A stretch of 64,000 nucleotides of DNA from contig NZ_CP135439.1 in the NCBI RefSeq assembly GCF_032341995.1, positions 2,480,001 to 2,544,000 of the forward strand, in the 5' to 3' direction. Under the pieces are notes generated by a model. It searched no databases. It worked only from the letters and a program-made list of their open reading frames with translations, and was not told the origin of the DNA. The number at the start of each line of letters is the position of its first letter. Positions within the stretch are counted from its first letter, which is position 1. This document shows positions 1-64,000 of this stretch, piece by piece. The position numbers and the translations under genes are program-made. This DNA is from Domibacillus sp. DTU_2020_1001157_1_SI_ALB_TIR_016. GTDB lineage: Bacteria; Bacillota; Bacilli; Bacillales; Domibacillaceae.

Positions 1-446
1 ATGATCACGCGGACTCCTTTTCCAGCCCCCGCTTCTAAAAGCAACTCTTGAACCGCTTCAGTAATCATACGGCGCGGCACCGGATTGATCGCGGCTTCTC
101 CCGGTGCTACGTCGAGTCCCGGCTTTGTCGCCCGGCCGACGCCTTCCCCGCCATCAAGCTCAATGCCTGGCTCGCTTGTCCAGCTTACTTCTGCACAAAT
201 AACAGCTCCGTGTGTAATATCAGGATCGTCTCCCGCATCTTTTTTGATGCCGGCTTTCACAGAGCCCTCGCCTACTTCGATAAATTCCGGTGTAAAGTGA
301 GCCCATTGCTTCGCCGGCAGATAAATAGAAACCGACTCGGGCGGCTGGCCTGTAAGAAGCGTCTGCAGCGAAATTTTTGCCGCAGCAGTCGCACAGGAAC
401 CCGTTGTGTATCCTGTGCGAAGCGGCTTATCAGGGACCGGCTTCAT
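1..446 (-). CDS. cbiD: Cobalt-precorrin-5B C1-methyltransferase CbiD, N-terminal part (runs off the left edge)
   Basis: The first 148 codons of a CbiD-type protein are present; the 3' end lies outside the window. The N-terminus reads MKPVPDKPLRTGYTTGSCAT, which contains the RTGYTTGSCATAAAK signature of the family, and KKDAGDDPDITHGA follows further in. CbiD methylates C1 of cobalt-precorrin-5B with S-adenosylmethionine in the oxygen-independent cobalamin pathway, in the cytosol. The ATG at 446 overlaps the cbiC stop as ATGA, so translation is probably coupled. It is the sixth gene of the riboswitch-controlled operon that begins at 4701. Confidence 0.93.
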   Translation of the reverse strand, partial: MKPVPDKPLRTGYTTGSCATAAAKISLQTLLTGQPPESVSIYLPAKQWAHFTPEFIEVGEGSVKAGIKKDAGDDPDITHGAVICAEVSWTSEPGIELDGGEGVGRATKPGLDVAPGEAAINPVPRRMITEAVQELLLEAGAGKGVRVI

Positions 447-1087
447 TTTACGGCAAGCAGCGACAGCGCATTCAGTGCTGCCACGGTGACCGTACTGCCG
501 CCTTTACGGCCAATATTCGTAATAAACGGAATATCCAGTTTTGCCAGTTCTTCTTTGGATTCTGCTGCCGACACAAAGCCGACCGGCATGCCGATAATTA
601 AATCAGGCTTGGCAAGGCCTTCTTTGGCGAGGCGGATAATTTCCAAGAGAGCTGTCGGGGCATTGCCGATCGCGTAAATACCGCCTTCTCCAATCGCAGC
701 CGCTTTACGCATAGAGATAATCGCCCGTGTCAGCCCAAGTTCTTTGGCTTCTTTCATCACATCATCATCCGAGATATGTACATGCACAGAACCGCCAAAC
801 TGCTCAATACGCGGTTTTGATACGCCTGATTGAATCATTTGTACGTCACAAATTACACGCGTACCCTGCCGGATCGCGCGAATGCCAGACTCAATGGCTT
901 TTGGATGAAACAGCACGCTTTTCCCGAGTTCAAAATCGGCAGAAGCATGAATCACCCGCTGTACAACAGCGAACTCTTCCGGTGATAAATCATGGGGGCC
1001 AAACTCGTCTTCAATAATCGAGAAACTAAGCGATTCAATTTCCATTGGTTTCACTGTTTCCGGTACAAAAGTTGTTTTAAAGTCCAT
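443..1087 (-). CDS. cbiC: Cobalt-precorrin-8 methylmutase CbiC (CobH family)
   Basis: A 214-residue protein of normal length for precorrin-8X methylmutase, which moves the C11 methyl group to C12 to give cobyrinate. The family's active-site histidine is visible in VIHASADFE (His47). The conserved segments KAAAIGEGGIYAIGNAPTAL and IGMPVGFVSAAESKEEL are also present. The start overlaps the end of cbiJ by 11 bases and the stop overlaps cbiD by 4, so it sits tightly inside the cbi operon. Nothing is unusual. Confidence 0.95.
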   Translation of the reverse strand: MDFKTTFVPETVKPMEIESLSFSIIEDEFGPHDLSPEEFAVVQRVIHASADFELGKSVLFHPKAIESGIRAIRQGTRVICDVQMIQSGVSKPRIEQFGGSVHVHISDDDVMKEAKELGLTRAIISMRKAAAIGEGGIYAIGNAPTALLEIIRLAKEGLAKPDLIIGMPVGFVSAAESKEELAKLDIPFITNIGRKGGSTVTVAALNALSLLAVK

Positions 1088-1856
1088 GTTTCGTTTCCTC
1101 CAGGCGATTTAATGTGTGGATCACTTGCTCAAATTGCTCGCATTGATTTGGGTACTGTACCGGCGGCCGGGAAATGACGATCGTTTCGATACCAAGCGAC
1201 ACGGCCGCTTCGATCTTTTCCGCTACCGCGCCGATCGCGCCGCTTTCTTTCATGACGGTCGTCGTCACGCCGTAATGGCGGTACAGTGCAAGATCAAACT
1301 CTTTCGTAAAAGGACCCTGCATAGCCACAATATTTTTTTGAGGCAGTCCAAGCGCAGCGCATTTTTCCATATTGTCCGTGCGCGGCAGCATCCGTGCAAT
1401 CAGCCGGATATCCGTGTGGGGCAGCAGCTTTTCCGTGAAAACCTGCAGCGTCTTGCTGCCAGTCGTCAGGAGCACGACACCTCCCCGCTCTAGTGCGGCT
1501 TCCGCTGCTTCTTCATACGTATCCACGCGTGTGACAAGCGGATGCTCAATAACCTGCGTGCCGGCCCGCTCAAAGCGGATATAAGGAATGCCGGCACGTT
1601 GGGCAGCTTCGATAGCATTTCGGGATGCTTCTTCGGCAAACGGATGGCTGGCGTCGACGACTGCCGTATAACCCTTTTCGAGCACAGACATCATTTCATC
1701 TCCGGCCAGCCGGCCCACACGCGTTGAAATGCCCGCTGCTTCAAGTTCAATTGACGCATTCTGGGTGACTACAGATGCTGTAACCGGGCGCCCCGTTTCC
1801 TGCAGTTTCACAGCGAGCTCCCGGGCATCACTTGTCCCCGCCAAAAAGAAAATCAT
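1077..1856 (-). CDS. cbiJ: Cobalt-precorrin-6A reductase CbiJ (CobK family)
   Basis: A 259-residue protein beginning MIFFLAGTSDARELA, the glycine-rich nucleotide-binding start of the CbiJ/CobK family. Other family segments are VVDASHPFAEEAS near residue 65 and LLTTGSKTLQVF near 130. It reduces the corrin macrocycle of cobalt-precorrin-6A with NAD(P)H. Its start overlaps the cbiX stop by 4 bases. The gene order cbiX-cbiJ-cbiC-cbiD is that described for the P. megaterium anaerobic operon. Confidence 0.93.
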   Translation of the reverse strand: MIFFLAGTSDARELAVKLQETGRPVTASVVTQNASIELEAAGISTRVGRLAGDEMMSVLEKGYTAVVDASHPFAEEASRNAIEAAQRAGIPYIRFERAGTQVIEHPLVTRVDTYEEAAEAALERGGVVLLTTGSKTLQVFTEKLLPHTDIRLIARMLPRTDNMEKCAALGLPQKNIVAMQGPFTKEFDLALYRHYGVTTTVMKESGAIGAVAEKIEAAVSLGIETIVISRPPVQYPNQCEQFEQVIHTLNRLEETKHGL

Positions 1857-2755
1857 CGAATCGCCTCTTTTTCATGATCATGGTCATGACCGTGATGATG
1901 GTGGCCGTGGCCGTGGTCGTGATCATGATCGTGGTCATGATGATGGTGATGGTGAATACCCGCTTCAAACCGGTACTGGCATGTATCACAATTCATGAGT
2001 GATTTACCGCCCAGCGCTTCATCAATCCGGTCTGCCACAATGACTTTAAGCTTCGGATGAAACCCGAAATAATTCGCAAGCGTGAAAGACAACTCTGGAT
2101 ATTGCTCACGAAACAGGGCCAAATCCTGTTCGATCCGTTTGATCAGCACACCCGTAAACAAAAAGTACGGCAGAATAATGATCTTTTTCGCGCCAAGCTT
2201 TTTAACTCTTTCTACCGCTTGGGGAAGTGATGGCTTCGTCACACCATAAAACGCCGGTTCAACGGTTTCAAAGGATGTTTTTTCCCATAAAATACGGGCA
2301 ATTTTGCATAAGTCACTGTTGGCATCTGCATCGCTTCCGCCGCGCCCAAGCAGAATCACCGCATCCTGTTCGTCCGCTTCATCCGGATCAATGCCGGCAT
2401 CCTTCAGGCGTTCTTTTAAAATCACAGAAGTTTCATAATGGATGCCAATTGGCTTTCCATAGGTAAATGTCACACCCGGATACTTTTCTTTTGCTGCGTC
2501 AATCGCTGCTGGAATATGAATTTTCGAGTGCCCCGCCGGCAGCAGCATAAGTGGTATGAGGGCAACTTCAGTTGCTCCCCGGGCTATACACCGCTCGATG
2601 CCTTCCGCGATATCGGGACGCGCAAACTCCAGGAAACATGTTTCATATAAAACGAGCGGATTTAAATCCGGCAGAAATCCTTTCACAAATTGATGAATTT
2701 GGTCATTGCCTTCCGGGTCACGGCTTCCGTGCCCAACAAAAAGTACGGCTTTCAT
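1853..2755 (-). CDS. cbiX: Sirohydrochlorin cobaltochelatase CbiX, long form with His-rich tail
   Basis: A 300-residue long-form CbiX made of two chelatase-like halves. Metal-ligand histidines are seen in VGHGSRD (His9) and PAGHSKIH (His76). After residue 250 comes MNCDTC (Cys256, Cys259), the MxCxxC motif reported to carry an Fe-S centre in P. megaterium CbiX. It is followed by a tail with 18 histidines in 27 residues (268-294). The enzyme inserts cobalt into sirohydrochlorin and so commits it to B12. The His tail probably stores or delivers metal; that is inference. It lies 12 bases after cbiH60 and overlaps cbiJ by 4 bases. Confidence 0.95.
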   Translation of the reverse strand: MKAVLFVGHGSRDPEGNDQIHQFVKGFLPDLNPLVLYETCFLEFARPDIAEGIERCIARGATEVALIPLMLLPAGHSKIHIPAAIDAAKEKYPGVTFTYGKPIGIHYETSVILKERLKDAGIDPDEADEQDAVILLGRGGSDADANSDLCKIARILWEKTSFETVEPAFYGVTKPSLPQAVERVKKLGAKKIIILPYFLFTGVLIKRIEQDLALFREQYPELSFTLANYFGFHPKLKVIVADRIDEALGGKSLMNCDTCQYRFEAGIHHHHHHDHDHDHDHGHGHHHHGHDHDHEKEAIR

Positions 2756-2767
2756 TCTTTCTCCCCC

Positions 2768-4333
2768 TTATTCTCCGCACGGCATCGGTTCAACGTCCGG
2801 CACCGGCATATCTCGATGGGCAAATCCTTCTATTTCCCCAACCCGTTTAAAATATTTGAAAAAGCGTTCATTTGGATGACCGGATTCACGGTATTCTTCT
2901 ACAATTCCTGTAAGCATCGGAACAACTCGTTCCGGCGGAATGCCTTCTGCCACATACACACCTGGGTGCGCAGTCCGGCTGACCACTTTAGCGCCTAAAA
3001 ACAGGTCAAACGCTCCTTTACGGTACACGATGCCAATATCCTCGTTCACTGCACCGTAGCACGCCATGCCGCAGCCATTCACGCCAATACGAAGCTCTTT
3101 CGGCACGTCGAGGCCGCCAATCTCCCGTCCAAGCTGCTCGGTATATGGAATCGCGTCGCCTTTATCACCGTTGCAGAAGTCACACGCTTTTATCGTGACA
3201 ACATCGCCGGTTGGCGCAAGGCTTAGTCCCGCTTCTTTCAACTTTTCAATAATCGGCTGCGGGTTACTCGTTTCGGTTTTTAACAGCACATAATGATGTG
3301 GTGTGTATTCGATCGTACCCCTTTCGCCCGCTGCTTCAGATATAGCGATCAGCTGCTGCGGTGTAAAATGCTTGTTTACCAGCCCTGGGCTGACCGCCGC
3401 TTCAAAGATTGTTTTCACAGCTGGCGGTGCCGCCTTCTGCCGCTTCAGCGCGGCGAGCGCCTGCAGGCCAAGCTCTTTGAGCTCGGGCTTTTTTTCACTT
3501 TGGCCTCCGTGCAATGCCCACGGTTCGTTTTCAGGGCGAAGCCGCTCATGCGGCCGCAGCGGCTGCTTTTCTTCTGTTAACGTATATTTGCGTGTGTATC
3601 CACGCGGCGTAATCATCAGTCCATCATAGAAAAAAGTCGTTGAATTGCCGATTACGACTGTTGTCAGCATCCCAATTTCGTGGTCCAGCATTTCCGCAAG
3701 TGTCGTCATCACGACTTCTTCCCGGTCACGGTATGCGCTTTTTACAAGCCCAACCGGCGTGTCCGGCTTTCGGTAGTTGAGCAAAATCCGCTGTGCCTCT
3801 TCAATTTGTTTCGTGCGCCGCCCGCTTTTCGGGTTATATAGCGCAATCACAAAATCAGCAGCGCCAGCAGCATCTATCCGTTTCGCTATAAGCTCCCACG
3901 GCGTTAAATGGTCACTTAAGCTGATTGTACAGGCATCATGCATGATAGGGGCGCCGAGCAAAGACGCGCATGAATTGATCGCCGATATTCCCGGAATAAT
4001 TTCTACACGAATGCCGGTATCCCGCTTCCACCCCTGTTCCGCCAATACTTCATATACAAGACCTGCCATGCCGTATACACCGGCATCACCGCTTGAAATG
4101 ACAGAAACGGTTTTTCCGCGCTCCGCCTGCTTAACCGCTGCCTGGGCCCGGCTTACTTCCTCACTCATTCCGGTTGAAATAACGTCTTTTCCTTCAATCA
4201 AAGGGGCTACAAGCTCCATGTAGGTTTTGTATCCAATGACGTAATCACTTTCTTTCAGCGCTTGTTTCGCCCGATCGGTAATATGATCTTCATGGCCGGG
4301 TCCGAAGCCGACAACATACAATGTGCCCGTCAT
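2768..4333 (-). CDS. cbiH60: CbiH60: precorrin-3B C17-methyltransferase fused to a sulfite-reductase-like Fe-S domain
   Basis: A 521-residue fusion. Residues 1-245 are a tetrapyrrole methylase (VVGFGPGHEDHIT at 7-19, SSGDAGVYGMA at 80-90, IIPGISAINSCASLLGAP at 112-129). Residues 310-500 resemble nitrite/sulfite reductase domains, with CDFCNGDKG (Cys384, Cys387) and NGCGMAC (Cys421, Cys425) as likely [4Fe-4S] ligands. The linker at 250-305 is low in complexity. This is the architecture of P. megaterium CbiH60, which performs ring contraction and C17 methylation of cobalt-precorrin-3. It starts inside the end of cbiW (4-base overlap). Confidence 0.94.
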   Translation of the reverse strand: MTGTLYVVGFGPGHEDHITDRAKQALKESDYVIGYKTYMELVAPLIEGKDVISTGMSEEVSRAQAAVKQAERGKTVSVISSGDAGVYGMAGLVYEVLAEQGWKRDTGIRVEIIPGISAINSCASLLGAPIMHDACTISLSDHLTPWELIAKRIDAAGAADFVIALYNPKSGRRTKQIEEAQRILLNYRKPDTPVGLVKSAYRDREEVVMTTLAEMLDHEIGMLTTVVIGNSTTFFYDGLMITPRGYTRKYTLTEEKQPLRPHERLRPENEPWALHGGQSEKKPELKELGLQALAALKRQKAAPPAVKTIFEAAVSPGLVNKHFTPQQLIAISEAAGERGTIEYTPHHYVLLKTETSNPQPIIEKLKEAGLSLAPTGDVVTIKACDFCNGDKGDAIPYTEQLGREIGGLDVPKELRIGVNGCGMACYGAVNEDIGIVYRKGAFDLFLGAKVVSRTAHPGVYVAEGIPPERVVPMLTGIVEEYRESGHPNERFFKYFKRVGEIEGFAHRDMPVPDVEPMPCGE

Positions 4334-4701
4334 TTTTTCTCTCCTTTTTCTGTTCCCTTAAAGCGGCCGTTCAGCAGCTGCATGCCTTCTCCTGAGCGCT
4401 CGTAGGCAATCCATTCTTTTATTGGCTGGTTGTTTTCAAGATGCGAGGCGACCATTTCTTTGGCACGGTGCTCGTCCATTTCAAAATACCAGTCTGCTTC
4501 CGGGTAAACGACAACCACACACCCGTCTTTGCAGCGTCCATTGCATCTTGTTCTTGTTGTATGTACATATGCATCCAAATCTCGCTCGGTAATTTCATTC
4601 CGGATTGCCTGTGTCACTTCTTCGCCACCTTTTCGCATACAGGTAGACCCGTTGCAAATCAGCACATGCTTGCTCATACTCGTTAAGTTCCATGTTGCCA
4701 C
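4330..4701 (-). CDS. cbiW: CbiW: thioredoxin-fold [2Fe-2S] ferredoxin of the cobalamin operon
   Basis: A 123-residue protein with five cysteines (16, 21, 53, 57, 61) in CNGSTCMRKGG and RCNGRCKDGC, the pattern of thioredoxin-like [2Fe-2S] ferredoxins. It is the first gene of the operon, as CbiW is in P. megaterium, and probably supplies electrons or redox balance to CbiH60 or CbiX (inference). The GTG at 4701 is preferred because AAAGGAG lies 8 bases upstream. An internal ATG at 4677 would also keep all the cysteines. Confidence 0.88.
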   Translation of the reverse strand: MATWNLTSMSKHVLICNGSTCMRKGGEEVTQAIRNEITERDLDAYVHTTRTRCNGRCKDGCVVVVYPEADWYFEMDEHRAKEMVASHLENNQPIKEWIAYERSGEGMQLLNGRFKGTEKGEKK

Positions 4702-4728
4702 TTTATCCGCTCCTTTTTTAAAGCACGC

Positions 4729-4762
4729 AAAAAGCCCCCGCTTCTACGGCAGAAGCAGGGGC
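4729..4762 (-). terminator. Leader terminator of the cobalamin operon
   Basis: A 12-bp stem (4734-4745 with 4751-4762, one G-U pair) is followed on the minus strand by TTTTT. It lies between the B12 riboswitch and the cbiW start. It is the expected expression platform: formed when the riboswitch binds adenosylcobalamin, which stops transcription. Confidence 0.92.
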
Positions 4763-4846
4763 AGAAAATCGCATTAAAGAAATGACTTGTCCAAAAAAAG
4801 CCATGCGTATTCATCCCGTTCTTCCCACCGAAGAATGATGTTTCAG

Positions 4847-5015
4847 CATTAAAAGCAGGTCTCCTGGCTTGCATCACTTTACTTCTGCCTCCCTTCCCGG
4901 ATAGAATCCAGTGGGTTTCAGGCAGGTTCATCACGCATACAGTAGCGGGGGCTGCACCGGACTTTCACCGGTTTCCCTATTATCCCGGACGTAGCAACTC
5001 CGGGCACTTTTAATG
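4847..5015 (-). promoter_or_regulatory. Cobalamin (B12) riboswitch
   Basis: On the minus strand the region is closed by a P1 stem, CATTAAAAG (5007-5015) with CTTTTAATG (4847-4855). It contains the B12-box region AAGCCAGGAGACCTGC next to the 3' strand of P1 and a GC-rich hairpin at its 5' side. These are hallmarks of the AdoCbl-binding cobalamin riboswitch. With the terminator at 4729-4762 it should switch the cbi operon off when cobalamin is plentiful. Confidence 0.95.
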
Positions 5016-5096
5016 ATTGCTTTATTTAGTTTTGTTGTCTTTAACATTAGCAGGGAAGAGCTTCTTTTAGCAAGGGAAAAATGAAAAAGACCCGGA

Positions 5097-5615
5097 TTAA
5101 TTATCCAGATCTTCTTCCTCGATTACGACTTCACCTGTTGTTCCATTTACCCATACATCTGTTTCTGTTTTGCCGTCCCTGATTTCTAATTCATAGTGTC
5201 CGTCATCCAGCTCTATTTTTTCAATTGTGCCTTTTACTTGTTTTTGGGCGGCTGCTTTCGCTTCTGCTTCTGTTACCGTTACACTTGTATTCTCACGATC
5301 ATCATAATCATCGCCGCTGTCATCATCCGTATCCCGTTGTTTTTTTAACACCTTGCCGGAGTCTCCATCAATTTTTATATCATACTCCTGCGTATCGATT
5401 TCATAAACAGGGCCAGACAGATTTTTCTCCAATTCAATGCTCTCAACTACAGACTGCGTTTCTTTTTCAGCAATTGCTTTTGCTTCTTCCATCGTCAGAT
5501 TCGCGTCAAAGCCGGGCACTTCCGCCTGGATTTTGTCATTCTGTACGCCCCAGAGAACCCCTCCGCCTAAAAGACCTAACGTTAAGAAGCTGCCTGCAAT
5601 GGTTGTTTTCTTCAT
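5097..5615 (-). CDS. Secreted or membrane-anchored PepSY-domain protein
   Basis: A 172-residue protein starting MKKTTIAGSFLTLGLLGGG: one N-terminal hydrophobic segment, then two PepSY repeats (about 35-90 and 105-170) joined by an acidic linker rich in Asp. PepSY domains are thought to bind or inhibit extracytoplasmic peptidases; the substrate here is unknown. The ATG at 5615 has an AGGAGG site 8 bases upstream, better than the longer frame. It lies 93 bases after a second PepSY gene and a response regulator-kinase pair, as in the B. subtilis ykoI/J-ykoH-ykoG region, so it may be a target or accessory of that sensor. Confidence 0.85.
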   Translation of the reverse strand: MKKTTIAGSFLTLGLLGGGVLWGVQNDKIQAEVPGFDANLTMEEAKAIAEKETQSVVESIELEKNLSGPVYEIDTQEYDIKIDGDSGKVLKKQRDTDDDSGDDYDDRENTSVTVTEAEAKAAAQKQVKGTIEKIELDDGHYELEIRDGKTETDVWVNGTTGEVVIEEEDLDN

Positions 5616-5708
5616 TTTTACTTCCTCCTCTTTTTTCTTTTCTGCTTTTATCATAGCCATGCAAAATGAGAAAAAAGGGAGGGAAAAATGAGAGTTTGAT
5701 GAGAATCG

Positions 5709-6210
5709 TTAGTCATCCCAGGAAATCGACAGCACTTCTCCTGAAATCGCATTGATTCGCACCGTCACTTCTTCGCCATTTTGAGCGTCTATATCAACGA
5801 GGTAAGAACCGGCTTCTTCTCCGTCGCCTTGTTCGATATCATCCACTGTTCCCGGTACTTTTTTAAGCGCAATCTCTCCTGCTTCTTCCGTTGTCAGCTG
5901 TCGAGCACCTTTTTCAGTTTTTTCTTCTTGGACGTTCGTTTCATTTTCTACTGTTTCCAGGCGTGTCATAGCCACTAATTCGCCCGTCTCACTGTCAACC
6001 GTCATGCTGTATTGGCCTTCATCGGGTACTTCTATTGTATAGCGAAATTCTCCATCTGCCTGCTCCGCCTTCTTCACCGTGCCGCCGTACTGCTCAGCCA
6101 GCTTTTCTCCTGCTTTGTTCATCGTGACATCCGGCTGCTGCAGGGACTGGTATAAAAAACGCGGCAGCGGCGGCTGCGATTGCGATGGCAGCCGTTATGG
6201 CTTTTTTCAT
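5709..6210 (-). pseudogene. PepSY-domain protein with an apparent frameshift in a T6 tract
   Basis: The ATG at 6210 overlaps the kinase stop as ATGA and opens a good signal sequence, MKKAITAAIAIAAAAAAFF. That frame stops after about 38 codons. The rest of the protein, two PepSY repeats over about 140 residues (LYQSLQQPDV..., ending SISWDD), lies in the +1 frame. The switch point is a run of six T on the minus strand (A6 at 6154-6159). Losing one T would join the two frames into one export-competent protein of about 167 residues. It may be a true mutation, a phase-variable tract or a sequencing error. The downstream frame alone has an ATG at 6122 but no signal peptide and no good RBS. Confidence 0.8.
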
Positions 6211-7586
6211 TCCTCTTTCCCCCGTTCGTCTTTTCGTTCAGCAGACGAGCATTCGCTAAAAGTAAGAATCACGATTGTTCCTCTTCCTTCTTCACTTTCA
6301 ATCCGGAGAATGATCCCAAGGGCATCCGCCAGCTCTTTTGCGAGAGACAAACCGAGGCCAAACCCGCCTGTTTTACGTGTTCTTGCTTTGTCCACCCGGT
6401 AAAATCGGTCAAATACTTTTAGCAGGTCCGATGCTGGTATGCCCATTCCCTGATCTATCACACGAATTTCCTGTTTCTCGACTTCTATACAGATTTCCTT
6501 CTCAGAATATTTGCGTGCATTATCCAAAAAAATAAATAACAGCTGCCGCAGTTTAGCCCGGTCCGTCTTCACCCTGCATGTTTCCTTTACTCGAACGTTA
6601 ACACGCCGCTTATATGCCCGCTGAAAGGAATCGGCTGTTTCCCGTACAAAAACAGCCATATCAATCGTTTCCATTTTCACATTCCATGTTTCATCGCGCC
6701 GTGCGAGTGCAAGCAGCTGCTGGGTCAGTTCTTTCATGCGGAGCGCTTCTTCGTAAATGGCTTCCACCGATTCATCGAACAAATCCGGGTGGTCCTTTCC
6801 GCGGCGTTTCAACAAACGGGCGTATGATTCTACAACGGTAAGGGGTGTTTTTAATTCATGCGAAGCGTTTTGTACAAATGCTTCCTGCTTTCGGTAATTT
6901 TCTTCAAGCAAATTCATCATATCGTTGAAGGTAAGTGCCATATCCTGCAGTTCATCATGCCGGCTGCCGTTTGTTTCAATCCGTTCATGTGTACCGCTTT
7001 TACGGATCCGACGCATCGTTTCCGTCATCTGTTCAACCGGGTTAGAGATAATAGCGCCCAGTACGCGGGCTGATATCACAGCAGGAATAACCGCTATGAG
7101 CAAAGCAGCAAAAAGCACGCCGCGCAAAATCGTTAAAATTCGCTCTGTTGCCTGCAGATCCTCCCATAATTCAAGCGAAGCCACTTCGCCGCCGCGCCAA
7201 ATAACCGGAAGTGCGACCCGGGCATAGGAAGAACCCTTATCATCTCTTATGATCTCCCGATTCTCTCCTTTTGTAAAAGCAGCAGCCCGCTCTCTGAGCC
7301 CAGCGGCATCTGGCGAAACTGCCACCCCATCAACCGTTCCATCCGGCAATATCACACGAACCATTCCATTCGCCGGCGCATAAGCCCGGAGCAAATCACT
7401 GCTCGTTATAGACTCGGCTGGACTCGATACGCCTCCGGCTATTTGTGCTGCATCCGCTGCCGCTCTTTCAACATCTGCTTCCCTCAGCATAAAAGAAGCG
7501 GCAAAATAAACGGCCGTATTCATCAAAATAACAATCACAACAAGCAGGACGCTCGTGCCGAGGTGAATTTTATTTTTCAGCTTCAT
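6207..7586 (-). CDS. Sensor histidine kinase, OmpR-partner type (YkoH/ArlS-like)
   Basis: A 459-residue membrane kinase. TM1 is at about 10-31, then an extracellular sensor region to about 150, TM2 at about 152-175 and a HAMP linker to about 230. The H-box NASHELKTPLTVVESYARLL contains phospho-acceptor His243. The N box is FLDNARKYS and the G boxes are DQGMGIP and GGFGLGLSLAKELA. Its start overlaps the response regulator (ATGA) and its stop overlaps the PepSY start, so the three are one operon. The adjoining secreted PepSY proteins suggest it senses an envelope or protease-related signal (inference). Confidence 0.92.
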   Translation of the reverse strand: MKLKNKIHLGTSVLLVVIVILMNTAVYFAASFMLREADVERAAADAAQIAGGVSSPAESITSSDLLRAYAPANGMVRVILPDGTVDGVAVSPDAAGLRERAAAFTKGENREIIRDDKGSSYARVALPVIWRGGEVASLELWEDLQATERILTILRGVLFAALLIAVIPAVISARVLGAIISNPVEQMTETMRRIRKSGTHERIETNGSRHDELQDMALTFNDMMNLLEENYRKQEAFVQNASHELKTPLTVVESYARLLKRRGKDHPDLFDESVEAIYEEALRMKELTQQLLALARRDETWNVKMETIDMAVFVRETADSFQRAYKRRVNVRVKETCRVKTDRAKLRQLLFIFLDNARKYSEKEICIEVEKQEIRVIDQGMGIPASDLLKVFDRFYRVDKARTRKTGGFGLGLSLAKELADALGIILRIESEEGRGTIVILTFSECSSAERKDERGKEE

Positions 7587-8254
7587 GATTCTTTCAACAC
7601 GTATCCAACGCCGCGTACCGTGTGAATAAGGGGCAGGTCAAACGGTTTATCGACTTTGTTTCGCACATAGCGGATATATACATCCACCACGTTTGTGTCA
7701 CCGTAATAATCATATCCCCAGACGCCATCAAGCAGCTGCTCTCTGGACAATACGTGACGCTTGTTTTTCAACAGGTAAACGAGCAGATCATACTCACGCG
7801 GTGTAAGATCGATAGGCTGGCCCGCTCGTGTAACTTCACGAGATTCTTCTTTTACGATTAAATCCGCTGCAGACAGCGAGCTGTTCAAAACCGTTTTACG
7901 AAGTGCCGCCCGGATTCTGGCTAAAAGCTCATCCATATCAAATGGCTTTGTGACATAATCACTGGCCCCAAGATCAAGCCCGGTTACTTTGTCGGCCACT
8001 TCATCCTTGGCTGTCAGCATAATAACAGGTACATCGCTTCCCCGGCGGATTCGCCGCAGAACGCCCATTCCATCCATTCCCGGCAGCATCACATCAAGCA
8101 GGACAAGATCAAATGTCTCTGTTCGAAACAAAGCAAGAGCATCCAGCCCGTCCAGCACTTTTTTCGTTTTATATCCTTCATGCTCAAGCTCTAACTCAAG
8201 CACCCGGGCAATCCGCTCTTCGTCTTCTACAATTAAAATACGCTGTTTATCCAT
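7583..8254 (-). CDS. OmpR-family response regulator (YkoG-like)
   Basis: A 223-residue regulator: receiver domain (VEDEERIA, phospho-acceptor Asp54 in LLDVMLPGMDG, KPFDMDEL) and a C-terminal winged helix (LTPREYDLLVYLLKN, YIRYVRNKVD, TVRGVGYVL). The ATG at 8254 follows GAGAGGAGCGAAAGGG, whereas a longer upstream extension has no RBS. It is first in the operon with the kinase and PepSY genes. Confidence 0.94.
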   Translation of the reverse strand: MDKQRILIVEDEERIARVLELELEHEGYKTKKVLDGLDALALFRTETFDLVLLDVMLPGMDGMGVLRRIRRGSDVPVIMLTAKDEVADKVTGLDLGASDYVTKPFDMDELLARIRAALRKTVLNSSLSAADLIVKEESREVTRAGQPIDLTPREYDLLVYLLKNKRHVLSREQLLDGVWGYDYYGDTNVVDVYIRYVRNKVDKPFDLPLIHTVRGVGYVLKES

Positions 8255-8307
8255 CCCTTTCGCTCCTCTCGCTCTCTTTATTATCATAGCCCCGCTGGTC
8301 TTTGTCC

Positions 8308-8336
8308 AAAAAAAAGACGGCCCTGTCTGGACCGCC
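8308..8336 (-). terminator. Terminator of the TetR gene
   Basis: An 8-bp stem (GACGGCCC with GGACCGCC, two G-U pairs) is followed on the minus strand by eight T, directly after the TetR stop at 8343. It separates the TetR gene from the response regulator operon. Confidence 0.85.
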
Positions 8337-8342
8337 TGGCGC

Positions 8343-9176
8343 TTATGAAAAAAGTTCCTGTATACGCAGCATAAGGGTTTCATTGTTTGGAATGGTGCCG
8401 GCCACTGTTTCCATCACAAGACGGCGAGGTGCTTCTTCCCTCATTTCATCCTGTAAAAATACCAGCAGCTCTTGGGAACGTTCATCCGCCTCCCTCTGCA
8501 TCGCACCGATTTCCTGCAGCACATGGCTTTTTTTCCGCTCCCTTGCCCGTTCTTCTTCGGGCTGCCATTTTTCGAGCACATGCGGATCAAGCAGTGCATC
8601 GTTTGTGTGGATAATTTCCTCTATAGCCGCATCTACCCGGCGCATCGCATACCTAATGACTTGATCTACATCAACACCTGCCTCGATTGCCATCACGAAG
8701 TGAACCGTATGATGGATCATGCCATGCATCATCACAGCCAAGTCAATTGAATAAGGATAAACCCGCATTCCATACACTTCTATAACCCTTCTTTGCATCC
8801 AGCGCAGCTCGCTTATATGGTGCTGCTTAATAAACTTTTTTAATTCTTCATCTTCCGATACAAATACACCTTGAAAGAGAGCAAACAAATTGTTTTCCTT
8901 GCTGACTTCCATCTTGACTTTCACTTGCTGAATGAATGCTTCTTTATCGTGAACAGGCCGTCCGGCAATGACATGCGCCCGGCGCTGGTCCGTTTCGAGA
9001 TTAATTTTTTCAAAGATACTCATCAGCAGCTCGTTTTTAGATGGAAAGTAATTATAAAACGTTCCTTTCGAAATGCCGCTTTGATCGAGAATATCTTGAA
9101 TCGATGTAGCCGCATACCCTTTTTCTACAAATAAAGCATGCGCTGCTTCCATTACATTTCTTTTTCGTTCGTTCAA
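8343..9176 (-). CDS. TetR-family repressor, divergent from an MFS exporter
   Basis: About 277 residues. The N-terminal TetR helix-turn-helix is clear (EAAHALFVEKGYAATSIQDI, then GISKGTFYNYFPSKNELL). The C-terminal ligand domain is longer than usual and ends with a charged region (EEERARERKKSH). The TTG at 9176 is preferred because GGA lies 10 bases upstream; a GTG at 9185 is the alternative but is too close to the RBS. It faces the MFS gene at 9363 across a region with two similar operator-like sites, so it very likely represses that exporter and itself. Confidence 0.88.
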   Translation of the reverse strand: MNERKRNVMEAAHALFVEKGYAATSIQDILDQSGISKGTFYNYFPSKNELLMSIFEKINLETDQRRAHVIAGRPVHDKEAFIQQVKVKMEVSKENNLFALFQGVFVSEDEELKKFIKQHHISELRWMQRRVIEVYGMRVYPYSIDLAVMMHGMIHHTVHFVMAIEAGVDVDQVIRYAMRRVDAAIEEIIHTNDALLDPHVLEKWQPEEERARERKKSHVLQEIGAMQREADERSQELLVFLQDEMREEAPRRLVMETVAGTIPNNETLMLRIQELFS

Positions 9177-9190
9177 TGAATGCACTTCCT

Positions 9191-9295
9191 TTTTTGAACT
9201 GTCGGTCTATTCAGAGATTAGCGCAATAACCTTGTTATTTCAAGCTTTCATATATAAATTTAATTTATTTGTTGATTTTTTTGAACGATCGGTAT
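9191..9295. promoter_or_regulatory. Divergent TetR/MFS promoter region with twin operator-like sites
   Basis: The 18-base motif TTTTTGAACNNTCGGTNT occurs twice in direct orientation, at 9191-9208 and 9278-9295, matching at 15 of 18 positions. The second copy has a CGATCG core. The first copy abuts the TetR start and the second lies 68 bases before the MFS start, as expected for autoregulation plus repression of the exporter. The assignment to this TetR protein is inference. Confidence 0.6.
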
Positions 9296-9362
9296 AAGAT
9301 AAATACCTGTTAGAACAACAGTATAAAAATTGAACAGTGAGTATGTATAAGGAGGATATAAA

Positions 9363-10829
9363 TTGAATACACACGGAGTACCGGGAAAACCGCCTTACGC
9401 GATGATTGCCATTTTGTTTGTCGGCGCTTTTGTTTCCCTTTTAAACGAAACGCTTCTCAACGTAGCGCTTCCGTCTATTATGAAAGAATTTGATGTATCG
9501 GCTTCTGCTGTTCAGTGGCTGTCGACTGGATATATGCTGGTAAACGGCGTTTTAATTCCAGCAAGTGCTTTTTTCATTCAGAGGTTTACAAACCGGAGTT
9601 TATTTCTTACGGCAATGGCGTTGTTTACGGCGGGATCTGTTCTCGCAACACTTTCGCCAACGTTCGGCGTGCTGCTCGCCGCTCGAATGATCCAGGCATC
9701 CGGTTCTGCGATTATGATGCCGCTTTTAATGAATGTTATGCTCGCAAGCTTTCCGGTGGAACGCCGCGGTGCGGCCATGGGGATTTTCGGGCTTGTGATG
9801 ATTACGGCACCAGCGATCGGGCCTACCCTTTCCGGCTGGCTCATTGAGCATTACACATGGCGCACCCTGTTTGACGTCGTCATTCCGATTGCCGCTCTTA
9901 CGCTTCTTTTTGCCATCTTTAAATTAAAAAATATTACGCCGCAGCGCCCCATTTCGCTGGATCTTTTGTCTCTCGCGCTGTCGAGCATCGGCTTCGGCGG
10001 CATTCTGTACGGATTCAGCTCTGCCGGTGAAAAAGGCTGGGATTCTATTTACGTTTATGGCCCGATTGCGGCCGGTGTCATCGGCTTAGTGTGGTTTGTT
10101 TTACGCCAAATGAAGCTGGATGAACCGCTGCTTGAGTTCCGGATTTATAAGTATCCGATGTTTGCCCTGTCTTCAGCTATTTCGGTTGTGATTGCAATGG
10201 CTATGTTTTCTGCTATGCTTCTTATGCCGATTTATGTACAGACAATCCGCGGCATTTCTCCGCTTGATTCCGGGCTGTTAATGCTGCCGGGTGCGATCGT
10301 TATGGGGATCATGTCTCCGGTTACCGGAATACTGTTTGATAAATTCGGTGCACGGGTTTTAGCTGTTATCGGCTTATCTATTACAATTTTAACGACCTTT
10401 ATGTTCAGTAATTTAACGCTGGATACCTCGTACGGCTATATTATGTTTGTATATACACTTCGCATGTTTGGGATGTCTATGGTTATGATGCCGGTTATGA
10501 CAAACGGGCTGAACCAGCTTCCGCCGGCTATGAATCCGCACGGAACGGCCATGAACAACACCCTGCAGCAAGTATCCGGCGCTGTCGGGTCTGCCCTGCT
10601 CGTTACACTAATGCAAAACCGGACCGAGTCGGAAGCTGAACAGCTTGCCGAGTCTGCTGCCGGCGATCCAGCAGCGATGGCCAATATTGCAAATGAAGCG
10701 ATGCTGCACGGCATTAATTTCTCTTTTACCATTTCTGTCTTTATTGCCGCTGTTGCCCTTGTCCTGGCTTTCTTCATGAAACGGGTAACGCCTGCCAGCC
10801 AGCTGTCTAAGCAAAAGTCTGCTGGTTAA
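9363..10829 (+). CDS. DHA2-family (EmrB/QacA-type) MFS multidrug exporter
   Basis: A 488-residue protein with about 14 predicted membrane segments. Motif A-like residues are in the first loop (LNVALPSIMKEF). The drug:proton antiporter signature is APAIGPTLSGWLIEHYTWR near residue 140. DHA2 exporters expel lipophilic cations and other drugs using the proton gradient. The start is TTG at 9363 with GGAGG 7 bases upstream. It is divergent from a TetR regulator and is followed by a strong bidirectional terminator. Confidence 0.92.
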   Translation: MNTHGVPGKPPYAMIAILFVGAFVSLLNETLLNVALPSIMKEFDVSASAVQWLSTGYMLVNGVLIPASAFFIQRFTNRSLFLTAMALFTAGSVLATLSPTFGVLLAARMIQASGSAIMMPLLMNVMLASFPVERRGAAMGIFGLVMITAPAIGPTLSGWLIEHYTWRTLFDVVIPIAALTLLFAIFKLKNITPQRPISLDLLSLALSSIGFGGILYGFSSAGEKGWDSIYVYGPIAAGVIGLVWFVLRQMKLDEPLLEFRIYKYPMFALSSAISVVIAMAMFSAMLLMPIYVQTIRGISPLDSGLLMLPGAIVMGIMSPVTGILFDKFGARVLAVIGLSITILTTFMFSNLTLDTSYGYIMFVYTLRMFGMSMVMMPVMTNGLNQLPPAMNPHGTAMNNTLQQVSGAVGSALLVTLMQNRTESEAEQLAESAAGDPAAMANIANEAMLHGINFSFTISVFIAAVALVLAFFMKRVTPASQLSKQKSAG

Positions 10830-10838
10830 GCTGCTTAC

Positions 10839-10879
10839 AAAAAAACGCCCTTTGCCGCATCCGGCAAGGGCGTTTTTTT
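10839..10879. terminator. Bidirectional terminator between the MFS and DinB genes
   Basis: A near-perfect stem (ACGCCCTTTGCCG with CGGCAAGGGCGT, one bulge) is flanked by A7 on the left and T7 on the right, so it can end the MFS transcript (plus) and the DinB transcript (minus). Confidence 0.93.
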
Positions 10880-11333
10880 ATACAATTTTTGTTAAGCTGT
10901 TTATAACCCCGGTATGCATGCCTTCATGAAACGTGACAAACTGTAAAAGAGCTTCTACCGTTGTCATTTCAAGCGGGCCGATTGTAACGGGCTTGGCTGC
11001 TTTTTCACCGAGCTTGGCAGAAAAATGGCGCTCTACACGATTCAATTGTTCCTGCAGGGCATTTGTGATTTCTTCTGCTGACGGAACCTCTGCCGGCCAG
11101 TCAGCCGGACGTGTTCCTGTAGCAAACAGGGCATGCCAGTCAGGATACACAGTCTCATAAGCTTCATCTGCTAAATGAAGCAGCCCCTCCGCCGCTACGA
11201 AAATATGTCCGGCATTCCAGCGGATATTGTTTGAAAATCCTGCAGGGACTTCATCCCACTTATTTTCTGGTGCTTTAGCAATGGTGCCAAGCGCTGCGTT
11301 TCTTGCAAAAATAAATTGCTTGATCGATTCCAT
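10878..11333 (-). CDS. DinB/YfiT-superfamily protein
   Basis: A 151-residue four-helix protein. The histidines expected to form the DinB metal triad are in WNAGHIF and FVTFHEGMHTG. Members include bacillithiol S-transferases and many of unknown function; the substrate here is not evident. The ATG at 11333 has GAGGAGG 7 bases upstream, and the longer frame has no RBS. It appears monocistronic. Confidence 0.8.
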   Translation of the reverse strand: MESIKQFIFARNAALGTIAKAPENKWDEVPAGFSNNIRWNAGHIFVAAEGLLHLADEAYETVYPDWHALFATGTRPADWPAEVPSAEEITNALQEQLNRVERHFSAKLGEKAAKPVTIGPLEMTTVEALLQFVTFHEGMHTGVINSLTKIV

Positions 11334-11370
11334 ACCGTTTCCTCCTCTATGTATGACCGCTTCTATTCTA

Positions 11371-12747
11371 TCATAATCCATACTCCCGGCACTTGTCATA
11401 AAGCTTCGTTTTTCCGATGCCGAGCAGGCGAGCCGCTTCGGTTTTATTAGCCGCCTGGCAAAGGGCATGCTGGATTGCTTCTTTTTCTGCTTTTTGAAGA
11501 GTATATTTTAGCGGCATAACAGCCACTGGCGTTTTTATGGAACGGCCTTCCGCTTCTTGAGAGGGTTCTTCCTGTAAGTAAAGCGGCAAATGATCAAGCC
11601 GAATCACAGATCCATCCATCACGTTCACTGCTCTTTCCAGCACATTTTCTAACTCCCGTACATTTCCAGGCCAGCTATGAAGCAGAAAACGGTTTTCCGC
11701 TTCTTTTGATAAAGTGATCACAGGCCGGTCAAAATTCTTCTCAAGCTTTCGAAGCAAGACAGCCGCAATAGCCGGAATATCCTGTTTTCGTTCCATTAAA
11801 GAAGGAATATCAATTTTCATTACGTTCAGCCGATAGTATAAATCCTCCCGAAACTTTCCCTGTTTGACCATTTCCTCAAGGTTGCGGTGTGTGGCAGCAA
11901 TCACCCGTACATCAACAGGAGCTGTGCCTTGTCCGCCAACCCGCTCGATTTCTTTTTCCTGAAGAACGCGAAGCAGCTTGCTTTGCATAGCCAGTGGCAT
12001 ATCGCCAATTTCATCAAGAAAAATGGTTCCGCGGTGCGCCAGCTCAAACTTCCCTTTTTTCCCGCCTTTTTTCGCCCCGGTAAAAGCCCCTTCCTCATAT
12101 CCAAACAGTTCCGATTCAAGCAGCTGCTCCGGGATTGAGGCTGAATTGACACGAACAAAAGGAAACACACTTCTTGTGCTTGCCCCGTGGATTGCATGGG
12201 CAAATAGTTCTTTGCCGGTGCCGGATTTTCCGGTTAAAAGTACGACTGACTGGCTTGTGGACGCACGCGCAGCCAGCTGCTTTGCTTCCATAAAGGACTC
12301 CGTTGTTCCAATTAAGTCCTCAAAACTGTACTTACTTTTTAATTCGTTCGCAAACCGTTTCTTATAATAGTCAAGCTCTTCCATTAGCGGCTGTACTTTG
12401 TTGGAATACGCCATCCACTCTTCTGCGTTGCGAAACATAACAGCCCCGACTGCTCCAACAAGCTCGCCGTTTACATAGAAAGGATACCGGTTTGCAATCA
12501 TTTCACTGCCTTTAATAGTATGTATCGATGCAATTTCCGCCCGGGCTGTTTGAAGAACAATATGCATGCGCGTGTTTTCAATCACATCTCTTACGTCTTT
12601 TCCGAATGCTTCCTGCTGAGTCGTTCCAAGATACTCGCAGTAAGCCGTGTTCATAAAAATAACCTTTGCATCCCGGTCAACTGCCACAACCCATTCCGCC
12701 GCCAGATTAATAATTTCCTCCAGCCATTCATAAGGGAGCTTCTTCAT
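11371..12747 (-). CDS. PAS-domain sigma-54-dependent activator, likely of 3-hydroxybutyrate use
   Basis: A 458-residue enhancer-binding protein. The PAS domain (10-115) has AVDRDAKVIFMN. The AAA+ domain (about 143-370) has Walker A GKSGTGKE (173-180), the sigma-54 contact loop GAFTGA (220-225) and Walker B GTIFLDEIG (240-248). A Fis-type helix-turn-helix closes the protein (NKTEAARLLGIGKTKLYDK). It has no receiver domain, so the PAS domain probably senses a metabolite. It lies just downstream of the dehydrogenase and permease genes, whose promoter is a consensus -24/-12 element with an upstream site array. That makes them its likely targets (inference). Confidence 0.93.
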   Translation of the reverse strand: MKKLPYEWLEEIINLAAEWVVAVDRDAKVIFMNTAYCEYLGTTQQEAFGKDVRDVIENTRMHIVLQTARAEIASIHTIKGSEMIANRYPFYVNGELVGAVGAVMFRNAEEWMAYSNKVQPLMEELDYYKKRFANELKSKYSFEDLIGTTESFMEAKQLAARASTSQSVVLLTGKSGTGKELFAHAIHGASTRSVFPFVRVNSASIPEQLLESELFGYEEGAFTGAKKGGKKGKFELAHRGTIFLDEIGDMPLAMQSKLLRVLQEKEIERVGGQGTAPVDVRVIAATHRNLEEMVKQGKFREDLYYRLNVMKIDIPSLMERKQDIPAIAAVLLRKLEKNFDRPVITLSKEAENRFLLHSWPGNVRELENVLERAVNVMDGSVIRLDHLPLYLQEEPSQEAEGRSIKTPVAVMPLKYTLQKAEKEAIQHALCQAANKTEAARLLGIGKTKLYDKCREYGL

Positions 12748-12778
12748 GGTTATGCCCTCCTTTTTCTTTTATTTTATC

Positions 12779-12804
12779 AAAAAAAAGCCGCCGTAAAGGC
12801 AGCT
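12779..12804 (-). terminator. Terminator of the 3-hydroxybutyrate operon
   Basis: The stem GCTGCC/GGCGGC (one G-U pair, loop TTTAC) is followed by eight T on the minus strand, 6 bases after the dehydrogenase stop. Confidence 0.88.
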
Positions 12805-12809
12805 TTCAC

Positions 12810-13586
12810 TTATTGCGCTGTATAACCGCCGTCTAAAACAATCGCCTGGCCGGTTACGCCTTTCGCCCGGTCACTGCAAAGAAAAACAGCATAATCAGCT
12901 ATTTCCCGAACCTCCAGCAGCCGCTTTTGCGGCACAAGCGGGTAAATTACTTCCTCAAGCACCCGCTCAAGCGGTACATTGCGCGTTTTTGCTAAATCTT
13001 CAAATTGGCCGCGCACAAGCGGAGTATCAACATATCCAGGACAAAGTGCATTCACTGTAATTCCGTGCGGGGCGGCTTCTAAAGCGGCTACTTTCGTTAA
13101 TCCAATCACTCCGTGCTTCGCACTGTTGTATCCGGCTTTGCCGGCAAAGCCAACCAGCCCGTTGATAGAGGACATATTAATAATACGTCCGTTTCCTTGT
13201 TTTTTCATAAGCGGCAGTGCGTGTTTGATGGCTGTAAAGGGAGCTGTCAGCATAATGCTTAAAAGCTGGTTAAACCGCTCTGTCGAAAAATGTTCAATGG
13301 GCGCCACATGCTGCATTCCGGCATTGTTAATTAAAATGTCGAGCGTACCGTACCGATTAGCCGCAAATTCAATGCTGCTTTTAACCTGTTCTTCATTCGT
13401 TACATCACATAAAACCGCGGACGCATGGAATCCCTGCTCTTGAAATGCTTCTGCAGCCTGCACAGCTGCTTCCTCATTGATATCCGCAACGATGACGTTT
13501 GCTCCTTCTGCTGCAAAAACACCTGCCAGCTCGAGTCCGATACCGCTTCCGGCGCCTGTAATTAATGCCGTTTTGTTTTTTAACAT
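12810..13586 (-). CDS. 3-Hydroxybutyrate dehydrogenase (SDR family)
   Basis: A 258-residue short-chain dehydrogenase: cofactor motif TGAGSGIG (10-17), NNAG (87-90) and the catalytic triad Ser140, Tyr153 and Lys157 (YNSAK). The segment AGMQHVAPIEHF matches the substrate loop of D-3-hydroxybutyrate dehydrogenases, which oxidise 3-hydroxybutyrate to acetoacetate with NAD+. The ATG at 13586 follows GGGGGA. It is in an operon with the permease upstream (13-base gap) and ends in a terminator. Confidence 0.9.
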   Translation of the reverse strand: MLKNKTALITGAGSGIGLELAGVFAAEGANVIVADINEEAAVQAAEAFQEQGFHASAVLCDVTNEEQVKSSIEFAANRYGTLDILINNAGMQHVAPIEHFSTERFNQLLSIMLTAPFTAIKHALPLMKKQGNGRIINMSSINGLVGFAGKAGYNSAKHGVIGLTKVAALEAAPHGITVNALCPGYVDTPLVRGQFEDLAKTRNVPLERVLEEVIYPLVPQKRLLEVREIADYAVFLCSDRAKGVTGQAIVLDGGYTAQ

Positions 13587-13599
13587 CTTTTCTTCCCCC

Positions 13600-15015
13600 T
13601 TAAACAAGTCCTGTTGTACTGTAAATGAAAATAATCAAAAAGACAGCGATTGTTTTAATAATGGTGATCGCAAAGATGTCTCTGTACGACTGCCGATGGG
13701 TAAGACCCGTTACGGCTAAAAGTGTAATAACTGCTCCGTTGTGCGGCAGTGTATCCATGCCGCCGGAGGCCATTGAAATCACACGGTGCATCACTTCAGG
13801 ATCAATATGATATTTTGTAATCGCTTCCATGTATTTGTCTGACATAGCACTAAGTGCAATTCCCATACCGCCGGAGGCTGATCCTGTAATCCCGGCTAAA
13901 GTGGTTGTGGTAACAGCTCCGTTTACAAGCGGATTTGTAAACGTATCTGAAATCCCCTTGCTGACAACCGAAAAGCCCGGCAGCGAAGAAATGATACCGC
14001 CGAATCCATATTCTGCCCCTGTGTTCATTGCGGCAAGCAGTGCACCGCCAATAGCCGTGTTTACACCAGCTTGAAAATTGGTCTTAACCTGCTTCCAGTT
14101 GTATAAAAGAGCCGCAACAATTCCCGTCAGCAAAGCCATTTCTACAGACCAGATCGCCAGAACAGATGACAGCTCCACTTTCCCAAAAGAATCTAAGCCG
14201 ATGGCTGCAAAATCAAATCCGTTCGGGTACCATACAGGCAATGTTTCAGTAAAAAATTTATTCATTGCGGCTACTAAAATAAGTGGTACAAAAGCGAGTG
14301 CTTTGCGAAGGGCTGATGTTTCTTTTTCTACAGCTTTTGTTTCCTCTTCTTCTTCCAAAATGTCATTGTTTAACCCGTAGTAGCCTTCACCGGCTTTGGA
14401 GGCTTTCTTCCGGCGCATCTCCAAATACAACAGGCCTGCGGCAAGCACAAATACTGCTCCGATGATTCCTAGAACTGGCGCTGCGTAAATATCTGTTTTA
14501 AAAAAGGTTGTCGGAATGACATTTTGAATTTGCGGAGTTCCCGGCAGTGCATCCATCGTAAAGGTAAAAGCGCCAAGTGCAATCGTTCCTGGAATGAGCC
14601 GCTTCGGAATGTCCGCCTCCATAAACATTTTTTTTGCGAACGGATAAACTGCAAAAACAACTACAAATAAGCTGACACCGCTGTACGTTAAAATAGCGCA
14701 CATTAATACAATGGCTAAAACAGCCTGCCTGGCACCTACGAACTTAACGATTGTTTTGGCAATCGATTCTGCAATACCTGACATTTCCACCACTTTTCCA
14801 AAAATAGCACCGAGTAAAAAAACAGGGAAATATAATTTAATAAAACCGACCATTTTCTCCATAAAAATATTTGAGAAAAACGGCAAAACATGGGCTGGCT
14901 CTGTTAAGAGAACAGCCAGCAATGCACAAATCGGCGCAAATAAAATAACAGAAAAGCCGCGGTATGCGGTAAACATGAGCAGGCCAAGCGCCAGAAGTAT
15001 CACAAGTAAATCCAT
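13600..15015 (-). CDS. GntP-family permease, probably 3-hydroxybutyrate uptake
   Basis: A 471-residue transporter with about 12-14 hydrophobic segments. Family signatures include SGVSLFVVVFAVYPFAK, TMDALPGTPQIQN and a glycine-rich C-terminal stretch (GSASGGMGIALSA, SGGMDTLPHNGAVITLL). GntP proteins import gluconate and other hydroxy or keto acids. Its place ahead of 3-hydroxybutyrate dehydrogenase and under a sigma-54 promoter points to 3-hydroxybutyrate as substrate (inference). The ATG follows GGGGGAG. Confidence 0.9.
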   Translation of the reverse strand: MDLLVILLALGLLMFTAYRGFSVILFAPICALLAVLLTEPAHVLPFFSNIFMEKMVGFIKLYFPVFLLGAIFGKVVEMSGIAESIAKTIVKFVGARQAVLAIVLMCAILTYSGVSLFVVVFAVYPFAKKMFMEADIPKRLIPGTIALGAFTFTMDALPGTPQIQNVIPTTFFKTDIYAAPVLGIIGAVFVLAAGLLYLEMRRKKASKAGEGYYGLNNDILEEEEETKAVEKETSALRKALAFVPLILVAAMNKFFTETLPVWYPNGFDFAAIGLDSFGKVELSSVLAIWSVEMALLTGIVAALLYNWKQVKTNFQAGVNTAIGGALLAAMNTGAEYGFGGIISSLPGFSVVSKGISDTFTNPLVNGAVTTTTLAGITGSASGGMGIALSAMSDKYMEAITKYHIDPEVMHRVISMASGGMDTLPHNGAVITLLAVTGLTHRQSYRDIFAITIIKTIAVFLIIFIYSTTGLV

Positions 15016-15054
15016 TTTCGCTCCCCCTTAAGTAACCGTTTTCATTTTTATATT

Positions 15055-15070
15055 TGCAAGAGCTGTGCCA
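15055..15070 (-). promoter_or_regulatory. Sigma-54 (-24/-12) promoter of the permease-dehydrogenase operon
   Basis: The minus strand reads TGGCAC-N5-TTGCA, an exact match to the -24/-12 consensus, 40 bases upstream of the permease ATG. No competing -35/-10 is obvious. An AAA+ activator carrying GAFTGA is encoded next door. Confidence 0.93.
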
Positions 15071-15118
15071 ACCATAAAAGAGTCCTTTTTCCGTTGTTTT
15101 CTCCCCTTCATTCCGTGA

Positions 15119-15176
15119 TTCCGGAAAAAAACGCGCCGATTTTTCCGGAATTTCGGAATTTTCCGCTTCTCCGGAA
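15119..15176. promoter_or_regulatory. Array of TTCCGGAA sites: likely upstream activating sequence
   Basis: Two perfect TTCCGGAA palindromes (15119-15126 and 15143-15150, 24 bp apart) are followed by TTCGGAA (15152-15158), the inverted repeat CGGAATTTTCCG (15154-15165) and TCCGGAA (15170-15176). The cluster lies about 50-105 bp upstream of the -24 element, where enhancer-binding proteins usually bind. The activator at 11371-12747 is the natural candidate. Confidence 0.72.
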
Positions 15177-15272
15177 TTTTTCTTATTTTCATCCGCTGCC
15201 GAAACCATAAGCATTCTTTCGAATAACATCTAAAGTTCTCATCGTCCACTATTCAGCATACAATGAACGCGC

Positions 15273-15303
15273 AAAAAAGCGGAAAATGATCTCCATTTTC
15301 CGC
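15273..15303 (-). terminator. Terminator of the CAP-domain gene
   Basis: The stem GCGGAAAAT/ATTTTCCGC is followed by six T on the minus strand, just after the stop at 15310. Confidence 0.88.
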
Positions 15304-15309
15304 GCGTTT

Positions 15310-15975
15310 TTATTTTCCGATAAACATTTGTGTCCAGTGGCCATCTACATAGCCAACACCGATATGAGTGAATTCAGGGTTTAAAATGTTTTTCCGGTGG
15401 CCGTCACTGTTCATCCAAGCTTCCATTACTTCTGCTGGCGTTTTTTGGCCTTTGGCAATGTTTTCGCCTGCTGTTTTATACGTAATACCAAATTGTTTCA
15501 TCATATCAAATGGTGATCCGTATGTTGGTGACTGGTGAGAAAAGTAGCCTTTATCTTTCATATCCTGTGATTTCGCACGAGCGACTTTGCTAAGCTCAGT
15601 GTCTAACGTTAAAGCCTTTAATCCCGCTTTAGCGCGCTCCTGGTTTACAAGCTTCGCTACTTCCTGTTCAAAAGCATTTACTGATTGAGAAGCTGCCGGC
15701 TGTGCCGCCTGCTCCTGCTTTGGTGCTTCTTGCGAAGGCGCTGTCTGCTGAGGCTTTGCTTCAGCAGCAGGTGCTGTTGGCTGTGTTACTTCTTTAGATG
15801 GAGCAGCAGCTGCTGGCTGTGCCTGCCATTTTACTTGATAATATTTTTGGTAGGTTTTCACCTGAACAGTCTTTGTCGTATCACAAGTCAGGGAAGCTGC
15901 TTCCACCTGTCCTGCTGTGAAAAGTCCAATTGACACAAGACCAGCGATTGCGGCAATGCGTACATTTATTTTCAA
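15310..15975 (-). CDS. Secreted CAP/SCP-domain protein (YkwD-like)
   Basis: A 221-residue exported protein. A signal peptide (MKINVRIAAIAGLVSIGLF..., cut near QVEA-ASL) is followed by a Pro/Ala/Gln-rich linker (about 55-100) and a CAP domain to the end. CAP landmarks: LVNQERAKAGLKAL, GYFSHQSP, AGENIAKGQ, WMNSDGHRKNILNPEFTHIGVGY. Such proteins are common in spore-formers; their activity is unclear. The TTG at 15975 has AGGAGG 9 bases upstream. It has its own terminator. Confidence 0.9.
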   Translation of the reverse strand: MKINVRIAAIAGLVSIGLFTAGQVEAASLTCDTTKTVQVKTYQKYYQVKWQAQPAAAAPSKEVTQPTAPAAEAKPQQTAPSQEAPKQEQAAQPAASQSVNAFEQEVAKLVNQERAKAGLKALTLDTELSKVARAKSQDMKDKGYFSHQSPTYGSPFDMMKQFGITYKTAGENIAKGQKTPAEVMEAWMNSDGHRKNILNPEFTHIGVGYVDGHWTQMFIGK

Positions 15976-16208
15976 GGTCAAAATCCTCCTGCGTTTTTTT
16001 ATGTGTTGCCCGGGCTGCGTGATTACTATAGCCCGAAACACGAAAAAACGGCAATAGATTTTGAGATGGAAAATGATAGCCTCATTTCATAATGATAGTT
16101 TCCTGCTTTGCCCACAGTGCTCAGTCCCTATCCAGCCAGCGCTGTGCTATTTTCACTTGCAAGCAGAAACAGACAGCGACATACAAGCGTAACTCTTTTA
16201 CAAAGCTG

Positions 16209-16700
16209 TTACAAGGATATGTTTTCATCAATATGGAAAAAGTAGTAACGAATGCCGTCCGTGTGTGCCGGTGACGTCGTATAGCTCCAATGGCGGTGAT
16301 AACTGTCAGCCGTGTGCGCATTAACAAGCGGTACACCGTTTTGGCGGCTTACGACAAAAGCAGCATGATCCATACGGCCATCACCGTTAAAATCATAAAT
16401 GATGACGTCTCCAGGAATCAGATCTGCTGCCGATGCTTTCCGCACAGCCTTTAACCCCTTCTTCGATCCTTCTAAATACCACCTGAGCGAATGGGTCACA
16501 CTCCAGCTGAAACTCCACGTACCGCCTCCAACCCACCAGCCATTTTTGCGGTCGGCGTAGCCGCCTCTCATAGGGGCGCCTCCGGCCAGCAGGCATTGTG
16601 AAACATAATTGGTACAGTCTACAGCAAACGCGGGAAAAGCGGGATTGCGTTTGTTCCACCACTTTTCCGCATAACGGACTGCGGCTTCACGATCATACAT
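16209..16700 (-). CDS. Amidase_6-type (NlpC/P60-like) putative amidase
   Basis: A 163-residue protein starting MYDREAAVRYAEKWWNKRNP. Family residues include the presumed catalytic Cys in VDCTNYVSQC and the His in GDGRMDHAAFV, plus W-rich segments (GWWVGGGTWSFSWS). Homologues are putative cell-wall amidases, but no signal peptide is visible, so it may act in the cytosol, spore or mother cell (inference). The ATG at 16700 has GGAGG 8 bases upstream. A hairpin terminator lies between it and the longer upstream frame, which supports the short form. Confidence 0.82.
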   Translation of the reverse strand: MYDREAAVRYAEKWWNKRNPAFPAFAVDCTNYVSQCLLAGGAPMRGGYADRKNGWWVGGGTWSFSWSVTHSLRWYLEGSKKGLKAVRKASAADLIPGDVIIYDFNGDGRMDHAAFVVSRQNGVPLVNAHTADSYHRHWSYTTSPAHTDGIRYYFFHIDENISL

Positions 16701-16743
16701 CGCCATCTCCTCCTTTTCTACAGCGTATGCCGGAAGAGAATAG

Positions 16744-16778
16744 AAAAACCGGCCTGAACGGATCAGGCCGGTTTTTTT
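16744..16778. terminator. Bidirectional terminator upstream of the amidase gene
   Basis: The perfect stem ACCGGCCTGA/TCAGGCCGGT has A5 before and T7 after it. On the minus strand it could end transcripts coming from the IclR gene at 17052. Confidence 0.85.
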
Positions 16779-17051
16779 ATATTTATTGGGTAACTCACAA
16801 CGTTCCAAGGATAAATCTTTTTCTTTATCCTTCGTTAAACCGCCGCGGTATATTAATTCCACATTATCGTTTTTGATGTCCCTAAACGACCTAAGCCCTT
16901 CCTGCTCTTAAGTCCTTGCAGCTCCGAAGCTGCTCCAGTGTGAATAAGTAAAGTCAACACTAGCAGAATGCCAGAATGTTATATGAACGTTCTAAGTTAC
17001 GATCTCAATCAGATGTTAATCATAACACTCATCAAATAAAAAGTCAAGAAA
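16779..17051. other. Intergenic stretch without a recognised gene
   Basis: About 270 bases between the IclR stop and the terminator. Several stops are seen in all frames. No convincing hairpin, promoter or small gene with an RBS was found; the 3' UTR of the IclR gene probably covers it. Confidence 0.5.
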
Positions 17052-17822
17052 TTATTTCCTTTTCCATCCAAGGCGCTCTGAAATGTCGCTTCCCGCTTTT
17101 ATCATGCGCTCTCTTAACGCTTTTAAGCGCTCATCCGTCATACGGAGAGTGGGGCCAGAAATTGATACAGCCGCTGCAATGGCTCCATGATGATCAAATA
17201 CCGGTGCTGCAATACAGCAGATTCCAGGCTCGTTTTCTTCAAGATCGAGCGCATATCCTGCTTCTCTTACACGCGCGAGCTCTGCCAGATACGCTTCTTT
17301 CGTTGTAATGGTCTGGTCTGTATGGACCGGCAGCCCTCTTCGTTCCAATATATCGTTTACTTCTGATTGGGGCAGATGGGCTAAAATCGCTTTTCCGACA
17401 GACGTGCAGTGAACAGGCGCACGCCTGCCGACTTTTGAATGCATACGCAGCGCTTCGTGTCCGTCCAGCTTTTCAATATACACCACTTCTCCACGGTCAT
17501 ACACGACAAGGTGAACCACTTCATTTGTTTCCGCCTCCAACTGGCGCAGAACATCCTGTGCTTCTGATCGGACATCGAGTGATTCCAGCAGCCTTGAGCT
17601 TACCTCTAAAAAAGCGTAGCCGATTCGATAGCGGCCTGTTTCCTTATGCTGTTCAATATAGCCGTATTGCTCAAGTGTCGCTAGTGTCCGAAACACCGAG
17701 CTTTTATTAATATCCATTCCATTCGCAATTTCTGTTACACCAAGCCCCCTCGGGGATGCACTGACAAGTGCAATAATATCAAGCGCACGCGCGACCGATT
17801 TAACGACGTTTTCTCTTTCCAA
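17052..17822 (-). CDS. IclR-family regulator, probably of glyoxylate/glycolate metabolism
   Basis: A 256-residue protein with an N-terminal winged helix (GVTEIANGMDINKSSVFRTLATLEQYGYI) and a C-terminal effector domain (GRRAPVHCTSVGKAILAHLP, ISGPTLRMTDE). The TTG at 17822 follows AAGGGATTCGG. It lies 51 bases after malate synthase G on the same strand, and IclR proteins commonly control glyoxylate enzymes, so malate synthase is a plausible target (inference). Confidence 0.9.
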   Translation of the reverse strand: MERENVVKSVARALDIIALVSASPRGLGVTEIANGMDINKSSVFRTLATLEQYGYIEQHKETGRYRIGYAFLEVSSRLLESLDVRSEAQDVLRQLEAETNEVVHLVVYDRGEVVYIEKLDGHEALRMHSKVGRRAPVHCTSVGKAILAHLPQSEVNDILERRGLPVHTDQTITTKEAYLAELARVREAGYALDLEENEPGICCIAAPVFDHHGAIAAAVSISGPTLRMTDERLKALRERMIKAGSDISERLGWKRK

Positions 17823-17873
17823 CCGAATCCCTTCCTCACTATGCAGGAAAAGCCGGCCGGGGCCCGCTTTCCT

Positions 17874-20030
17874 TTATGATGTAATACGATATTTTTCTTT
17901 TGCCTGGAGCCGTTTTTCGTGCAGGATCGGTTCTGTGTAGCCATTCGGCTGCTTATATCCTTTAAAGATCAACTCACAAGCAGCCGCAAAGGCAACCGAA
18001 TCATGATAATTCGGCCCCATTGGCCGGTAGCCGAGATCCCCCGCATTTTGCTCATCAACTACTTTTGCCATTCGCTCCAGCGTGTCCATAACCTGCTTCT
18101 TTGTGCAAATTCCATGATGCAGCCAGTTGGCCATGTGCTGGCTTGAAATTCGGAGAGTCGCCCGGTCTTCCATCAATCCGGTATTATAAATATCCGGCAC
18201 TTTGGAACAGCCAATCCCCTGTTCAACCCACCGGACAACATACCCTAAGATTCCCTGGGCATTGTTATCGAGCTCTTGCTGAATATCTTCTGGACGCCAA
18301 TTTGCTTTGGACGCGATTGGAATTTGCAGCATCATATCCCGAAAAGCGGAAGCTTGATCGGCGATTTCTTTCTGGCGGTCAAATACGTTCACTTCATGGT
18401 AATGAATGGCGTGCAAAACAGCTGCTGTCGGGGACGGAACCCAGGCTGTATTGGCGCCAGCCTGCACATGGCTGATTTTCTGCTCCATCATATCAGCCAT
18501 CAAGTCCGGCATTGCCCACATTCCCTTACCGATTTGCGCCCGGTGTCCAAAGCCCGCTGCCAATCCGCTCGCTACGTTCGATTTTTCATAGCCCTCCAGC
18601 CAGGCTGTTTTTTTCATTTCCCTTTTTTGAATCATCGGACCCACTTCCATTGACGTGTGCATCTCATCGCCAGTCCGGTCTAAAAAGCCCGTGTTAATAA
18701 AGACAATCCGGTTTCGAACAGCTGCGATACATTTTTTTAAATTAAGAGACGTTCGGCGCTCTTCATCCATCACTCCGATTTTAAGTGTGTATCGCGGCAT
18801 ATTTAATAAATCCTCAATCCGGTTAAATAAATCGTCTGCAAAAGCCACTTCCTCAGATCCATGCATTTTTGGCTTCACAATATAAATGGAGCGCTTGCGT
18901 GAATTCTTCCGGTTCGGCTGCCCGAGTGCTGACGGCTTGGCAATGGCGCTTGTGATCACACCATCCAAAATGCCTTCAAAAATTTCATCACCATGCTCGT
19001 CCAGTATGGCATTGCTGGTCATTAAATGGCCAACATTTCGAACAAACATAAGAGAGCGGCCGGGAAGTTCAAACGGCGCACCATCCGGCGATATATAAGA
19101 CCGGTCTGCATTCAGTGTACGTTGGATCTGCCTGCCGTTTTTTGTAAAAGAAGCGGATAAGTCTCCCCGCATCAAGCCCAGCCAGTTTTCGTACACAAGG
19201 AGCTTGTCTTCGGCATCGACGGCCGCTACAGAGTCTTCACAGTCCATAATCGTCGTTATGGCTGCTTCCAGTAAAATATCTTTAACCCCCGCTGGATCTT
19301 TTGAGCCAATTGGGTGCTCCGGATCCACTTGTATTTCAATATGCAGGCCGTGGTGCACGAGCAAAATCCCTTCTTCACTCGTTCCTTTTAATTGCTCTGG
19401 GTTCTTCAGTAATGTCTCGCCATTTTGTAAAGAAACGATCAGGCGGCCATTTTCTATACGATAGCCGGTTGATTCTGTATGTGAACCTGCTTCAAGCGGT
19501 GCTGCTGTATCTAAGAACCGGCGTGCAAAAGCAACGACTTTCTTGCCGCGAATCGGATTAAAGCCGGCTGACTTTTCCGCACCGTCCGTTTCCGGAATGG
19601 CATCTGTACCATATAACGCATCATACAAGCTCCCCCATCTTGCGTTAGCTGCGTTAACGGCATAGCGCGCGTTATTTACCGGTACAACAAGCTGCGGACC
19701 GGCTTGAAGCGCAATTTCATCATCTATGTTTTCCGTTTGGATCGTGAAGTCTTCCCCTTCAGGCTCAAGATAACCGATTTCCTCCAAAAAGGTTTTATAC
19801 GCTGCCGGCTCAAAAGAATGCTTTCGATGCCAATCGTTGATTTGAGCCTGCAAGTCATTTCTTCGCTCCAAAAGCTTCTTGTTTTTCGGTGTAACATCCG
19901 CCACAAGCCGACTGAAACCCGCCCAGAATGCTTCCTGATCCACCCCTGCCGGAGGAAGCACACGGCTGTTTACAAATTCATAAAATCGATCATCTACTTG
20001 CAGTGACCCTGCTTTCACATAATTCCCCAC
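17874..20030 (-). CDS. glcB: Malate synthase G
   Basis: About 718 residues, close to E. coli GlcB (723). It condenses glyoxylate with acetyl-CoA to malate. Characteristic regions: [64 protein letters not shown] and the C-terminal [12 protein letters not shown]. The GTG at 20030 has GGGG 9 bases upstream and gives [14 protein letters not shown]; the ATG at 20039 is an alternative but abuts the RBS. No isocitrate lyase is in the window, so glyoxylate may come from glycolate or purine breakdown. Confidence 0.95.
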
Positions 20031-20083
20031 GTATAACATCCCCTTTGTTTGGTATTACGCAACAATGTTTCAAAAAAAATCTT

Positions 20084-20149
20084 AAAAAAAGAGTAACATG
20101 GCTTTCAGAAAATTTCAACTTCTTTCTGAAAGCCTTTTCTCATTTTTTC
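20084..20149. terminator. Hairpin between the 31-residue peptide gene and malate synthase
   Basis: The stem GGCTTTCAGAAA/TTTCTGAAAGCC spans 20100-20134. On the minus strand it begins 5 bases after the stop of the small peptide gene and is followed, after a 9-base gap, by seven T. It could be a terminator or attenuator before glcB; on the plus strand it is also followed by a T-rich run. Confidence 0.6.
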
Positions 20150-20235
20150 CATAATTTTTGTAATATTGGATAAAGCTTCACCATGGCCAAAATGACTACT
20201 GCCCAGACTATAATTTGTAAAATAAGATCATTCAT
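20140..20235 (-). CDS. 31-residue single-span membrane peptide
   Basis: An open frame of 31 codons: start MNDLILQIIVWAVVILAM, then KLYP and a basic end, KLWKK. AAAGGAG lies 9 bases upstream of the ATG at 20235, an ideal RBS. One hydrophobic segment spans about residues 4-19, with positive charge at the C-terminus. It is followed by a hairpin. I recognise no family. Size, RBS and composition argue for a real membrane peptide rather than chance. Confidence 0.65.
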   Translation of the reverse strand: MNDLILQIIVWAVVILAMVKLYPILQKLWKK

Positions 20236-20417
20236 CGCTATCTTCTCCTTTACATCCCAGTATATCAAAAATAAAGGGATATTTAACGGATCATCGCACG
20301 CCCGACTTGAGATAAGGCCTGCTTAAAAACAAAAATAAACAGCAAAATGTATCAGAACGAGGCAAAGTGTGAGATAATAGACAAGATTGACCAATAATCC
20401 CGGGGGTGGCGTTTAAA

Positions 20418-20648
20418 ATGTCTTATTACAGCAAAAATCGTACGGAACCATTGCCAAACGTTGATATCGAGACATGGGAATGCCCGTCGGAGGGCTGCAA
20501 AGGCTGGATGAGAAAGAACTTTTCAGATGATGATTCACCAACGTGCCCATTTTGCGGGAGCGAGATGGAAAACGGAACCCGGCACACGAATTCGCTGCAA
20601 AACAATACGTTTCGTAAACCGGCAGAGGCCGAACAAAAAAAAGCGTGA
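20418..20648 (+). CDS. ydjO: Cold-inducible YdjO-like zinc-binding protein
   Basis: A 76-residue protein, MSYYSKNRTEPLPNVDIETW, with four cysteines in WECPSEGCKGWMRKNF and PTCPFCGSEM, as in the YdjO family of Bacillus. A rubredoxin-like zinc site is likely. The ATG at 20418 follows GGGGGTGG; a GTG 12 bases upstream has no RBS. A weak hairpin follows the stop. Confidence 0.82.
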   Translation: MSYYSKNRTEPLPNVDIETWECPSEGCKGWMRKNFSDDDSPTCPFCGSEMENGTRHTNSLQNNTFRKPAEAEQKKA

Positions 20649-20674
20649 TCCCTCTTGGGAATCCGCTTTTTTCT
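20636..20674 (+). terminator. Weak terminator after ydjO
   Basis: An imperfect stem (GCGTGATCCC/GGGAATCCGC, three internal mismatches) is followed by TTTTTTCTTTT. It overlaps the last codons of ydjO. Confidence 0.6.
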
Positions 20675-20685
20675 TTTGCCTGCTT

Positions 20686-20997
20686 TTATTGATTTCCAGG
20701 TTTGTCAAAAGCATTTGTTTTTTTCGATGCTTTAATCCGATACCGCTTATCACTTTCTGTTTTTGGAAAAAATTCAATTTCTTCCTCTGTTACAGAAGGT
20801 TTCTCTTCCTTTTCTTCGATCATTTCCTGAAGAAGATGACCTTCCGCCTCTGTCATCCGGGCATCGTACGTATCCATCAACCGCTGCAGGTCTTCAAGCG
20901 TTTCTGCCCGTCCATCATGCTGCACTTCTTTTAACAAGCGGTTTGATTCTTCTTCTGTTAATTCCATATATCCAACTCGTATCCGTTCAGCTGCCAT
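20686..20997 (-). CDS. Hypothetical soluble, highly charged protein
   Basis: A 103-residue, Glu/Lys-rich, probably helical protein (MELTEEESNRLLKEVQHDGR..., EMIEEKEEKPSVTEEEIEFF). It has no signal, membrane segment or cysteine, and I do not recognise the family. The ATG has AGGAGG 8 bases upstream, so the frame is probably real. It is convergent with ydjO and 75 bases downstream of the DUF456 gene. Confidence 0.7.
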   Translation of the reverse strand: MAAERIRVGYMELTEEESNRLLKEVQHDGRAETLEDLQRLMDTYDARMTEAEGHLLQEMIEEKEEKPSVTEEEIEFFPKTESDKRYRIKASKKTNAFDKPGNQ

Positions 20998-21071
20998 TGC
21001 TCAAGCCTCCTGTATGCTTCTTCATGGTATGCTCTATACCCTTACAGAGGAAGCATCCAAACATGGGACGG

Positions 21072-21554
21072 CTACAGGATTGCTTCTGCCAAAAACCAGC
21101 CGATCATAATAAGCTGGATCACCACTTTGGCCAGCGTTCCGCTTAAGAAAGCAATAAGCGTGGCGTACGCAACAAAAAAAGCCTGTTTTATATTTTTTAA
21201 AACAATGAGTTCAACCGCAAAAACCGCTACAAATGGCACAATCAAAATCCCAAAGGGCGGGATGATAAACGAACCCGCAATAAGAGCAATCACCGCTGTC
21301 CACTCGCCCCATTTGGAACCGCCGTATTTTTTTACAAAGTAGCTGTTTGCCAGAAAATCAGCTAAAAACATAAGCGCTGTTAAAACAAGCATGCCAATCC
21401 AAAAAAGAATGGATAATTCCTCGCGGCTAATGCCAACATAATAAAGACCAAACCCTGCCCACAAAACGAGAACCGATGGAACAATTGGAAATATGAAGCC
21501 GGCAAAGCTTGCGATAAACAGTAAAATAATAACTGCCCAAACAAAAATAGACAC
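21072..21554 (-). CDS. DUF456-family membrane protein
   Basis: A 160-residue protein with about four membrane segments. Its glycine-rich centre resembles DUF456 (FPIVPSVLVLWAGFGLYY, ADFLANSYFVKKYGGSKWGEW, IPPFGILIVPFVAVFAVEL). Function is unknown. The GTG at 21554 follows GAGAGGG. Confidence 0.82.
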   Translation of the reverse strand: MSIFVWAVIILLFIASFAGFIFPIVPSVLVLWAGFGLYYVGISREELSILFWIGMLVLTALMFLADFLANSYFVKKYGGSKWGEWTAVIALIAGSFIIPPFGILIVPFVAVFAVELIVLKNIKQAFFVAYATLIAFLSGTLAKVVIQLIMIGWFLAEAIL

Positions 21555-21622
21555 ACATATCCCTCTCTTCTCTGTTATGATAGCATTGTACCATTATGCA
21601 AAGGAATAGGAAGTGATTCACA

Positions 21623-22000
21623 TTGATTAATATTGAACTGCCTCAGGCTGACTACATTTTAACAAGAAAACGGAATCCGGAGGACACAAGTGAAGCGCTG
21701 ATCGCACGTGAATACGGATTTACCGATTATCATAAAATTCCACGTGATAAACCAGGCGTTTTTCTTTTTTATGATGCACAGGACCGTCTTCTGTTTGTTG
21801 GAAAAGCCCGTAAACTTCGCATGCGTATCCGCAAACATTTTGAAGACAACGTGTCCGACATTAAAAACCACCGTGATGACGTCCATAAAATTGTTGTTCT
21901 TGTGGTCGATAACCCAATGGAACGGGATATTTATGAAACCTACATTATTAATACGTTCGAAGCGAAATACAATACGGATAAAGCGTTTTTCCGTTCTTAA
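21623..22000 (+). CDS. GIY-YIG-fold nuclease-like protein
   Basis: A 125-residue protein. Residues 43-75 follow the UvrC-type GIY-YIG pattern (PGVFLFYDAQDRLLFVGKARKLRMRIRKHF), with the motif altered to GVF...FVG. The catalytic-type Arg and Glu are in RIRKHF and MERDIYETYIIN. Stand-alone UvrC-N-like proteins occur in Bacillus; the role of this one is unknown. The TTG at 21623 follows GGAAGTG. A short GCCGG/CCGGC hairpin with T5 follows the stop. Confidence 0.78.
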   Translation: MINIELPQADYILTRKRNPEDTSEALIAREYGFTDYHKIPRDKPGVFLFYDAQDRLLFVGKARKLRMRIRKHFEDNVSDIKNHRDDVHKIVVLVVDNPMERDIYETYIINTFEAKYNTDKAFFRS

Positions 22001-22117
22001 TCCTGCAGCCGGTTTTTTTTGAAGCCGGCTTTTTCCCACTTTCTATGCTGCTTCTTTTTCGAAAATTTCTCCTTTCTGTCAAACAATCCACTCCATCTGT
22101 AACGTTTTGATACGTTT

Positions 22118-22124
22118 TGTCGAA
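22118..22124 (+). promoter_or_regulatory. Candidate Spo0A box upstream of the Spo0E-like gene
   Basis: TGTCGAA, the core 0A box, occurs in TTTTGTCGAA, 87 bases before the Spo0E-like start. A -10-like TATACT lies at 22152-22157. This would place a phosphorelay phosphatase under Spo0A, a familiar feedback pattern; a chance match cannot be excluded. Confidence 0.45.
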
Positions 22125-22210
22125 TCTGTTTTAAATAATACGATCTTTTCGTATACTAAATGCTGTTCTCTTATAAAAAAAGTATGGAAAGTACTCGCGG
22201 AGGTTTCAAA

Positions 22211-22378
22211 ATGAATACGTTGTTAAATCGTGATGAGTTAATGAAAAAAATTAAAAAAGTCCGCCGGGACATGATTGCATCCGGTACAACAAAAGGATTA
22301 AGCCATGCAGAGACCGTTCAGTACAGCCAGGAACTGGACGAGCTGATGAATCAATTTCAGCCCTATAGCAAGTTTTAA
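22211..22378 (+). CDS. Spo0E-family aspartyl-phosphate phosphatase
   Basis: A 55-residue protein. The pattern KKIKKVRRDMIASGTTKGLS followed by VQYSQELDELMNQFQ matches the small Spo0E-like family, in which SQxLDxL carries the functional Asp. These proteins dephosphorylate Spo0A~P and restrain sporulation. The ATG at 22211 has GGAGG 7 bases upstream. It is monocistronic with a long terminator. Confidence 0.8.
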   Translation: MNTLLNRDELMKKIKKVRRDMIASGTTKGLSHAETVQYSQELDELMNQFQPYSKF

Positions 22379-22404
22379 ACATTTTTTCTCCTTATTGTTT
22401 TTCA

Positions 22405-22449
22405 GGCACAAAAAAACCAGCTCCGAAACGGGGCTGGTTTTTTTGTGCC
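22405..22449 (+). terminator. Terminator of the Spo0E-like gene
   Basis: A long inverted repeat: GGCAC-A7-CCAGCTCCG, loop AAA, CGGGGCTGG-T7-GTGCC. It is symmetrical, so it can also act on the other strand. Confidence 0.93.
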
Positions 22450-22485
22450 GCTTTTGCCGTATTATCAAAAATAAGAAAGTTTTAA

Positions 22486-22554
22486 ACCACCACTCCTCAA
22501 AGTGGGTGTTTGCAAAAACGTTCATGTCTGTCCTCCCTGCCGAACCGGCAGAGG
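22486..22554. other. Two adjacent hairpins in a gene-free stretch (22450-22768)
   Basis: Hairpin 1 (22486-22508) pairs ACCACT with AGTGGGT. Hairpin 2 (22532-22554) is CCTCCCTGCCG/CGGCAGAGG with loop AAC. The remaining 300 bases between the Spo0E-like and flavin monooxygenase genes show no gene. The minus-strand text recalls IS200/IS605-type ends or their guide-RNA scaffolds, but no tnpA or tnpB is nearby. It may equally be an unknown structured RNA. Confidence 0.35.
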
Positions 22555-22768
22555 CTTGTCAATCCCGCTTTAATGTTAAACTCCCTATTACAGCTTAAAG
22601 GTTAAAACTTAATTAAAAAAACACGTACAATGCAGCTGTATTCGTATCTTACTTCTTTTTCGCCTGAAATGCAAGCCGTTTTATTTTGCCACACGAAATA
22701 TTCCTGCTACACTAAACAGACGAGAAATGAGTACCTTTACTTACCTTATATGAAAGAAGTGTTTATAG

Positions 22769-23755
22769 ATGTCTATCTCTTATTCTGCTCTTGATCTTGC
22801 TCCTATTACAGCGGGAAGCACCGCTTCAGAATCTTTTCAGCGTTCTGCTGACCTCGCCCGTCATGCAGAAAAATGGGGTTATAACCGGTACTGGCTTGCT
22901 GAGCATCATAATATGCCCGGCATTGCAAGCTCTGCCACATCCGTGGTGATCGGCCATATTGCCGCCGCTACAAAAACAATCCGGGTTGGCTCCGGAGGCA
23001 TTATGCTGCCTAATCATGCGCCGCTTGTCATCGCAGAACAATTCGGTACCCTTGAGTCCCTGTTTCCTGGACGCATCGATCTGGGGCTTGGCCGCGCTCC
23101 TGGAACGGACCAGGTGACGATGCGGGCACTGCGCCGCCAAAATATGAGCGACGGGCACGACTTTCCAGAGCAGCTGGCTGAGCTGCGCGGATACTTTAAT
23201 GGTACAAATCATGTTCATGCCGTTCCGGGTGAAGGCTTGTCCATTCCGATCTGGCTGCTTGGCTCAAGCGGGTTCAGCGCTCGCCTCGCTGGTGATTTAG
23301 GCCTGCCATTTTCTTTTGCAAGCCACTTTTCTCCAGATCATACGCTGCCGGCGCTCGCCCTTTATCGGCGCCATTTTACCTCATCGGACGTTCTCGAAAA
23401 GCCGCATGCTATGCTTGGCATAAACGTTATTGCCGCTGATACGGACCAAGAAGCAGAGTGGCTTGCTACATCCATGCAGCAGCAATTTTTAAACCTGATC
23501 CGCAACAAAGCGGTGCCTCTTCAGCCGCCAGTGGAGAGCATGGACGGCATTTGGACTGAATTTGAAAAAGCAGCACTGCAGCAGCAGCTCGGTTCCTCCA
23601 TCATCGGCGGTCCGGAAACCATTAAGAAAAAATTAGCCGCGTTCATCGAAGAAACCCGCGCGGACGAACTAATGATTAACGCGCAAATCTATGACCATGA
23701 AGCAAGGCTGCATTCCTTTGAACTCGCAGCAGACGTTTTGCGTTCGCTCGAATAA
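22769..23755 (+). CDS. LLM-class (luciferase-like) flavin-dependent monooxygenase
   Basis: A 328-residue TIM-barrel protein of the bacterial luciferase superfamily. Landmarks: [61 protein letters not shown] and IIGGPETI near the C-terminus. This form uses FMNH2; the substrate cannot be read from sequence. It appears monocistronic, convergent with catalase and sharing its terminator. Confidence 0.9.
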
Positions 23756-23758
23756 AAA

Positions 23759-23794
23759 TCAAAAACCCCCTTCACCATGGTGAAGGGGGTTATT

Positions 23795-23797
<3 letters not shown>
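23759..23797. terminator. Bidirectional terminator between the LLM and catalase genes
   Basis: A perfect 14-bp-arm palindrome, AACCCCCTTCACCA/TGGTGAAGGGGGTT (23764-23791), with A-rich and T-rich flanks serves both convergent genes. Confidence 0.93.
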
Positions 23798-25390
<1,593 letters not shown>

Positions 25391-25433
25391 ATGTATTCCT
25401 CCCTGCCAAATTGAATTCACATTCCCATTATTT

Positions 25434-25458
25434 ATATCCTTTTTCCAAAAATTTAAAC
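25434..25458 (-). promoter_or_regulatory. Candidate sigma-B promoter of the catalase gene
   Basis: The minus strand reads GTTTAA (25453-25458), 13 bases, GGATAT (25434-25439). The Bacillus sigma-B consensus is GTTTAA-N12-14-GGGTAT, so only one position differs. Confidence 0.65.
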
Positions 25459-25489
25459 AAAAAAAGCGCTCGAAAGGGAGCGCAAAAAA
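25459..25489 (-). terminator. Terminator of ppnP
   Basis: The stem GCGCTC/GAGCGC with loop CCTTT is followed by seven T on the minus strand, after the ppnP stop and immediately before the catalase promoter. Confidence 0.88.
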
Positions 25490-25504
25490 CGAAAAACAAC
25501 TTGA

Positions 25505-25819
25505 TTACTCAGACAGATAAGAGCAGCAATAATCCACAATTGTATGTACTTTTAATTCAAATGTTTCATTGGCCGGCACGAAGAAAACACCCGCTCCGTC
25601 AATCGTTTCCCAGTCACCGCCTTGAAGCTTGTATTCGAGCTTTCCAGCTGAAATATCCATTTCTTCTTTTAACTCCGTTGAAAATGTATATTCCCCGGGC
25701 ATCATAATACCGAGCGTTTTTTTAGTTCCATCCTGCAGGAAAATGGTTCTGCTCGTTACCTTCCCGTCGAAATAAATGTTTGCTTCCTTTGTAATATCTA
25801 CGTTTTTTAGTTGAGTCAT
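25505..25819 (-). CDS. ppnP: Pyrimidine/purine nucleoside phosphorylase PpnP (YaiE family)
   Basis: A 104-residue cupin of DUF1255 type. Family text: KNVDITKEANIYFDGKVTSR, GTKKTLGIMMPGEYTF, VFFVPANETFELKV. PpnP splits various nucleosides with phosphate. The ATG at 25819 follows AAAGG. A good promoter (TTGACG-N17-AATAAT) for it lies 138-161 bases upstream, with its -35 in the arm of the palindrome at 25973-26028. Confidence 0.85.
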   Translation of the reverse strand: MTQLKNVDITKEANIYFDGKVTSRTIFLQDGTKKTLGIMMPGEYTFSTELKEEMDISAGKLEYKLQGGDWETIDGAGVFFVPANETFELKVHTIVDYCCSYLSE

Positions 25820-25972
25820 ATTCTCCATCCTTTCACTTTCTCCCAATAATTTATCATAAAAGCCCAGCTCATTAAACAGAATTTTCCCACTACTTTTCAC
25901 TTTTCTTGCACATGTTAGAAATTCTATTTTTCCTTTCAAATCTTCTGTTTGCATTTTATTATTTTTTTATAC

Positions 25973-26028
25973 TTTAATTTCGTCAAGAAATCTTACATAA
26001 ATATGTAAGATTTCTTGACGAAATTAAA
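25973..26028. repeat. Perfect 27-bp-arm palindrome between ppnP and the ATP-grasp gene
   Basis: Left arm 25973-25999, loop AA (26000-26001), right arm 26002-26028, with no mismatch. Each arm carries TTGACG facing outward, and the centre reads TCTTACATA-AA-TATGTAAGA. It lies in a divergent promoter region. Neither arm continues into a T-tract, so it does not look like a terminator. Its length and perfection exceed a normal repressor site. Confidence 0.9.
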
Positions 26029-26032
26029 GGTA

Positions 26033-26061
26033 TTTACCGTCATTTGTTGTATTCTTACAAT
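26033..26061 (+). promoter_or_regulatory. Promoter of the ATP-grasp/alpha-E/transglutaminase operon
   Basis: TTTACC (26033-26038), 17 bases, TACAAT (26056-26061), 26 bases before the start. The perfect palindrome begins just upstream of the -35. Confidence 0.6.
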
Positions 26062-26087
26062 AAATACTTTTAAGGAGAGTCCTGAAA

Positions 26088-27557
26088 ATGTTTAAACCAT
26101 ACAATAGTGATCCTTATTTCGACGAAATGATTGACCAAAACGGAAATCCGAGGGAACATTACCAACGTTTTTATAACTCTCTTCTACAATTGAATCCTGA
26201 AGAATTAAAAGAAAAACAGGATACAGCAAATTTAAATTTTTTACGTCAGGGCATAACGTTTACCGTCTATGGAAATGAAGGCGGGACCGAACGGACGCTG
26301 CCTTTCGATTTTATTCCTATTATTATCCCATCTGACAAGTGGAAGCAAATCGAAAAAGGAATGGTACAGCGTGTCAAAGCATTAAATTTGTTTTTAGATG
26401 ACATTTACCATGGTCAAAATATTTTGAATGATGGGATTATTCCGCGTGACCTCATTGAACAAAACCCTTACTTTTACTACCAGCAGGCAGGCGGGGTAGA
26501 CATCCCGCTTCGAAACTATATTTTTTTGGCAGGCATTGATTTAATCAAAGATGAAAAAGGTGTTTATAGAGTACTTGAAGACAACTTGCGAAACCCTTCC
26601 GGCATGTCATATGTATATCAAAACCGGTATGTGATGCGCCAGGTTTGTCCGGAATTCTTTTCAAAGCATTCCCTTAACATGCTGGAAGAACAAATCGGCC
26701 ACCTGCACGCTGCTTTAATGTCCCATCTTCCTAAAAATGCAAGAACAACCGCCGATCCACGAGCTGTTTTGCTAACACCGGGCATGTATAATTCCGCTTA
26801 CTATGACCACGTTTTTTTAGCACAGCGGATGAATATTTCTCTTGTTGAAGGGCGGGATTTGATTGTTAAGGACAAAATCGTCTACATGAAAACAATCAGG
26901 GGACTAAAACGGGTTGATATTATTTACCGGCGTATTGATGACGATTTTCTTGATCCACAGGCATTTCGAAAAGATTCCCGTTTAGGCATTCCCGGCCTGC
27001 TCGATGCGTACCGGGCAGGAAATGTTTCGATCGTAAACGGCATCGGCAACGGGGCTGCAGATGATAAAGCGATCTATGCTTATGTACCTGATATGATCAA
27101 ATATTATTTAAACGAAGAACCGATTATCCCAAATGTGGAAACCTATATGCTGCGAAATCCTGAACAGCGCGAATGGGTGCTTAAGCATATTGACCAGCTT
27201 GTTGTTAAAAACGTAGGAGCTTCCGGAGGCTACGATATGTTGATTGGCCCGCACGCGTCTGAAGAAGAAATCGCTGTTTTCAAAGAGAAAATTATGGAAA
27301 ACCCCAATCAATATATTGCGCAGCCGACCATCAAGCTGTCACGAGCACCGGTTTATCAGGATGGCCGCTTTTATCCTTGCCATGTAGACCTTCGTGTATT
27401 TGTGATGAAAGGGGAAAACATTAATGTTTTTCCAGGCGGCCTGTCACGTGTTGCGTTAAAAGAAGGCTCACTCGTTGTGAACTCTTCACAAGGCGGAGGA
27501 GCAAAAGATACTTGGGTATTAAAGGAGGAACCACAGCATGCTAAGCAGAGTCGCTGA
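26088..27557 (+). CDS. Circularly permuted ATP-grasp protein (DUF404/DUF407 type)
   Basis: A 489-residue protein with landmarks of the permuted ATP-grasp family: LPFDFIPIIIP, GVYRVLEDNLRNPSGMSYVYQNR, VDIIYRRIDDDFLDP, GNVSIVNGIGNGAADDKAIYAY, VVKNVGASGGYDMLIGP and LSRAPVY. Such enzymes are predicted to form amide bonds on unknown peptides and occur beside alpha-E and transglutaminase-like genes, exactly as here. The ATG follows AAGGAG. The three-gene operon looks more AT-rich than its neighbours. The substrate is unknown. Confidence 0.9.
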   Translation: MFKPYNSDPYFDEMIDQNGNPREHYQRFYNSLLQLNPEELKEKQDTANLNFLRQGITFTVYGNEGGTERTLPFDFIPIIIPSDKWKQIEKGMVQRVKALNLFLDDIYHGQNILNDGIIPRDLIEQNPYFYYQQAGGVDIPLRNYIFLAGIDLIKDEKGVYRVLEDNLRNPSGMSYVYQNRYVMRQVCPEFFSKHSLNMLEEQIGHLHAALMSHLPKNARTTADPRAVLLTPGMYNSAYYDHVFLAQRMNISLVEGRDLIVKDKIVYMKTIRGLKRVDIIYRRIDDDFLDPQAFRKDSRLGIPGLLDAYRAGNVSIVNGIGNGAADDKAIYAYVPDMIKYYLNEEPIIPNVETYMLRNPEQREWVLKHIDQLVVKNVGASGGYDMLIGPHASEEEIAVFKEKIMENPNQYIAQPTIKLSRAPVYQDGRFYPCHVDLRVFVMKGENINVFPGGLSRVALKEGSLVVNSSQGGGAKDTWVLKEEPQHAKQSR

Positions 27558-28503
27558 TTCATTATATTGGATGTCTAGAAATGGTGAAAGAACAGAGCAA
27601 AACGCGCATATCCTCAGTATGCAGCTGATCAAAATGCTCGAATCATCCGAGCAGGAAACGGCTGCACAAGATGACTGGGAAACCGTTCTTGATATTTGCT
27701 CGTCAAAAGAGGAATTTTCTTTTTTGTATAATAGTATACAATTAGATAACATGGTAGATTACTTAACATTTTCAAAAGAAAATATTAATTCGACCGTAAA
27801 TACCGTGTCAATCGTTCGCGAAAATGCCCGCATTACCCGCAATCATATCCCGAATGAGCTGTGGGAGGTCTGGAATGAATTTTATTTGGCTCTTCCGAAG
27901 ATAACGCAAACAGTAAACTGCTCTCTTCCGGATATCCATTTCTTTTTAAATCAAATTAAAAAAACATCGTTTACCGCAACAGGGGTGATAGACGCTTCTA
28001 TGGCACGTGATCTTCCTTATCACTTTATGAAGATCGGCAGATGGCTTGAACGGGCAGAGAAAACAGCACGTATTTTGCACGTTTTTTACCAAAAATCAAA
28101 ACAGGCTGGCGAAACCACGACCGATGATGTTGCCTGGCGTTCCGCGTTGCAGTTTGTAAACGGAGCTGACACATACTTTAACCGTTTTTCTCCTATTATC
28201 AATCCGGATTGTGTGATTAAGTTTCTCGTGACAGACGTCTCTTTCCCACGCTCGATCCGCTACTGTATAGACCATATTTGGGAAGCCATCAAAAAATTAG
28301 AAAATGAAAAAGTGTCCCATTATTCTTGGCGGATGTATGCGCTGCTCGATACGATGATGACAGAGTTTCATGAAGATTACCTGAACAGCCTGGCAGAAGA
28401 AAAAATGGAAGATTTCCTGCTTCAATCGTTAAATCGCTGCACAGAATTTGGCAAAATATTCTCTGAGACGTATTATTTAATGGAGCGTGAATCTATTATG
28501 TGA
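27538..28503 (+). CDS. Alpha-E domain protein (DUF403)
   Basis: A 321-residue, all-helical protein beginning MLSRVADSLYWMSRNGERTE, the family signature, with HFMKIGRWLERAEKTARIL near 160-180. Alpha-E proteins accompany permuted ATP-grasp ligases; their role is unknown. The start lies inside the end of the ATP-grasp gene (20-base overlap) with AAAGGAGG upstream, so the two are probably translated together and may form a complex. Confidence 0.9.
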   Translation: MLSRVADSLYWMSRNGERTEQNAHILSMQLIKMLESSEQETAAQDDWETVLDICSSKEEFSFLYNSIQLDNMVDYLTFSKENINSTVNTVSIVRENARITRNHIPNELWEVWNEFYLALPKITQTVNCSLPDIHFFLNQIKKTSFTATGVIDASMARDLPYHFMKIGRWLERAEKTARILHVFYQKSKQAGETTTDDVAWRSALQFVNGADTYFNRFSPIINPDCVIKFLVTDVSFPRSIRYCIDHIWEAIKKLENEKVSHYSWRMYALLDTMMTEFHEDYLNSLAEEKMEDFLLQSLNRCTEFGKIFSETYYLMERESIM

Positions 28504-28539
28504 ACGAATAAACCAACGCACTTGGAGAGTGATGGCTTT

Positions 28540-29394
28540 ATGAAATATGAAATTACCCATACCAATATTTTCGAATACGAAAATGATGTGGACCAAAGCA
28601 TGAACCATATTCGTTTAAAACCAAGTACCGACGAATGCCAGCACCTGCTTTCTTATCAGATTGATATTACTCCTCCTTCTATGACAAAAGAAAGCATAGA
28701 TTTGTGGGGAAATACCGTGGAGAGCTTTCTTATCCCACAAAAACACCGCTCATTAGAAGTAAAAACAACTTCTGTTGTCAGCATTCAGCGGGCGCCGTTT
28801 ATTGAACGAATTGAATACTCTTCTGAAATGAAGTCCATTTTTCATTCAAGGCGGTTCAAAGAGCACTATCTTCCTTTTTTAAAGGAAAATACATATACCT
28901 TTCTTAGTCCGGAACAAGTAGAAGAAATGATGCAGTCTGTCGGTAATATTGAAAATCCTGTTCAATTTTCACTGGAATTAATGCGGTATTTGCATAAGAC
29001 ATTTACGTATGATACTGAAGCCACGAATGTTCATACAACGGCCCAGGAAGCTTTCGCTTTGAAAAAAGGCGTCTGTCAGGATTATACGCATGTTATGCTC
29101 GGCATGCTTAGAAAAAAAGGGATCCCAGCCAGATATGTCAGCGGCTATTTATACACAGGAGACAATGCAGAATTTATTGGCGACTCAGCTTCCCATGCCT
29201 GGGTAGAAGTGATGGTGCCCGGAATTGGCTGGATTGGGCTTGATCCAACCAATAATGTAGAAGCACTAGAAAATCATATTCGAATCGGCATTGGCCGGGA
29301 CTATACAGATGTCAGCCCTCTTCAAGGGATTTACAGAGGCGGCAGCCAGACACTTGAGGTGAAAGTAAGTGTGAAAAAACTGGAGTCTCTTTAA
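28540..29394 (+). CDS. Transglutaminase-like cysteine protease-fold protein
   Basis: A 284-residue cytosolic protein. An N-terminal beta domain (MKYEITHTNIFEYENDV, HIRLKPSTDECQ) is followed by the transglutaminase core with the triad Cys in KKGVCQDYTHVMLG, His in SHAWVEVMVPG and Asp in GLDPTNN. The pairing with ATP-grasp and alpha-E genes suggests a peptide tagging or cleavage system (published prediction; substrate unknown). The ATG at 28540 was chosen; TTG at 28522 is possible. A strong terminator follows. Confidence 0.88.
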   Translation: MKYEITHTNIFEYENDVDQSMNHIRLKPSTDECQHLLSYQIDITPPSMTKESIDLWGNTVESFLIPQKHRSLEVKTTSVVSIQRAPFIERIEYSSEMKSIFHSRRFKEHYLPFLKENTYTFLSPEQVEEMMQSVGNIENPVQFSLELMRYLHKTFTYDTEATNVHTTAQEAFALKKGVCQDYTHVMLGMLRKKGIPARYVSGYLYTGDNAEFIGDSASHAWVEVMVPGIGWIGLDPTNNVEALENHIRIGIGRDYTDVSPLQGIYRGGSQTLEVKVSVKKLESL

Positions 29395-29400
29395 CACATA

Positions 29401-29454
29401 AAAAGGAGTTATTCCAAAAGTCCACTCCCTCGACTTTGGAATAACCCCTTTTTT
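29401..29454 (+). terminator. Terminator of the ATP-grasp/alpha-E/transglutaminase operon
   Basis: A 17-bp stem (GGAGTTATTCCAAAAGTC with GACTTTGGAATAACCCC, one mismatch and a bulge) is followed by TTTTTT. Confidence 0.92.
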
Positions 29455-29478
29455 ATGATAAAAACATGTAAGGCAAGT

Positions 29479-29778
29479 TTATTCGCTGTGAATATCAAAT
29501 GTAATATCCTGATTGCGATGGTCTATATAAGCAACGCTGAAAAAGCGGTCTCCTGCTTTATAGCCATCGGGTGTTTCAAATTTATAAAATGTTTTTTGAC
29601 GGTCTTTTCGATCTGTTATATAACGGTCTGAAACCATTTCGTAAAACTTTGATGTTTCGCCGCACTTGATATGAAAGTGAGTGCCTTCACCGAGCTTGAG
29701 TTCTTCTTCAAACGACTCGCCTTGTTTCCACTCACCTTGCCCGTTTCTATATACACATGTCATTTTATTTGTTTTCAT
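29479..29778 (-). CDS. Hypothetical small soluble protein
   Basis: A 99-residue protein (MKTNKMTCVYRNGQGEWKQG...FSVAYIDHRNQDITFDIHSE), probably beta-rich, with no signal peptide and two cysteines. The family is not recognised. The ATG at 29778 has GGAG 8 bases upstream. It is convergent with the transglutaminase operon. Confidence 0.72.
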   Translation of the reverse strand: MKTNKMTCVYRNGQGEWKQGESFEEELKLGEGTHFHIKCGETSKFYEMVSDRYITDRKDRQKTFYKFETPDGYKAGDRFFSVAYIDHRNQDITFDIHSE

Positions 29779-29837
29779 TTTCAGCACTCCTTTCGTATTT
29801 GATTACTATATTCCCCGATTTCCTGCTCAAAAACATC

Positions 29838-31655
29838 TTATTTGTCATAAAACCTAACAGAATATTCCTCAAACCATTCGTGCATTTGAATAAAATAAGC
29901 AACAAGCTGCGGTCCAGTCATCAACTGACCAAACCACGGATATTGAAAAGACGCCCCGCCGGTCTGTGCGAGTTTCTCAAGTCCTTCTTTTGAGAAAAAG
30001 TGCAAGAGCGGTGTATCCTTCTTTAAAATATCCTGCAGCATGCTTGACACGGCTGCTGTATACGCTGGATGATGCGTCTTTGGATACGGGCTTTTCTTCC
30101 GATACAGCACATCTCCCGGCAGAACACCATCCAGTGCTCTTCGAAGAATGCCTTTTTCACGCCCGTCTGCCATTTTCATCTCCCACGGTATGTTCCAGAC
30201 GTATTCAACAAGCCGGTGATCTGCAAACGGTACACGCACTTCCAGTCCTGCCCCCATGCTCATCCGGTCTTTTCGTTCCAAAAGTGCGGTCATGAATGAT
30301 ACCATATTTAAATAAAACAGCTCTCTGCGCCGGCGCTCCACATCTGATTCCCCATCGAGCTTTGGTGTCTCGTCCCGCAGTTTGCCGCTTTGCTCCAGTC
30401 CGTATTCCTTTAATGGAAGAACCTTCCGCCATTTATCGTTTAACAGCTGGGATTTTTCCTGCATGGAGGTAATCCACGGAAACCCTTCTTCCGATCCGTT
30501 CCGGTGAAACCACGGATACCCGCCGAACACTTCATCTGCACACTCTCCTGACAAGCCGACAGTAAAGTCCTGCTTGATTTCATGGCAGAACCAAAGCAGG
30601 GACGAATCCACATCGGCCATGCCCGGGAGGTCACGCGCGCGCATGGCTTCTTTTAATGCATGAGCCAGTGTTTCCTGATCAATCACTTTTGTGTGATGAA
30701 CGGAGCCAATGTGCTGCTGCATTTTTTCGATCCATGGCCGGTCTTCCCCCGGCTGAAAAACGTTTTGCTTGAAAAAGCGGCTGTTATCTTCGTACTCAAT
30801 CGAATACGTATGAAGCGGTGTGTCGAAAAACTGAGCTGCAAATGCACTGATTGCACTGGAATCTACCCCTCCAGACAGAAAGGTACACACCGGTACATCT
30901 GCCGTCAGCTGACGCATTACAGCATCCTGCAGCAGCTCCCGGACACGCAAGGCTGTCTCAGGAAGGGAATCAGCATGCGGGGCGCTCTGTACATTCCAGT
31001 ATCTCCATACTTTCACCCCGGTCTTTTTTACAGTTAGCGCGTGCGCCGGCCGAAGCTCTTTGATCCCTTTAAACACTCCCTGTCCCGGTGTACGGCCTGG
31101 TCCGATCGCGATCAGCTCCATAAAGCCTAATCGGTCAAGTTCCGATTTCACATCTGGATGGGCAAGCAGCGCCTTGATTTCTGAGCCGAAAATAAACGCG
31201 CCATTTTTTTCTGTATAAAATAATGGCTTCACACCGAGCCGGTCACGTGCCATAAATAACTCCCCACGTGTTTGGTCCCACACACCAAACGCAAAAATGC
31301 CATTCAGCCGCTCCAGGCACTTTTCACGCCACTCGATAAATGAATAAAGCAGCACTTCCGTGTCCGAATGTCCTTGAAATGAGTGACCGCACTTTTTGAG
31401 CTCAGCCCGGATTTCTTCCGTATTGTACAGCTCACCGTTGTATACAATGGTGTACGTTCCGCGCGTCATCGGCTGGATCCCGCCTGTCGGATCTACGACG
31501 ACAAGCCGCGTATGACCGAATGCTACATGTTCCGCTGTCCAAATGTTAAAATCGTCCGGTCCCCGTTTTTCAAGTGTCTGCGCCATCTGGCGGACTGTTT
31601 CTTTTTTACTGGCAAGCTCTTGATTAAAGTGTACAAAGCCTGTTATGCCACACAT
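29838..31655 (-). CDS. Glutamine-hydrolysing asparagine synthetase (AsnO/AsnB type)
   Basis: A 605-residue amidotransferase. Start MCGITGF puts the catalytic Cys at position 2. The glutaminase domain runs to about 200 (KRGPDDF, YNGELYN, HSDTEVLL) and the synthetase domain has the PP-loop LSGGVDSS and LSGECADEVFGGYPWF. It makes asparagine from aspartate, glutamine and ATP; Bacillus AsnO (about 614 residues) serves sporulation. The ATG at 31655 follows GGGTG and is fixed by the Cys2 rule. Confidence 0.93.
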   Translation of the reverse strand: MCGITGFVHFNQELASKKETVRQMAQTLEKRGPDDFNIWTAEHVAFGHTRLVVVDPTGGIQPMTRGTYTIVYNGELYNTEEIRAELKKCGHSFQGHSDTEVLLYSFIEWREKCLERLNGIFAFGVWDQTRGELFMARDRLGVKPLFYTEKNGAFIFGSEIKALLAHPDVKSELDRLGFMELIAIGPGRTPGQGVFKGIKELRPAHALTVKKTGVKVWRYWNVQSAPHADSLPETALRVRELLQDAVMRQLTADVPVCTFLSGGVDSSAISAFAAQFFDTPLHTYSIEYEDNSRFFKQNVFQPGEDRPWIEKMQQHIGSVHHTKVIDQETLAHALKEAMRARDLPGMADVDSSLLWFCHEIKQDFTVGLSGECADEVFGGYPWFHRNGSEEGFPWITSMQEKSQLLNDKWRKVLPLKEYGLEQSGKLRDETPKLDGESDVERRRRELFYLNMVSFMTALLERKDRMSMGAGLEVRVPFADHRLVEYVWNIPWEMKMADGREKGILRRALDGVLPGDVLYRKKSPYPKTHHPAYTAAVSSMLQDILKKDTPLLHFFSKEGLEKLAQTGGASFQYPWFGQLMTGPQLVAYFIQMHEWFEEYSVRFYDK

Positions 31656-31710
31656 GCGCATCACCCTTTCCCGTAATACGATATGCGCGACCTGTCCGAA
31701 ACATGACAAC

Positions 31711-31748
31711 AAAAAAATTCCGCCGATGCACTACGCATCGGCGGAATT
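31711..31748 (-). terminator. Terminator of the ohr-gpx-ohrR operon
   Basis: The perfect stem ATTCCGCCGATGC/GCATCGGCGGAAT is followed by T7 on the minus strand; it overlaps the last codons of ohrR. Confidence 0.93.
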
Positions 31749-32180
31749 TGTTCTTTTTTTGAGTTTTTGATGCAGATCATTAAGCCTGGTCATCAATTCT
31801 TTGTATTCGTCCACGTTAATTTGACAAAGTTCGATTTCCTCTGCCACACGCTTCGTAATAGCCCTCTGCTGCTGGTGCGCTTTTTCCTCTAAATAGATAA
31901 ATACTTTTCGTTCATCTTCTTTGGAGCGCTCTTTACGCACCCATCCATTTTCCTGCATACGTGAAATCATCGGTGTCAGTGTTCCAGTACCAAGGTCGAG
32001 CTTTGCACCAAGCTCTTTCATCGTTACTTCATCTCTTTCCCATAAAGCCAAAAGCACTAAATACTGCGGATACGTAAGTCCAAACGGCTGCAATACGCTT
32101 GTATACAGCTTGTTAAACTCACCAGCTGTTTCATAAACAGCAAAACAAAGCTGGCTGTTCAGTGAGCGGAAATCATTCAT
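31731..32180 (-). CDS. ohrR: Organic hydroperoxide sensor-repressor OhrR (MarR family)
   Basis: A 149-residue MarR protein. The N-terminal sensing cysteine (Cys12 in SQLCFAVYE) and the family region LTYPQYLVLLALWERDEVTMKELGAKLDLGTGTLTPMISRM identify it. Oxidation of the single N-terminal Cys by organic peroxides releases DNA. It overlaps gpx by ATGA. A 31-bp perfect palindrome covers the operon promoter at 33121-33151. This gives autoregulation. Confidence 0.93.
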   Translation of the reverse strand: MNDFRSLNSQLCFAVYETAGEFNKLYTSVLQPFGLTYPQYLVLLALWERDEVTMKELGAKLDLGTGTLTPMISRMQENGWVRKERSKEDERKVFIYLEEKAHQQQRAITKRVAEEIELCQINVDEYKELMTRLNDLHQKLKKRTNSADA

Positions 32181-32656
32181 GATAGGATTTTTTTTACATC
32201 CTCTTCTATTTTTTCAGGGCTTGTCTGTGGTGCATACCGCTCGACAACCTGCCCGTTTCGGTCGACGAGAAATTTTGTAAAATTCCATTTGATTTTTTTG
32301 GACAGCATCCCTTTTTTCTCGGTTGTTAAGTGAACAAACAGCGGGTGTGCATCCTCACCATTTACATCAACCTTGGCAAAGATGGGAAACGTAACACCAT
32401 AGTTTACCCGGCAAAATTCGGTCGTTTGATTGATATCGTCATATTCCTGGTTGTTAAACTGATCACACGGAAACCCGAGAACAACAAAACCGTCGTCTTT
32501 GTACTTTTCATATAAAGACTGCAGGCCGCCAAACTGCGGCGTAAATCCGCATTTGCTTGCCGTATTGACAATCAACAGCGGTTTGCCCTCGTACTCTTTT
32601 AACGGCATTTCATTGCCGTTCGGTTTTTTAACGCTAAAATCGTAAACAGTTGTCAC
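32177..32656 (-). CDS. Glutathione peroxidase-family thiol peroxidase
   Basis: A 159-residue protein with the peroxidatic Cys36 (NTASKCGFTPQF), Cys64 and Gln70 (GFPCDQFNNQ), Cys82 as probable resolving cysteine, and the WNFTKF motif. It is a non-selenium Gpx of the thioredoxin-using type and reduces hydroperoxides. The GTG at 32656 follows GGAGGG. It is co-transcribed with ohr and ohrR, which fits a role against organic peroxides. Confidence 0.93.
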   Translation of the reverse strand: MTTVYDFSVKKPNGNEMPLKEYEGKPLLIVNTASKCGFTPQFGGLQSLYEKYKDDGFVVLGFPCDQFNNQEYDDINQTTEFCRVNYGVTFPIFAKVDVNGEDAHPLFVHLTTEKKGMLSKKIKWNFTKFLVDRNGQVVERYAPQTSPEKIEEDVKKILS

Positions 32657-32671
32657 AGAACTCCCTCCTCC

Positions 32672-33094
32672 TTATTGCTTTACAGACAATTCAACATCAA
32701 CGTTACCGCTGATCGCTTTTGAATATGGGCAGAAGTGGTGCGCTTTGTTCACATATTCCTCTGCTGTTGCTTGGTCTACTCCTTCAATGGACACTTCAAG
32801 CTTAACACCAAGCTTAACACCTTTATCGGCTTTGTCCGGGTAAAGAGCAACGGTTGCTGTAACCTGGCTGCTTTGGAATTCAATGCCTCCCTGTTCAAGC
32901 AGCAATTCAAGTGCACTGTTAAAGCATGCACTGTAGCCCGCTGCAAATAACTGCTCTGGATTTGTAGCTGTTGTCGCATTGCCGCCAAGTGCCTGTGGTT
33001 TTTCAACATCTAAATTAAAAATGTTGTCCGGTGAATGAACTTCTCCGTCGCGTCCGCCTGTGTTAATAATTGTTGTTTCAAAAATAGGTTTCAT
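32672..33094 (-). CDS. ohr: Organic hydroperoxide resistance protein Ohr
   Basis: A 140-residue OsmC/Ohr protein with the two redox cysteines Cys57 (GYSACFNSAL) and Cys122 (HHFCPYSKA) and the N-terminal Arg15 (GGRDGEV). Ohr reduces fatty-acid and other organic hydroperoxides. It is first in the ohr-gpx-ohrR operon, 22 bases after the operator-promoter, and its ATG follows GGAG. Confidence 0.95.
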   Translation of the reverse strand: MKPIFETTIINTGGRDGEVHSPDNIFNLDVEKPQALGGNATTATNPEQLFAAGYSACFNSALELLLEQGGIEFQSSQVTATVALYPDKADKGVKLGVKLEVSIEGVDQATAEEYVNKAHHFCPYSKAISGNVDVELSVKQ

Positions 33095-33114
33095 TCGAAA
33101 AACTCCTTTAATCG

Positions 33115-33166
33115 TTTTTTAAATCTTGTACGATTAAATCGTACAAGATTTAAAAAAAAAACACAA
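33115..33166 (-). promoter_or_regulatory. ohr operon promoter with OhrR operator
   Basis: A 31-bp perfect palindrome (15-bp arms around A33136, containing CTTGTACGATT) at 33121-33151 extends through T6/A6 flanks to 43 bp. On the minus strand TTGTGT (33161-33166), 17 bases, TACGAT (33138-33143) places the -10 inside the palindrome. This is the arrangement expected for OhrR, whose known sites are TACAATT-type inverted repeats. Confidence 0.88.
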
Positions 33167-33167
33167 C

Positions 33168-33195
33168 TAAAAAAGCTGTTTTATTTAAAACAGCT
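33168..33195 (-). terminator. Terminator of the TerD-like gene
   Basis: A 10-bp perfect stem, AGCTGTTTTA/TAAAACAGCT, loop of two bases, is followed by TTTTTTAG on the minus strand. It overlaps the stop codon. Confidence 0.88.
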
Positions 33196-33778
33196 TCTCA
33201 ATATGCGGCGGGGAGATTTTATTCATTCCTTTTTTCTTATTGAAAAACCCTTCCGGCAAGGATGTGAGACCGTATGCACGACAAATAGACCGAAAATCGC
33301 CGGATACACCACTTCCGGTCAAAACGATTCTCCAGCCTTTTTCTGCCCGTCGGATATCACCAATCACGACGCCGGCTGCGTCCGAAAAGTCTTCTCCTAA
33401 TTCATACCGGACAATTTCTTCTTTTATTTCATCATTGATCATCCGGACAAATGCAGCGTTCACATCGCGGAATGTCCGCCCGCCCGATTCGTGAAGAGCA
33501 ATGGCAAGAACAATTTTATCCACTGTATCAGGAAGCATCGACAGCTGTACGTAAAGCTCTTCATCATCACCGCTGCCGGCTCCTGTTTGATTATCGCTCG
33601 ATAAAAGAAGCGCTCCGTCGAAAGCAGTGAGCTGATTGTAAAAAACAATATGTTCACTTGAGCGCACACGGTTCTCCCTATCTACAAGCAGCGCCATCAT
33701 ATCCAGGTCAAAAAGCGAAGCGCTTCCATCCCATCCTAACGCAATTTTCATAGATCCATTCAGCCGGTTCGGTTTCAT
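33185..33778 (-). CDS. TerD-family stress protein
   Basis: A 197-residue protein with TerD landmarks: ALGWDGSASLFDLDMMALLVD, HIVFYNQ, a Gly/Asp-rich calcium-site region (GAGSGDDEELYVQL), DKIVLAIALHESGGRTFRDVNAAFVRM and YELGEDFSDAAGVVIGDI. TerD-type proteins (YceC-E in B. subtilis) respond to envelope and general stress. Here the gene is alone rather than in a ter operon. The ATG follows GGGGGA. Confidence 0.85.
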   Translation of the reverse strand: MKPNRLNGSMKIALGWDGSASLFDLDMMALLVDRENRVRSSEHIVFYNQLTAFDGALLLSSDNQTGAGSGDDEELYVQLSMLPDTVDKIVLAIALHESGGRTFRDVNAAFVRMINDEIKEEIVRYELGEDFSDAAGVVIGDIRRAEKGWRIVLTGSGVSGDFRSICRAYGLTSLPEGFFNKKKGMNKISPPHIEKLF

Positions 33779-33810
33779 GCAAATCCCCCTTTTGTTTCAT
33801 CCTAACAGGT

Positions 33811-33839
33811 GCGGGCTTTCTTTCCAAGCAAAAGCCCGC
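33811..33839. other. Hairpin downstream of the YpmR-like gene
   Basis: The stem GCGGGCTTT/AAAGCCCGC with an 11-base loop lies 7 bases after the YpmR-like stop. On the minus strand no T-tract follows; on the plus strand TCGTTTTT does, although no plus-strand gene leads into it. Confidence 0.55.
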
Positions 33840-33845
33840 TCGTTT

Positions 33846-34649
33846 TTACCGTACTTCCTGCTGAAGCTGAAACAGCATTTGGTCCGCAATAGCATGGTAG
33901 CCAAACTCGTTCGGATGAATCCCATCATCTGACACATTCTGTGGTGTTTCACTGTTGATCACTTCGGTGGTATCGACGACAACCGCATAATCGTGCTTGG
34001 CTGCCAGCTCATAAAATTGAAGGTTCCATCTTGGCAGGAGCCGGTCTGCCATTGAATACAGTTCAAATTCTTTATCAAGCGGATTGTACAATTCTAACAG
34101 CAAAACCGTGGCTTCCGGATTTAACGTATGCACCCGCTCCATGATGTCGGTCAGATTGGTATTAAATGTTTTTTGAAGCGAATCCACGGATTGAACAGCC
34201 TCATAAAACCCTTTTTGGAAGCCAAGCTGCAAAATATCATTGCCGCCGATATTAATCGTCACAATATCCGCTTTCTTGATCTGATCATCAAACTCTCCGC
34301 CCTGCACGAGACGGTTTAATTCAGTACTTGTAATTTCATTAATGCCTTCGTTTTGGAATTCAACCTCTTTTTGAATGGATGACTCAAGGCTTTCCGAAAA
34401 AGACTTCACGAGATTTTCTTTCGGCGGTGCACCAAAACCGGTAATAATAGAATCTCCAATTGCCAGGTGGCGAAGTACCTGCTTGTCACTTTCGCGGAAA
34501 TAATCGATATATGTCTCTTTCCGCTCACTTGCAAGCGTCTGCGGTCCTTCTTTTAATTGTTCTATCTGATATTGCGGGTAATAAATCCAAATCGCGAAAC
34601 CTGCCACACACACTGCTACAACACTTAAAATGGTGGCGATGACTTTCAT
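33846..34649 (-). CDS. ypmR: SGNH/GDSL lipase-esterase (YpmR-like), membrane-anchored
   Basis: A 267-residue protein with an N-terminal membrane anchor (ATILSVVAVCVAGFAIWIYY) and an extracellular SGNH hydrolase domain: the Ser in AIGDSIITGFG, the Gly/Asn in NIGGNDIL and the Asp/His pair in DDGIHPNEFGYHA. It resembles B. subtilis YpmR. The substrate is unknown, perhaps lipid or peptidoglycan acyl groups. Monocistronic. Confidence 0.87.
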   Translation of the reverse strand: MKVIATILSVVAVCVAGFAIWIYYPQYQIEQLKEGPQTLASERKETYIDYFRESDKQVLRHLAIGDSIITGFGAPPKENLVKSFSESLESSIQKEVEFQNEGINEITSTELNRLVQGGEFDDQIKKADIVTINIGGNDILQLGFQKGFYEAVQSVDSLQKTFNTNLTDIMERVHTLNPEATVLLLELYNPLDKEFELYSMADRLLPRWNLQFYELAAKHDYAVVVDTTEVINSETPQNVSDDGIHPNEFGYHAIADQMLFQLQQEVR

Positions 34650-34854
34650 GCCTCTTTCTTTGTTCCTCCTTTTATTCGGAAATACTGTTCATTGTTGCCG
34701 TATTAATTGTTCATTATACGTACGGTTTCGCTGTTTTCACAACTAATCTGTTTGAGGAAAAAGGGCTGCAAAACAACGTCCCCAAAAGCCGTTTTCTCCC
34801 ATCTTCTTTTACCCATACCCACTTTTTTCAGAAACAAGACCCATGCTGTCGAGA

Positions 34855-34887
34855 AGAAAAAGAAACTCTGCCCTAAGGACAGAGTTC
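34855..34887 (-). terminator. Distal copy of the prsA terminator (hairpin plus U-tract)
   Basis: The hairpin AACTCTGTCC-TTA-GGGCAGAGTT (minus strand) is followed by TTTCTTTTTCTTC. It is the functional-looking copy; an almost identical hairpin without a T-tract lies on the other side of the repeat element at 35278-35302. Confidence 0.8.
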
Positions 34888-35277
34888 CAGTGCGTAGACA
34901 AAGTCTTTCGCTTTTAAAAAAGAGCCGATAAGTGAATTCTGCCGGCTTCGCGTTCCGCGGGCAGTGCGGGAGCCTCCTCGGCTGCGCCTGCGGGGTCTCC
35001 CGACTCACTGTACTTCCCGCAGGAGTCTTCGTCCGGCAGGCTTCACTAAGTAGTGTTGAAGACCAATAAGCAAGGACCAAGTAGACATTTTCTCTTTTTA
35101 AACATAAAGATACGGCCTTTTTAGCTCTATACATCTTGTCGCAAGCCACTTGGCGGCGGGAGGGCGGCGCAGACTCCTATGGGACTAGCAGGCAGATGAG
35201 ACCGGTAGAGCCGCCTGGACGCCGCCGGTCCACCCCATTTATATGCACGATCATCCATATAATTTGTCTACAGTGTG
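34888..35277. repeat. Interspersed repeat copy A (390 bp, composite) inside the prsA terminator
   Basis: The left end is CAGTGCGTAGACAAAG, the right end TTTGTCTACAGTGTG. The left module (to about 34934) and right module (from about 35233) match copies B and C. The interior combines a GC-rich palindromic block (about 34941-35046), an AT-rich block shared with copy B (about 35056-35142) and a second GC-rich block resembling copy C (about 35151-35230). No protein with an RBS was found. It is flanked by 25-bp copies of the prsA terminator hairpin with two mismatches. Confidence 0.85.
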
Positions 35278-35302
35278 AAACTCTGCCCCGAGGACAGAGT
35301 TC
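35278..35302 (-). repeat. Proximal copy of the prsA terminator hairpin, lacking a U-tract
   Basis: Matches 34863-34887 in 23 of 25 positions (only the loop differs). Reading from prsA, the hairpin is followed by TTTCACACTG, so it has lost its T-tract. It lies 6 bases after the prsA stop. Confidence 0.85.
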
Positions 35303-35308
35303 TTTCTT

Positions 35309-36193
35309 TTATTCAAATGAATTGTAAATATCATAATCTTCCTTTTTTTCTTCCAGCCAGGTTGTATATTCACTCGACATTTTTTCTTGCTTGAGCGTTT
35401 CTTTAATTTCCTCTTTGCTGTCTTCCAAGTTAGCGGCTTTCGCTTCTTTCTTTCCTGTTACTTTAATAATATGATAGCCGTAATCGGTTTTAACCGGTTC
35501 GCTGATTTCACCAATCTCCATCGCAAAAGCGGCTTTCTCGAATTCCTCGGTCATTTCCCCTGTACCAAAGTAGCCCAGCTCACCACCATTTTCCGCACTT
35601 GTTGTATCTGTAGAATATTCTTTTGCCAGCGCTGCAAAGTCTTCTCCGTCTGCAAGCTTCGCTGCAACTTCTTTTGCTGTCGCTTCGTCATCTACTAAAA
35701 TGTGGCTGGCTTCTACTTGTTCAGATGTGGCAAACGTATCTTTGTTTTCATTAAAATAAGTCTCGATTTCTTCATCTGTGATTTCGATGCGCGGCTCAAG
35801 CAGTTTCACCGTCTCAAGATATACTTTAATTTCTTCTTTCATATCTGCTTCGGTCATACCGCTTGATTCAAGCGCTGACTTGTACGCTTCTTCTCCTCCG
35901 TACGACTCAATGGTTGCGTCCAGTTCTTCTTGAATCTCCTTATCCGTCACCTGCACCTTTTCCTTAGCGGCTTCTTTTTCCACAATCTTGTCCGCAATTA
36001 ACGATTCCGCTGCGTCTGCTCCGTACATTTTTACAAGTGAATCATACAAATCATCTTTCGTAATTTTGGTTCCGCCTACCTCCGCAATCGTTTCTGCGCT
36101 GCTGCCGGCTGTGGCAAAAAAGAATCCAGCCGCCGCTATTGCTGCGATAATCGCAGCCCATACATACGTTTTTCCTTTTTTTAAAGCGTTCAT
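35309..36193 (-). CDS. prsA: PrsA-type foldase (parvulin peptidyl-prolyl isomerase) without a lipobox
   Basis: A 294-residue exported protein: N-terminal hydrophobic segment (residues 10-28), helical NC domain and a parvulin domain (about 145-250: EASHILVDDEATAKEVAAKL, GGELGYFGTGEMTEEFEKAAFAM, YGYHIIKVT). PrsA helps secreted proteins fold outside the membrane. Typical PrsA is a lipoprotein, but here the segment reads AAAGFFFATAGSSAE with no cysteine, so it is either anchored by an uncut helix or released. The terminator behind it is split by a repeat element. Confidence 0.88.
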   Translation of the reverse strand: MNALKKGKTYVWAAIIAAIAAAGFFFATAGSSAETIAEVGGTKITKDDLYDSLVKMYGADAAESLIADKIVEKEAAKEKVQVTDKEIQEELDATIESYGGEEAYKSALESSGMTEADMKEEIKVYLETVKLLEPRIEITDEEIETYFNENKDTFATSEQVEASHILVDDEATAKEVAAKLADGEDFAALAKEYSTDTTSAENGGELGYFGTGEMTEEFEKAAFAMEIGEISEPVKTDYGYHIIKVTGKKEAKAANLEDSKEEIKETLKQEKMSSEYTTWLEEKKEDYDIYNSFE

Positions 36194-36260
36194 TTTTTCT
36201 CTCCCTGCTATTTATTTTCCGAGTTCAGTATAAAAAACAAAAGTGAAAAAACGGTGAAAG

Positions 36261-36890
36261 TCAAATGAATGTTCCGCCGTTTTTAACAAAATCCATTTCC
36301 TGCTTGATCGCTTCCATTTTTTGATCGAGCGCGGTCATCGTGTCCGCTGCACTTTTCAGTTCTCTTTGCAGGCGGGGCGGAATGACACCGTCAAATTTAT
36401 AAAACAGCTTATGCTCCAGTCCCGCCCAGAAATCCATCGCAGCCGTACGGATTTGCACTTCAACCATCGTTTTTTCGGTTGAAGCCGCCATAAAAACAGG
36501 GATTTCAATGATCGCATACAAACTTTGATAGCCGTTTGGTTTTGGATGTTTGATGTAATCTTTTACATGTGCAAGTTGAATATCCCGCTGTTGATTGAGC
36601 ATTTGCAGCACATGATAGATGTCGGATGCAAACGAACATGTAATGCGAATGCCGGCAATATCGTGCACATGGCGCCGTGCATTTTCCGTGGTTAACGCGT
36701 AACCTTTTCGGTTCAACTTTTGAATAATGCCATGCTGATTTTTCAATCGCGATTTAATATGTTCAATCGGATTGTATTGGTGGATATGCTGAAACTCTTC
36801 ATTTAAAATATTCAGCTTCGTATTTACTTCATCCAGCGCAAATTTGTGAATCAGCATCAGTCTTTTCCATTCACCCATTTCCTGCTCCAT
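36261..36890 (-). CDS. relP: Small alarmone (p)ppGpp synthetase RelP (YwaC/SAS2)
   Basis: A 209-residue single-domain RelA/SpoT synthetase: DIAGIRITCSF, DYIKHPKPNGYQSLYAIIEIPVF, VEVQIRTAAMDFWAGLEHKLFYK. The order and length match B. subtilis YwaC (210). It makes (p)ppGpp from ATP and GDP/GTP under cell-wall or alkaline stress. The ATG follows GGAAGTG. It is downstream of the unknown gene at 37193, with repeat copy B between them. Confidence 0.9.
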   Translation of the reverse strand: MEQEMGEWKRLMLIHKFALDEVNTKLNILNEEFQHIHQYNPIEHIKSRLKNQHGIIQKLNRKGYALTTENARRHVHDIAGIRITCSFASDIYHVLQMLNQQRDIQLAHVKDYIKHPKPNGYQSLYAIIEIPVFMAASTEKTMVEVQIRTAAMDFWAGLEHKLFYKFDGVIPPRLQRELKSAADTMTALDQKMEAIKQEMDFVKNGGTFI

Positions 36891-36954
36891 CTATCGCACT
36901 TCCTTTGTAATGTGATCTGCCTTTTATCGTAGTGGAAGAAAGTGAAAATAAAAT

Positions 36955-36980
36955 GAAAAAAGCACCCTTGAAGGGTGCTT
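36955..36980 (-). terminator. Distal terminator copy behind the unknown gene at 37193-37588
   Basis: The hairpin AAGCACCCT/AGGGTGCTT is followed by TTTTTCATTTTATTTT on the minus strand. A degenerate copy of the hairpin (37174-37194, 17 of 21 identical) lies on the other side of repeat B. Confidence 0.82.
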
Positions 36981-37173
36981 TAGACTGTAAACAATTATAT
37001 GAATGACCGTACACATAAATGGGATGTATTGGCGGCGACAAGATTGTATAGAGCTCATAAGGTCATATCTTTCTGTTTAAAAAAGAGAAAATGTCTATTT
37101 GACCCTTGCTTATGGGTCTTCAATACCACTTATCGGCTCTTTTTTAAAAGCGAAAGACTTTGTCTACACACTG
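36981..37173. repeat. Interspersed repeat copy B (193 bp, inverted) inside a terminator
   Basis: It carries the same ends as copies A and C but in reverse orientation (left TAGACTGTAAACAATT, right CTTTGTCTACACACTG). It lacks the GC-rich blocks and keeps the AT-rich interior also seen in copy A. It interrupts the terminator of the gene at 37193. Confidence 0.85.
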
Positions 37174-37194
37174 AAGCACCCATAAAGGATACTT
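37174..37194 (-). repeat. Degenerate proximal hairpin copy next to repeat B
   Basis: Aligns to 36960-36980 with four differences, which break the stem. It overlaps the stop codon of the gene at 37193-37588. It is interpreted as the target duplication left by insertion of repeat B. Confidence 0.7.
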
Positions 37195-37588
37195 ACTTTT
37201 CGCCATGTCCGCCTATTAACATAAAGTCGCCAAATTGGTTTACATCAACATTGATCCTGTCACATGCATTCAAGTATCTTAAAATGATAATAAACCGGTC
37301 TTGAGAAATCCCCTTTTTCTCCATCTGTGCCCGCATTTCTTCAATGGGGGGAAGCTCGTCTGTTTCCGTCTTTGCCTCCATAAAAGGAGAAAAATATCGG
37401 TATACCGTCTCCACTTCTTCTTTCCGGACAACGGAGAGCTCCCCGAATTCTTTCGCCAGCGCTTCTTCAAATCCATTTTTAAGTCCATAAATATGGCCTT
37501 TATCGGCTTTGTCAATGCCCTGCCGGCTTTGAAGATCGTATAGTTCTCCCATTATTTTTCCGAGGATCAATGTCAGGTTTGTATCCAC
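37193..37588 (-). CDS. Hypothetical soluble protein
   Basis: A 131-residue acidic, helical protein (MDTNLTLILGKIMGELYDLQ..., LNACDRINVDVNQFGDFMLI). No known domain is recognised and there is no membrane segment. The GTG at 37588 has GGAGG 6 bases upstream, so it is probably a real gene. Its terminator contains repeat copy B. Confidence 0.72.
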   Translation of the reverse strand: MDTNLTLILGKIMGELYDLQSRQGIDKADKGHIYGLKNGFEEALAKEFGELSVVRKEEVETVYRYFSPFMEAKTETDELPPIEEMRAQMEKKGISQDRFIIILRYLNACDRINVDVNQFGDFMLIGGHGEK

Positions 37589-37650
37589 TTTATCCCTCCT
37601 TTTTTCTTTAGTCTTAGGCAGATGAACGCTATTTATACAGCTTGAGCCTG

Positions 37651-37947
37651 TTAATCGGAACGAATCTTACGTGCTTCCAGCCACTGGCGGAGAGAAGTTC
37701 TTGAAAAATACGTTTTTCCATTTACATCAACAGATGGAATATCCGGATATTTTTGAAGCAGTTCTTTCGTATCCTGCTTCGGCGCGCCAAAAAAACGATG
37801 CAAAGTATCCTCCTGAATAAGCTCAGACTGACCTCTTCGCTTGAAATGATCGATAAACGTTTTTTCAGATGGATTTTTCCAATTTTTAAGTCCGTCTCCG
37901 ATAAAATAGCCGGCCAGTGCAATACCAGCGCCTAAAAATAAACTCAC
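37651..37947 (-). CDS. Hypothetical membrane-anchored protein with a possible excisionase-like C-terminus
   Basis: A 98-residue protein: a glycine-rich hydrophobic start (MSLFLGAGIALAGYFIGDGL) and a C-terminus (residues 45-98) with EDTLHRFFGAPKQ...PSVDVNGKTYFSRTSLRQWLEARK, which recalls MerR/excisionase-type helix-turn-helix proteins. The GTG at 37947 has GGAGG 7 bases upstream. Function unknown. Confidence 0.7.
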   Translation of the reverse strand: MSLFLGAGIALAGYFIGDGLKNWKNPSEKTFIDHFKRRGQSELIQEDTLHRFFGAPKQDTKELLQKYPDIPSVDVNGKTYFSRTSLRQWLEARKIRSD

Positions 37948-38022
37948 AGCTTGTCCTCCTTTTTTCTTCTGTGCTTTTTTATCTTATGAGCGAATGGCCT
38001 CGCTCATCTCTTTTTCTTCCAT

Positions 38023-38046
38023 AAAAAAAGCGTGCTTCTGCACGCT
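38023..38046 (-). terminator. Terminator of desR
   Basis: The stem AGCGTGC/GCACGCT is followed by seven T on the minus strand, 5 bases after the desR stop. Confidence 0.9.
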
Positions 38047-38051
38047 CTCCT

Positions 38052-38651
38052 TTATTTAAACCAGCCTTTTTCTTTAGATTGAGAAATGGCTTCTATTCGA
38101 TTTTTCACTTCCAGCTTATCGAAAATCGTAGAGATGTAATTGCGGACGGTCCCGTTTTTTAAATTCAGCTGCTTTGCAATCTCTCCTGTGCTTTTTCCTT
38201 CTGAAACAAGAGCCAGCACATCTTTTTCACGTTCCGTCAGCGGATTTTCTTCACTGTATAAGTCATCCATCAATTCCGGCGCATACACTTTTCGGCCATT
38301 CATAATACTACGGATGGAACTCGCCAGTTCATCGCTTGGACTGTCCTTTAGTAAATACCCGCTTACTTTTGCTTTTAGCGCCCGCTGGAAGTAGCCTGTG
38401 CGGGCAAATGTCGTTAAAATAATCACCCTACATGCATCATTTTTTAATTCTTCAGCCGCTTCAAGCCCTGTTTTCAGCGGCATTTCAATATCCATTATAC
38501 AAATGTCCGGCTGCAGCTCCCGCACAAGTGTAACAGCTTCTTCTCCATTTGCAGCTTGTCCAACCACTTCCATATCATCTTCCAAGCTGAGCAGCGACCC
38601 AAGTGCTCCAAGAAGCATGCGCTGGTCCTCTGCAATGACAATGCGAATCAT
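38052..38651 (-). CDS. desR: Response regulator DesR (NarL family), membrane-fluidity response
   Basis: A 199-residue regulator. The receiver has phospho-acceptor Asp54 (ICIMDIEMPLKTG); the LuxR-type helix-turn-helix is LTEREKDVLALVSEGKSTGEIAKQL (about 134-195). In B. subtilis DesR~P activates the desaturase gene. Its start overlaps desK by ATGA, and des lies directly upstream. Confidence 0.93.
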   Translation of the reverse strand: MIRIVIAEDQRMLLGALGSLLSLEDDMEVVGQAANGEEAVTLVRELQPDICIMDIEMPLKTGLEAAEELKNDACRVIILTTFARTGYFQRALKAKVSGYLLKDSPSDELASSIRSIMNGRKVYAPELMDDLYSEENPLTEREKDVLALVSEGKSTGEIAKQLNLKNGTVRNYISTIFDKLEVKNRIEAISQSKEKGWFK

Positions 38652-39781
38652 TTCATTCCCTCCCTGTCATGCTGTGTGACATTGTTCGGTACCGTCATGA
38701 CTAAAACTGTGCCATTTTCACTTCGGAGCTCTAAACTTCCATTTACGAACTCAAGCCGCTCCCGCATACCAGGCAGTCCGCTTCCTTTTCCAATATCCTG
38801 GCGGCTGAGCCCTACACCATCATCTTTTACGGTCATTCGAACGGAATCTTCAAGCTGCTCAATTGATATATGGCAGGAAAAGGCCTGGCTGTGTTTTACG
38901 ATATTCGTTACCGCTTCTTTCATGCACATACTGAGCACATTTTCCACAAACAGCGATACATTTACAAGCTGAAAAGAATCAGCGCCTGTATACTCAATTT
39001 GTGCAGCCCGCAGCATTTGCTGAACAAGCACAATTTCATCATTCACCCGGATGCCCCGCATGGACGAAACAAGGTTTCTCACTTCATTCAATGCGGTTCG
39101 TGCCGTTTGCTGCACATCCAGCAGCTCTCCCTTTGCCCGTTCCGGGTCTTTTTCGATCAGCTTGCGTGCCAAATCGCTTTTTAATCCAATGAGGGAAAGC
39201 TTCTGGCCAAGCGTATCATGCAGATCACGAGCGATCCGCTGGCGTTCCTCTTGTTTCACAAGATCAGCAATCCGATTGTTGGCAAGCTGCAGCTCAGCTT
39301 CAAGCTTATCCTGTTTTTTTCGGTTGTACAATGAAAAGGGCAGCAGCACAATGCCAATAAATACGATGACAATAATGGGAATCTGCTGAATAAACAGCGG
39401 GTCCTGAACCACAAGGTTATAGTTAATCGAACCAATGGTGCTGACCAGGTGGATCACGTAAGCTGTTATAAAAGCCGCACGCTTGCGGATATTTCCATTG
39501 TAATAAGCAATGTAGAATGAAAAGTAAATAAACTGATACATAACCGTCATGGCTACAGAAATGCCGACAAGAAGGCAGACCCAGAAGTAAACCGGCCACC
39601 TGGATGATAAAAAAGCAAACCTGAAGCTGATAAAAAACAAAATCGTTAATGTAATGCCGATGACAATTTCATTCGTGGACGACGACTGAAAAATAAAATA
39701 AAACGGCAGCAGACTTAAAATAATCCATATATAAGGAGACAAACCGGAGCTTTTCCCAAACGATGCGAATCTTTTTTTCAT
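38648..39781 (-). CDS. desK: Thermosensor histidine kinase DesK
   Basis: A 377-residue kinase with about four to five membrane segments (16-150), a coiled linker and a HisKA_3 domain. The phospho-acceptor is His188 in ARDLHDTLGQKLSLIG, the same position as in B. subtilis DesK. The ATP-binding end has DDGVGLSRQDIGKGSGLPGMRERL. DesK senses membrane thickness and fluidity and phosphorylates DesR in the cold. A hairpin terminator lies between des and desK. Confidence 0.94.
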   Translation of the reverse strand: MKKRFASFGKSSGLSPYIWIILSLLPFYFIFQSSSTNEIVIGITLTILFFISFRFAFLSSRWPVYFWVCLLVGISVAMTVMYQFIYFSFYIAYYNGNIRKRAAFITAYVIHLVSTIGSINYNLVVQDPLFIQQIPIIVIVFIGIVLLPFSLYNRKKQDKLEAELQLANNRIADLVKQEERQRIARDLHDTLGQKLSLIGLKSDLARKLIEKDPERAKGELLDVQQTARTALNEVRNLVSSMRGIRVNDEIVLVQQMLRAAQIEYTGADSFQLVNVSLFVENVLSMCMKEAVTNIVKHSQAFSCHISIEQLEDSVRMTVKDDGVGLSRQDIGKGSGLPGMRERLEFVNGSLELRSENGTVLVMTVPNNVTQHDREGMK

Positions 39782-39810
39782 ACGACACCTTTTTTATTTT
39801 TATTTTACCA

Positions 39811-39844
39811 TAAAAAAACTGCCCTCACTTGAGTGGGGGCAGCT
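39811..39844 (-). terminator. Terminator between des and desK
   Basis: The stem CTGCCCTCACT/AGTGGGGGCAG (one G-U pair) is followed by T7 on the minus strand. It would make desK-desR expression partly independent of des. Confidence 0.88.
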
Positions 39845-39851
39845 TTTCAAA

Positions 39852-40877
39852 CTACTGAATGGCACTTCGTTTATCAAGTGAGCCATATGTTTTTTTAGCT
39901 TGTTTAAATGTAACGAATTTATCCTGTTCCTCATCCCAAAGGCGAAACTTTACAGACTGGATACTGGTCCAGAGTGTGATAGTCGGAACACTTTGAAGCG
40001 GTTCGGAATTTGAGTGCGCTGCTTCAAGCTGATAATTTGGCACGCGCGGGCTTAAATGATGCACATGGTGAAAGCCAATATTACCAGTAATCCATTGAAG
40101 CGGCTTTGGCAGTTTGTAAAACGAGCTTCCTTCTACTGCTGCTTTTACGTAGCTCCAATGTTCATCTTCTTCAAAGTACGAATCCTCAAAGGTATGCTGC
40201 ACATAAAACAGCCATACACCCATCGCCCCGGCGATCCAGAACATCGGGCCGTGTACAAGGAGAAACGCCTGCCAGCCGACGAGCCAGCACATAAGAGCGA
40301 CGCCAAGAAGAAGAAGCACATTCGTTAAGTATGTGTTCATGCGCTCTTTTTTGCGGGCGCCTTTCACGTTAAAACGGTTGGTGATCAAGAACACCCATAT
40401 TGGACCAATAACGAACATGATAAACGGATTGCGATATAAACGGTATGCAATACGTGTTTTCAATGGCGCTTCATAATATTCATTAACCGTCAGCATCCAC
40501 ATGTCCCCTGTACCGCGCTTGTCAAGATTTGAGCTTGTTGCGTGGTGGACATTATGGCTGTGCTGCCACTGGTCATACGGGAAAAACGTTAAAACACCTG
40601 TGATCGTGCCTACTACCCGGTTCAGCTTGCGGTTCTTAAAAAAGGAGTGGTGGCAGCAATCGTGAAAAATAATAAAGATGCGTGTAATAAACCCGGCACC
40701 GATTACCGATAACCCGAGTGTCAGCCAGTAGGAAATTTGCAGGCTTTGGTATGCCAGAAACCAGACCAGCAAAAACGGGCCAATTGTATTGATTAATTGA
40801 AAGATGCTTTTATGCGTATCAGATTTTTCATAGGGAGCTACTTGTTTTCGTAAAATTTTTGTATGTTCTTTGCTCAT
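39852..40877 (-). CDS. des: Acyl-lipid desaturase Des (delta-5 type)
   Basis: A 341-residue membrane desaturase. The three histidine boxes are visible: HDCCHHSF, HSHNVHH and GFHHVHH, with four membrane helices. Des introduces double bonds into membrane phospholipid acyl chains when temperature drops. The ATG at 40877 has GGAGG 7 bases upstream. Its upstream region carries GTCATA-type repeats that fit DesR control. Confidence 0.94.
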   Translation of the reverse strand: MSKEHTKILRKQVAPYEKSDTHKSIFQLINTIGPFLLVWFLAYQSLQISYWLTLGLSVIGAGFITRIFIIFHDCCHHSFFKNRKLNRVVGTITGVLTFFPYDQWQHSHNVHHATSSNLDKRGTGDMWMLTVNEYYEAPLKTRIAYRLYRNPFIMFVIGPIWVFLITNRFNVKGARKKERMNTYLTNVLLLLGVALMCWLVGWQAFLLVHGPMFWIAGAMGVWLFYVQHTFEDSYFEEDEHWSYVKAAVEGSSFYKLPKPLQWITGNIGFHHVHHLSPRVPNYQLEAAHSNSEPLQSVPTITLWTSIQSVKFRLWDEEQDKFVTFKQAKKTYGSLDKRSAIQ

Positions 40878-40908
40878 GTTTACGTTCCCTCCGCTCAGTA
40901 ATAACTTT

Positions 40909-40981
40909 ACTATACCGGAAGGAAAACGTGTTGTGCAGTAGCACCCGTCATACAATAAATATGACAAGTGTCATATTTATT
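40909..40981 (-). promoter_or_regulatory. des promoter with DesR-like boxes overlapping the end of the nucleotidase gene
   Basis: -10 TATAGT (40909-40914), 17 bases, TGCACA (40932-40937). Upstream are GTCATA (40947-40952), TATGAC (40960-40965) and GTCATA (40970-40975); the last two form a perfect 13-bp-arm inverted repeat (40954-40981). Relative to the expected start the boxes lie at about -45 to -75, the zone used by DesR in B. subtilis. The repeat covers the stop codon of the upstream nucleotidase gene. Confidence 0.7.
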
Positions 40982-43457
40982 TTTGGCCGAGCAAATAAAG
41001 CACTTTTGCCGCCTCGGCCCGTGTCGCCGTGTCGCCCGGCTTAAATATTTTGCCTGTTCCCTCCATCAAGCCGAGCTGATACGCTTTCTGGATGGATTGT
41101 TGAATAGATGTGCGGTATTGGCCCACATCGGTAAACGGCATAGAGCCCGTTACTTTAACTGCTCCGTGTTTTTTTTCATAAGCGCGCACAAGCATCGCTG
41201 CCATCTCGGCACGGCTGATCGATTTAGCCGGTTCAAACGTTTTAGCTGTTGTGCCCTTTACAACGCCTGCTTCGAATGCAGCCGTAATATCCTGCTTCAG
41301 CCGGCCCTTTACATCGACAAATGGTGTTTCTTTTTGGGCCGTCCATTTCATGGTACGGACGAGCATGCTCGCAAACTGGCCGCGTGTCACATCGCCTTCA
41401 GGATCGAATGTTGCATCGGTTTTGCCTTTAATAATGCCTGCTTCAGCGAGTGCCGCGATATACTCAGCTGCCCAGTGATCCGCTGGCACGTCTGCAAAGG
41501 ACGGCGCACCTGCTGTGCCCTTGTTTAAGTCAAGCTCAAAAATGCCAAATCCTTTTTCATCGGTTTTGCCCGTATACGTAATGTTATCCGTTTCTTTGGC
41601 AAGCGCTTCTGCTTTTGGATTAGAGGTGAACGTTGCTTTCGCTTTTGTTTTGGCAAACGTCCAGTTGTTGTCTACTGCTGCGTCAATTTCTTTGAATTCC
41701 TTTACATAATTCATTACCGCCTGGCGGTTGGAATCCGGTGCTTTTAATACCGTGTTTACGCCGCCTGGGTTCATCAGCTTGCTGCCTGCTGCCCGATAAT
41801 CATTGGTGGCTACGATAAACTCCATCCCATCTGTTACCGGTTTTCCATTAAATTTCAAGTTTTTAATCCGGTTTGCCGATGCGTTGATCACATTTTGTCC
41901 TTTGTCGTATTTCGGCAGGGATGTCACATCGATCTCATAGGTAACGCCGTCGATCACGTCAAAGTTGTAGGTTGGGAAATCCGGGTTAATCAGTGCTTGT
42001 CCATCTTCTTTTGCCGGATCGATCGTGTTAAACTGCCCCGCTGACCACTCAAGCCATTCTTTCAAAGTGGCACCGTTCACTTTAACGGCATTGACAACGT
42101 TGTTGTCGTATAGGTACAAATCTGCAATGTTTTTCAGCACGAGCGTGCCCGCCTGGACATCCGTATAATCTTCTACGCCGCCGCGTCCTGCTTTAAATGG
42201 TGCCGCTGCTGAAAGAACAGGAAGGTTCTCATATTGCGTACCTTTCAGTGTATCTTCTACATACCATGTTTGTGCCCGGTTTAAAATTTCCATTGCCGCA
42301 TTATCCCGCACAAGGCCAAAATACGTATTTAAATCTCCTTTGAGCTCTCCTACCGGTGTTTCCATATACTTAATCGTCGCTTCGTGCTCGGTTTGAACAG
42401 ATGCTGCAACAGCGGCATCCGCTTCTACAGTCACATTACCGGATGTAATCGGCTTAAGAGAACCGGTTCCGCTTGTTACATCCCATTTTCCGTTCACTTT
42501 TTGAACCTGGAGATCAATCAGCCCAATGTTATTGCCCCATGAGCCAGGCATAACCATTGGAACACCATTAATGGTCCCATTTGTATTGTCGATACCGTTT
42601 CCATCTGGAAAAGATGGCTTAGCCGCATTCGGAAAGCTCAAATGCTGGTGGCCTGTTAAAACAGCATCCACACCTGGAATTTTCGTTAAATAATAAGAGG
42701 CGTTTTCAATACCTTCTGTATACTCTTTCATGGCGCCGTTCTGGTCATACTCGGCAATGCCGGAATGCGAAAGAACCACGATTACATCCGCCCCCGCTTC
42801 CTTCATTTGCGGCACCACCTTTTGAGCGGAATTTACAATGTCTTCCACCACCAATTTTCCTTCTAGGTGCTTGGCATCCCATTTCATAATATCCTGGGGC
42901 ACAAAGCCGGTAACGCCGACTTTAATTGTATGTACTTCTCCGTCTGTATCTTTTACTTCTTTTTCAATGATTTTAAACGGTGTAAAATACGGATTTCCTT
43001 CCGTGTCATAAACGTTCGCATTTACGTATGGAAACGCTGCTCCGTTAAGCGCTGTATCCATATACTCAAGCCCGTAGTTGAATTCATGGTTGCCGATTGT
43101 TGCTGCATCGTAGCCCAGTTGATTCATCGCTTTGTATACCGGGTGAATATAGCCTTCCTTCATTAATCCATTGTTATAAACGTAATCACCAAGTGGACTT
43201 CCTTGAATTAAATCACCGTTGTCAAAAAGCATGCTGTTGTCTGCTTCCCCGCGCACCTGTTTGATTAAGGCAGCCGCTTTAGCAAGCCCGTAGGCGTTTG
43301 TCGCCGAATCCTTATAGTAATCATAGTTCATTACATTAGAATGAAGATCGGATGTTTCTACAATACGCAGCTTTACAGTATCTTCGGCTGCCTGTGCCAT
43401 CTGCGGCACAAATAATCCTGCTGCAATAACGGTTCCTACTGTCCACGCTTTTTTCAT
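40977..43457 (-). CDS. Surface-anchored 2',3'-cyclic-nucleotide phosphodiesterase/3'-nucleotidase with SLH domains
   Basis: An 826-residue secreted protein: signal peptide (1-23), metallophosphatase domain (ETSDLHSN, DNGDLIQG, GNHEFNYG, VLSHSG, GHQHLS), 5'-nucleotidase C-terminal domain (about 350-610) and three S-layer-homology repeats (about 645-826: FADVPADHWAAEYIAALAEAG, PFVDVKGRLKQDITAAFEAG, MPFTDVGQYRTSIQQSIQKA). It releases phosphate and nucleosides from extracellular nucleotides and is held on secondary cell-wall polymer. A PhoP-box-like array is upstream. Confidence 0.93.
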   Translation of the reverse strand: MKKAWTVGTVIAAGLFVPQMAQAAEDTVKLRIVETSDLHSNVMNYDYYKDSATNAYGLAKAAALIKQVRGEADNSMLFDNGDLIQGSPLGDYVYNNGLMKEGYIHPVYKAMNQLGYDAATIGNHEFNYGLEYMDTALNGAAFPYVNANVYDTEGNPYFTPFKIIEKEVKDTDGEVHTIKVGVTGFVPQDIMKWDAKHLEGKLVVEDIVNSAQKVVPQMKEAGADVIVVLSHSGIAEYDQNGAMKEYTEGIENASYYLTKIPGVDAVLTGHQHLSFPNAAKPSFPDGNGIDNTNGTINGVPMVMPGSWGNNIGLIDLQVQKVNGKWDVTSGTGSLKPITSGNVTVEADAAVAASVQTEHEATIKYMETPVGELKGDLNTYFGLVRDNAAMEILNRAQTWYVEDTLKGTQYENLPVLSAAAPFKAGRGGVEDYTDVQAGTLVLKNIADLYLYDNNVVNAVKVNGATLKEWLEWSAGQFNTIDPAKEDGQALINPDFPTYNFDVIDGVTYEIDVTSLPKYDKGQNVINASANRIKNLKFNGKPVTDGMEFIVATNDYRAAGSKLMNPGGVNTVLKAPDSNRQAVMNYVKEFKEIDAAVDNNWTFAKTKAKATFTSNPKAEALAKETDNITYTGKTDEKGFGIFELDLNKGTAGAPSFADVPADHWAAEYIAALAEAGIIKGKTDATFDPEGDVTRGQFASMLVRTMKWTAQKETPFVDVKGRLKQDITAAFEAGVVKGTTAKTFEPAKSISRAEMAAMLVRAYEKKHGAVKVTGSMPFTDVGQYRTSIQQSIQKAYQLGLMEGTGKIFKPGDTATRAEAAKVLYLLGQK

Positions 43458-43527
43458 TCAACTGCCCCCCTAAACTATTTTTTCAATATAGGAATTATAG
43501 CATGATCGGCTTAAAGAAATGAGAAAA

Positions 43528-43566
43528 TTTACAATTATCTAAATAAAACTTTACATTATGTCAAAT
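43528..43566. promoter_or_regulatory. PhoP-box-like array upstream of the nucleotidase gene
   Basis: Four hexamers with 5-base spacing (11-bp period) on the plus strand: TTTACA, CTAAAT, TTTACA, TCAAAT. Bacillus PhoP binds TT(A/C/T)A(C/T)A repeats of this period. They lie about 70-110 bp before the nucleotidase start, but in reverse orientation to the gene. A -10-like TATAAT lies at 43494-43499 (minus). Confidence 0.5.
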
Positions 43567-43597
43567 AAAAAAAGACATTTCAACTGAAATGTCTCAG
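43566..43597 (-). terminator. Distal hairpin copy with U-tract next to repeat C
   Basis: The stem AGACATTTC/GAAATGTCT is followed by T7 on the minus strand. The 23 bases at 43575-43597 match 43786-43808 in 21 positions. Confidence 0.82.
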
Positions 43598-43785
43598 TGC
43601 GTAGACAAAGTCTTTCGCTTTAAAAAAAGAGCCGATAAGTGAAGCCTGCCGGACTTCGCGTTCCATGGGCGGAGCAGACTCCTATGGGCTCAGCGCCTGC
43701 CCCATGGAACGCGGAGCTGCCTGGACGCCGCCGATCCATCCCATTCATGTGCACGGTCGTCCATATAATTTGTCTACAGTCTCAT
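43598..43785. repeat. Interspersed repeat copy C (188 bp) inside a terminator
   Basis: Same orientation and ends as copy A: TGCGTAGACAAAGTCTTTCG at the left, CCATATAATTTGTCTACAGT at the right. The interior is a GC-rich block with the 12-bp inverted repeat GCGTTCCATGGG/CCCATGGAACGC (43658-43669 and 43701-43712). The AT-rich block of copies A and B is missing. It sits in the 3' region of the methyltransferase gene at 43875. Confidence 0.87.
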
Positions 43786-43808
43786 ACATTTCAATTGAAA
43801 TGTATCAG
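43786..43808 (-). repeat. Proximal hairpin copy next to repeat C, lacking a U-tract
   Basis: The stem ATACATTTC/GAAATGTAT; on the minus strand it runs into ATGAGACTG rather than a T-tract. Likely target duplication. Confidence 0.8.
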
Positions 43809-43827
43809 CATTCGAGCAAAATGCGAA

Positions 43828-43852
43828 AGCAGGCTTTTATGGGAAGCCTGCT
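43828..43852 (-). terminator. Hairpin directly after the methyltransferase gene
   Basis: The perfect 9-bp stem AGCAGGCTT/AAGCCTGCT is followed on the minus strand by TTCGCATTTT, a poor U-tract. The gene's stop is at 43875, so it may be a first, weak terminator. Confidence 0.6.
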
Positions 43853-43874
43853 ACCTTTGAAGGGAAGGGCCTTC

Positions 43875-44810
43875 TTATGAACAGGAGAGAATGCGTCTGG
43901 AAAAAGTACTTTTTCTTGCAATGCAGCGGTCTTGAATAGCAAAACCTGCTTTCTCAACCATTTCTTCAATCGGATCAATCGATACGACAACGAGCCTGTC
44001 GGCAATGCGCCGTGCATGCGTTAAAATGGACTGCAGCTCATCAGGTGTTGCATGTGTATACAGATTATATGGCATATCAATAATCGCTACATCATAATGC
44101 TCTTCTACTTCTTCAATCGGTCCGAGTGTGACACAGCCTTCGAGGCCAAAGTAAGCCAGGTTTTCACGCGAGCCTCCAACAACAAGCGGATTGATATCGC
44201 GCCCCTCAATGTCCATCCCCATTGATAAAGCTTCCACTAAAACAGTCCCGATCCCGCAGCATGGATCGACAGCCCGAATGCCTTCTGGCTCTGGTACAGC
44301 AATATTCGCCATGACCCGGGCATCTCGGGCACTGAGCGCTGTTGAATATTCACGCGGCTTTTGAATATGTTTCATCCATACACGCTTGTTTTTCTCATAA
44401 CGCCCCAGATACCAGCGTCCGCCGCAAGCCACAAGGCCAAAAAGGTGATCCGGATTTTTCAAGTCCGCTTCCCCAATAATTTCCCAGCCAATAGCCCGTT
44501 CAATTTCCAGCCGTTCCTGATATTCTACTTTTTTTTCAGGTGGCAGGTCGTTCGTTTTCACAAAAATCGCTTTAAATGTTTCACTTCCTATATCGATGCT
44601 GCCGGCTTTTTGAACGATGTCAGCCACCGAATCCGCCTCAAGAAGCACTTCTACTTTTTCCCGTATAAACGGGCTTCGATTCACGTCCAGATCGACACTG
44701 CTTTTCACTACCGGTCCGGAGGCAGACGAACCGAAAAAAGCACGCAGCTCCATTTCAGCCAGTTCTTCGTCTTCCTCACTATAATTCACTGTATAAATAA
44801 ATTCGTTCAC
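43875..44810 (-). CDS. Trm11/TrmG10-like RNA methyltransferase
   Basis: A 311-residue protein with an N-terminal THUMP-like region and a Rossmann methyltransferase domain: DPCCGIGTVLVEALSMG (SAM binding), GRDINPLVVGGSRENLAYFG and the catalytic-type IDMPYNLY, a variant of the DPPY motif of guanosine N2-methyltransferases. The target is probably tRNA (inference). The GTG at 44810 has AGAAGGA 5 bases upstream; the longer frame lacks an RBS. Confidence 0.85.
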   Translation of the reverse strand: MNEFIYTVNYSEEDEELAEMELRAFFGSSASGPVVKSSVDLDVNRSPFIREKVEVLLEADSVADIVQKAGSIDIGSETFKAIFVKTNDLPPEKKVEYQERLEIERAIGWEIIGEADLKNPDHLFGLVACGGRWYLGRYEKNKRVWMKHIQKPREYSTALSARDARVMANIAVPEPEGIRAVDPCCGIGTVLVEALSMGMDIEGRDINPLVVGGSRENLAYFGLEGCVTLGPIEEVEEHYDVAIIDMPYNLYTHATPDELQSILTHARRIADRLVVVSIDPIEEMVEKAGFAIQDRCIARKSTFSRRILSCS

Positions 44811-44892
44811 ATTGATCCTTCTTTCTATTATCCTCTGCTTCATTTATTTTGACATACTTTTCTCCATTGGGCTCCTTTTTTTCATGGAAAAT

Positions 44893-44931
44893 AAAAAACC
44901 CTGACGATTATTCGAAATCGTCAGGGTTTTT
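44893..44931 (-). terminator. Terminator of the 46-residue protein gene
   Basis: The perfect stem ACCCTGACGATT/AATCGTCAGGGT with A/T flanks; it overlaps the last codons of the gene. Confidence 0.9.
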
Positions 44932-45048
44932 ATCTTCAGGGCGCTTTTCCTTTTTATCCTGTGCGCGCTGCGGTTCGATATCTTCACCGCGCTCTTTCTT
45001 TCGTTGCTGCTCTATTGAGTCATTGGACTGTTTGTTTTCTTCTGTCAT
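44908..45048 (-). CDS. Small, very charged hypothetical protein (46 residues)
   Basis: MTEENKQSNDSIEQQRKKER and a tail ending DKNPDDFE: almost entirely polar, probably disordered. GGAGG lies 9 bases upstream of the ATG at 45048, and a strong terminator covers the stop, so it is likely a real transcript. No family recognised. Confidence 0.65.
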   Translation of the reverse strand: MTEENKQSNDSIEQQRKKERGEDIEPQRAQDKKEKRPEDKNPDDFE

Positions 45049-45147
45049 GTGAATGTGCCTCCTTTGATCTGTCTCTTTTACGTTATTTCCACATTTTCTT
45101 GAAAATAAACAAAGAGTATAATCTGCCACCATGTAAAAGCAAAAGGA

Positions 45148-45384
45148 CTACTTCTTTTTTAAGATGCCCACCGTCCGTACCATTGATCCAATAAACATGA
45201 CGAGTGCGCCTGCAACGAGCAGGATGAGAAACGTATTTTTTGGAATAACGCCCATCGGATAAAGAAGCCCGCTCAAAATAGTGATTAGTCCAATAACTGT
45301 TAATGCCAAGCCGAATTTAATCATCATCTTACCTGCCTTACCTGCTTTTTCTGCTAGTGTACCATACGCCTGATTGTATTTCAT
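45148..45384 (-). CDS. Small two-span membrane protein
   Basis: A 78-residue protein (MKYNQAYGTLAEKAGKAGK...) with two hydrophobic segments (about 24-44 and 50-70) and a basic end, GILKKK. The RBS is weak. It is divergent from the exonuclease gene. Family not recognised. Confidence 0.65.
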   Translation of the reverse strand: MKYNQAYGTLAEKAGKAGKMMIKFGLALTVIGLITILSGLLYPMGVIPKNTFLILLVAGALVMFIGSMVRTVGILKKK

Positions 45385-45444
45385 ACCTAAAACCAGTACA
45401 CTTATTCTACTATAACTATGATTAACGTAAAGGATGATCCAGAC

Positions 45445-46332
45445 GTGAAAAATTTCACTGCACTTGATTTCGAGACGGCGAACGCCAGCCGAAGCAGTGT
45501 TTGTTCGATTGGGCTGGCAAAAGTAGTCGATGGAGAAATCAAAAAAACATACTATTCGCTTGTTAATCCGAAAGAGCGGTTTGACAGCCGGAATATCGCC
45601 GTGCACGGCATCCGGCCGGAAAATGTAGAGGACGCGCCCTCGTTTAGCGATATTTTCGATGAAGTAATGACTTTTATCGGAGAGGATCCAATTGTGGCTC
45701 ACTTTGCCCAATTCGACATTAGCGTCCTGCGCAGCACAGCTCAAAAACATGGGCTGTCCCTGCCGAATAATCCATATTTCTGTTCCTGTATGCTGGCAAA
45801 ATCTATGTTAAAGCTGCCTTCTAACAAATTGAATGTGGTAGCCGGCCACTTTAACTTTACATTCAATCATCATAATGCGCTGGAAGATGCCGTTGCCTGT
45901 GCAGTCGTGGTAAACGGTATGATGGAACGCCACGCTTCGCTTGCTGCCTTTCTCCAGGAAGCGCAGTATGGATTCGGCTATATTCACGGCGAGTCTTTTC
46001 GCAAAAAGAAGCCGGACAAGCCGGCTCCAGTTCAAAAGCCAAAAGCAGATGCGGGCGTACATCCTTTTGCGCAAAAAGCCATTTCATTTACTGGCACGCT
46101 TACGTCTATGAAACGGCAGGAAGCCATCCATATTGTCCAAAGCCTTGGTGCCAGCATTCATCCTACCGTTAAAAAAAACACTGATTATTTAATCGTCGGT
46201 GAATCTGATGCGAAAAAATACCGAGACGGACAGCTTTCCGCCCAAATTCAAAGGGCAAAAAACTGGCAGTCAAAAGGCGGAGCCATCAAGCTCGTTTCTG
46301 AGCAAAAATTTTTCAAAGCAATACGTTTATAA
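45445..46332 (+). CDS. DnaQ-like 3'-5' exonuclease fused to a BRCT domain
   Basis: A 295-residue protein. The exonuclease domain (1-165) has the DEDDh motifs: ALDFETANASR, AHFAQFDISVLR and HHNALEDAVACA. After a Lys/Pro-rich linker (185-205) comes a BRCT domain (KAISFTGTLTSMKRQEAIHIVQSLGASIHPTVKKNTDYLIVG). A role in DNA repair or replication proofreading is likely. The GTG at 45445 follows AAAGGA; an ATG at 45418 lacks an RBS. Confidence 0.87.
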   Translation: MKNFTALDFETANASRSSVCSIGLAKVVDGEIKKTYYSLVNPKERFDSRNIAVHGIRPENVEDAPSFSDIFDEVMTFIGEDPIVAHFAQFDISVLRSTAQKHGLSLPNNPYFCSCMLAKSMLKLPSNKLNVVAGHFNFTFNHHNALEDAVACAVVVNGMMERHASLAAFLQEAQYGFGYIHGESFRKKKPDKPAPVQKPKADAGVHPFAQKAISFTGTLTSMKRQEAIHIVQSLGASIHPTVKKNTDYLIVGESDAKKYRDGQLSAQIQRAKNWQSKGGAIKLVSEQKFFKAIRL

Positions 46333-46368
46333 AAAGAACGCACTTTTTATTTAAGTGCGTTCTTTTTT
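46331..46368. terminator. Bidirectional terminator between the exonuclease and membrane protein genes
   Basis: The perfect stem AAAAAGAACGCACTT/AAGTGCGTTCTTTTT with a 7-base loop serves both convergent genes. Confidence 0.93.
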
Positions 46369-46898
46369 CTCTGTTTTGGCCAAATGAAATAGCTGGCTGT
46401 TATTAGAAGATCGATCCCTAATACAAGCGTCCAAATGCACAAAATCTGCCAGAGTGCTTCTGTTCGTTCTCCCCCGCCAACCAGCAGGATGATGCCATAC
46501 AGCAGCCCGGCTCCAATTCCGTAAGCGAAAACATGGCGTATAGTGTTTTTTAAATCCTGCTTAGCAAAAGCAAAGCCTGTTTTCGACACCGGCTTGCTGC
46601 CCTCTTTCAGCACATAGTGGCGGAATGTCTCATCGGCCCATCTGATCATGCTTTTCCCATAAGCAATGGAAACACCGATATAAACGGCCGCAATGCCATG
46701 AGCCATGCTGGCCGATGCTCCTCTTTGAAGATCTGTTACTGTAAATATCAGCAGCAGCAAGTCTATTATGGGGGTAAGCGCTAAAAAAAGCAGACCCGCT
46801 TTTTCCTTTTGGAATACATATCTTATCGTTAAACCCACTCCGATAACCACCCAAAACGCTGCTTCACATGCAATAATAAGCCAGGCAATGGTATCCAT
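46347..46898 (-). CDS. Membrane protein, likely target of the adjacent TetR regulator
   Basis: A 183-residue protein with about five hydrophobic segments (MDTIAWLIIACEAAFWVVIG..., ALWQILCIWTLVLGIDLLIT). Function unknown. The ATG at 46898 follows GAGGGGGA. It is divergent from the TetR gene, with a 15-bp-arm palindrome just before its start, so it is probably repressed by that regulator. Confidence 0.8.
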   Translation of the reverse strand: MDTIAWLIIACEAAFWVVIGVGLTIRYVFQKEKAGLLFLALTPIIDLLLLIFTVTDLQRGASASMAHGIAAVYIGVSIAYGKSMIRWADETFRHYVLKEGSKPVSKTGFAFAKQDLKNTIRHVFAYGIGAGLLYGIILLVGGGERTEALWQILCIWTLVLGIDLLITASYFIWPKQRKKNALK

Positions 46899-46909
46899 CT
46901 TTTCCCCCT

Positions 46910-46974
46910 CTTTTAAATAATACATTTGTATTATTTAAAAGATAACACATTGTCTTATTAAATACAATTGTATT
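46910..46974. promoter_or_regulatory. Twin palindromic operators between the membrane protein and TetR genes
   Basis: Site 1 is a perfect 15-bp-arm repeat CTTTTAAATAATACA-TT-TGTATTATTTAAAAG (46910-46941). Site 2 is AATACAATTGTATT (46961-46974). Both share the core AATACA(A/T)TTGTATT. They lie between divergent genes, as expected for a TetR dimer that controls both. Confidence 0.75.
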
Positions 46975-47015
46975 AAAAAATGGTTTCTTGCCCTCTTTTT
47001 TGTTACAATCGGTAT

Positions 47016-47615
47016 ATGCCAAAAATCGTCGATCATGAAAAGCGAAAAAAACAAATTGCCGAAGCAACCTGGACTATTATTGTAAAAAAGGGAATAGAAG
47101 GGGCGACCGTTCGTGCCATTGCTGCTGAAGCCGGCATTTCTCTCGGCTCGCTCCGTCATTATTTTTCCTCCCAGGAGGAACTGCTCCTATACGCGATGGA
47201 TCTCGTTAAAGAGCGGGTATCTATCCGGATTAACCGCCTTTTACAATCAAAGGATTCTCCACAACAAATTAGTATTCGCATCTTGCTTGAGCTTATTCCA
47301 TACGATGCTGAAAGCCAGACAGAGATGTCTGTCTGGTTTCACTTTGTTATGAACAGCCTGCCGCATGCCCAAAAAGAGGAGGATGGCATACGTGAAGGGA
47401 TCGAGCGGATTATGACTGGACTATTCGAGGGCGGATTGCTGAAAAAAGAAGTGGATGTAAATCTGGAAATCGAACGGCTTTATGCTCTAGTGGACGGTCT
47501 TGCTCTTCATGCAATGCTTCACCCTAAGCGGCTGTCAAAGGAGAAAATAAAAAAGGTGATTGTTCATCATATGAACACATTATTTCACCAGCCCGTCGAA
47601 GAAGCAAACATATAA
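47016..47615 (+). CDS. TetR-family regulator (PksA/BetI-like)
   Basis: A 199-residue protein with an N-terminal HTH (KQIAEATWTIIVKKGIEGATVRAIAAEAGISLGSLRHYFSSQEELL). The ATG at 47016 has no clear RBS. A TACAAT -10-like element ends only 6 bases before it, so the mRNA may be leaderless. It shares a strong terminator with the convergent kinase gene. Confidence 0.87.
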   Translation: MPKIVDHEKRKKQIAEATWTIIVKKGIEGATVRAIAAEAGISLGSLRHYFSSQEELLLYAMDLVKERVSIRINRLLQSKDSPQQISIRILLELIPYDAESQTEMSVWFHFVMNSLPHAQKEEDGIREGIERIMTGLFEGGLLKKEVDVNLEIERLYALVDGLALHAMLHPKRLSKEKIKKVIVHHMNTLFHQPVEEANI

Positions 47616-47662
47616 AAAGGAGCAGGGTTACAAACGGTTGATTGTAACCCTGCTCCTTTTTC
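47613..47662. terminator. Bidirectional terminator between the TetR and kinase genes
   Basis: A 20-bp perfect stem (AAAAAGGAGCAGGGTTACAA with its complement), loop of 8 bases, ending in T5 on each strand. Confidence 0.94.
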
Positions 47663-47663
47663 T

Positions 47664-49457
47664 TTATGAAACTGGCAGAGTCATACAAAATGTCGTGCCG
47701 GCTTTTGAGGTGGACATTAATTCGATGGTTCCGCCGTGGCTTTCCACCATTCGCTGGACGAGCGGCAGTCCAAGCCCTGTCCCGTCTTCTTTAGAGGTTG
47801 AAAAAGGATCAAAAAGCGTTTTTCGCATCCCGTCGTCTATTCCTGTACCCGTATCCTGCAAGTAAATGCGATACCAGCCTTTTTCAATCGTTGATTGAAT
47901 AGAAATATGGCCTTTTTCCTCTATCGCTTCTATACTATTGCGAATCAAATTATGAAAAATCTGCTTCATTTGATTAGGATCCACCTGCAGAAGGTGCGGA
48001 TTCAATGAAAAAGTAAACTTAATATCTTTTTGCAGTGACTGTGTGATAAGCGGGAGGATATCCTGGATTAAATCTTCTATTTTGACTTCTTTTAATCTCG
48101 GGGCCTCCGGCTTCGACATCAGCAGCATATCTTCAATAATCGTATTAATCCGGTCCAGCTCTTTTAAAAGAAGAGACAGATAATACTGCTCTTTTTCTTC
48201 TCTGGAGAAAGAGTGATCCATTAAAGAAAGAAAGCCTTGAATAACAGCGAGTGGATTTCGTATTTCATGGGCAGCACCAGCTGCCATTTCACCTACCACT
48301 GCCAGTTTTTCCGACTGCTGCATCCGCCGTTCAAGCTCGCTCATTTTTGTAAAATCGATAAAATAAAAAATGCGGCCAATTCCCTCTTCCCGTTTATTTA
48401 CTAATTCGGCTTGAGACACAAGCAGCTGATAAGATTGTTTACCAGTCATAAAGGGAATTTTTTCATTTTGGCAAATGCGCTTATCTTTTAATATTCCCCA
48501 GAACTTCTTGTTTTTGCGATCTGTTTGGGCTAAATGCTCTACGGTGTCTTCTCCTGCCTCTAATAAGTGCCTGGCAAACGTATTTAAAGAAAAGGCGTCC
48601 GTTTTATCGTCACTCGTTATAATTCCAACAGGCAATGAATTTAAAATTTGTTCCTGATAAATTTTTCCCTCTGTAATAGTATGAAACGATTCTTTTAAAC
48701 TGGCAGACATTTTATTAATAGAGTCGGCAATCAGTTTCAGCTCTTCCTGCTCCACTTCTGTCACTGTCAAGCCGTAGCGGCCGCCTGCAATTTGATCTAC
48801 ACTTTCAACCATTTTTTCGATTGGTTTTGTCAACCCCTTGCTGATCCGGTGTGACCCATAAATCGACATGATCAATGCAGCCGTTGTCAGAAATAATAAA
48901 ATCACGAGAGCCGCTTCAATAATTCCTGAAAACCGGTCTGCCTGCCCGCTTAGTGAAGAAAGTGTCTCCGTTTCTTTTTCTCTAAGGCTCAATTTTAAAC
49001 GATCCAGCTCCGGCAGGTATTGCTTCGTTACATACGCTGCTGCTTCATCTGTATTACCATTAAGTAAAAGCCCCTGGACATTATTTTCGATTAAAAAGTC
49101 TAAACGGTCGATATCTCGGCTAAACGTCTCAAGTGCCGGCGGAATCACGACCTTCTCGTTCCCGGGAAACTGGGCAGCTTTTTTGTCCTGCTCCTTGTAT
49201 ACTTCTACAAGCGTCTCATTGAAACGGCCGGATAGATAACTTTCGACGATATACTTTTTAACATTAAGATCCTCCTGCCAGTAGGAAATCCAAACCATTT
49301 CAGGGATATCGTTTTTATTAATCTGCTGACCAACGCTTTGAACGTCTTCAATAGATCGTACAAAAACAAGTGAAAACCCGCTTAATAAGAGGGTATTGAC
49401 TAACAGTACGGTTAAGATTTTGTGACGGAAAGACATATGAAGAAATTGTTTTTTCAT
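47664..49457 (-). CDS. Sensor histidine kinase with extracellular helical domain, HAMP and PAS-like domain
   Basis: A 597-residue kinase: TM1 at about 12-31, an extracellular helical-bundle-like region (40-175), TM2 at about 177-198, HAMP (200-260), a PAS-like domain (265-370) and NtrB-type kinase domains. The H-box is AAGAAHEIRNPLAVIQGFLSLM; ATP-binding motifs are NLIRNSIEAI, DTGTGIDDGM and TGLGLPLVQRM. No response regulator is adjacent, so its partner is elsewhere. It lies 18 bases after a Med/BMP-like binding protein gene, which may feed it a ligand (inference). Confidence 0.9.
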   Translation of the reverse strand: MKKQFLHMSFRHKILTVLLVNTLLLSGFSLVFVRSIEDVQSVGQQINKNDIPEMVWISYWQEDLNVKKYIVESYLSGRFNETLVEVYKEQDKKAAQFPGNEKVVIPPALETFSRDIDRLDFLIENNVQGLLLNGNTDEAAAYVTKQYLPELDRLKLSLREKETETLSSLSGQADRFSGIIEAALVILLFLTTAALIMSIYGSHRISKGLTKPIEKMVESVDQIAGGRYGLTVTEVEQEELKLIADSINKMSASLKESFHTITEGKIYQEQILNSLPVGIITSDDKTDAFSLNTFARHLLEAGEDTVEHLAQTDRKNKKFWGILKDKRICQNEKIPFMTGKQSYQLLVSQAELVNKREEGIGRIFYFIDFTKMSELERRMQQSEKLAVVGEMAAGAAHEIRNPLAVIQGFLSLMDHSFSREEKEQYYLSLLLKELDRINTIIEDMLLMSKPEAPRLKEVKIEDLIQDILPLITQSLQKDIKFTFSLNPHLLQVDPNQMKQIFHNLIRNSIEAIEEKGHISIQSTIEKGWYRIYLQDTGTGIDDGMRKTLFDPFSTSKEDGTGLGLPLVQRMVESHGGTIELMSTSKAGTTFCMTLPVS

Positions 49458-49475
49458 AACCTGCTTCCTTTTGCA

Positions 49476-50456
49476 TCAGTTCAACGTGTCCGTTTCCTCT
49501 TGAATCCGCTGCTTTTCTTTTTCTGTATACATGGGGCCAAGCGGCGCAAGGGAATACACGCCGTCCTCATTGGTTAACATGGCAATCCCGCCGGGCATCC
49601 CTTCCCGGCTGAAATAATCATCCATGATCGCCTTGTAAACTTGTGGTATATCGTTCACTACACTGGTTAGGACAACCTCTTTTCCCATGTAAGACTGATC
49701 ATCCATATAGCCGATTACGTAAACTCCCCGCTTCAATGCATAATCAATGACCGCCCTGTTAAACTCATTCCCTCTAGAGTAAAGAACGTCCACTCCATCG
49801 TCAATCATTTCTTTGGCTATTTGAACGGCTTTTGTCCCATCTTCCCAATCACCCACAACCTTATAGTAAAAATCCGCCTGTGGAGCCGCTTTTTTAAGCC
49901 CTTTTTCAAATCCAGGATGAAACAGCCGGTCTTCTATCGGATCGATAAGGCCTATTTTATTCGTTTTTGTTTTCATAGCAGCAGCCAAAGCGGCGATTCG
50001 CTCAATATCAACCGAATTCTGCTTGTACATATAAGCAGTATGGTTCTTTTCTTTTGACTCACCATTTAAATTTGCAAACTGCACATCTGGATAATCGGCG
50101 GCCGCTTTATCAAAAGGCAGGCTGTACTCGCGTCCGTGGCCAATAATGACTTTTGCTCCACTTTGAACGGCCTGGTCAATGATTTTCCTCATTTGCGCCT
50201 CGGACCGTATCTCACTCACCAGTTTCGCCTCAACGGGAAACTCATCTTCTATTTGAAGCATTCCTTTATAAGCAAGACTGCTCCAGCTTTGGTCTTCTAT
50301 GGCATCAGCTGTTAAAATATAAACTTTCACCTTTTTTTCTGTTTGAACGGCTGTTTCCTTCTGTACAATCTCTTCTGCTTTTAAACTGACCATAACCAGG
50401 ATCGCGACAGCTGCACTTAAAGCTGCCGCTAAAATAATCCTTCCCCGTTTGACCAT
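49476..50456 (-). CDS. BMP/Med-type periplasmic-binding-like protein, membrane-anchored
   Basis: A 326-residue protein with an N-terminal membrane segment (7-25) and no lipobox cysteine, then a BMP-family (basic membrane protein) binding fold: DQSWSSLAYKGMLQI, AKVIIGHGREYSLPFDKAAADYPDVQF, LYSRGNEFNRAVIDYALKRGVYVIGYMDDQS and VVLTSVVNDIPQVYKAIMDDYF. It resembles B. subtilis Med, a positive regulator of comK. No ABC transporter genes follow; a sensor kinase does, so signalling is more likely than uptake. Confidence 0.85.
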   Translation of the reverse strand: MVKRGRIILAAALSAAVAILVMVSLKAEEIVQKETAVQTEKKVKVYILTADAIEDQSWSSLAYKGMLQIEDEFPVEAKLVSEIRSEAQMRKIIDQAVQSGAKVIIGHGREYSLPFDKAAADYPDVQFANLNGESKEKNHTAYMYKQNSVDIERIAALAAAMKTKTNKIGLIDPIEDRLFHPGFEKGLKKAAPQADFYYKVVGDWEDGTKAVQIAKEMIDDGVDVLYSRGNEFNRAVIDYALKRGVYVIGYMDDQSYMGKEVVLTSVVNDIPQVYKAIMDDYFSREGMPGGIAMLTNEDGVYSLAPLGPMYTEKEKQRIQEETDTLN

Positions 50457-50639
50457 AAGTACTAAACACCTTCTAACCGGTTTATTTATCGAAAAGTATT
50501 ATTTCTACTTTGATAGTAAATCATCAACCTGTAAAAATCGACATTTTTTCTTTGTGGAATCGCTTTATCGATTATTTTTTTAAAGCTTTATCGTGATTAA
50601 TTTTCAATGAAAGGATAGGACGAATCCGACAAAATAAAA

Positions 50640-50725
50640 AAAACGCCATAATGGCGCTTTCAGGCTGTTGACAAACGCCTGCTTTCTTACGTGGTCTACA
50701 CTCTCAAACGCCATGCAGCGCCCTT
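50640..50725. repeat. Tentative remnant of the terminator-associated repeat (copy D)
   Basis: The hairpin CGCCAT/ATGGCG with minus-strand T8 (50636-50656) and a partial copy of it (50706-50722) enclose about 45 bases. Their ends resemble the repeat: TGTTGACAAA at the left, GTGGTCTACACT at the right. It follows the HesB-like gene on the minus strand. The layout is the same as copies A-C, but similarity is short, so this is uncertain. The hairpin with T8 is a credible terminator in its own right. Confidence 0.4.
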
Positions 50726-50728
50726 TTG

Positions 50729-51031
50729 TTAGTGGTGATGGTGCCCGCCTTTTGATGAGTTCGTTACAACAAACCCTTCCTGCGGCACATAGAAGTACTG
50801 AACGAAAATTCCATCAAGAAACTCTTCACGGCTGTCGAGGATAATATCAATATCTTTATCAGTGTGAATGACTACATCATGCTCTTTTGGCGTATCGAGC
50901 GTAATTGCATAATGCGCATGATTGCCATGATGTTCCGTGACTGTAACACGAATCATTTTTCCTTCCGCTTCAGGTGTATCAAGCATTTTTTTCAGCGCTT
51001 TTGCGGCTTTTTGGTTGACCTTGCATCTCAT
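50729..51031 (-). CDS. HesB/IscA-fold protein lacking the cluster cysteines, with a C-terminal His4
   Basis: A 100-residue protein, MRCKVNQKAAKALKKMLDTP..., of the HesB-like family (VTEHHGNHAHYAITLD, DGIFVQYFYVPQEGFVVTNSSKGGHHHH). In IscA-type carriers this end has CGC; here it is GGHHHH, and the only cysteine is Cys3. It may bind metal through histidines rather than an Fe-S cluster (inference). The ATG has AAGGAG 9 bases upstream. Confidence 0.8.
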   Translation of the reverse strand: MRCKVNQKAAKALKKMLDTPEAEGKMIRVTVTEHHGNHAHYAITLDTPKEHDVVIHTDKDIDIILDSREEFLDGIFVQYFYVPQEGFVVTNSSKGGHHHH

Positions 51032-51283
51032 TTTCTTTTTCTCCTTCCACTGTAAGGACTTCTTTCAGTGTAACGCTTCACAGCCAAGAATGCTAAAGTT
51101 CTGCTTTCTTCTTATTTCCTTTATTTTACTAACCAGCTTCTCTGCCGCTCACAAGGAAACCGGGTGCTGAATAAACTAAATCAACAACTCTTTGTACCCT
51201 CTGGCAAAGAATAAGCATACATTTTCCGTAATGCGGCAGCTTTCATGAAAACACCCCAGCTAAATGGCCAAAGGAGGATTCAC

Positions 51284-52027
51284 GTGAAGAAAGCGCCTAT
51301 TATCGGCATCACCAGTTCATATGTCCGCCAAACGTTAAATTCAGAAGGAGTTTACGTTCATCATGATTACCATCGTGCTGTACTGAAAGCCGGAGGCATC
51401 CCCATTATTCTGCCGTCTGTCCCCCCAAACACTATTCCTTACTATCTTGATCTGTGTGATGGTTTTATTTTAAGCGGCGGGGAAGATGTGGACCCGATGT
51501 ACTATGGCCAGGCTCCTCATGCAAAAATGGGTTCAGTGTTTGCAGAGCGCGATGAATTTGAGCTCGAGCTGACAGCTTTGCTTTTAAAGAAAAAAAAGCC
51601 GACTTTGGCCATTTGCCGTGGTCTGCAGGTATTAAATGTCGCACTCGGCGGCACACTCTGGCAGGATGTTCCGAGCCAGGTGAGCAGCCACATTCAACAT
51701 GCACAAACGTATCACCGCTCTCTTTCCATTCACGAGGTTACCCTTACCCCCCGTTCACAATTAGCCAAAATAATGGAAGCAGATAAAGTAAACGTTAATA
51801 GTCTTCATCATCAGGCTATCGACGCTTTAGGAAAAGGACTCTCAGTTGTCGGCCACAGTCCAGATCACTTAATTGAAGCAGTGGAGATGGACGGAGATGT
51901 TTTTGTGATCGGGGTACAGTGGCACCCTGAATCGATGGTGCCAGGAAGCACGGAGATGAACCGTCTTTTTTCTTCTTTTGTTTGTGCTGCCGCCCATGGC
52001 AATAAAGATAATGAACGAGGTGCATAA
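51284..52027 (+). CDS. Class I glutamine amidotransferase, gamma-glutamyl-GABA hydrolase (PuuD) family
   Basis: A 247-residue protein. Nucleophile Cys111 is in LAICRGLQVLNVALGG; the His-Glu pair is in GVQWHPESM, and LSGGEDVDP is typical of peptidase C26. It probably hydrolyses a gamma-glutamyl compound. The GTG at 51284 has AAAGGAGG 6 bases upstream; the longer frame does not. Monocistronic. Confidence 0.9.
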   Translation: MKKAPIIGITSSYVRQTLNSEGVYVHHDYHRAVLKAGGIPIILPSVPPNTIPYYLDLCDGFILSGGEDVDPMYYGQAPHAKMGSVFAERDEFELELTALLLKKKKPTLAICRGLQVLNVALGGTLWQDVPSQVSSHIQHAQTYHRSLSIHEVTLTPRSQLAKIMEADKVNVNSLHHQAIDALGKGLSVVGHSPDHLIEAVEMDGDVFVIGVQWHPESMVPGSTEMNRLFSSFVCAAAHGNKDNERGA

Positions 52028-52077
52028 TAGCCTTTTAAACGCTTTGTGTCCTGCAGCAAGCACTACAGGCTTGATTT

Positions 52078-52112
52078 AAAAAACGCTCGGATTTTTTTAT
52101 CCGGGCGTTTTT
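52078..52112 (+). terminator. Terminator of the amidotransferase gene
   Basis: The stem CGCTCGGAT/ATCCGGGCG (one G-U pair) with flanking A and T runs. Confidence 0.9.
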
Positions 52113-52208
52113 CTTGTTTTAACTGTATCCTTTATCTGATCCTTGAAATTTTTTGATTAAAGCCGGTTTGTTTTTTCACCGGCCATCTCTCAAACGGCTG
52201 CCTTCACC

Positions 52209-53063
52209 TTATTTCCCTTTTTTCACTTCGTGAAGTAAGCCTGGAAAATTAGTGAAGATTCCCGTTACACCCCAGTCAATCAATGTTTTCATTGTTTCTT
52301 TATCATTCACTGTATACGGGTGAATTTCGAGTCCGCTCGCCGTTACCTTTTGCACATATTCTTTGTCAATAAATGTATAGTTCGGACCAACACCGATGGC
52401 ATAGTTTTTGATCTCTTCAATTTCTTCATCCGTAATCACAGCGTCGGCTGTATACCAAAGCAATTGAACAAGCTTAACGGAAGAGTCGAGCTCATGCATT
52501 TTCTCAAGGCTTTCCGCGCTAAAGGATTGAACAAGAAGCTTATTTTTGTCAATTCCGTATTTTTTTACAAGGCGAAGCAGTTCTTTTTCCATGCCCGGGT
52601 ATACTTCCGGAGATTTCGTTTCAATGTAATAGAATTCATTTTTTCCAAACTTTTGAAAAACCTCTTCAAGCGTTGGCACTGTTAATCCTTCATACGATGC
52701 TTTTGCATACTGCGGGTACGTTTCATTAAACCAGCTGCCTGCATCGAGTTCTTTAATTTGGTCCAGTGTAAAGTCTTTTACAAGTCCTGTTCCATTTGTC
52801 GTACGGTCGAGCGTTTCATCATGCATCGCAATGAGCTGGCCGTCTTTTGTCATCTGCAGGTCAATTTCAATATAATCGCCTTTTAATTTTTCTCCCATTT
52901 CATAGGATACAAGAGTGTGTTCAGGTGCGTACCCGGAAGCACCCCGATGCGCTACGTTGACAATGTCTTTTTGTTTTTCTTTTGCCATAGCCCCGCCCGT
53001 GCCTGAGACAACGCTTACTCCCACCAAAAGCGTCAAAGCTGCAGCCATCCATTTTTTCTTCAT
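52209..53063 (-). CDS. glpQ: Secreted glycerophosphodiester phosphodiesterase GlpQ
   Basis: A 284-residue protein with signal peptide (1-27, cut near AMA-KEK) and a GDPD TIM barrel: AHRGASGYAPEHTLVSYEMG, EIDLQMTKDGQLIAMHDETLDRTTNG, VPTLEEVFQKFG, TVNDKETMKTLIDWGVTGIFTNFP. It releases glycerol-3-phosphate from glycerophosphodiesters or teichoic acid. A possible PhoP-box array is upstream, as for B. subtilis glpQ. A weak GCCGGT/ACCGGC hairpin follows at 52162-52183. Confidence 0.93.
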   Translation of the reverse strand: MKKKWMAAALTLLVGVSVVSGTGGAMAKEKQKDIVNVAHRGASGYAPEHTLVSYEMGEKLKGDYIEIDLQMTKDGQLIAMHDETLDRTTNGTGLVKDFTLDQIKELDAGSWFNETYPQYAKASYEGLTVPTLEEVFQKFGKNEFYYIETKSPEVYPGMEKELLRLVKKYGIDKNKLLVQSFSAESLEKMHELDSSVKLVQLLWYTADAVITDEEIEEIKNYAIGVGPNYTFIDKEYVQKVTASGLEIHPYTVNDKETMKTLIDWGVTGIFTNFPGLLHEVKKGK

Positions 53064-53125
53064 GTTTTCAGCTCCAATCTATTTTTCTATCCTTTTAACA
53101 CTCTATCAGCCTGTTATTAATTCTC

Positions 53126-53164
53126 TTTTAATTTAAAATGAAGTTTATTAGAAGATAAGGTTAA
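53126..53164 (-). promoter_or_regulatory. PhoP-box-like array upstream of glpQ
   Basis: On the minus strand TTAACC, TTCTAA, TTCATT and TTAAAA occur with exact 5-base spacing (11-bp period), in the same orientation as glpQ and 63-101 bases before its start. The matches to the PhoP consensus are partial. Confidence 0.42.
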
Positions 53165-53470
53165 TTTTTAACAGTTGAAACAGGTTTGCCTAGAAGAGGA
53201 ATATGAATGGGACAGTTAAATGAGCCAAAGGGACCAAAGTGAAGAAAGCGCCTATATAGGCAAGCGGTTCCGTAAATAAACAAAACATAAAGCAATAAAC
53301 TGAGCATGCCACGATTAAAACTCAAGAACACGGGCAAGCTAAACTGTTCTTTCATGACCAATCATTCGTTTTCGCCGCCCGGCTTCTTTATATAAGACGG
53401 AAACGTTTTACTTATAGTATTTCCTAATTGGTCTGGGTCATACGAGCCATCATTTTCATTCAAAACGGCC
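53165..53470. other. Intergenic stretch upstream of the spore-protein genes
   Basis: About 300 bases. A 66-codon minus-strand frame (53161-53361) has a hydrophobic middle but no RBS, and its stop lies in the glpQ control region; I do not call it. No other gene was seen. Confidence 0.5.
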
Positions 53471-53499
53471 TGATAATTTTCGTCCAACTCCCCATACTA
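53471..53499 (+). promoter_or_regulatory. Candidate sigma-G (forespore) promoter of sspK
   Basis: TGATAA (53471-53476), 16 bases, CATACTA (53493-53499). CATACTA matches the sigma-G -10 exactly and the -35 is near TGAATA. It lies 44 bases upstream of a spore-protein gene. Confidence 0.6.
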
Positions 53500-53542
53500 T
53501 ATCAGCGGACACGCAAAGTTCATTCACTTGGGAGGGATGGAA

Positions 53543-53698
53543 ATGAGAAATAAAGCAAAAGATTTTCCAATAACAACCATGAAAGGTGAAGCTGGAAAAG
53601 CACGAGCTAAAGCGGCTTACGCCTCTAAACGGGCTGACGGCTCCATTAATACCCATCCACAGGAAAGAATGAATGCTTCCTCGCATCGATCAGAATAG
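53543..53698 (+). CDS. sspK: Small acid-soluble spore protein K-like (SspK)
   Basis: A 51-residue protein: [20 protein letters not shown], then [20 protein letters not shown] and ERMNAS. The segments [16 protein letters not shown] and NTHPQERM are typical of SspK. It is a minor spore-core protein made in the forespore. GGGAGG lies about 7 bases upstream of the ATG, and a sigma-G-like promoter precedes it. Confidence 0.85.
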
Positions 53699-53716
53699 CG
53701 GAAGGAGGTTATACCA

Positions 53717-53893
53717 ATGGGAAGAGACGAGCATAAAACAGGCAGCCATGGTGACCGGGGTCTTTCACAAACACCAAAAAATTTAAAAATACCGGCTGAC
53801 AGCGTGAATGAGGAATATGCCCGCGAGCTGGCGGAAATCACCCGCTTAAGAAACAAACGGCTCGGCAAAGCCGGCCATTCCGAAAAATCATAA
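53717..53893 (+). CDS. YfhD-like small protein, probably sporulation-associated
   Basis: A 58-residue protein: MGRDEHKTGSHGDRGLSQTP followed by KNLKIPADSVNEEYARELAE and a basic end. The MGRD start, the QTPKN segment and EEYARELA recall the YfhD family of Bacillus; the assignment is moderate. GGAGG lies 7 bases upstream. It sits 18 bases after sspK and 16 before sspH, so the three are likely co-transcribed in the forespore. Confidence 0.7.
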   Translation: MGRDEHKTGSHGDRGLSQTPKNLKIPADSVNEEYARELAEITRLRNKRLGKAGHSEKS

Positions 53894-53909
53894 AACGGGA
53901 GGTGGCAGC

Positions 53910-54098
53910 ATGGAACTGCAGCGCGCCAAACAAATCGTTTCCAATTCAGCTGTTGATATTGATGTTGAATTTAACGGTGTATCTGTTTGGATTGACGAAG
54001 TACACGAAGACACAAATACAGCGACCGTCCACCTGCGTGGTCCTGGGGAAGAACGGACACAAGTTGGAATTGAAGACTTGAATGAAGTGACACACTAA
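53910..54098 (+). CDS. sspH: Small acid-soluble spore protein H (SspH)
   Basis: A 62-residue protein, MELQRAKQIVSNSAVDIDVE..., with YNGVP-like FNGVSVWIDEVHEDTNTATVHL and an EER...VGIEDL end, matching the SspH family. GGGAGG lies 10 bases upstream. It is last in the spore trio, followed by a 20-bp-arm terminator. Confidence 0.88.
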   Translation: MELQRAKQIVSNSAVDIDVEFNGVSVWIDEVHEDTNTATVHLRGPGEERTQVGIEDLNEVTH

Positions 54099-54100
54099 TG

Positions 54101-54140
54101 AAAGAGGGCTGTTTCCTTTTAAAAGGAAACAGCCCTCTTT
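54101..54140 (+). terminator. Terminator of the spore-protein operon
   Basis: A perfect inverted repeat of 20-bp arms (AAAGAGGGCTGTTTCCTTTT and its complement) ends in TTT. Confidence 0.93.
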
Positions 54141-54290
54141 TAGAGTTTTTATTCGCATTTTTCAACACACTCGCTGTTTCAGCCGGCTGATGAAATTTTT
54201 TAAGCCGGGCTAGGCTGAGCACTTCCGCTCTTTTCCTTGTCACAACCTTTTCCTACTGTAAGAATAAATCGGTTTTCACTTCAAAGGAAC

Positions 54291-54328
54291 AAGAAAAGCC
54301 CCCTGTTTTTAAAAAACAGGGGGCTTCT
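54291..54328 (-). terminator. Terminator of trhO
   Basis: The stem AAGCCCCCTGTTTT/AAAACAGGGGGCTT; the minus strand continues TTCTTG. Confidence 0.9.
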
Positions 54329-54347
54329 TCCGTATATGTCTATCCGT

Positions 54348-55292
54348 TTACATCGTCTGCTTTAATGCTTCAAGACGCTCTTCTACTTCTTCCGCTGTTA
54401 GTCCGTGCTCAGCGATGTACCGGTTGCGCGGATGTGTCCGGCATTCGTCTGAACAGCTGCGCAGGAAGCGGTGTTCGGACTCTTCGGATGCCAAAATCTT
54501 TTTGTTACATTCTGGATTGGCACAGCTGACATACCGCTCGCACGGTTCACCGGTAAAATAATCTTTGCCGACTACAGCCGGATTTACGCGGTTGATCGGC
54601 ACGCTGAGACGGTCGTCAAACACAAAGCATTGGCCGTCCCAATTCTCACCACGCACTTCCGGGTCTTTGCCATAAGACACAATTCCTCCGTGCAGCTGCA
54701 TAACATCTTCAAAGCCTTCCTTCTTGAGGAACCCGGAAAACTTCTCGCAGCGGATGCCGCCCGTACAGTACGTAAGAATTTTCTTGCCTTCTAATTCTTC
54801 CCGGTGATCCCGGATCCATTGTGGCAGCTCACGAAACGTCTCTACGTCAGGGCGAATTGCGCCTTTAAAATGGCCGAGATCATGCTCATACGTGTTCCGT
54901 GCATCAAGAATAACCGTATTTTCTTCTTTCATCGCCGCTAAAAATTCTTTCGGCTCAGCGTAATCGCCAGTCAGCTCAAGCGGGTTGACGTCATCTTCAA
55001 GGCGAAGCGTCACCAATTCAGGCCGTGGACGCACTTTTAATTTTGCAAAAGCATGTTCTTCTGATTCATCGACTTTAAAAACCATGTCTTTAAAGCGCGG
55101 ATCAGCATGCATTGCCTCCATGTAGCGCTCTGTTTGCTCGACTGTTCCCGATACGGTGCCGTTAATGCCTTCTTTTGCGACCAAAATGCGCCCTTTCAGC
55201 TCAAGCTCCTCGCAAAACTGTTTATGCTCCTTCGCAAACGTTTCTGGATCATCTATTGGTACATATTGATAATAAAGCAATACTCTGTACAT
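54348..55292 (-). CDS. trhO: tRNA uridine-34 hydroxylase TrhO (rhodanese family)
   Basis: A 314-residue protein: acylphosphatase-like N-terminus ([35 protein letters not shown]), a rhodanese domain ([18 protein letters not shown]) with catalytic Cys in [17 protein letters not shown], and a Cys-rich end ([20 protein letters not shown]). TrhO makes 5-hydroxyuridine at the wobble position of tRNA in an oxygen-dependent way. The ATG has GGAGG 7 bases upstream. It is monocistronic. Confidence 0.93.
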
Positions 55293-55719
55293 CTTTTTTC
55301 CTCCACCTATTTACTTCTTTTTTCTTTTGGTATCATATCATGTTTATCCGCATTATGGGGATTTGATGCACTGGGTGCAGGAGAGGAGTTTTATCCACTT
55401 TTTCATTCTTTGGCCTCCACTGCCTCAAGCTGTTTATCAGCTCAATGGCCCTTTCGCTTTTTTCTATCCATTTCATAAAACTTTTTCTTTTTCATAGGAA
55501 TAAGAGATCAAATAGATGAATAGAATATTCGCAGCTAAAAAAGAAAAAATAGATAAGAATTTTAAAAGAAAATACTTACATAAATACAGCAAAATGTATA
55601 AGAATTAACAGCTCTTCTTATCAATCTTTAGTAAAAATATGGAATTTAAACCAAGCGGTAAGGCAAAGTTCTGTAAAACCTTCACCCTCAGTTCAATTGC
55701 GAGTCCACCTTTCAAAAGA
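55293..55719. other. AT-rich intergenic stretch without a recognised gene
   Basis: About 430 bases. A possible 30-codon basic peptide starts at 55516 (MNRIFAAKKEKIDKNFKRKY) but has a poor RBS. No repeat end or clear promoter was found. Confidence 0.45.
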
Positions 55720-55760
55720 AAAAGGCCGGGTCTACAGTTAGTATGTGGATCCGGCCTTTT
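55720..55760. terminator. Terminator of the GNAT gene
   Basis: The perfect stem AAAAGGCCGG/CCGGCCTTTT with an unusually long 21-base loop, followed by TTTTTC on the minus strand. The loop contains GTCTACAGT, which is also the right end of the terminator-associated repeat (see findings). Confidence 0.85.
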
Positions 55761-55874
55761 ATTATGCAGGTGCGGACATCCTTTGCAAAAAAAGAAAAGA
55801 ACCTTTTTGCCCTGTTTTCTTTTTCTGCCGGCTAACCTTTCCCTGCCTGTTTCTGTGCTGACAGCTACATGCAT

Positions 55875-56381
55875 TTATGTGACAGAAAGCCGGTATGCTT
55901 TGACAATAATTCCGTCGTTAGCTGGTTCAAAATCAAACTGAGGCATACGCTCAAAGCCCAAACGCTCATAAAGGCGCACAGCTGCTTCCATAAAATCAGC
56001 TGTATGAAGGCCAATATAAGGCAGGCCGCTTTCTTTTGTCCGCCGAATACATTCATTGATCAGCGCTTTGGCTGCCCCTTTATTCCGGGCTTGCGGATCA
56101 ACCGCCAGCATTCGAATCTCCGGGTAATCCAGCATATCAACAAGCCCCGTATATGCGTCTAACTTCGCCGGAAACAGAGCCACACTGCCGATCACTTCTC
56201 CTTCTTCAACCGCTACAATCAGTTCAACACCTTCTTGTTCATCTGCGTTAGATGAGACGGCACTTTTTAATGCTTCCCAATGCCCGGGAGGGATTTGTTT
56301 TGCATGCTCTTCATACGATTTTATTCTTTGCTTACGAATAGATGCTTTTTCACTTGGTAATGCCTGCCGAATCGTAATCAT
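55875..56381 (-). CDS. GNAT-family N-acetyltransferase
   Basis: A 168-residue protein. The acetyl-CoA binding region is IRMLAVDPQARNKGAAKALINECIRRTKESGLPYIGLHT, ending with YERLGFERM. Substrate unknown. The ATG at 56381 follows AAGGTGG; the longer frame has no RBS. Monocistronic. Confidence 0.88.
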   Translation of the reverse strand: MITIRQALPSEKASIRKQRIKSYEEHAKQIPPGHWEALKSAVSSNADEQEGVELIVAVEEGEVIGSVALFPAKLDAYTGLVDMLDYPEIRMLAVDPQARNKGAAKALINECIRRTKESGLPYIGLHTADFMEAAVRLYERLGFERMPQFDFEPANDGIIVKAYRLSVT

Positions 56382-56637
56382 CTGATCCACCTTTTTCACA
56401 TTCCTTTTTTTGATTATTTCATCTATAAGCCGACCAGCTGGCAGCGACACTTTTTTGTTCAATCTGTTTGTGGGCTGACAAACTAAACAGATTCCCACAT
56501 AATGTCGGGAAATTCTGAAGCCGTTCTCTTTATACTTACGAATAAACACAACTGCCGCTGATTTTATAAACATGTTACCATTGGATTAAAAGGGATGGAA
56601 TCTTTTTTGTTGAACACAGGGACTTTAGGTGCGAAAT

Positions 56638-56670
56638 AAAAAACAGCCGAAATTACTTCGGCTGTTTTTT
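56638..56670. terminator. Terminator of the MarR-nitroreductase-monooxygenase operon
   Basis: The stem AAAAACAGCCGAA/TTCGGCTGTTTTT with a 5-base loop lies 8 bases after the monooxygenase stop. Confidence 0.92.
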
Positions 56671-56677
56671 CTATTCT

Positions 56678-56974
56678 TTATTTGGATAAAGAAGACGCTT
56701 CATAGCTGTTTACATCCAAAGGCGCTGTTAAAAATTCGGACGCTTTACCAACGAAAGCCGTAAAGTGGCTGCTCGTATTATGGAAGGCTACTGCATCTGC
56801 ATTCTTCCACACTTCTACCATCGTGTAAGCATGCGCCTGCTCGGTGTCTTTCATTAAATCGTAAGCAATGTTTCCATCTTCCGCTCTTGATCCTTCAATA
56901 AGCGGACGAATTTCCTCCAAAAATGCCTGTTCTTTTGCTGGATTCACTTGAAAGCGTGCATGAATAATAATCAT
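56678..56974 (-). CDS. Antibiotic-biosynthesis-monooxygenase-fold protein (YgiN-like)
   Basis: A 98-residue dimeric-barrel protein: MIIIHARFQVNPAKEQAFLE, SRAEDGNIAYDLMKDTEQAHAYTMVEVW, FHNTSSHFTAFVG. It resembles YgiN-type quinol monooxygenases. It is co-transcribed with a nitroreductase and a MarR regulator, which suggests a quinone or electrophile response (inference). The ATG follows AAAGGGGG. Confidence 0.85.
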   Translation of the reverse strand: MIIIHARFQVNPAKEQAFLEEIRPLIEGSRAEDGNIAYDLMKDTEQAHAYTMVEVWKNADAVAFHNTSSHFTAFVGKASEFLTAPLDVNSYEASSLSK

Positions 56975-56993
56975 GTTTATATCCCCCTTTTTC

Positions 56994-57629
56994 TTATCGC
57001 CACTCTGTAATTTGGTCAACAGGCAGCCGAACCGACTGATAGCCTTGATTTGCCGCTTTACCAATAGAAATAAGCATAACCGGATAATAGCGGTCCTTGT
57101 CCAAGCCAAACGCCTGGGCAATCTCAGCTTTCTCAAATCCACCAATTGGATTTGTATCATACCCATGCGCCCGGGCTGCAAGCATAAGCTGCATGGACAC
57201 AAGCCCGGCATCAATTAAGTTCATTTCTTTTAACTGATCCGTTGTCATAACTTCAAAAAAACCTTTGATTGATTTGACCTGCTGATTTTTCACATCTTCT
57301 GGCATAAACCCTTTTTGAACGGCTGTGTCATAAATTTCGTCCAAATAGTCACTGCTGTTCATATCAGCAAACACGGCGATTACAGCAGCAGACGTTTCGA
57401 CCTGGGACTGATTGAAACGGGCAAGCGGCGCAAGCGTTTCTTTCCCTTCCGGTGTATCGATCACAAGAAAACGCCATGGCTGCAGGTTCACAGAAGAAGG
57501 TGCAAGCGATGCTGTTTCTAATATTTCCTTTATTTCCTCACGGCTGATTTTAACCGACGGGTCGTAATACCGGATAGAACGGCGTCCGGTTACAATTTCC
57601 TGAAAGTCATTTATTTTGATGTTGTTCAT
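56994..57629 (-). CDS. NAD(P)H nitroreductase/quinone reductase family protein
   Basis: A 211-residue FMN protein: GRRSIRYYDPSVKISREEIKEIL, ASLAPSSVNLQPWRFLVI, AARAHGYDTNPIGGFEKAEIAQAFGL, YPVMLISIGKA. Of the MhqN/YodC type seen in Bacillus electrophile regulons. The ATG has AAAGGAG 9 bases upstream; 19 bases follow the MarR gene stop. Confidence 0.9.
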   Translation of the reverse strand: MNNIKINDFQEIVTGRRSIRYYDPSVKISREEIKEILETASLAPSSVNLQPWRFLVIDTPEGKETLAPLARFNQSQVETSAAVIAVFADMNSSDYLDEIYDTAVQKGFMPEDVKNQQVKSIKGFFEVMTTDQLKEMNLIDAGLVSMQLMLAARAHGYDTNPIGGFEKAEIAQAFGLDKDRYYPVMLISIGKAANQGYQSVRLPVDQITEWR

Positions 57630-57648
57630 AGATGTCTCTCCTTTATGT

Positions 57649-58080
57649 TCACTCAATGTTTTCAACGTTTTGCTGTATACGAGCAAGCAGATCAGCAAGA
57701 TAGGTACGATCAGCTTCCGGCACATTCTGCAGAACCTGTTGAATAAACCGCTTTTTTTCGCTGCAGTAGCCTTCCATCCGGCTGCGTCCTTCTTCAGTCA
57801 AACGAACAAAGGTGACGCGGTTATCATCCGGGTTTTTGCGCCGCACAACAGTACCGCGCTCCTCCAGCTGCTTGAGATGCCGCGTTACAGCCGCATGATC
57901 AATGTTTATTCTTTTCTGTAAAGCCGTCTGGCTGATTTCTTCTACTTCAAACAGCACATGCAGCAGCTCTAAGCGAGACTGGCTTACACCTGTACATCGT
58001 TCAAACTTTGGCATGATCCCCTTGTTGATTTCGTGCAAGTGGTAAATGATTCGCTCATCTTCCTTGTATAAATTGGTCAA
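57649..58080 (-). CDS. MarR-family repressor of the nitroreductase operon
   Basis: About 143 residues. The winged helix reads QTALQKRINIDHAAVTRHLKQLEERGTVVRRKNPDDNRVTFVRLT, and one cysteine lies in the N-terminal third (ERCTGVSQSRLELL). The TTG at 58080 has AGGAG 9 bases upstream; a GTG at 58086 is possible but too near the RBS. Two TTGAC-type palindromes lie on the operon's transcription start, so autorepression relieved by a quinone or electrophile is likely. Confidence 0.87.
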   Translation of the reverse strand: MTNLYKEDERIIYHLHEINKGIMPKFERCTGVSQSRLELLHVLFEVEEISQTALQKRINIDHAAVTRHLKQLEERGTVVRRKNPDDNRVTFVRLTEEGRSRMEGYCSEKKRFIQQVLQNVPEADRTYLADLLARIQQNVENIE

Positions 58081-58112
58081 AAACACCTTCTCCTATCCGT
58101 CTCCTTAATTCA

Positions 58113-58170
58113 TTGACGGGTCAACCTTTGATCCATCAACTAATATACAGGATGTGTATATGTACGTCAA
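58113..58170 (-). promoter_or_regulatory. Promoter and twin MarR operators of the nitroreductase operon
   Basis: -35 TTGACG (58165-58170), 17 bases, -10 TATATT (58142-58147). The palindromes TTGATCCATCAA (58128-58139) and TTGACGGGTCAA (58113-58124), 15 bp apart, cover the expected start point and leader, a position suited to repression. Confidence 0.78.
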
Positions 58171-58314
58171 ATTATTTGCCCTGACAGCGGATATGGCATT
58201 AAATAGGAGCTATATTAAAAAAGGGCAGTCTCCAAATGTTTTCAACCGGCACTCTTTGGATAAAAAATGAACACGATGCTTATAGGAAAAAGTGTCCCGA
58301 AAGGAGTGTTTTTT

Positions 58315-59034
58315 ATGTGGATAGATATCATGGTACCGATTGACCACCCGGGTTCTTTACCGGGCTTCAAAGCTGTATCACCAGAACCGTATATGTTTGA
58401 CCGGCCGGACCGGTTTACAAGCTACCGACACGAGGATTTTCCTTATACGCTTATGAAAGATGACCAGCACCAATGGTATCTTGCCGTACGCTGGGAATGT
58501 GAAGCGTTGACCGAGGTGAAATATGCGCGTCAGGTTCACCGCCCTTCCTATATGGACGAGCAAACAACATTAAAGTTAGTCGATTACATGAACGAAACAG
58601 GCTTCAGCGCCAGGATGGCCGACTTCGATAAAGCGTTTGTTCATACAACGGTTTTTGCCGACAAGCTGGAGAAAGTGCCGCCGGACCGGCAGCTGAGAAT
58701 AGCCAATGCAGACGGAGAAGATGATCCCGAAGTTATTCGGAACCTGCACTTTATCGATAACGTATATAAAGGCAGGCGGACACGCTTTCTGCCTGGATTT
58801 GAAACATACTCGATCGCTACCATTACCGAAAACCGCTTCTACCTCGAGCAGGTGCACCTGCCCGCATCGGCTTCTCTTTATTTGCAGTATTTTGTTTATT
58901 ACCATCGATACGGACTTGTTCCTTCTAAACAAATGATGGCCAGGCTGCTCGAAAATTTATGGGCCTCTACCCAGGCGATGAACACAGGGTGGAATCCAGC
59001 ACTTTTTACTGCAGAAGCCATTCCAGAGAATTAA
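58315..59034 (+). CDS. Hypothetical soluble protein (239 residues)
   Basis: MWIDIMVPIDHPGSLPGFKA...; rich in Tyr, Trp and His, with no signal or membrane segments. Family not recognised. The ATG at 58315 has GGAG 8 bases upstream, a better start than the ATG at 58267. It is convergent with the next gene and no strong terminator lies between them. Confidence 0.72.
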   Translation: MWIDIMVPIDHPGSLPGFKAVSPEPYMFDRPDRFTSYRHEDFPYTLMKDDQHQWYLAVRWECEALTEVKYARQVHRPSYMDEQTTLKLVDYMNETGFSARMADFDKAFVHTTVFADKLEKVPPDRQLRIANADGEDDPEVIRNLHFIDNVYKGRRTRFLPGFETYSIATITENRFYLEQVHLPASASLYLQYFVYYHRYGLVPSKQMMARLLENLWASTQAMNTGWNPALFTAEAIPEN

Positions 59035-59050
59035 ACCATCTGCCGGAAGG

Positions 59051-59491
59051 CTACCGTGTGCCTGCTTTTTCGCCCTGATGAGTAAAGTCAATGCGGCACC
59101 CGCCTTTTGTTTGATTGCCCCCAACGATAAGTGAATGCAGCCGATGCTCGGCGGTAAATATGATTGTGCCTTCTTCGTTCTTTGTAAACGTCCGGGTCCA
59201 GATAGGAGATGTTCGATCCTGCCAATTAAGATGCAGTTCTCCTTCTTCAACCTTCACTTCATAGGTAAGCGTGATTGTACTCCCTTTGCTGAAGTAGAAG
59301 GAATATTCATCAACGCCATGAAACCTTTTATAAGAAATCCGCAGGTATTCAAAGCTCTGCTTATACACATAGCCGATTTTCGTTACAGTTCTCACTCTCA
59401 GCCTGCCTGTTTTCCAAAGAAAAAAGCCAATGAGCCCGATGACTATGAACGGTGCGGCCTCACTGACATAAGTGATAAAATAATTCGACAT
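59051..59491 (-). CDS. Hypothetical single-span membrane protein
   Basis: A 146-residue protein with one N-terminal membrane helix (about 8-27) and a beta-rich remainder (YEVKVEEGELHLNWQDR, TIIFTAEHRLHSLIVGG). Family not recognised. The ATG has AAGGAG 10 bases upstream. Confidence 0.7.
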   Translation of the reverse strand: MSNYFITYVSEAAPFIVIGLIGFFLWKTGRLRVRTVTKIGYVYKQSFEYLRISYKRFHGVDEYSFYFSKGSTITLTYEVKVEEGELHLNWQDRTSPIWTRTFTKNEEGTIIFTAEHRLHSLIVGGNQTKGGCRIDFTHQGEKAGTR

Positions 59492-59565
59492 TTACGTATT
59501 TCTCCTTCGGGGATCCTATGTATTTTTTACTATTATGCTAAATGCAGTTTAAAATTTGATACAAT

Positions 59566-59592
59566 AAAAAGGAGCGGCAGGCGCTCCTTTTT
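59566..59592 (-). terminator. Terminator of the lipoprotein gene
   Basis: The stem AAAAAGGAGCG/CGCTCCTTTTT with loop GCAGG; the minus strand ends in T5. Confidence 0.9.
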
Positions 59593-60286
59593 ACTCCTTC
59601 CGGCTTTCAAGAAACGGCTTAATGTCATCATCCAAAATCGCCGTATCCCATGGATGCCAGTAATAGGTTATTCCATCATACTGTACGCTGTATTGATACG
59701 CGACCGCCTCGCCGGTATACAGTACGATGTGGTACGTGGAAGCTTCTTCTTTCGTATTTGGTGTAAAGGAATCAACCGGTTCGCTCGTCGTTAACAGTTT
59801 TAATAAATGCTTTAAATCTGAACCGGAGATACTTCTTCCCTGTTTTTGTCCATCCGGAAAAACTTCAGCCCGGATTACCTTTTCAATCGGCACATTATCA
59901 AAATGCCATCTATAGCCGCCCGCTTTTGTTGAGTAATAGAGCTTGTATCCATTCTTCGCTTGTTTATCCCTTACAGCCAGCAGACCCGGATGTTCTTTAA
60001 CGGCATAAAGCCCTGTTCCTTTTCCGTAAAAAGCGGCATCGCCGTCCTTTGGTTTATAGGATGGCTCGGTAATATGGCCCGCTACCGTAAAGGTGACCTG
60101 TCCAACTTTTTCGCCAACTGCATTTTTGTCTGCCAAAATTCCGGTATGAATGCCGTGATACTCCACTCCATTCCATTTAACAAAATCAACCCAATCAATG
60201 GCATCTGCCTGGCCTTCTTCCGGATCACCGGAACGACAGCCTGCAAGCAAAACAGCTAACAGAATCAAAAAAGCGTAGTGTCTCAA
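59591..60286 (-). CDS. Putative lipoprotein of unknown function
   Basis: About 231 residues with a clear lipobox (AVLLAGC, Cys near residue 17), so probably membrane-anchored outside the cell. The body has an acidic start (SGDPEEGQADAIDW), GQVTFTVAGHITEPSY and YGKGTGLYAVKEHPG. Family not recognised. Two TTG codons can serve as start; 60286 gives better spacing to AGGAGG than 60289. Confidence 0.78.
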   Translation of the reverse strand: MRHYAFLILLAVLLAGCRSGDPEEGQADAIDWVDFVKWNGVEYHGIHTGILADKNAVGEKVGQVTFTVAGHITEPSYKPKDGDAAFYGKGTGLYAVKEHPGLLAVRDKQAKNGYKLYYSTKAGGYRWHFDNVPIEKVIRAEVFPDGQKQGRSISGSDLKHLLKLLTTSEPVDSFTPNTKEEASTYHIVLYTGEAVAYQYSVQYDGITYYWHPWDTAILDDDIKPFLESRKE

Positions 60287-60464
60287 CAAATCCCTCCTGC
60301 CTTGTAAATGGCTTCGCCTCGCTGCTCTTTTATAGTATTCGATGCAGGCTGGAAGATCCCTCCGTGCAGAAAGAACGATTGGAAAAATGGGGTATTGTTG
60401 TTTGAAATATCCTTTGGACGGGCATGCTGATTTTTACCTGTCATAAAAAGAAAGGAGCAAAAAA

Positions 60465-60845
60465 ATGAATGAAGCAATCCGCTTGGTTCTGTCCATGGAA
60501 TGGCTAACTGAACAAAATATCGTGCGTGTGGTCTCTTATAGCTTTTTCTTTGTAACGATCGCTGTTTTTCTCTGGCAGCTGTTCCGCTCCATTGCAGCAA
60601 TTAAAACGGCAAGAGCGCAAAAAAAGATTGGATTTCGAACCATCGTACAGTGCCTGGGCGCATTTTATTTGCTTGTTGTAACCCTCCTTGCCGCCGGGAT
60701 TAATGGGCTTTCGGGAATTTTCTGGGTACATTCATTTATCGGCTTTTTCCTTACCTGTATTTTTTTTATGGACAGGGCTTCCAAAAAAGGCGTTCAGCCG
60801 GCAAGATTAAAACGGCGTTCCATGAAAAAAGCCAATTCTCATTAA
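60465..60845 (+). CDS. Small membrane protein of unknown function
   Basis: A 126-residue protein with three hydrophobic segments (about 20-40, 60-80 and 88-104) and a very basic tail (RLKRRSMKKANSH). GGAG lies 8 bases upstream of the ATG. Family not recognised. Confidence 0.75.
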   Translation: MNEAIRLVLSMEWLTEQNIVRVVSYSFFFVTIAVFLWQLFRSIAAIKTARAQKKIGFRTIVQCLGAFYLLVVTLLAAGINGLSGIFWVHSFIGFFLTCIFFMDRASKKGVQPARLKRRSMKKANSH

Positions 60846-60865
60846 AAAAAGAGAATTGGCTTTTT
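60827..60865. terminator. Bidirectional terminator after the membrane protein gene
   Basis: The stem AAAAGCCAATTCTC/GAGAATTGGCTTTT with a 10-base loop. It overlaps the stop codon and serves the convergent small gene at 60882 as well. Confidence 0.92.
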
Positions 60866-60881
60866 GGTTTATATAAAAAGA

Positions 60882-61031
60882 TTATCTTGATTTTACTTTA
60901 ATGATTGCTTCTCCATATTGGTCCATAGACTGGCGGAAGCTGTTTACTGCTGTAGCGATTGCCTGTACGTATTTTCCAAAACCTGCTTTTTCTTTTAATA
61001 CCATTGCTGTATCGATCATATATTTAGTCAT
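60882..61031 (-). CDS. 49-residue hypothetical protein
   Basis: MTKYMIDTAMVLKEKAGFGK followed by YVQAIATAVNSFRQSMDQYG and a basic end. It is amphipathic and helical, without a membrane span. GGGGAG lies 9 bases upstream of the ATG and a terminator follows, so it is probably real. Family not recognised. Confidence 0.68.
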   Translation of the reverse strand: MTKYMIDTAMVLKEKAGFGKYVQAIATAVNSFRQSMDQYGEAIIKVKSR

Positions 61032-61194
61032 TTTATTATCTCCCCTCATCGCTCGTATCTTTCCTTTATTATCCTACACGCCCTCAAAATTGAAAAACCC
61101 AAAGAAAACGGAAACATTGGCTATGTAAGCGTGCATCATCGCCTTTTTTCTAACTCTTGCTTTCATTTTCTTTGTTTTTCTTCTTTTTTTAAAA

Positions 61195-61223
61195 TAAAAA
61201 AGCGCCGGTATTATTCCGGCACT
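61195..61223 (-). terminator. Terminator of the TVP38-family gene
   Basis: The stem AGTGCCGG/CCGGCGCT (one G-U pair) is followed by six T on the minus strand; it overlaps the 3' end of the gene. Confidence 0.85.
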
Positions 61224-61837
61224 TTGTTCATTCGTTTATAAACAATTACATAATTGACAGCCATAATAATCAGCACATAGACGCCGTACAGCCCAAACGA
61301 AAACCATTTGTTTTCCGCAAAGCTTGCACCAGCAAATGACAGCAAAAGAATATTTGGCAGCTTTCCAATCGCTGAAGCGATTAAAAACACAAATCCGTTA
61401 ACGCGGCTTAATCCGCAGACAATGTTTACAACAGGAGATGGAACAACCGGCACTAAGCGCACAAGCAGAATCGCCAGAAACGCATTTTTGTGCAGCTTGT
61501 CTTCATAGTCCTTCACCTGTGGATATCGGTCAAGTTTTGCCTGTGCCCATTCTTTAAAACCGTACCGGGCAATGTAGAAAAACAGCATCGTTCCAATCAT
61601 TGAACCGCTGAGTGTAACAAGTACACCTTCTGCCGTGCCGAAAATACCACCAATGAGTCCAGCCAGCACCGGAAACGGCACGATCGGAACAAACACACAG
61701 ATCGCCACGAGCAGCATGCTGACTAAAACAGCATATGTGCCTCCTTCATTTACAATAGCAAGCAGCCCTTCTTTTTGTGTAATGCCAAGCAGCAGAATGC
61801 CGGCCAGAACGGCAATGCTGACGATTCTTTTGATCAT
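61211..61837 (-). CDS. TVP38/TMEM64 (DedA-like) membrane protein
   Basis: A 208-residue protein with about six hydrophobic segments. The SNARE-associated/VTT domain signature is VFVPIVPFPVLAGLIGGIFGTAEGVLVTLSGSMIGTMLFFYIARYGF, with LVRLVPVVPSPVVNIVCGLS near 130. Relatives act in lipid scrambling or transport; the function here is unknown. Confidence 0.88.
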   Translation of the reverse strand: MIKRIVSIAVLAGILLLGITQKEGLLAIVNEGGTYAVLVSMLLVAICVFVPIVPFPVLAGLIGGIFGTAEGVLVTLSGSMIGTMLFFYIARYGFKEWAQAKLDRYPQVKDYEDKLHKNAFLAILLVRLVPVVPSPVVNIVCGLSRVNGFVFLIASAIGKLPNILLLSFAGASFAENKWFSFGLYGVYVLIIMAVNYVIVYKRMNKVPE

Positions 61838-61903
61838 ACTGCACCTCTTCTTTCCTCACGTTGCTGTGTTTAGTTTACCATAGATAGCCTGCGCAAGGCT
61901 CGT

Positions 61904-62791
61904 TTAAGAGGATAAAATAGATTGAAGGGATTTGTCTAATTTTAGAAATAAAAAGGTATAGCCTGCACGCTCCAGCCGCTCTGGAAGTACCCATCGGCTT
62001 TTAAGCACGAGCTCGGTTTCTGTCCGGATTACTTTAGCGCCAAGCTCAAGCAGCCATTCGGGCGCAGGAAGGCCAAACCCCACATTTGCCGCTCTGCGCA
62101 GGGCTGCCATTAATTCATCATTTTGAACGGGGTTAGGCGCCGCACAGTTAAATACTCCGTTTAATTCGGGCCGTTCATTTAAAAACATGATAATTCCAAA
62201 CAAATCCTCGAGATGAATCCAGCTGAACCGCTGCCGGCCGCTTCCTTGAGGACCTCCAAGACCATATTTCACCAAGTTCCGGTAAGGCGTCATAACGCCA
62301 CCCCCTGGTCCAAGCACAATGGCGATGCGCAGGGCAGCTTGCCGCGTTTTCGGCAGATCAAATGAAAAAAACGCTTCTTCCCAGCTCCTGGCAACATCAA
62401 CTGAAAATCCTGATCCAATCTCTCCTGCTTCTTCCGTCATTGGCCTGTCTTCTGCATGCCGGTAAATCGTAGCTGTACTTGAATTAATCCACATCTTCGG
62501 CGGATGTTCACATGCCTGTACGGCTTCACCAAGCTGGTTCGTCGTACTTGTCCTAGAAAGCATAATAGCTCGTTTATTTGTTTCATTGTACCGGCAGTTG
62601 ACTGATTTTCCCGCTAAATTTACAAGCAGCTCCGCCCCGTCCAGTGCTTCGATCATACGGTCCTTGTTTTCCCAAGAAATGTGAGGCTCCTGCCGAGAAA
62701 TGATGTGTACTGTATAGCCAAGCTCCTTACATCGTTCCTCCATGTACCGGCCGATAAATCCCGTTCCGCCTGCTAACACAACTTTTTTCAT
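61904..62791 (-). CDS. TIGR01777-type NAD(P)-dependent epimerase-like protein (YfhF/YfcH family)
   Basis: A 295-residue SDR-extended protein: LAGGTGFIGRYM (cofactor), LVNLAGKSVNCRYNETNKR, RIAIVLGPGGGVM, SWIHLEDLFGIIMFLNE, FNCAAPNPVQNDELM and a C-terminal LKSRWVLPERLERAGYTF. Substrate unknown. The ATG follows GCGGGG. Confidence 0.9.
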   Translation of the reverse strand: MKKVVLAGGTGFIGRYMEERCKELGYTVHIISRQEPHISWENKDRMIEALDGAELLVNLAGKSVNCRYNETNKRAIMLSRTSTTNQLGEAVQACEHPPKMWINSSTATIYRHAEDRPMTEEAGEIGSGFSVDVARSWEEAFFSFDLPKTRQAALRIAIVLGPGGGVMTPYRNLVKYGLGGPQGSGRQRFSWIHLEDLFGIIMFLNERPELNGVFNCAAPNPVQNDELMAALRRAANVGFGLPAPEWLLELGAKVIRTETELVLKSRWVLPERLERAGYTFLFLKLDKSLQSILSS

Positions 62792-62879
62792 GTTAAAACC
62801 CCGCTCTTTGAAAGATTGGTTTTTCTGAAACGCGCTTCACTGATTCTTCTTTACTTTAGCATAATAAGGGAATGTTTTC

Positions 62880-62908
62880 CAAAAAAATACTCCAACAACT
62901 GTTGGAGC
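62880..62908 (-). terminator. Terminator of the extracellular sensor-domain gene
   Basis: The perfect stem CTCCAACA/TGTTGGAG, loop AC, is followed by ATTTTTTT on the minus strand. Confidence 0.85.
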
Positions 62909-62951
62909 AGGCGGGCTTGCAAAGAATAAAGGCTGCTCTTTTTCATTCTTC

Positions 62952-63611
62952 TTACATCATAAGAAAAATGACAGCGAGCAGCAGGACTAAAAGAATGCTC
63001 CCAGTCATTAGCAGTACTTTCCGCTGATAATTTACATAAGGCTTAACATCATAATCAATGCCGTAATACGCAAAAACCTCTCCGTTCTCATCCAAATAGG
63101 GTTTAACGACTGTAAGCCAGGTTCCATAATCATCTGAATAAGGCTTGGATATGATAGTGGTTTTCTTTTTTTTCATTTCTTCTATTACATTTGCAATATT
63201 GGCCGGCTGTGTGTAAAAATCTCCCGTTTCTAAACCTTTTTTCTCCGCTGCATCGGCTAAACCCGTTGATGCTGCTACGAAGCGGGTATCAGTACCGTTT
63301 TTCAATTCTGCACCAAATATATATCCGTGTGTCAGCTGCGGCTCACACCGAGACAGCCGGTTAAAATGCTCTTCAAGCTTCCGGGCTGCTTTACTGTCTC
63401 TGCTTTTACTTTGAATAACCTTCTTTATTTCTTCTTTTGTTATCCCTTTTGACCATGCCTCCGCCGTCCTTCTCGCATCCGGGGCAATACGGCTGATCAC
63501 TTCCTTTGTGTCCGCATACCTGACTGCTCCAACAGCAATAACAACTGCGGTGGCCATTATGAGACAAACAAACAAGATCCATTTTGTTTTTGCAGATAAG
63601 GCTCCCACCAA
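62952..63611 (-). CDS. Cache-like extracellular sensor protein with two membrane helices and no output domain
   Basis: A 219-residue protein: TM1 at about 10-30, an extracellular Cache-like domain (EVISRIAPDARRTAEAW, THGYIFGAELKNGTDTRFVAAST, YSDDYGTWLTVVKPYLDENGEVFAYYGIDYDV) and TM2 at about 200-218, where it ends. Such domains normally precede HAMP and signalling modules of chemoreceptors or kinases. Here the stop codon and a terminator follow TM2, so it is either a truncated receptor or a stand-alone sensor. Start TTG 63611 or GTG 63608. Confidence 0.78.
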   Translation of the reverse strand: MVGALSAKTKWILFVCLIMATAVVIAVGAVRYADTKEVISRIAPDARRTAEAWSKGITKEEIKKVIQSKSRDSKAARKLEEHFNRLSRCEPQLTHGYIFGAELKNGTDTRFVAASTGLADAAEKKGLETGDFYTQPANIANVIEEMKKKKTTIISKPYSDDYGTWLTVVKPYLDENGEVFAYYGIDYDVKPYVNYQRKVLLMTGSILLVLLLAVIFLMM

Positions 63612-64000
63612 TGACCACGCTCTCTTTTGATTCGATTATAAACGATGCTTTACCCTTTAAGACAGCCGCGGCTTCACCAATGAATGCCAGGCTTAAAATA
63701 CGCACTTTTTTACAAATAGATTTATAGGTTAATTGTCACGGTTTCACTTTTCTTATCATAGTATGAACTTAAACAGATAGCAAACCCCATAATTATCCAT
63801 AATATAACAAATATCTTTAAACTGTTTTTTATAGGAACTTAAACAGTCAGTCATTACAAACCGAATTCTATTTTGTCGCTTTTTAGAACTGTATACCCTT
63901 ATACAACGAAAACTGGCTGATATAGCAGAAAAAAAGAGATTCACTTCAAAAGAAGCCTTGCTTTTTTGAATGAATTCGACAAAAATTGAGGTAAGCTATA
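63612..64000. other. Right-edge intergenic region with a possible Spo0A box
   Basis: No gene with an RBS was found. GAACTTAAACAG is repeated directly at 63765-63776 and 63835-63846. TTCGACAAA at 63975-63983 is the complement of the 0A box TTTGTCGAA, and a weaker TTTTGTCG lies near 63873. These may belong to a gene beyond the edge. Confidence 0.4.

Follow-up and report, generated by a model that had tools for sequence, protein, structure and literature searches.

Short IS1182-related elements of Domibacillus lie between duplicated terminator hairpins that were probably their insertion targets

The window analyzed here, a stretch of 64,000 nucleotides from Domibacillus sp. DTU_2020_1001157_1_SI_ALB_TIR_016 (contig NZ_CP135439.1, positions 2,480,001 to 2,544,000), contains three short elements, each located downstream of a minus-strand ORF. 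Element A (34888–35277, plus strand, 390 bp, ends CAGTGCGTAGACAAAG...TTTGTCTACAGTGTG) follows a 294-aa ORF (35309–36193, minus strand) whose product we take to resemble a PrsA-type foldase; element B (36981–37173, minus strand, i.e. inverted, 193 bp) follows a 131-aa ORF (37193–37588, minus strand), and element C (43595–43783, plus strand, 189 bp) a 322-aa ORF (43875–44843, minus strand). Each is bordered on both sides by a copy of the same hairpin. For A, the left, gene-distal copy occupies residues 34863–34887, next to an A-tract (34857–34861), and the right, gene-proximal copy (35278–35302) differs from it at 2 of 25 positions; for B, the gene-distal copy (36960–36980, adjoining A-tract 36956–36961) and the gene-proximal one (37174–37194) differ at 4 of 21, and for C (43573–43594 with A-tract 43567–43573, and 43784–43805) at 3 of 22. 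The A-tract, which corresponds to the U-tract of the minus-strand transcript, adjoins the gene-distal copy in all three cases. The first-pass annotation of this DNA had placed each element inside the terminator of a minus-strand gene, with the U-tract retained only at the gene-distal hairpin, and both statements agree with the ORFs upstream, the paired hairpins at all three sites and the position of the A-tracts. Its coordinates and hairpin comparisons are exact for A and B; C is shifted with respect to the 43598–43785 given there, and 2 mismatches in 23 bp had been reported for its hairpins.

The ends of the elements had also been described as imperfect inverted repeats of one another, which is correct apart from the extent of the right end: it runs 3 nt beyond the TTTGTCTACAGT proposed originally (CTG in most copies; GTG, CTA and CTC in the window copies), so that the terminal repeats measure about 15 bp. 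The consensus termini, CAGTGTGTAGACAAA and TTTGTCTACAGTCTG, form a 15-bp inverted repeat with two mismatches. A G+C-rich block inside copy A (34940–35050) has no counterpart in copy B, which suggests nested insertion or else loss of internal sequence. A megablast comparison of residues 30000–48000 of the window with plasmids gave no match.

Searching for the consensus ends, as the first-pass annotation had recommended, revealed further copies in the same genome and in related ones, mostly flanked by hairpins. In the genome of origin (5.10 Mb, two contigs) the left-end pattern occurs at 36 places, 35 of which are elements; the remaining place (L036) holds none and was dropped before counting. 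The same hairpin is found on both sides in 32 of the 35, and in the other three (L007, L018, L019) the left-end hairpin is present and a second copy is not recognizable; copies without duplicated hairpins, which in large numbers would have spoken against the original proposal, are confined to these three exceptions. Flank scores were calculated for 31 of the 35 elements, excluding the three just named and L020, whose visible second hairpin brings the hairpin count to 32. The two flanks of one and the same copy score 13–28 (median 21), mismatched flank pairs reach at most 15 (n = 930; seven at 13 or above) and control flanks taken 100 bp further out score 5–11. Thus, 27 of the 31 scores lie above the mismatched range; the other four (13, 13, 14 and 15) fall inside it, and those sites are for this reason not individually significant. 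The scored copies measure 189–450 bp (n = 31) and therefore have no room for a 450-aa transposase.

By simple ORF calling, one or two genes point at the element in 28 of 30 sites (12 from the left only, 9 from the right only, 7 convergent) and none in the remaining two; this set leaves out L032 in addition to the four copies excluded above. Greater stability of the gene-distal hairpin copy, which had been expected and would have been an indirect sign of element RNA belonging to the host 3' UTR, was not found among the 21 one-sided sites (9 for, 6 against, 6 ties, p = 0.61). Of the 13 genomes examined in the genus, 7 contain the pattern when up to three mismatches are allowed, although G001, G005 and G007, with one or two matches apiece, show no clear elements there; with up to two mismatches it was matched in 4 of 24 genomes sampled from the family, all of the same genus, namely the genome of origin, G006, G009 and G010.

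Several further observations concern the hairpins and their neighbors. The terminator loop is reverse-complemented between the two hairpin copies of L034 (G000:C2:711890-712320), and between strains at L013, L024 and L033; cutting of cruciforms or template switching could produce inversions of this kind within palindromes. A second small family of about 140 bp, running from GAGAGTGTAGACAAAGTAAGAAAGCAGGCTG to CAGCCTG, has a similar outer repeat and is likewise located between duplicated hairpins (L072, G000:C1:849400-851400, and L074, C2:1436900-1439000). In a third family, which starts with CAGNNTGTAGACAAATAAA (L068, L070, L071 and L075 of G000), hairpins adjoin the ends that were seen.

The state of these sites before insertion was approached through 34 left flanks, which were searched for in G006, a genome of the same species, and in G010, from the same genus; 31 sites were kept. 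Sites were classed as empty or occupied by gap length and anchor score, and the printed sites were then read; comparison rows are missing for L028 in G006 and for L002, L011 and L028 in G010. Among the 30 sites compared in G006, 18 are empty, 10 occupied and 2 other, and the 28 compared in G010 comprise 9 empty, 15 occupied and 4 other, so that 19 of the 31 sites are empty in one or both genomes. As for the window copies, the site of A is empty in G010 and that of B in G006; C is also present in G010, and in G006 it has lost its right part together with the hairpin on that side. The 27 sites classed as empty hold one hairpin each, often with the A-tract and the T-tract together, though not always. 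L019, outside this count, looks empty in both genomes, again with one hairpin. The G010 orthologue of L030 (L273, class other) lacks an element and yet carries two hairpins, the result of a tandem duplication that took in flanking DNA as well; it is the sole case of the two-hairpin empty site which the first-pass annotation had named as evidence against its proposal.

The elements have the form of a MITE, a short non-autonomous transposon. A search of four genomes for the bare inverted repeat located two inward-facing copies 1.6 kb apart in G009. This locus, L060, is an intact IS with a 452-aa ORF, ends CAGACTGTAGACAAA...TTTGTCTACAGTCTG and a perfect 22-bp hairpin duplication; the full-length relative with a transposase that had been called for thus exists. 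The L060 transposase matches the NCBIfam model NF033551 (IS1182) with E = 2.6e-142 (475.1 bits, cut-off 270) and contains the Pfam domains DUF772, DDE_Tnp_1 and DDE_Tnp_1_6; terminal inverted repeats bound its ORF, as in other members of the IS1182 family. The MITE consensus termini agree with the L060 ends at 13 of 15 positions on the left and 15 of 15 on the right, A, B and C having 1–3 further end changes relative to that consensus. Beyond the ends there is little likeness between MITE and IS, and what they have in common is the hairpin-type target duplication, found in the 32 of 35 MITE copies mentioned above and in 50 of 81 IS loci described below. A transposase match of only 38 residues is found in the genome of origin, where a search with Pfam PF05598 gave 0 matches; an open copy is located in G006 at C111. 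The mover of the window copies is therefore deduced from relatives. IS1182 copies or ends appear at or near contig ends in the drafts of G006 (C100, C111, C117, C122) and G009 (C26, C27, C76), as expected for a multi-copy IS. From a comparison of sequences, we consider it almost certain that the window elements are a MITE of the IS1182 family; they would have been moved in trans.

A protein search with the transposase yielded at least 8,000 candidates at E ≤ 0.001, the 120 listed being 78–96% identical. The IS set examined for target duplications consists of the best 80 of at least 197 confirmed relatives plus L060, and all 81 loci were kept in the denominator; the hosts include Bacillaceae, Caryophanaceae, Saccharibacillus, Exiguobacterium, Enterococcus and Clostridia. 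With the ends fixed to CAG and CTG, a duplication of 18–42 bp (median 26) was found at 50 of the 81 loci, letter-perfect in 48 of the 50 (looser ends gave 48 in 81, and a first pass covered 59 loci); the ends of these 50 loci lie within the search pattern, with up to 2 substitutions. When a hairpin was sought in the duplication and 15 bp on each side of it, its center coincided exactly with that of the duplication in 46 of the 50, the others being off by 0.5, 1.0, 2.5 and 2.5 bp. Leaving out two duplications with mismatches and two without a callable G:C stem, the duplication extends 1–3 bp past the first G:C pair in 38 of 46 loci; in the other 8 its edge lies between 10 bp inside and 12 bp outside that pair. 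Stem span and duplication length are correlated (Spearman 0.69, Pearson 0.44), partly by construction, because the span was measured about the center of the duplication. The two flanks of one IS locus score at least 13, and cross pairs (n = 2,450) at most 5; chance as the origin of the paired hairpins is ruled out by the cross-flank controls of the MITE and IS sets. The first base of the duplication is A in 44 of 50 loci, and on the outer sides there is an A-tract in 26, a T-tract in 33, either in 43 and neither in 7 (6 and 7 in the tract control 100 bp further out, where the locus was long enough).

No such duplication is seen at 31 of the 81 loci, several of which are truncated copies or lie at contig ends. 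Eleven of them were read by eye: the left and right hairpins of L140 and L166 are unlike, as recombination between copies could leave them; at L107, L139, L147, L167, L171 and L185 a hairpin flanks one side of the element; at L160 the contig stops after a repeat of 9 bases from the start of the left hairpin, and L183 and L145 show no clear pattern at their flanks. The transposase tree (very long branches, midpoint root, an ill-chosen row for L171) served for no statement about clades. The 21–25 bp target duplication proposed in the first-pass annotation therefore stands as a duplication and not as a fixed range, its length following the hairpin. We have very little doubt that the hairpin is the target duplication, and insertion into a terminator with duplication of its hairpin, as originally proposed, is now backed by single-hairpin empty sites, further copies and autonomous relatives with perfect duplications.

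The left end of the IS elements itself resembles a terminator. In 32 of 37 unique left ends the predicted fold pairs at least 8 of 12 bases of the inverted repeat, and 27 of the 37 are terminator-shaped, combining this pairing with at least 6 T in the next 10 bases; 36 of 37 fold at z < -2 against dinucleotide shuffles. An inverted copy of the terminal repeat occurs within 100 bp at 35 of 50 left ends, and the mirrored control gives 0. Right ends also fold strongly (z < -2 in 35 of 37), but the terminal repeat rarely takes part in the pairing (8 or more of its 12 bases in 7 of 37). For the MITE copies, one fold did not clearly reveal a terminator-like left end. The predicted folds lead us to infer that the IS left end may act as an intrinsic terminator and so stop transcripts that have run through the left hairpin, which lacks a tract; this end may also look to the transposase like the same kind of object as its target.

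Taken as a whole, the best explanation is that A, B and C are MITE copies moved by IS1182 into hairpins, to which we assign a probability of roughly 0.8. The target, either an intrinsic terminator or some other palindrome, would be extruded into a hairpin or cruciform, and its two 5' feet would thereby come close in space. An IS1182-family DDE transposase acting in trans on the MITE would transfer each 3' end of the element to a 5' foot of the hairpin, one per strand, mostly 1–3 bp outside the G:C stem, and gap filling would copy the whole hairpin to either side of the element. Because the gap fill would copy the entire hairpin, the length of the duplication would track the hairpin and have no fixed stagger; indeed, duplications of such variable length, centered on the palindrome, cannot be produced by a fixed stagger. 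Where the target possessed tracts, its A-tract would end up outside the left hairpin copy and its T-tract outside the right one. A hairpin and a tract would thus be left for transcripts arriving from each side, and insertion should therefore be nearly harmless. The extrusion of the hairpin, deduced from geometry, is a probable part of this scheme, held with less confidence than the whole.

Two other accounts leave the hairpin as target and change the way it is read. The feet, i.e. the borders between A-tract and G:C stem, might be recognized as separate signals in double-stranded DNA and cut with a long, variable stagger without extrusion, in line with the preference for A at the edge of the duplication (44/50) and with the tract found on an outer side of 43 of the 50 targets. 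This is unlikely: a long variable stagger is hard for one pair of DDE active sites, all the more so when it ranges from 18 to 42 bp and is centered on the palindrome in 46 of 50 cases, and 7 targets have neither tract. We give as little weight to an attack on the hairpin as single-stranded DNA, at a replication fork or in a transcription bubble, instead of a duplex cruciform. Hairpins form readily in single strands and the end product would be identical; against this, the duplication needs both strands to be joined at the feet of one hairpin, and the likely mover is a DDE transposase.

The remaining accounts deny that insertion duplicated the hairpin. Had hairpins been duplicated beforehand, in tandem or locally, with the elements arriving later or spreading by homologous recombination, the element-free pair of hairpins at L030 in G010 would be explained, and the unlike hairpins beside L140 and L166 are compatible with recombination between copies. 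The 27 empty sites holding a single hairpin refute prior duplication as a general cause, and the perfect IS duplications end near the hairpin edges, so that this account is very improbable. Still less credible is an IS1272-like replacement of the stem-loop with both hairpins regained later: the transposase family is the same and IS1272 targets terminator hairpins, but in the available text of the reports (PMC4923244, PMC5678879) it deletes the stem-loop without duplication, whereas here 48 of 50 duplications match letter for letter, with no relation in sequence from one site to the next. A replacement of the IS1272 type is refuted by perfect copies as long as 42 bp. Removal of the stem-loop was also considered in its own right, and the stem-loop is present on both sides.

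Returning to the duplication of the hairpin upon insertion, only some members of the IS1182 family show it, as judged from plasmid-borne relatives, a distant member in G003 and ISPse1, all of which include different behavior. In the six plasmid-borne relatives fetched, the hairpin is duplicated in two, from Macrococcoides canis (49% identical) and Rhizobium ruizarguesonis (43%), and no duplication was found in the other four (an ISEfa7 copy, ISCfr1, a Staphylococcus epidermidis copy with uncertain ends and a Dinoroseobacter copy). The G003 member, whose best piece is 26% identical, carries a non-palindromic direct repeat of about 10 bp, GATCAGCGGG. For ISPse1, a table row in PMC3281130 reads as a 4-bp direct repeat, the meaning of the column being presumed, and the type of duplication therefore varies within the family. 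Most DDE transposases make a target duplication of fixed length, and hairpin-long duplications point to a target choice guided by DNA shape rather than sequence. As their length varies with the hairpin and their center mostly coincides with it to the base, structure-guided target choice is directly testable. The taxa behind this reading are Bacillaceae, other Bacillales, Exiguobacterium, Enterococcus and Clostridia, together with the Macrococcoides and Rhizobium plasmids. A tentative generalization, to which we give slightly less than even odds, is that a widespread part of IS1182 transposes by DNA shape, taking an extruded hairpin as target, cutting near both feet at any length and having a left end built likewise, with the inverted repeat as 5' arm of a hairpin followed by a T-tract. 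If so, the element would carry terminators into terminators, with transcription kept closed on either side.

Among known systems, group IIC introns insert at terminators as well; they are retroelements and are not known to have terminal inverted repeats or to duplicate a hairpin. The elements described here share the terminator as insertion site and differ in duplicating its hairpin, and the region has no Rfam match, and so none to a group II ribozyme structure (0 matches at E ≤ 0.1 in window residues 34500–44200). Bacterial MITEs, as presented in the available text of PMC10969869, are likewise short, non-autonomous and mostly intergenic, with IS-like terminal inverted repeats; a whole-hairpin duplication of variable length, which the window MITEs have, is not named there. 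One link to the IS1182 family is the match of the L060 transposase to the family model, the window copies themselves carrying no transposase. Palindromic sequences are said to serve as targets for some members of this family (Siguier 2015, cited by PMC5678879 and PMC4923244), and IS1182 is among the families over-represented between convergent genes (PMC9208149, available text). IS1272 and TnSha1 of Staphylococcus target stem-loops, several of them confirmed terminators, without primary-sequence specificity, and according to the same partial source (PMC4923244) the target hairpin is deleted or replaced and no target duplication arises; stem-loop targeting is thus common to both systems, with the stem-loop lost in theirs and duplicated in ours. 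ISPse1 of Paracoccus, placed in the same family by its authors' naming (PMC3281130, table entry), has 4 bp where a hairpin-long duplication is seen here.

The first-pass annotation had stated that it was aware of no described element of exactly this pattern. Kin does exist in IS1182, some members of which target hairpins, and the statement holds in so far as the hairpin-long duplication has been described only as a possible pathway: pathway b in Fig. 13 of PMC5678879 (2017) draws stem-loop duplication as a possibility beside the IS1272 replacement pathway. Within the partial texts searched, hairpin-long duplications by IS1182 members appear only there, and ISfinder, TnPedia or the Siguier reviews may already record them as palindromic repeats. 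The present comparison gives support to a pathway drawn, and not shown, in 2017, explains the paired terminators around interspersed repeats located at the ends of genes, and suggests a way for a mobile element to spread from terminator to terminator and still leave a hairpin to its left and to its right. Thus, the IS1182 kinship, the targeting of hairpins and stem-loop duplication as a drawn possibility are already known, and what is new, as far as the texts covered extend, is the comparative demonstration together with the match of centers, the edge rule, the MITEs and the terminator-shaped IS end.
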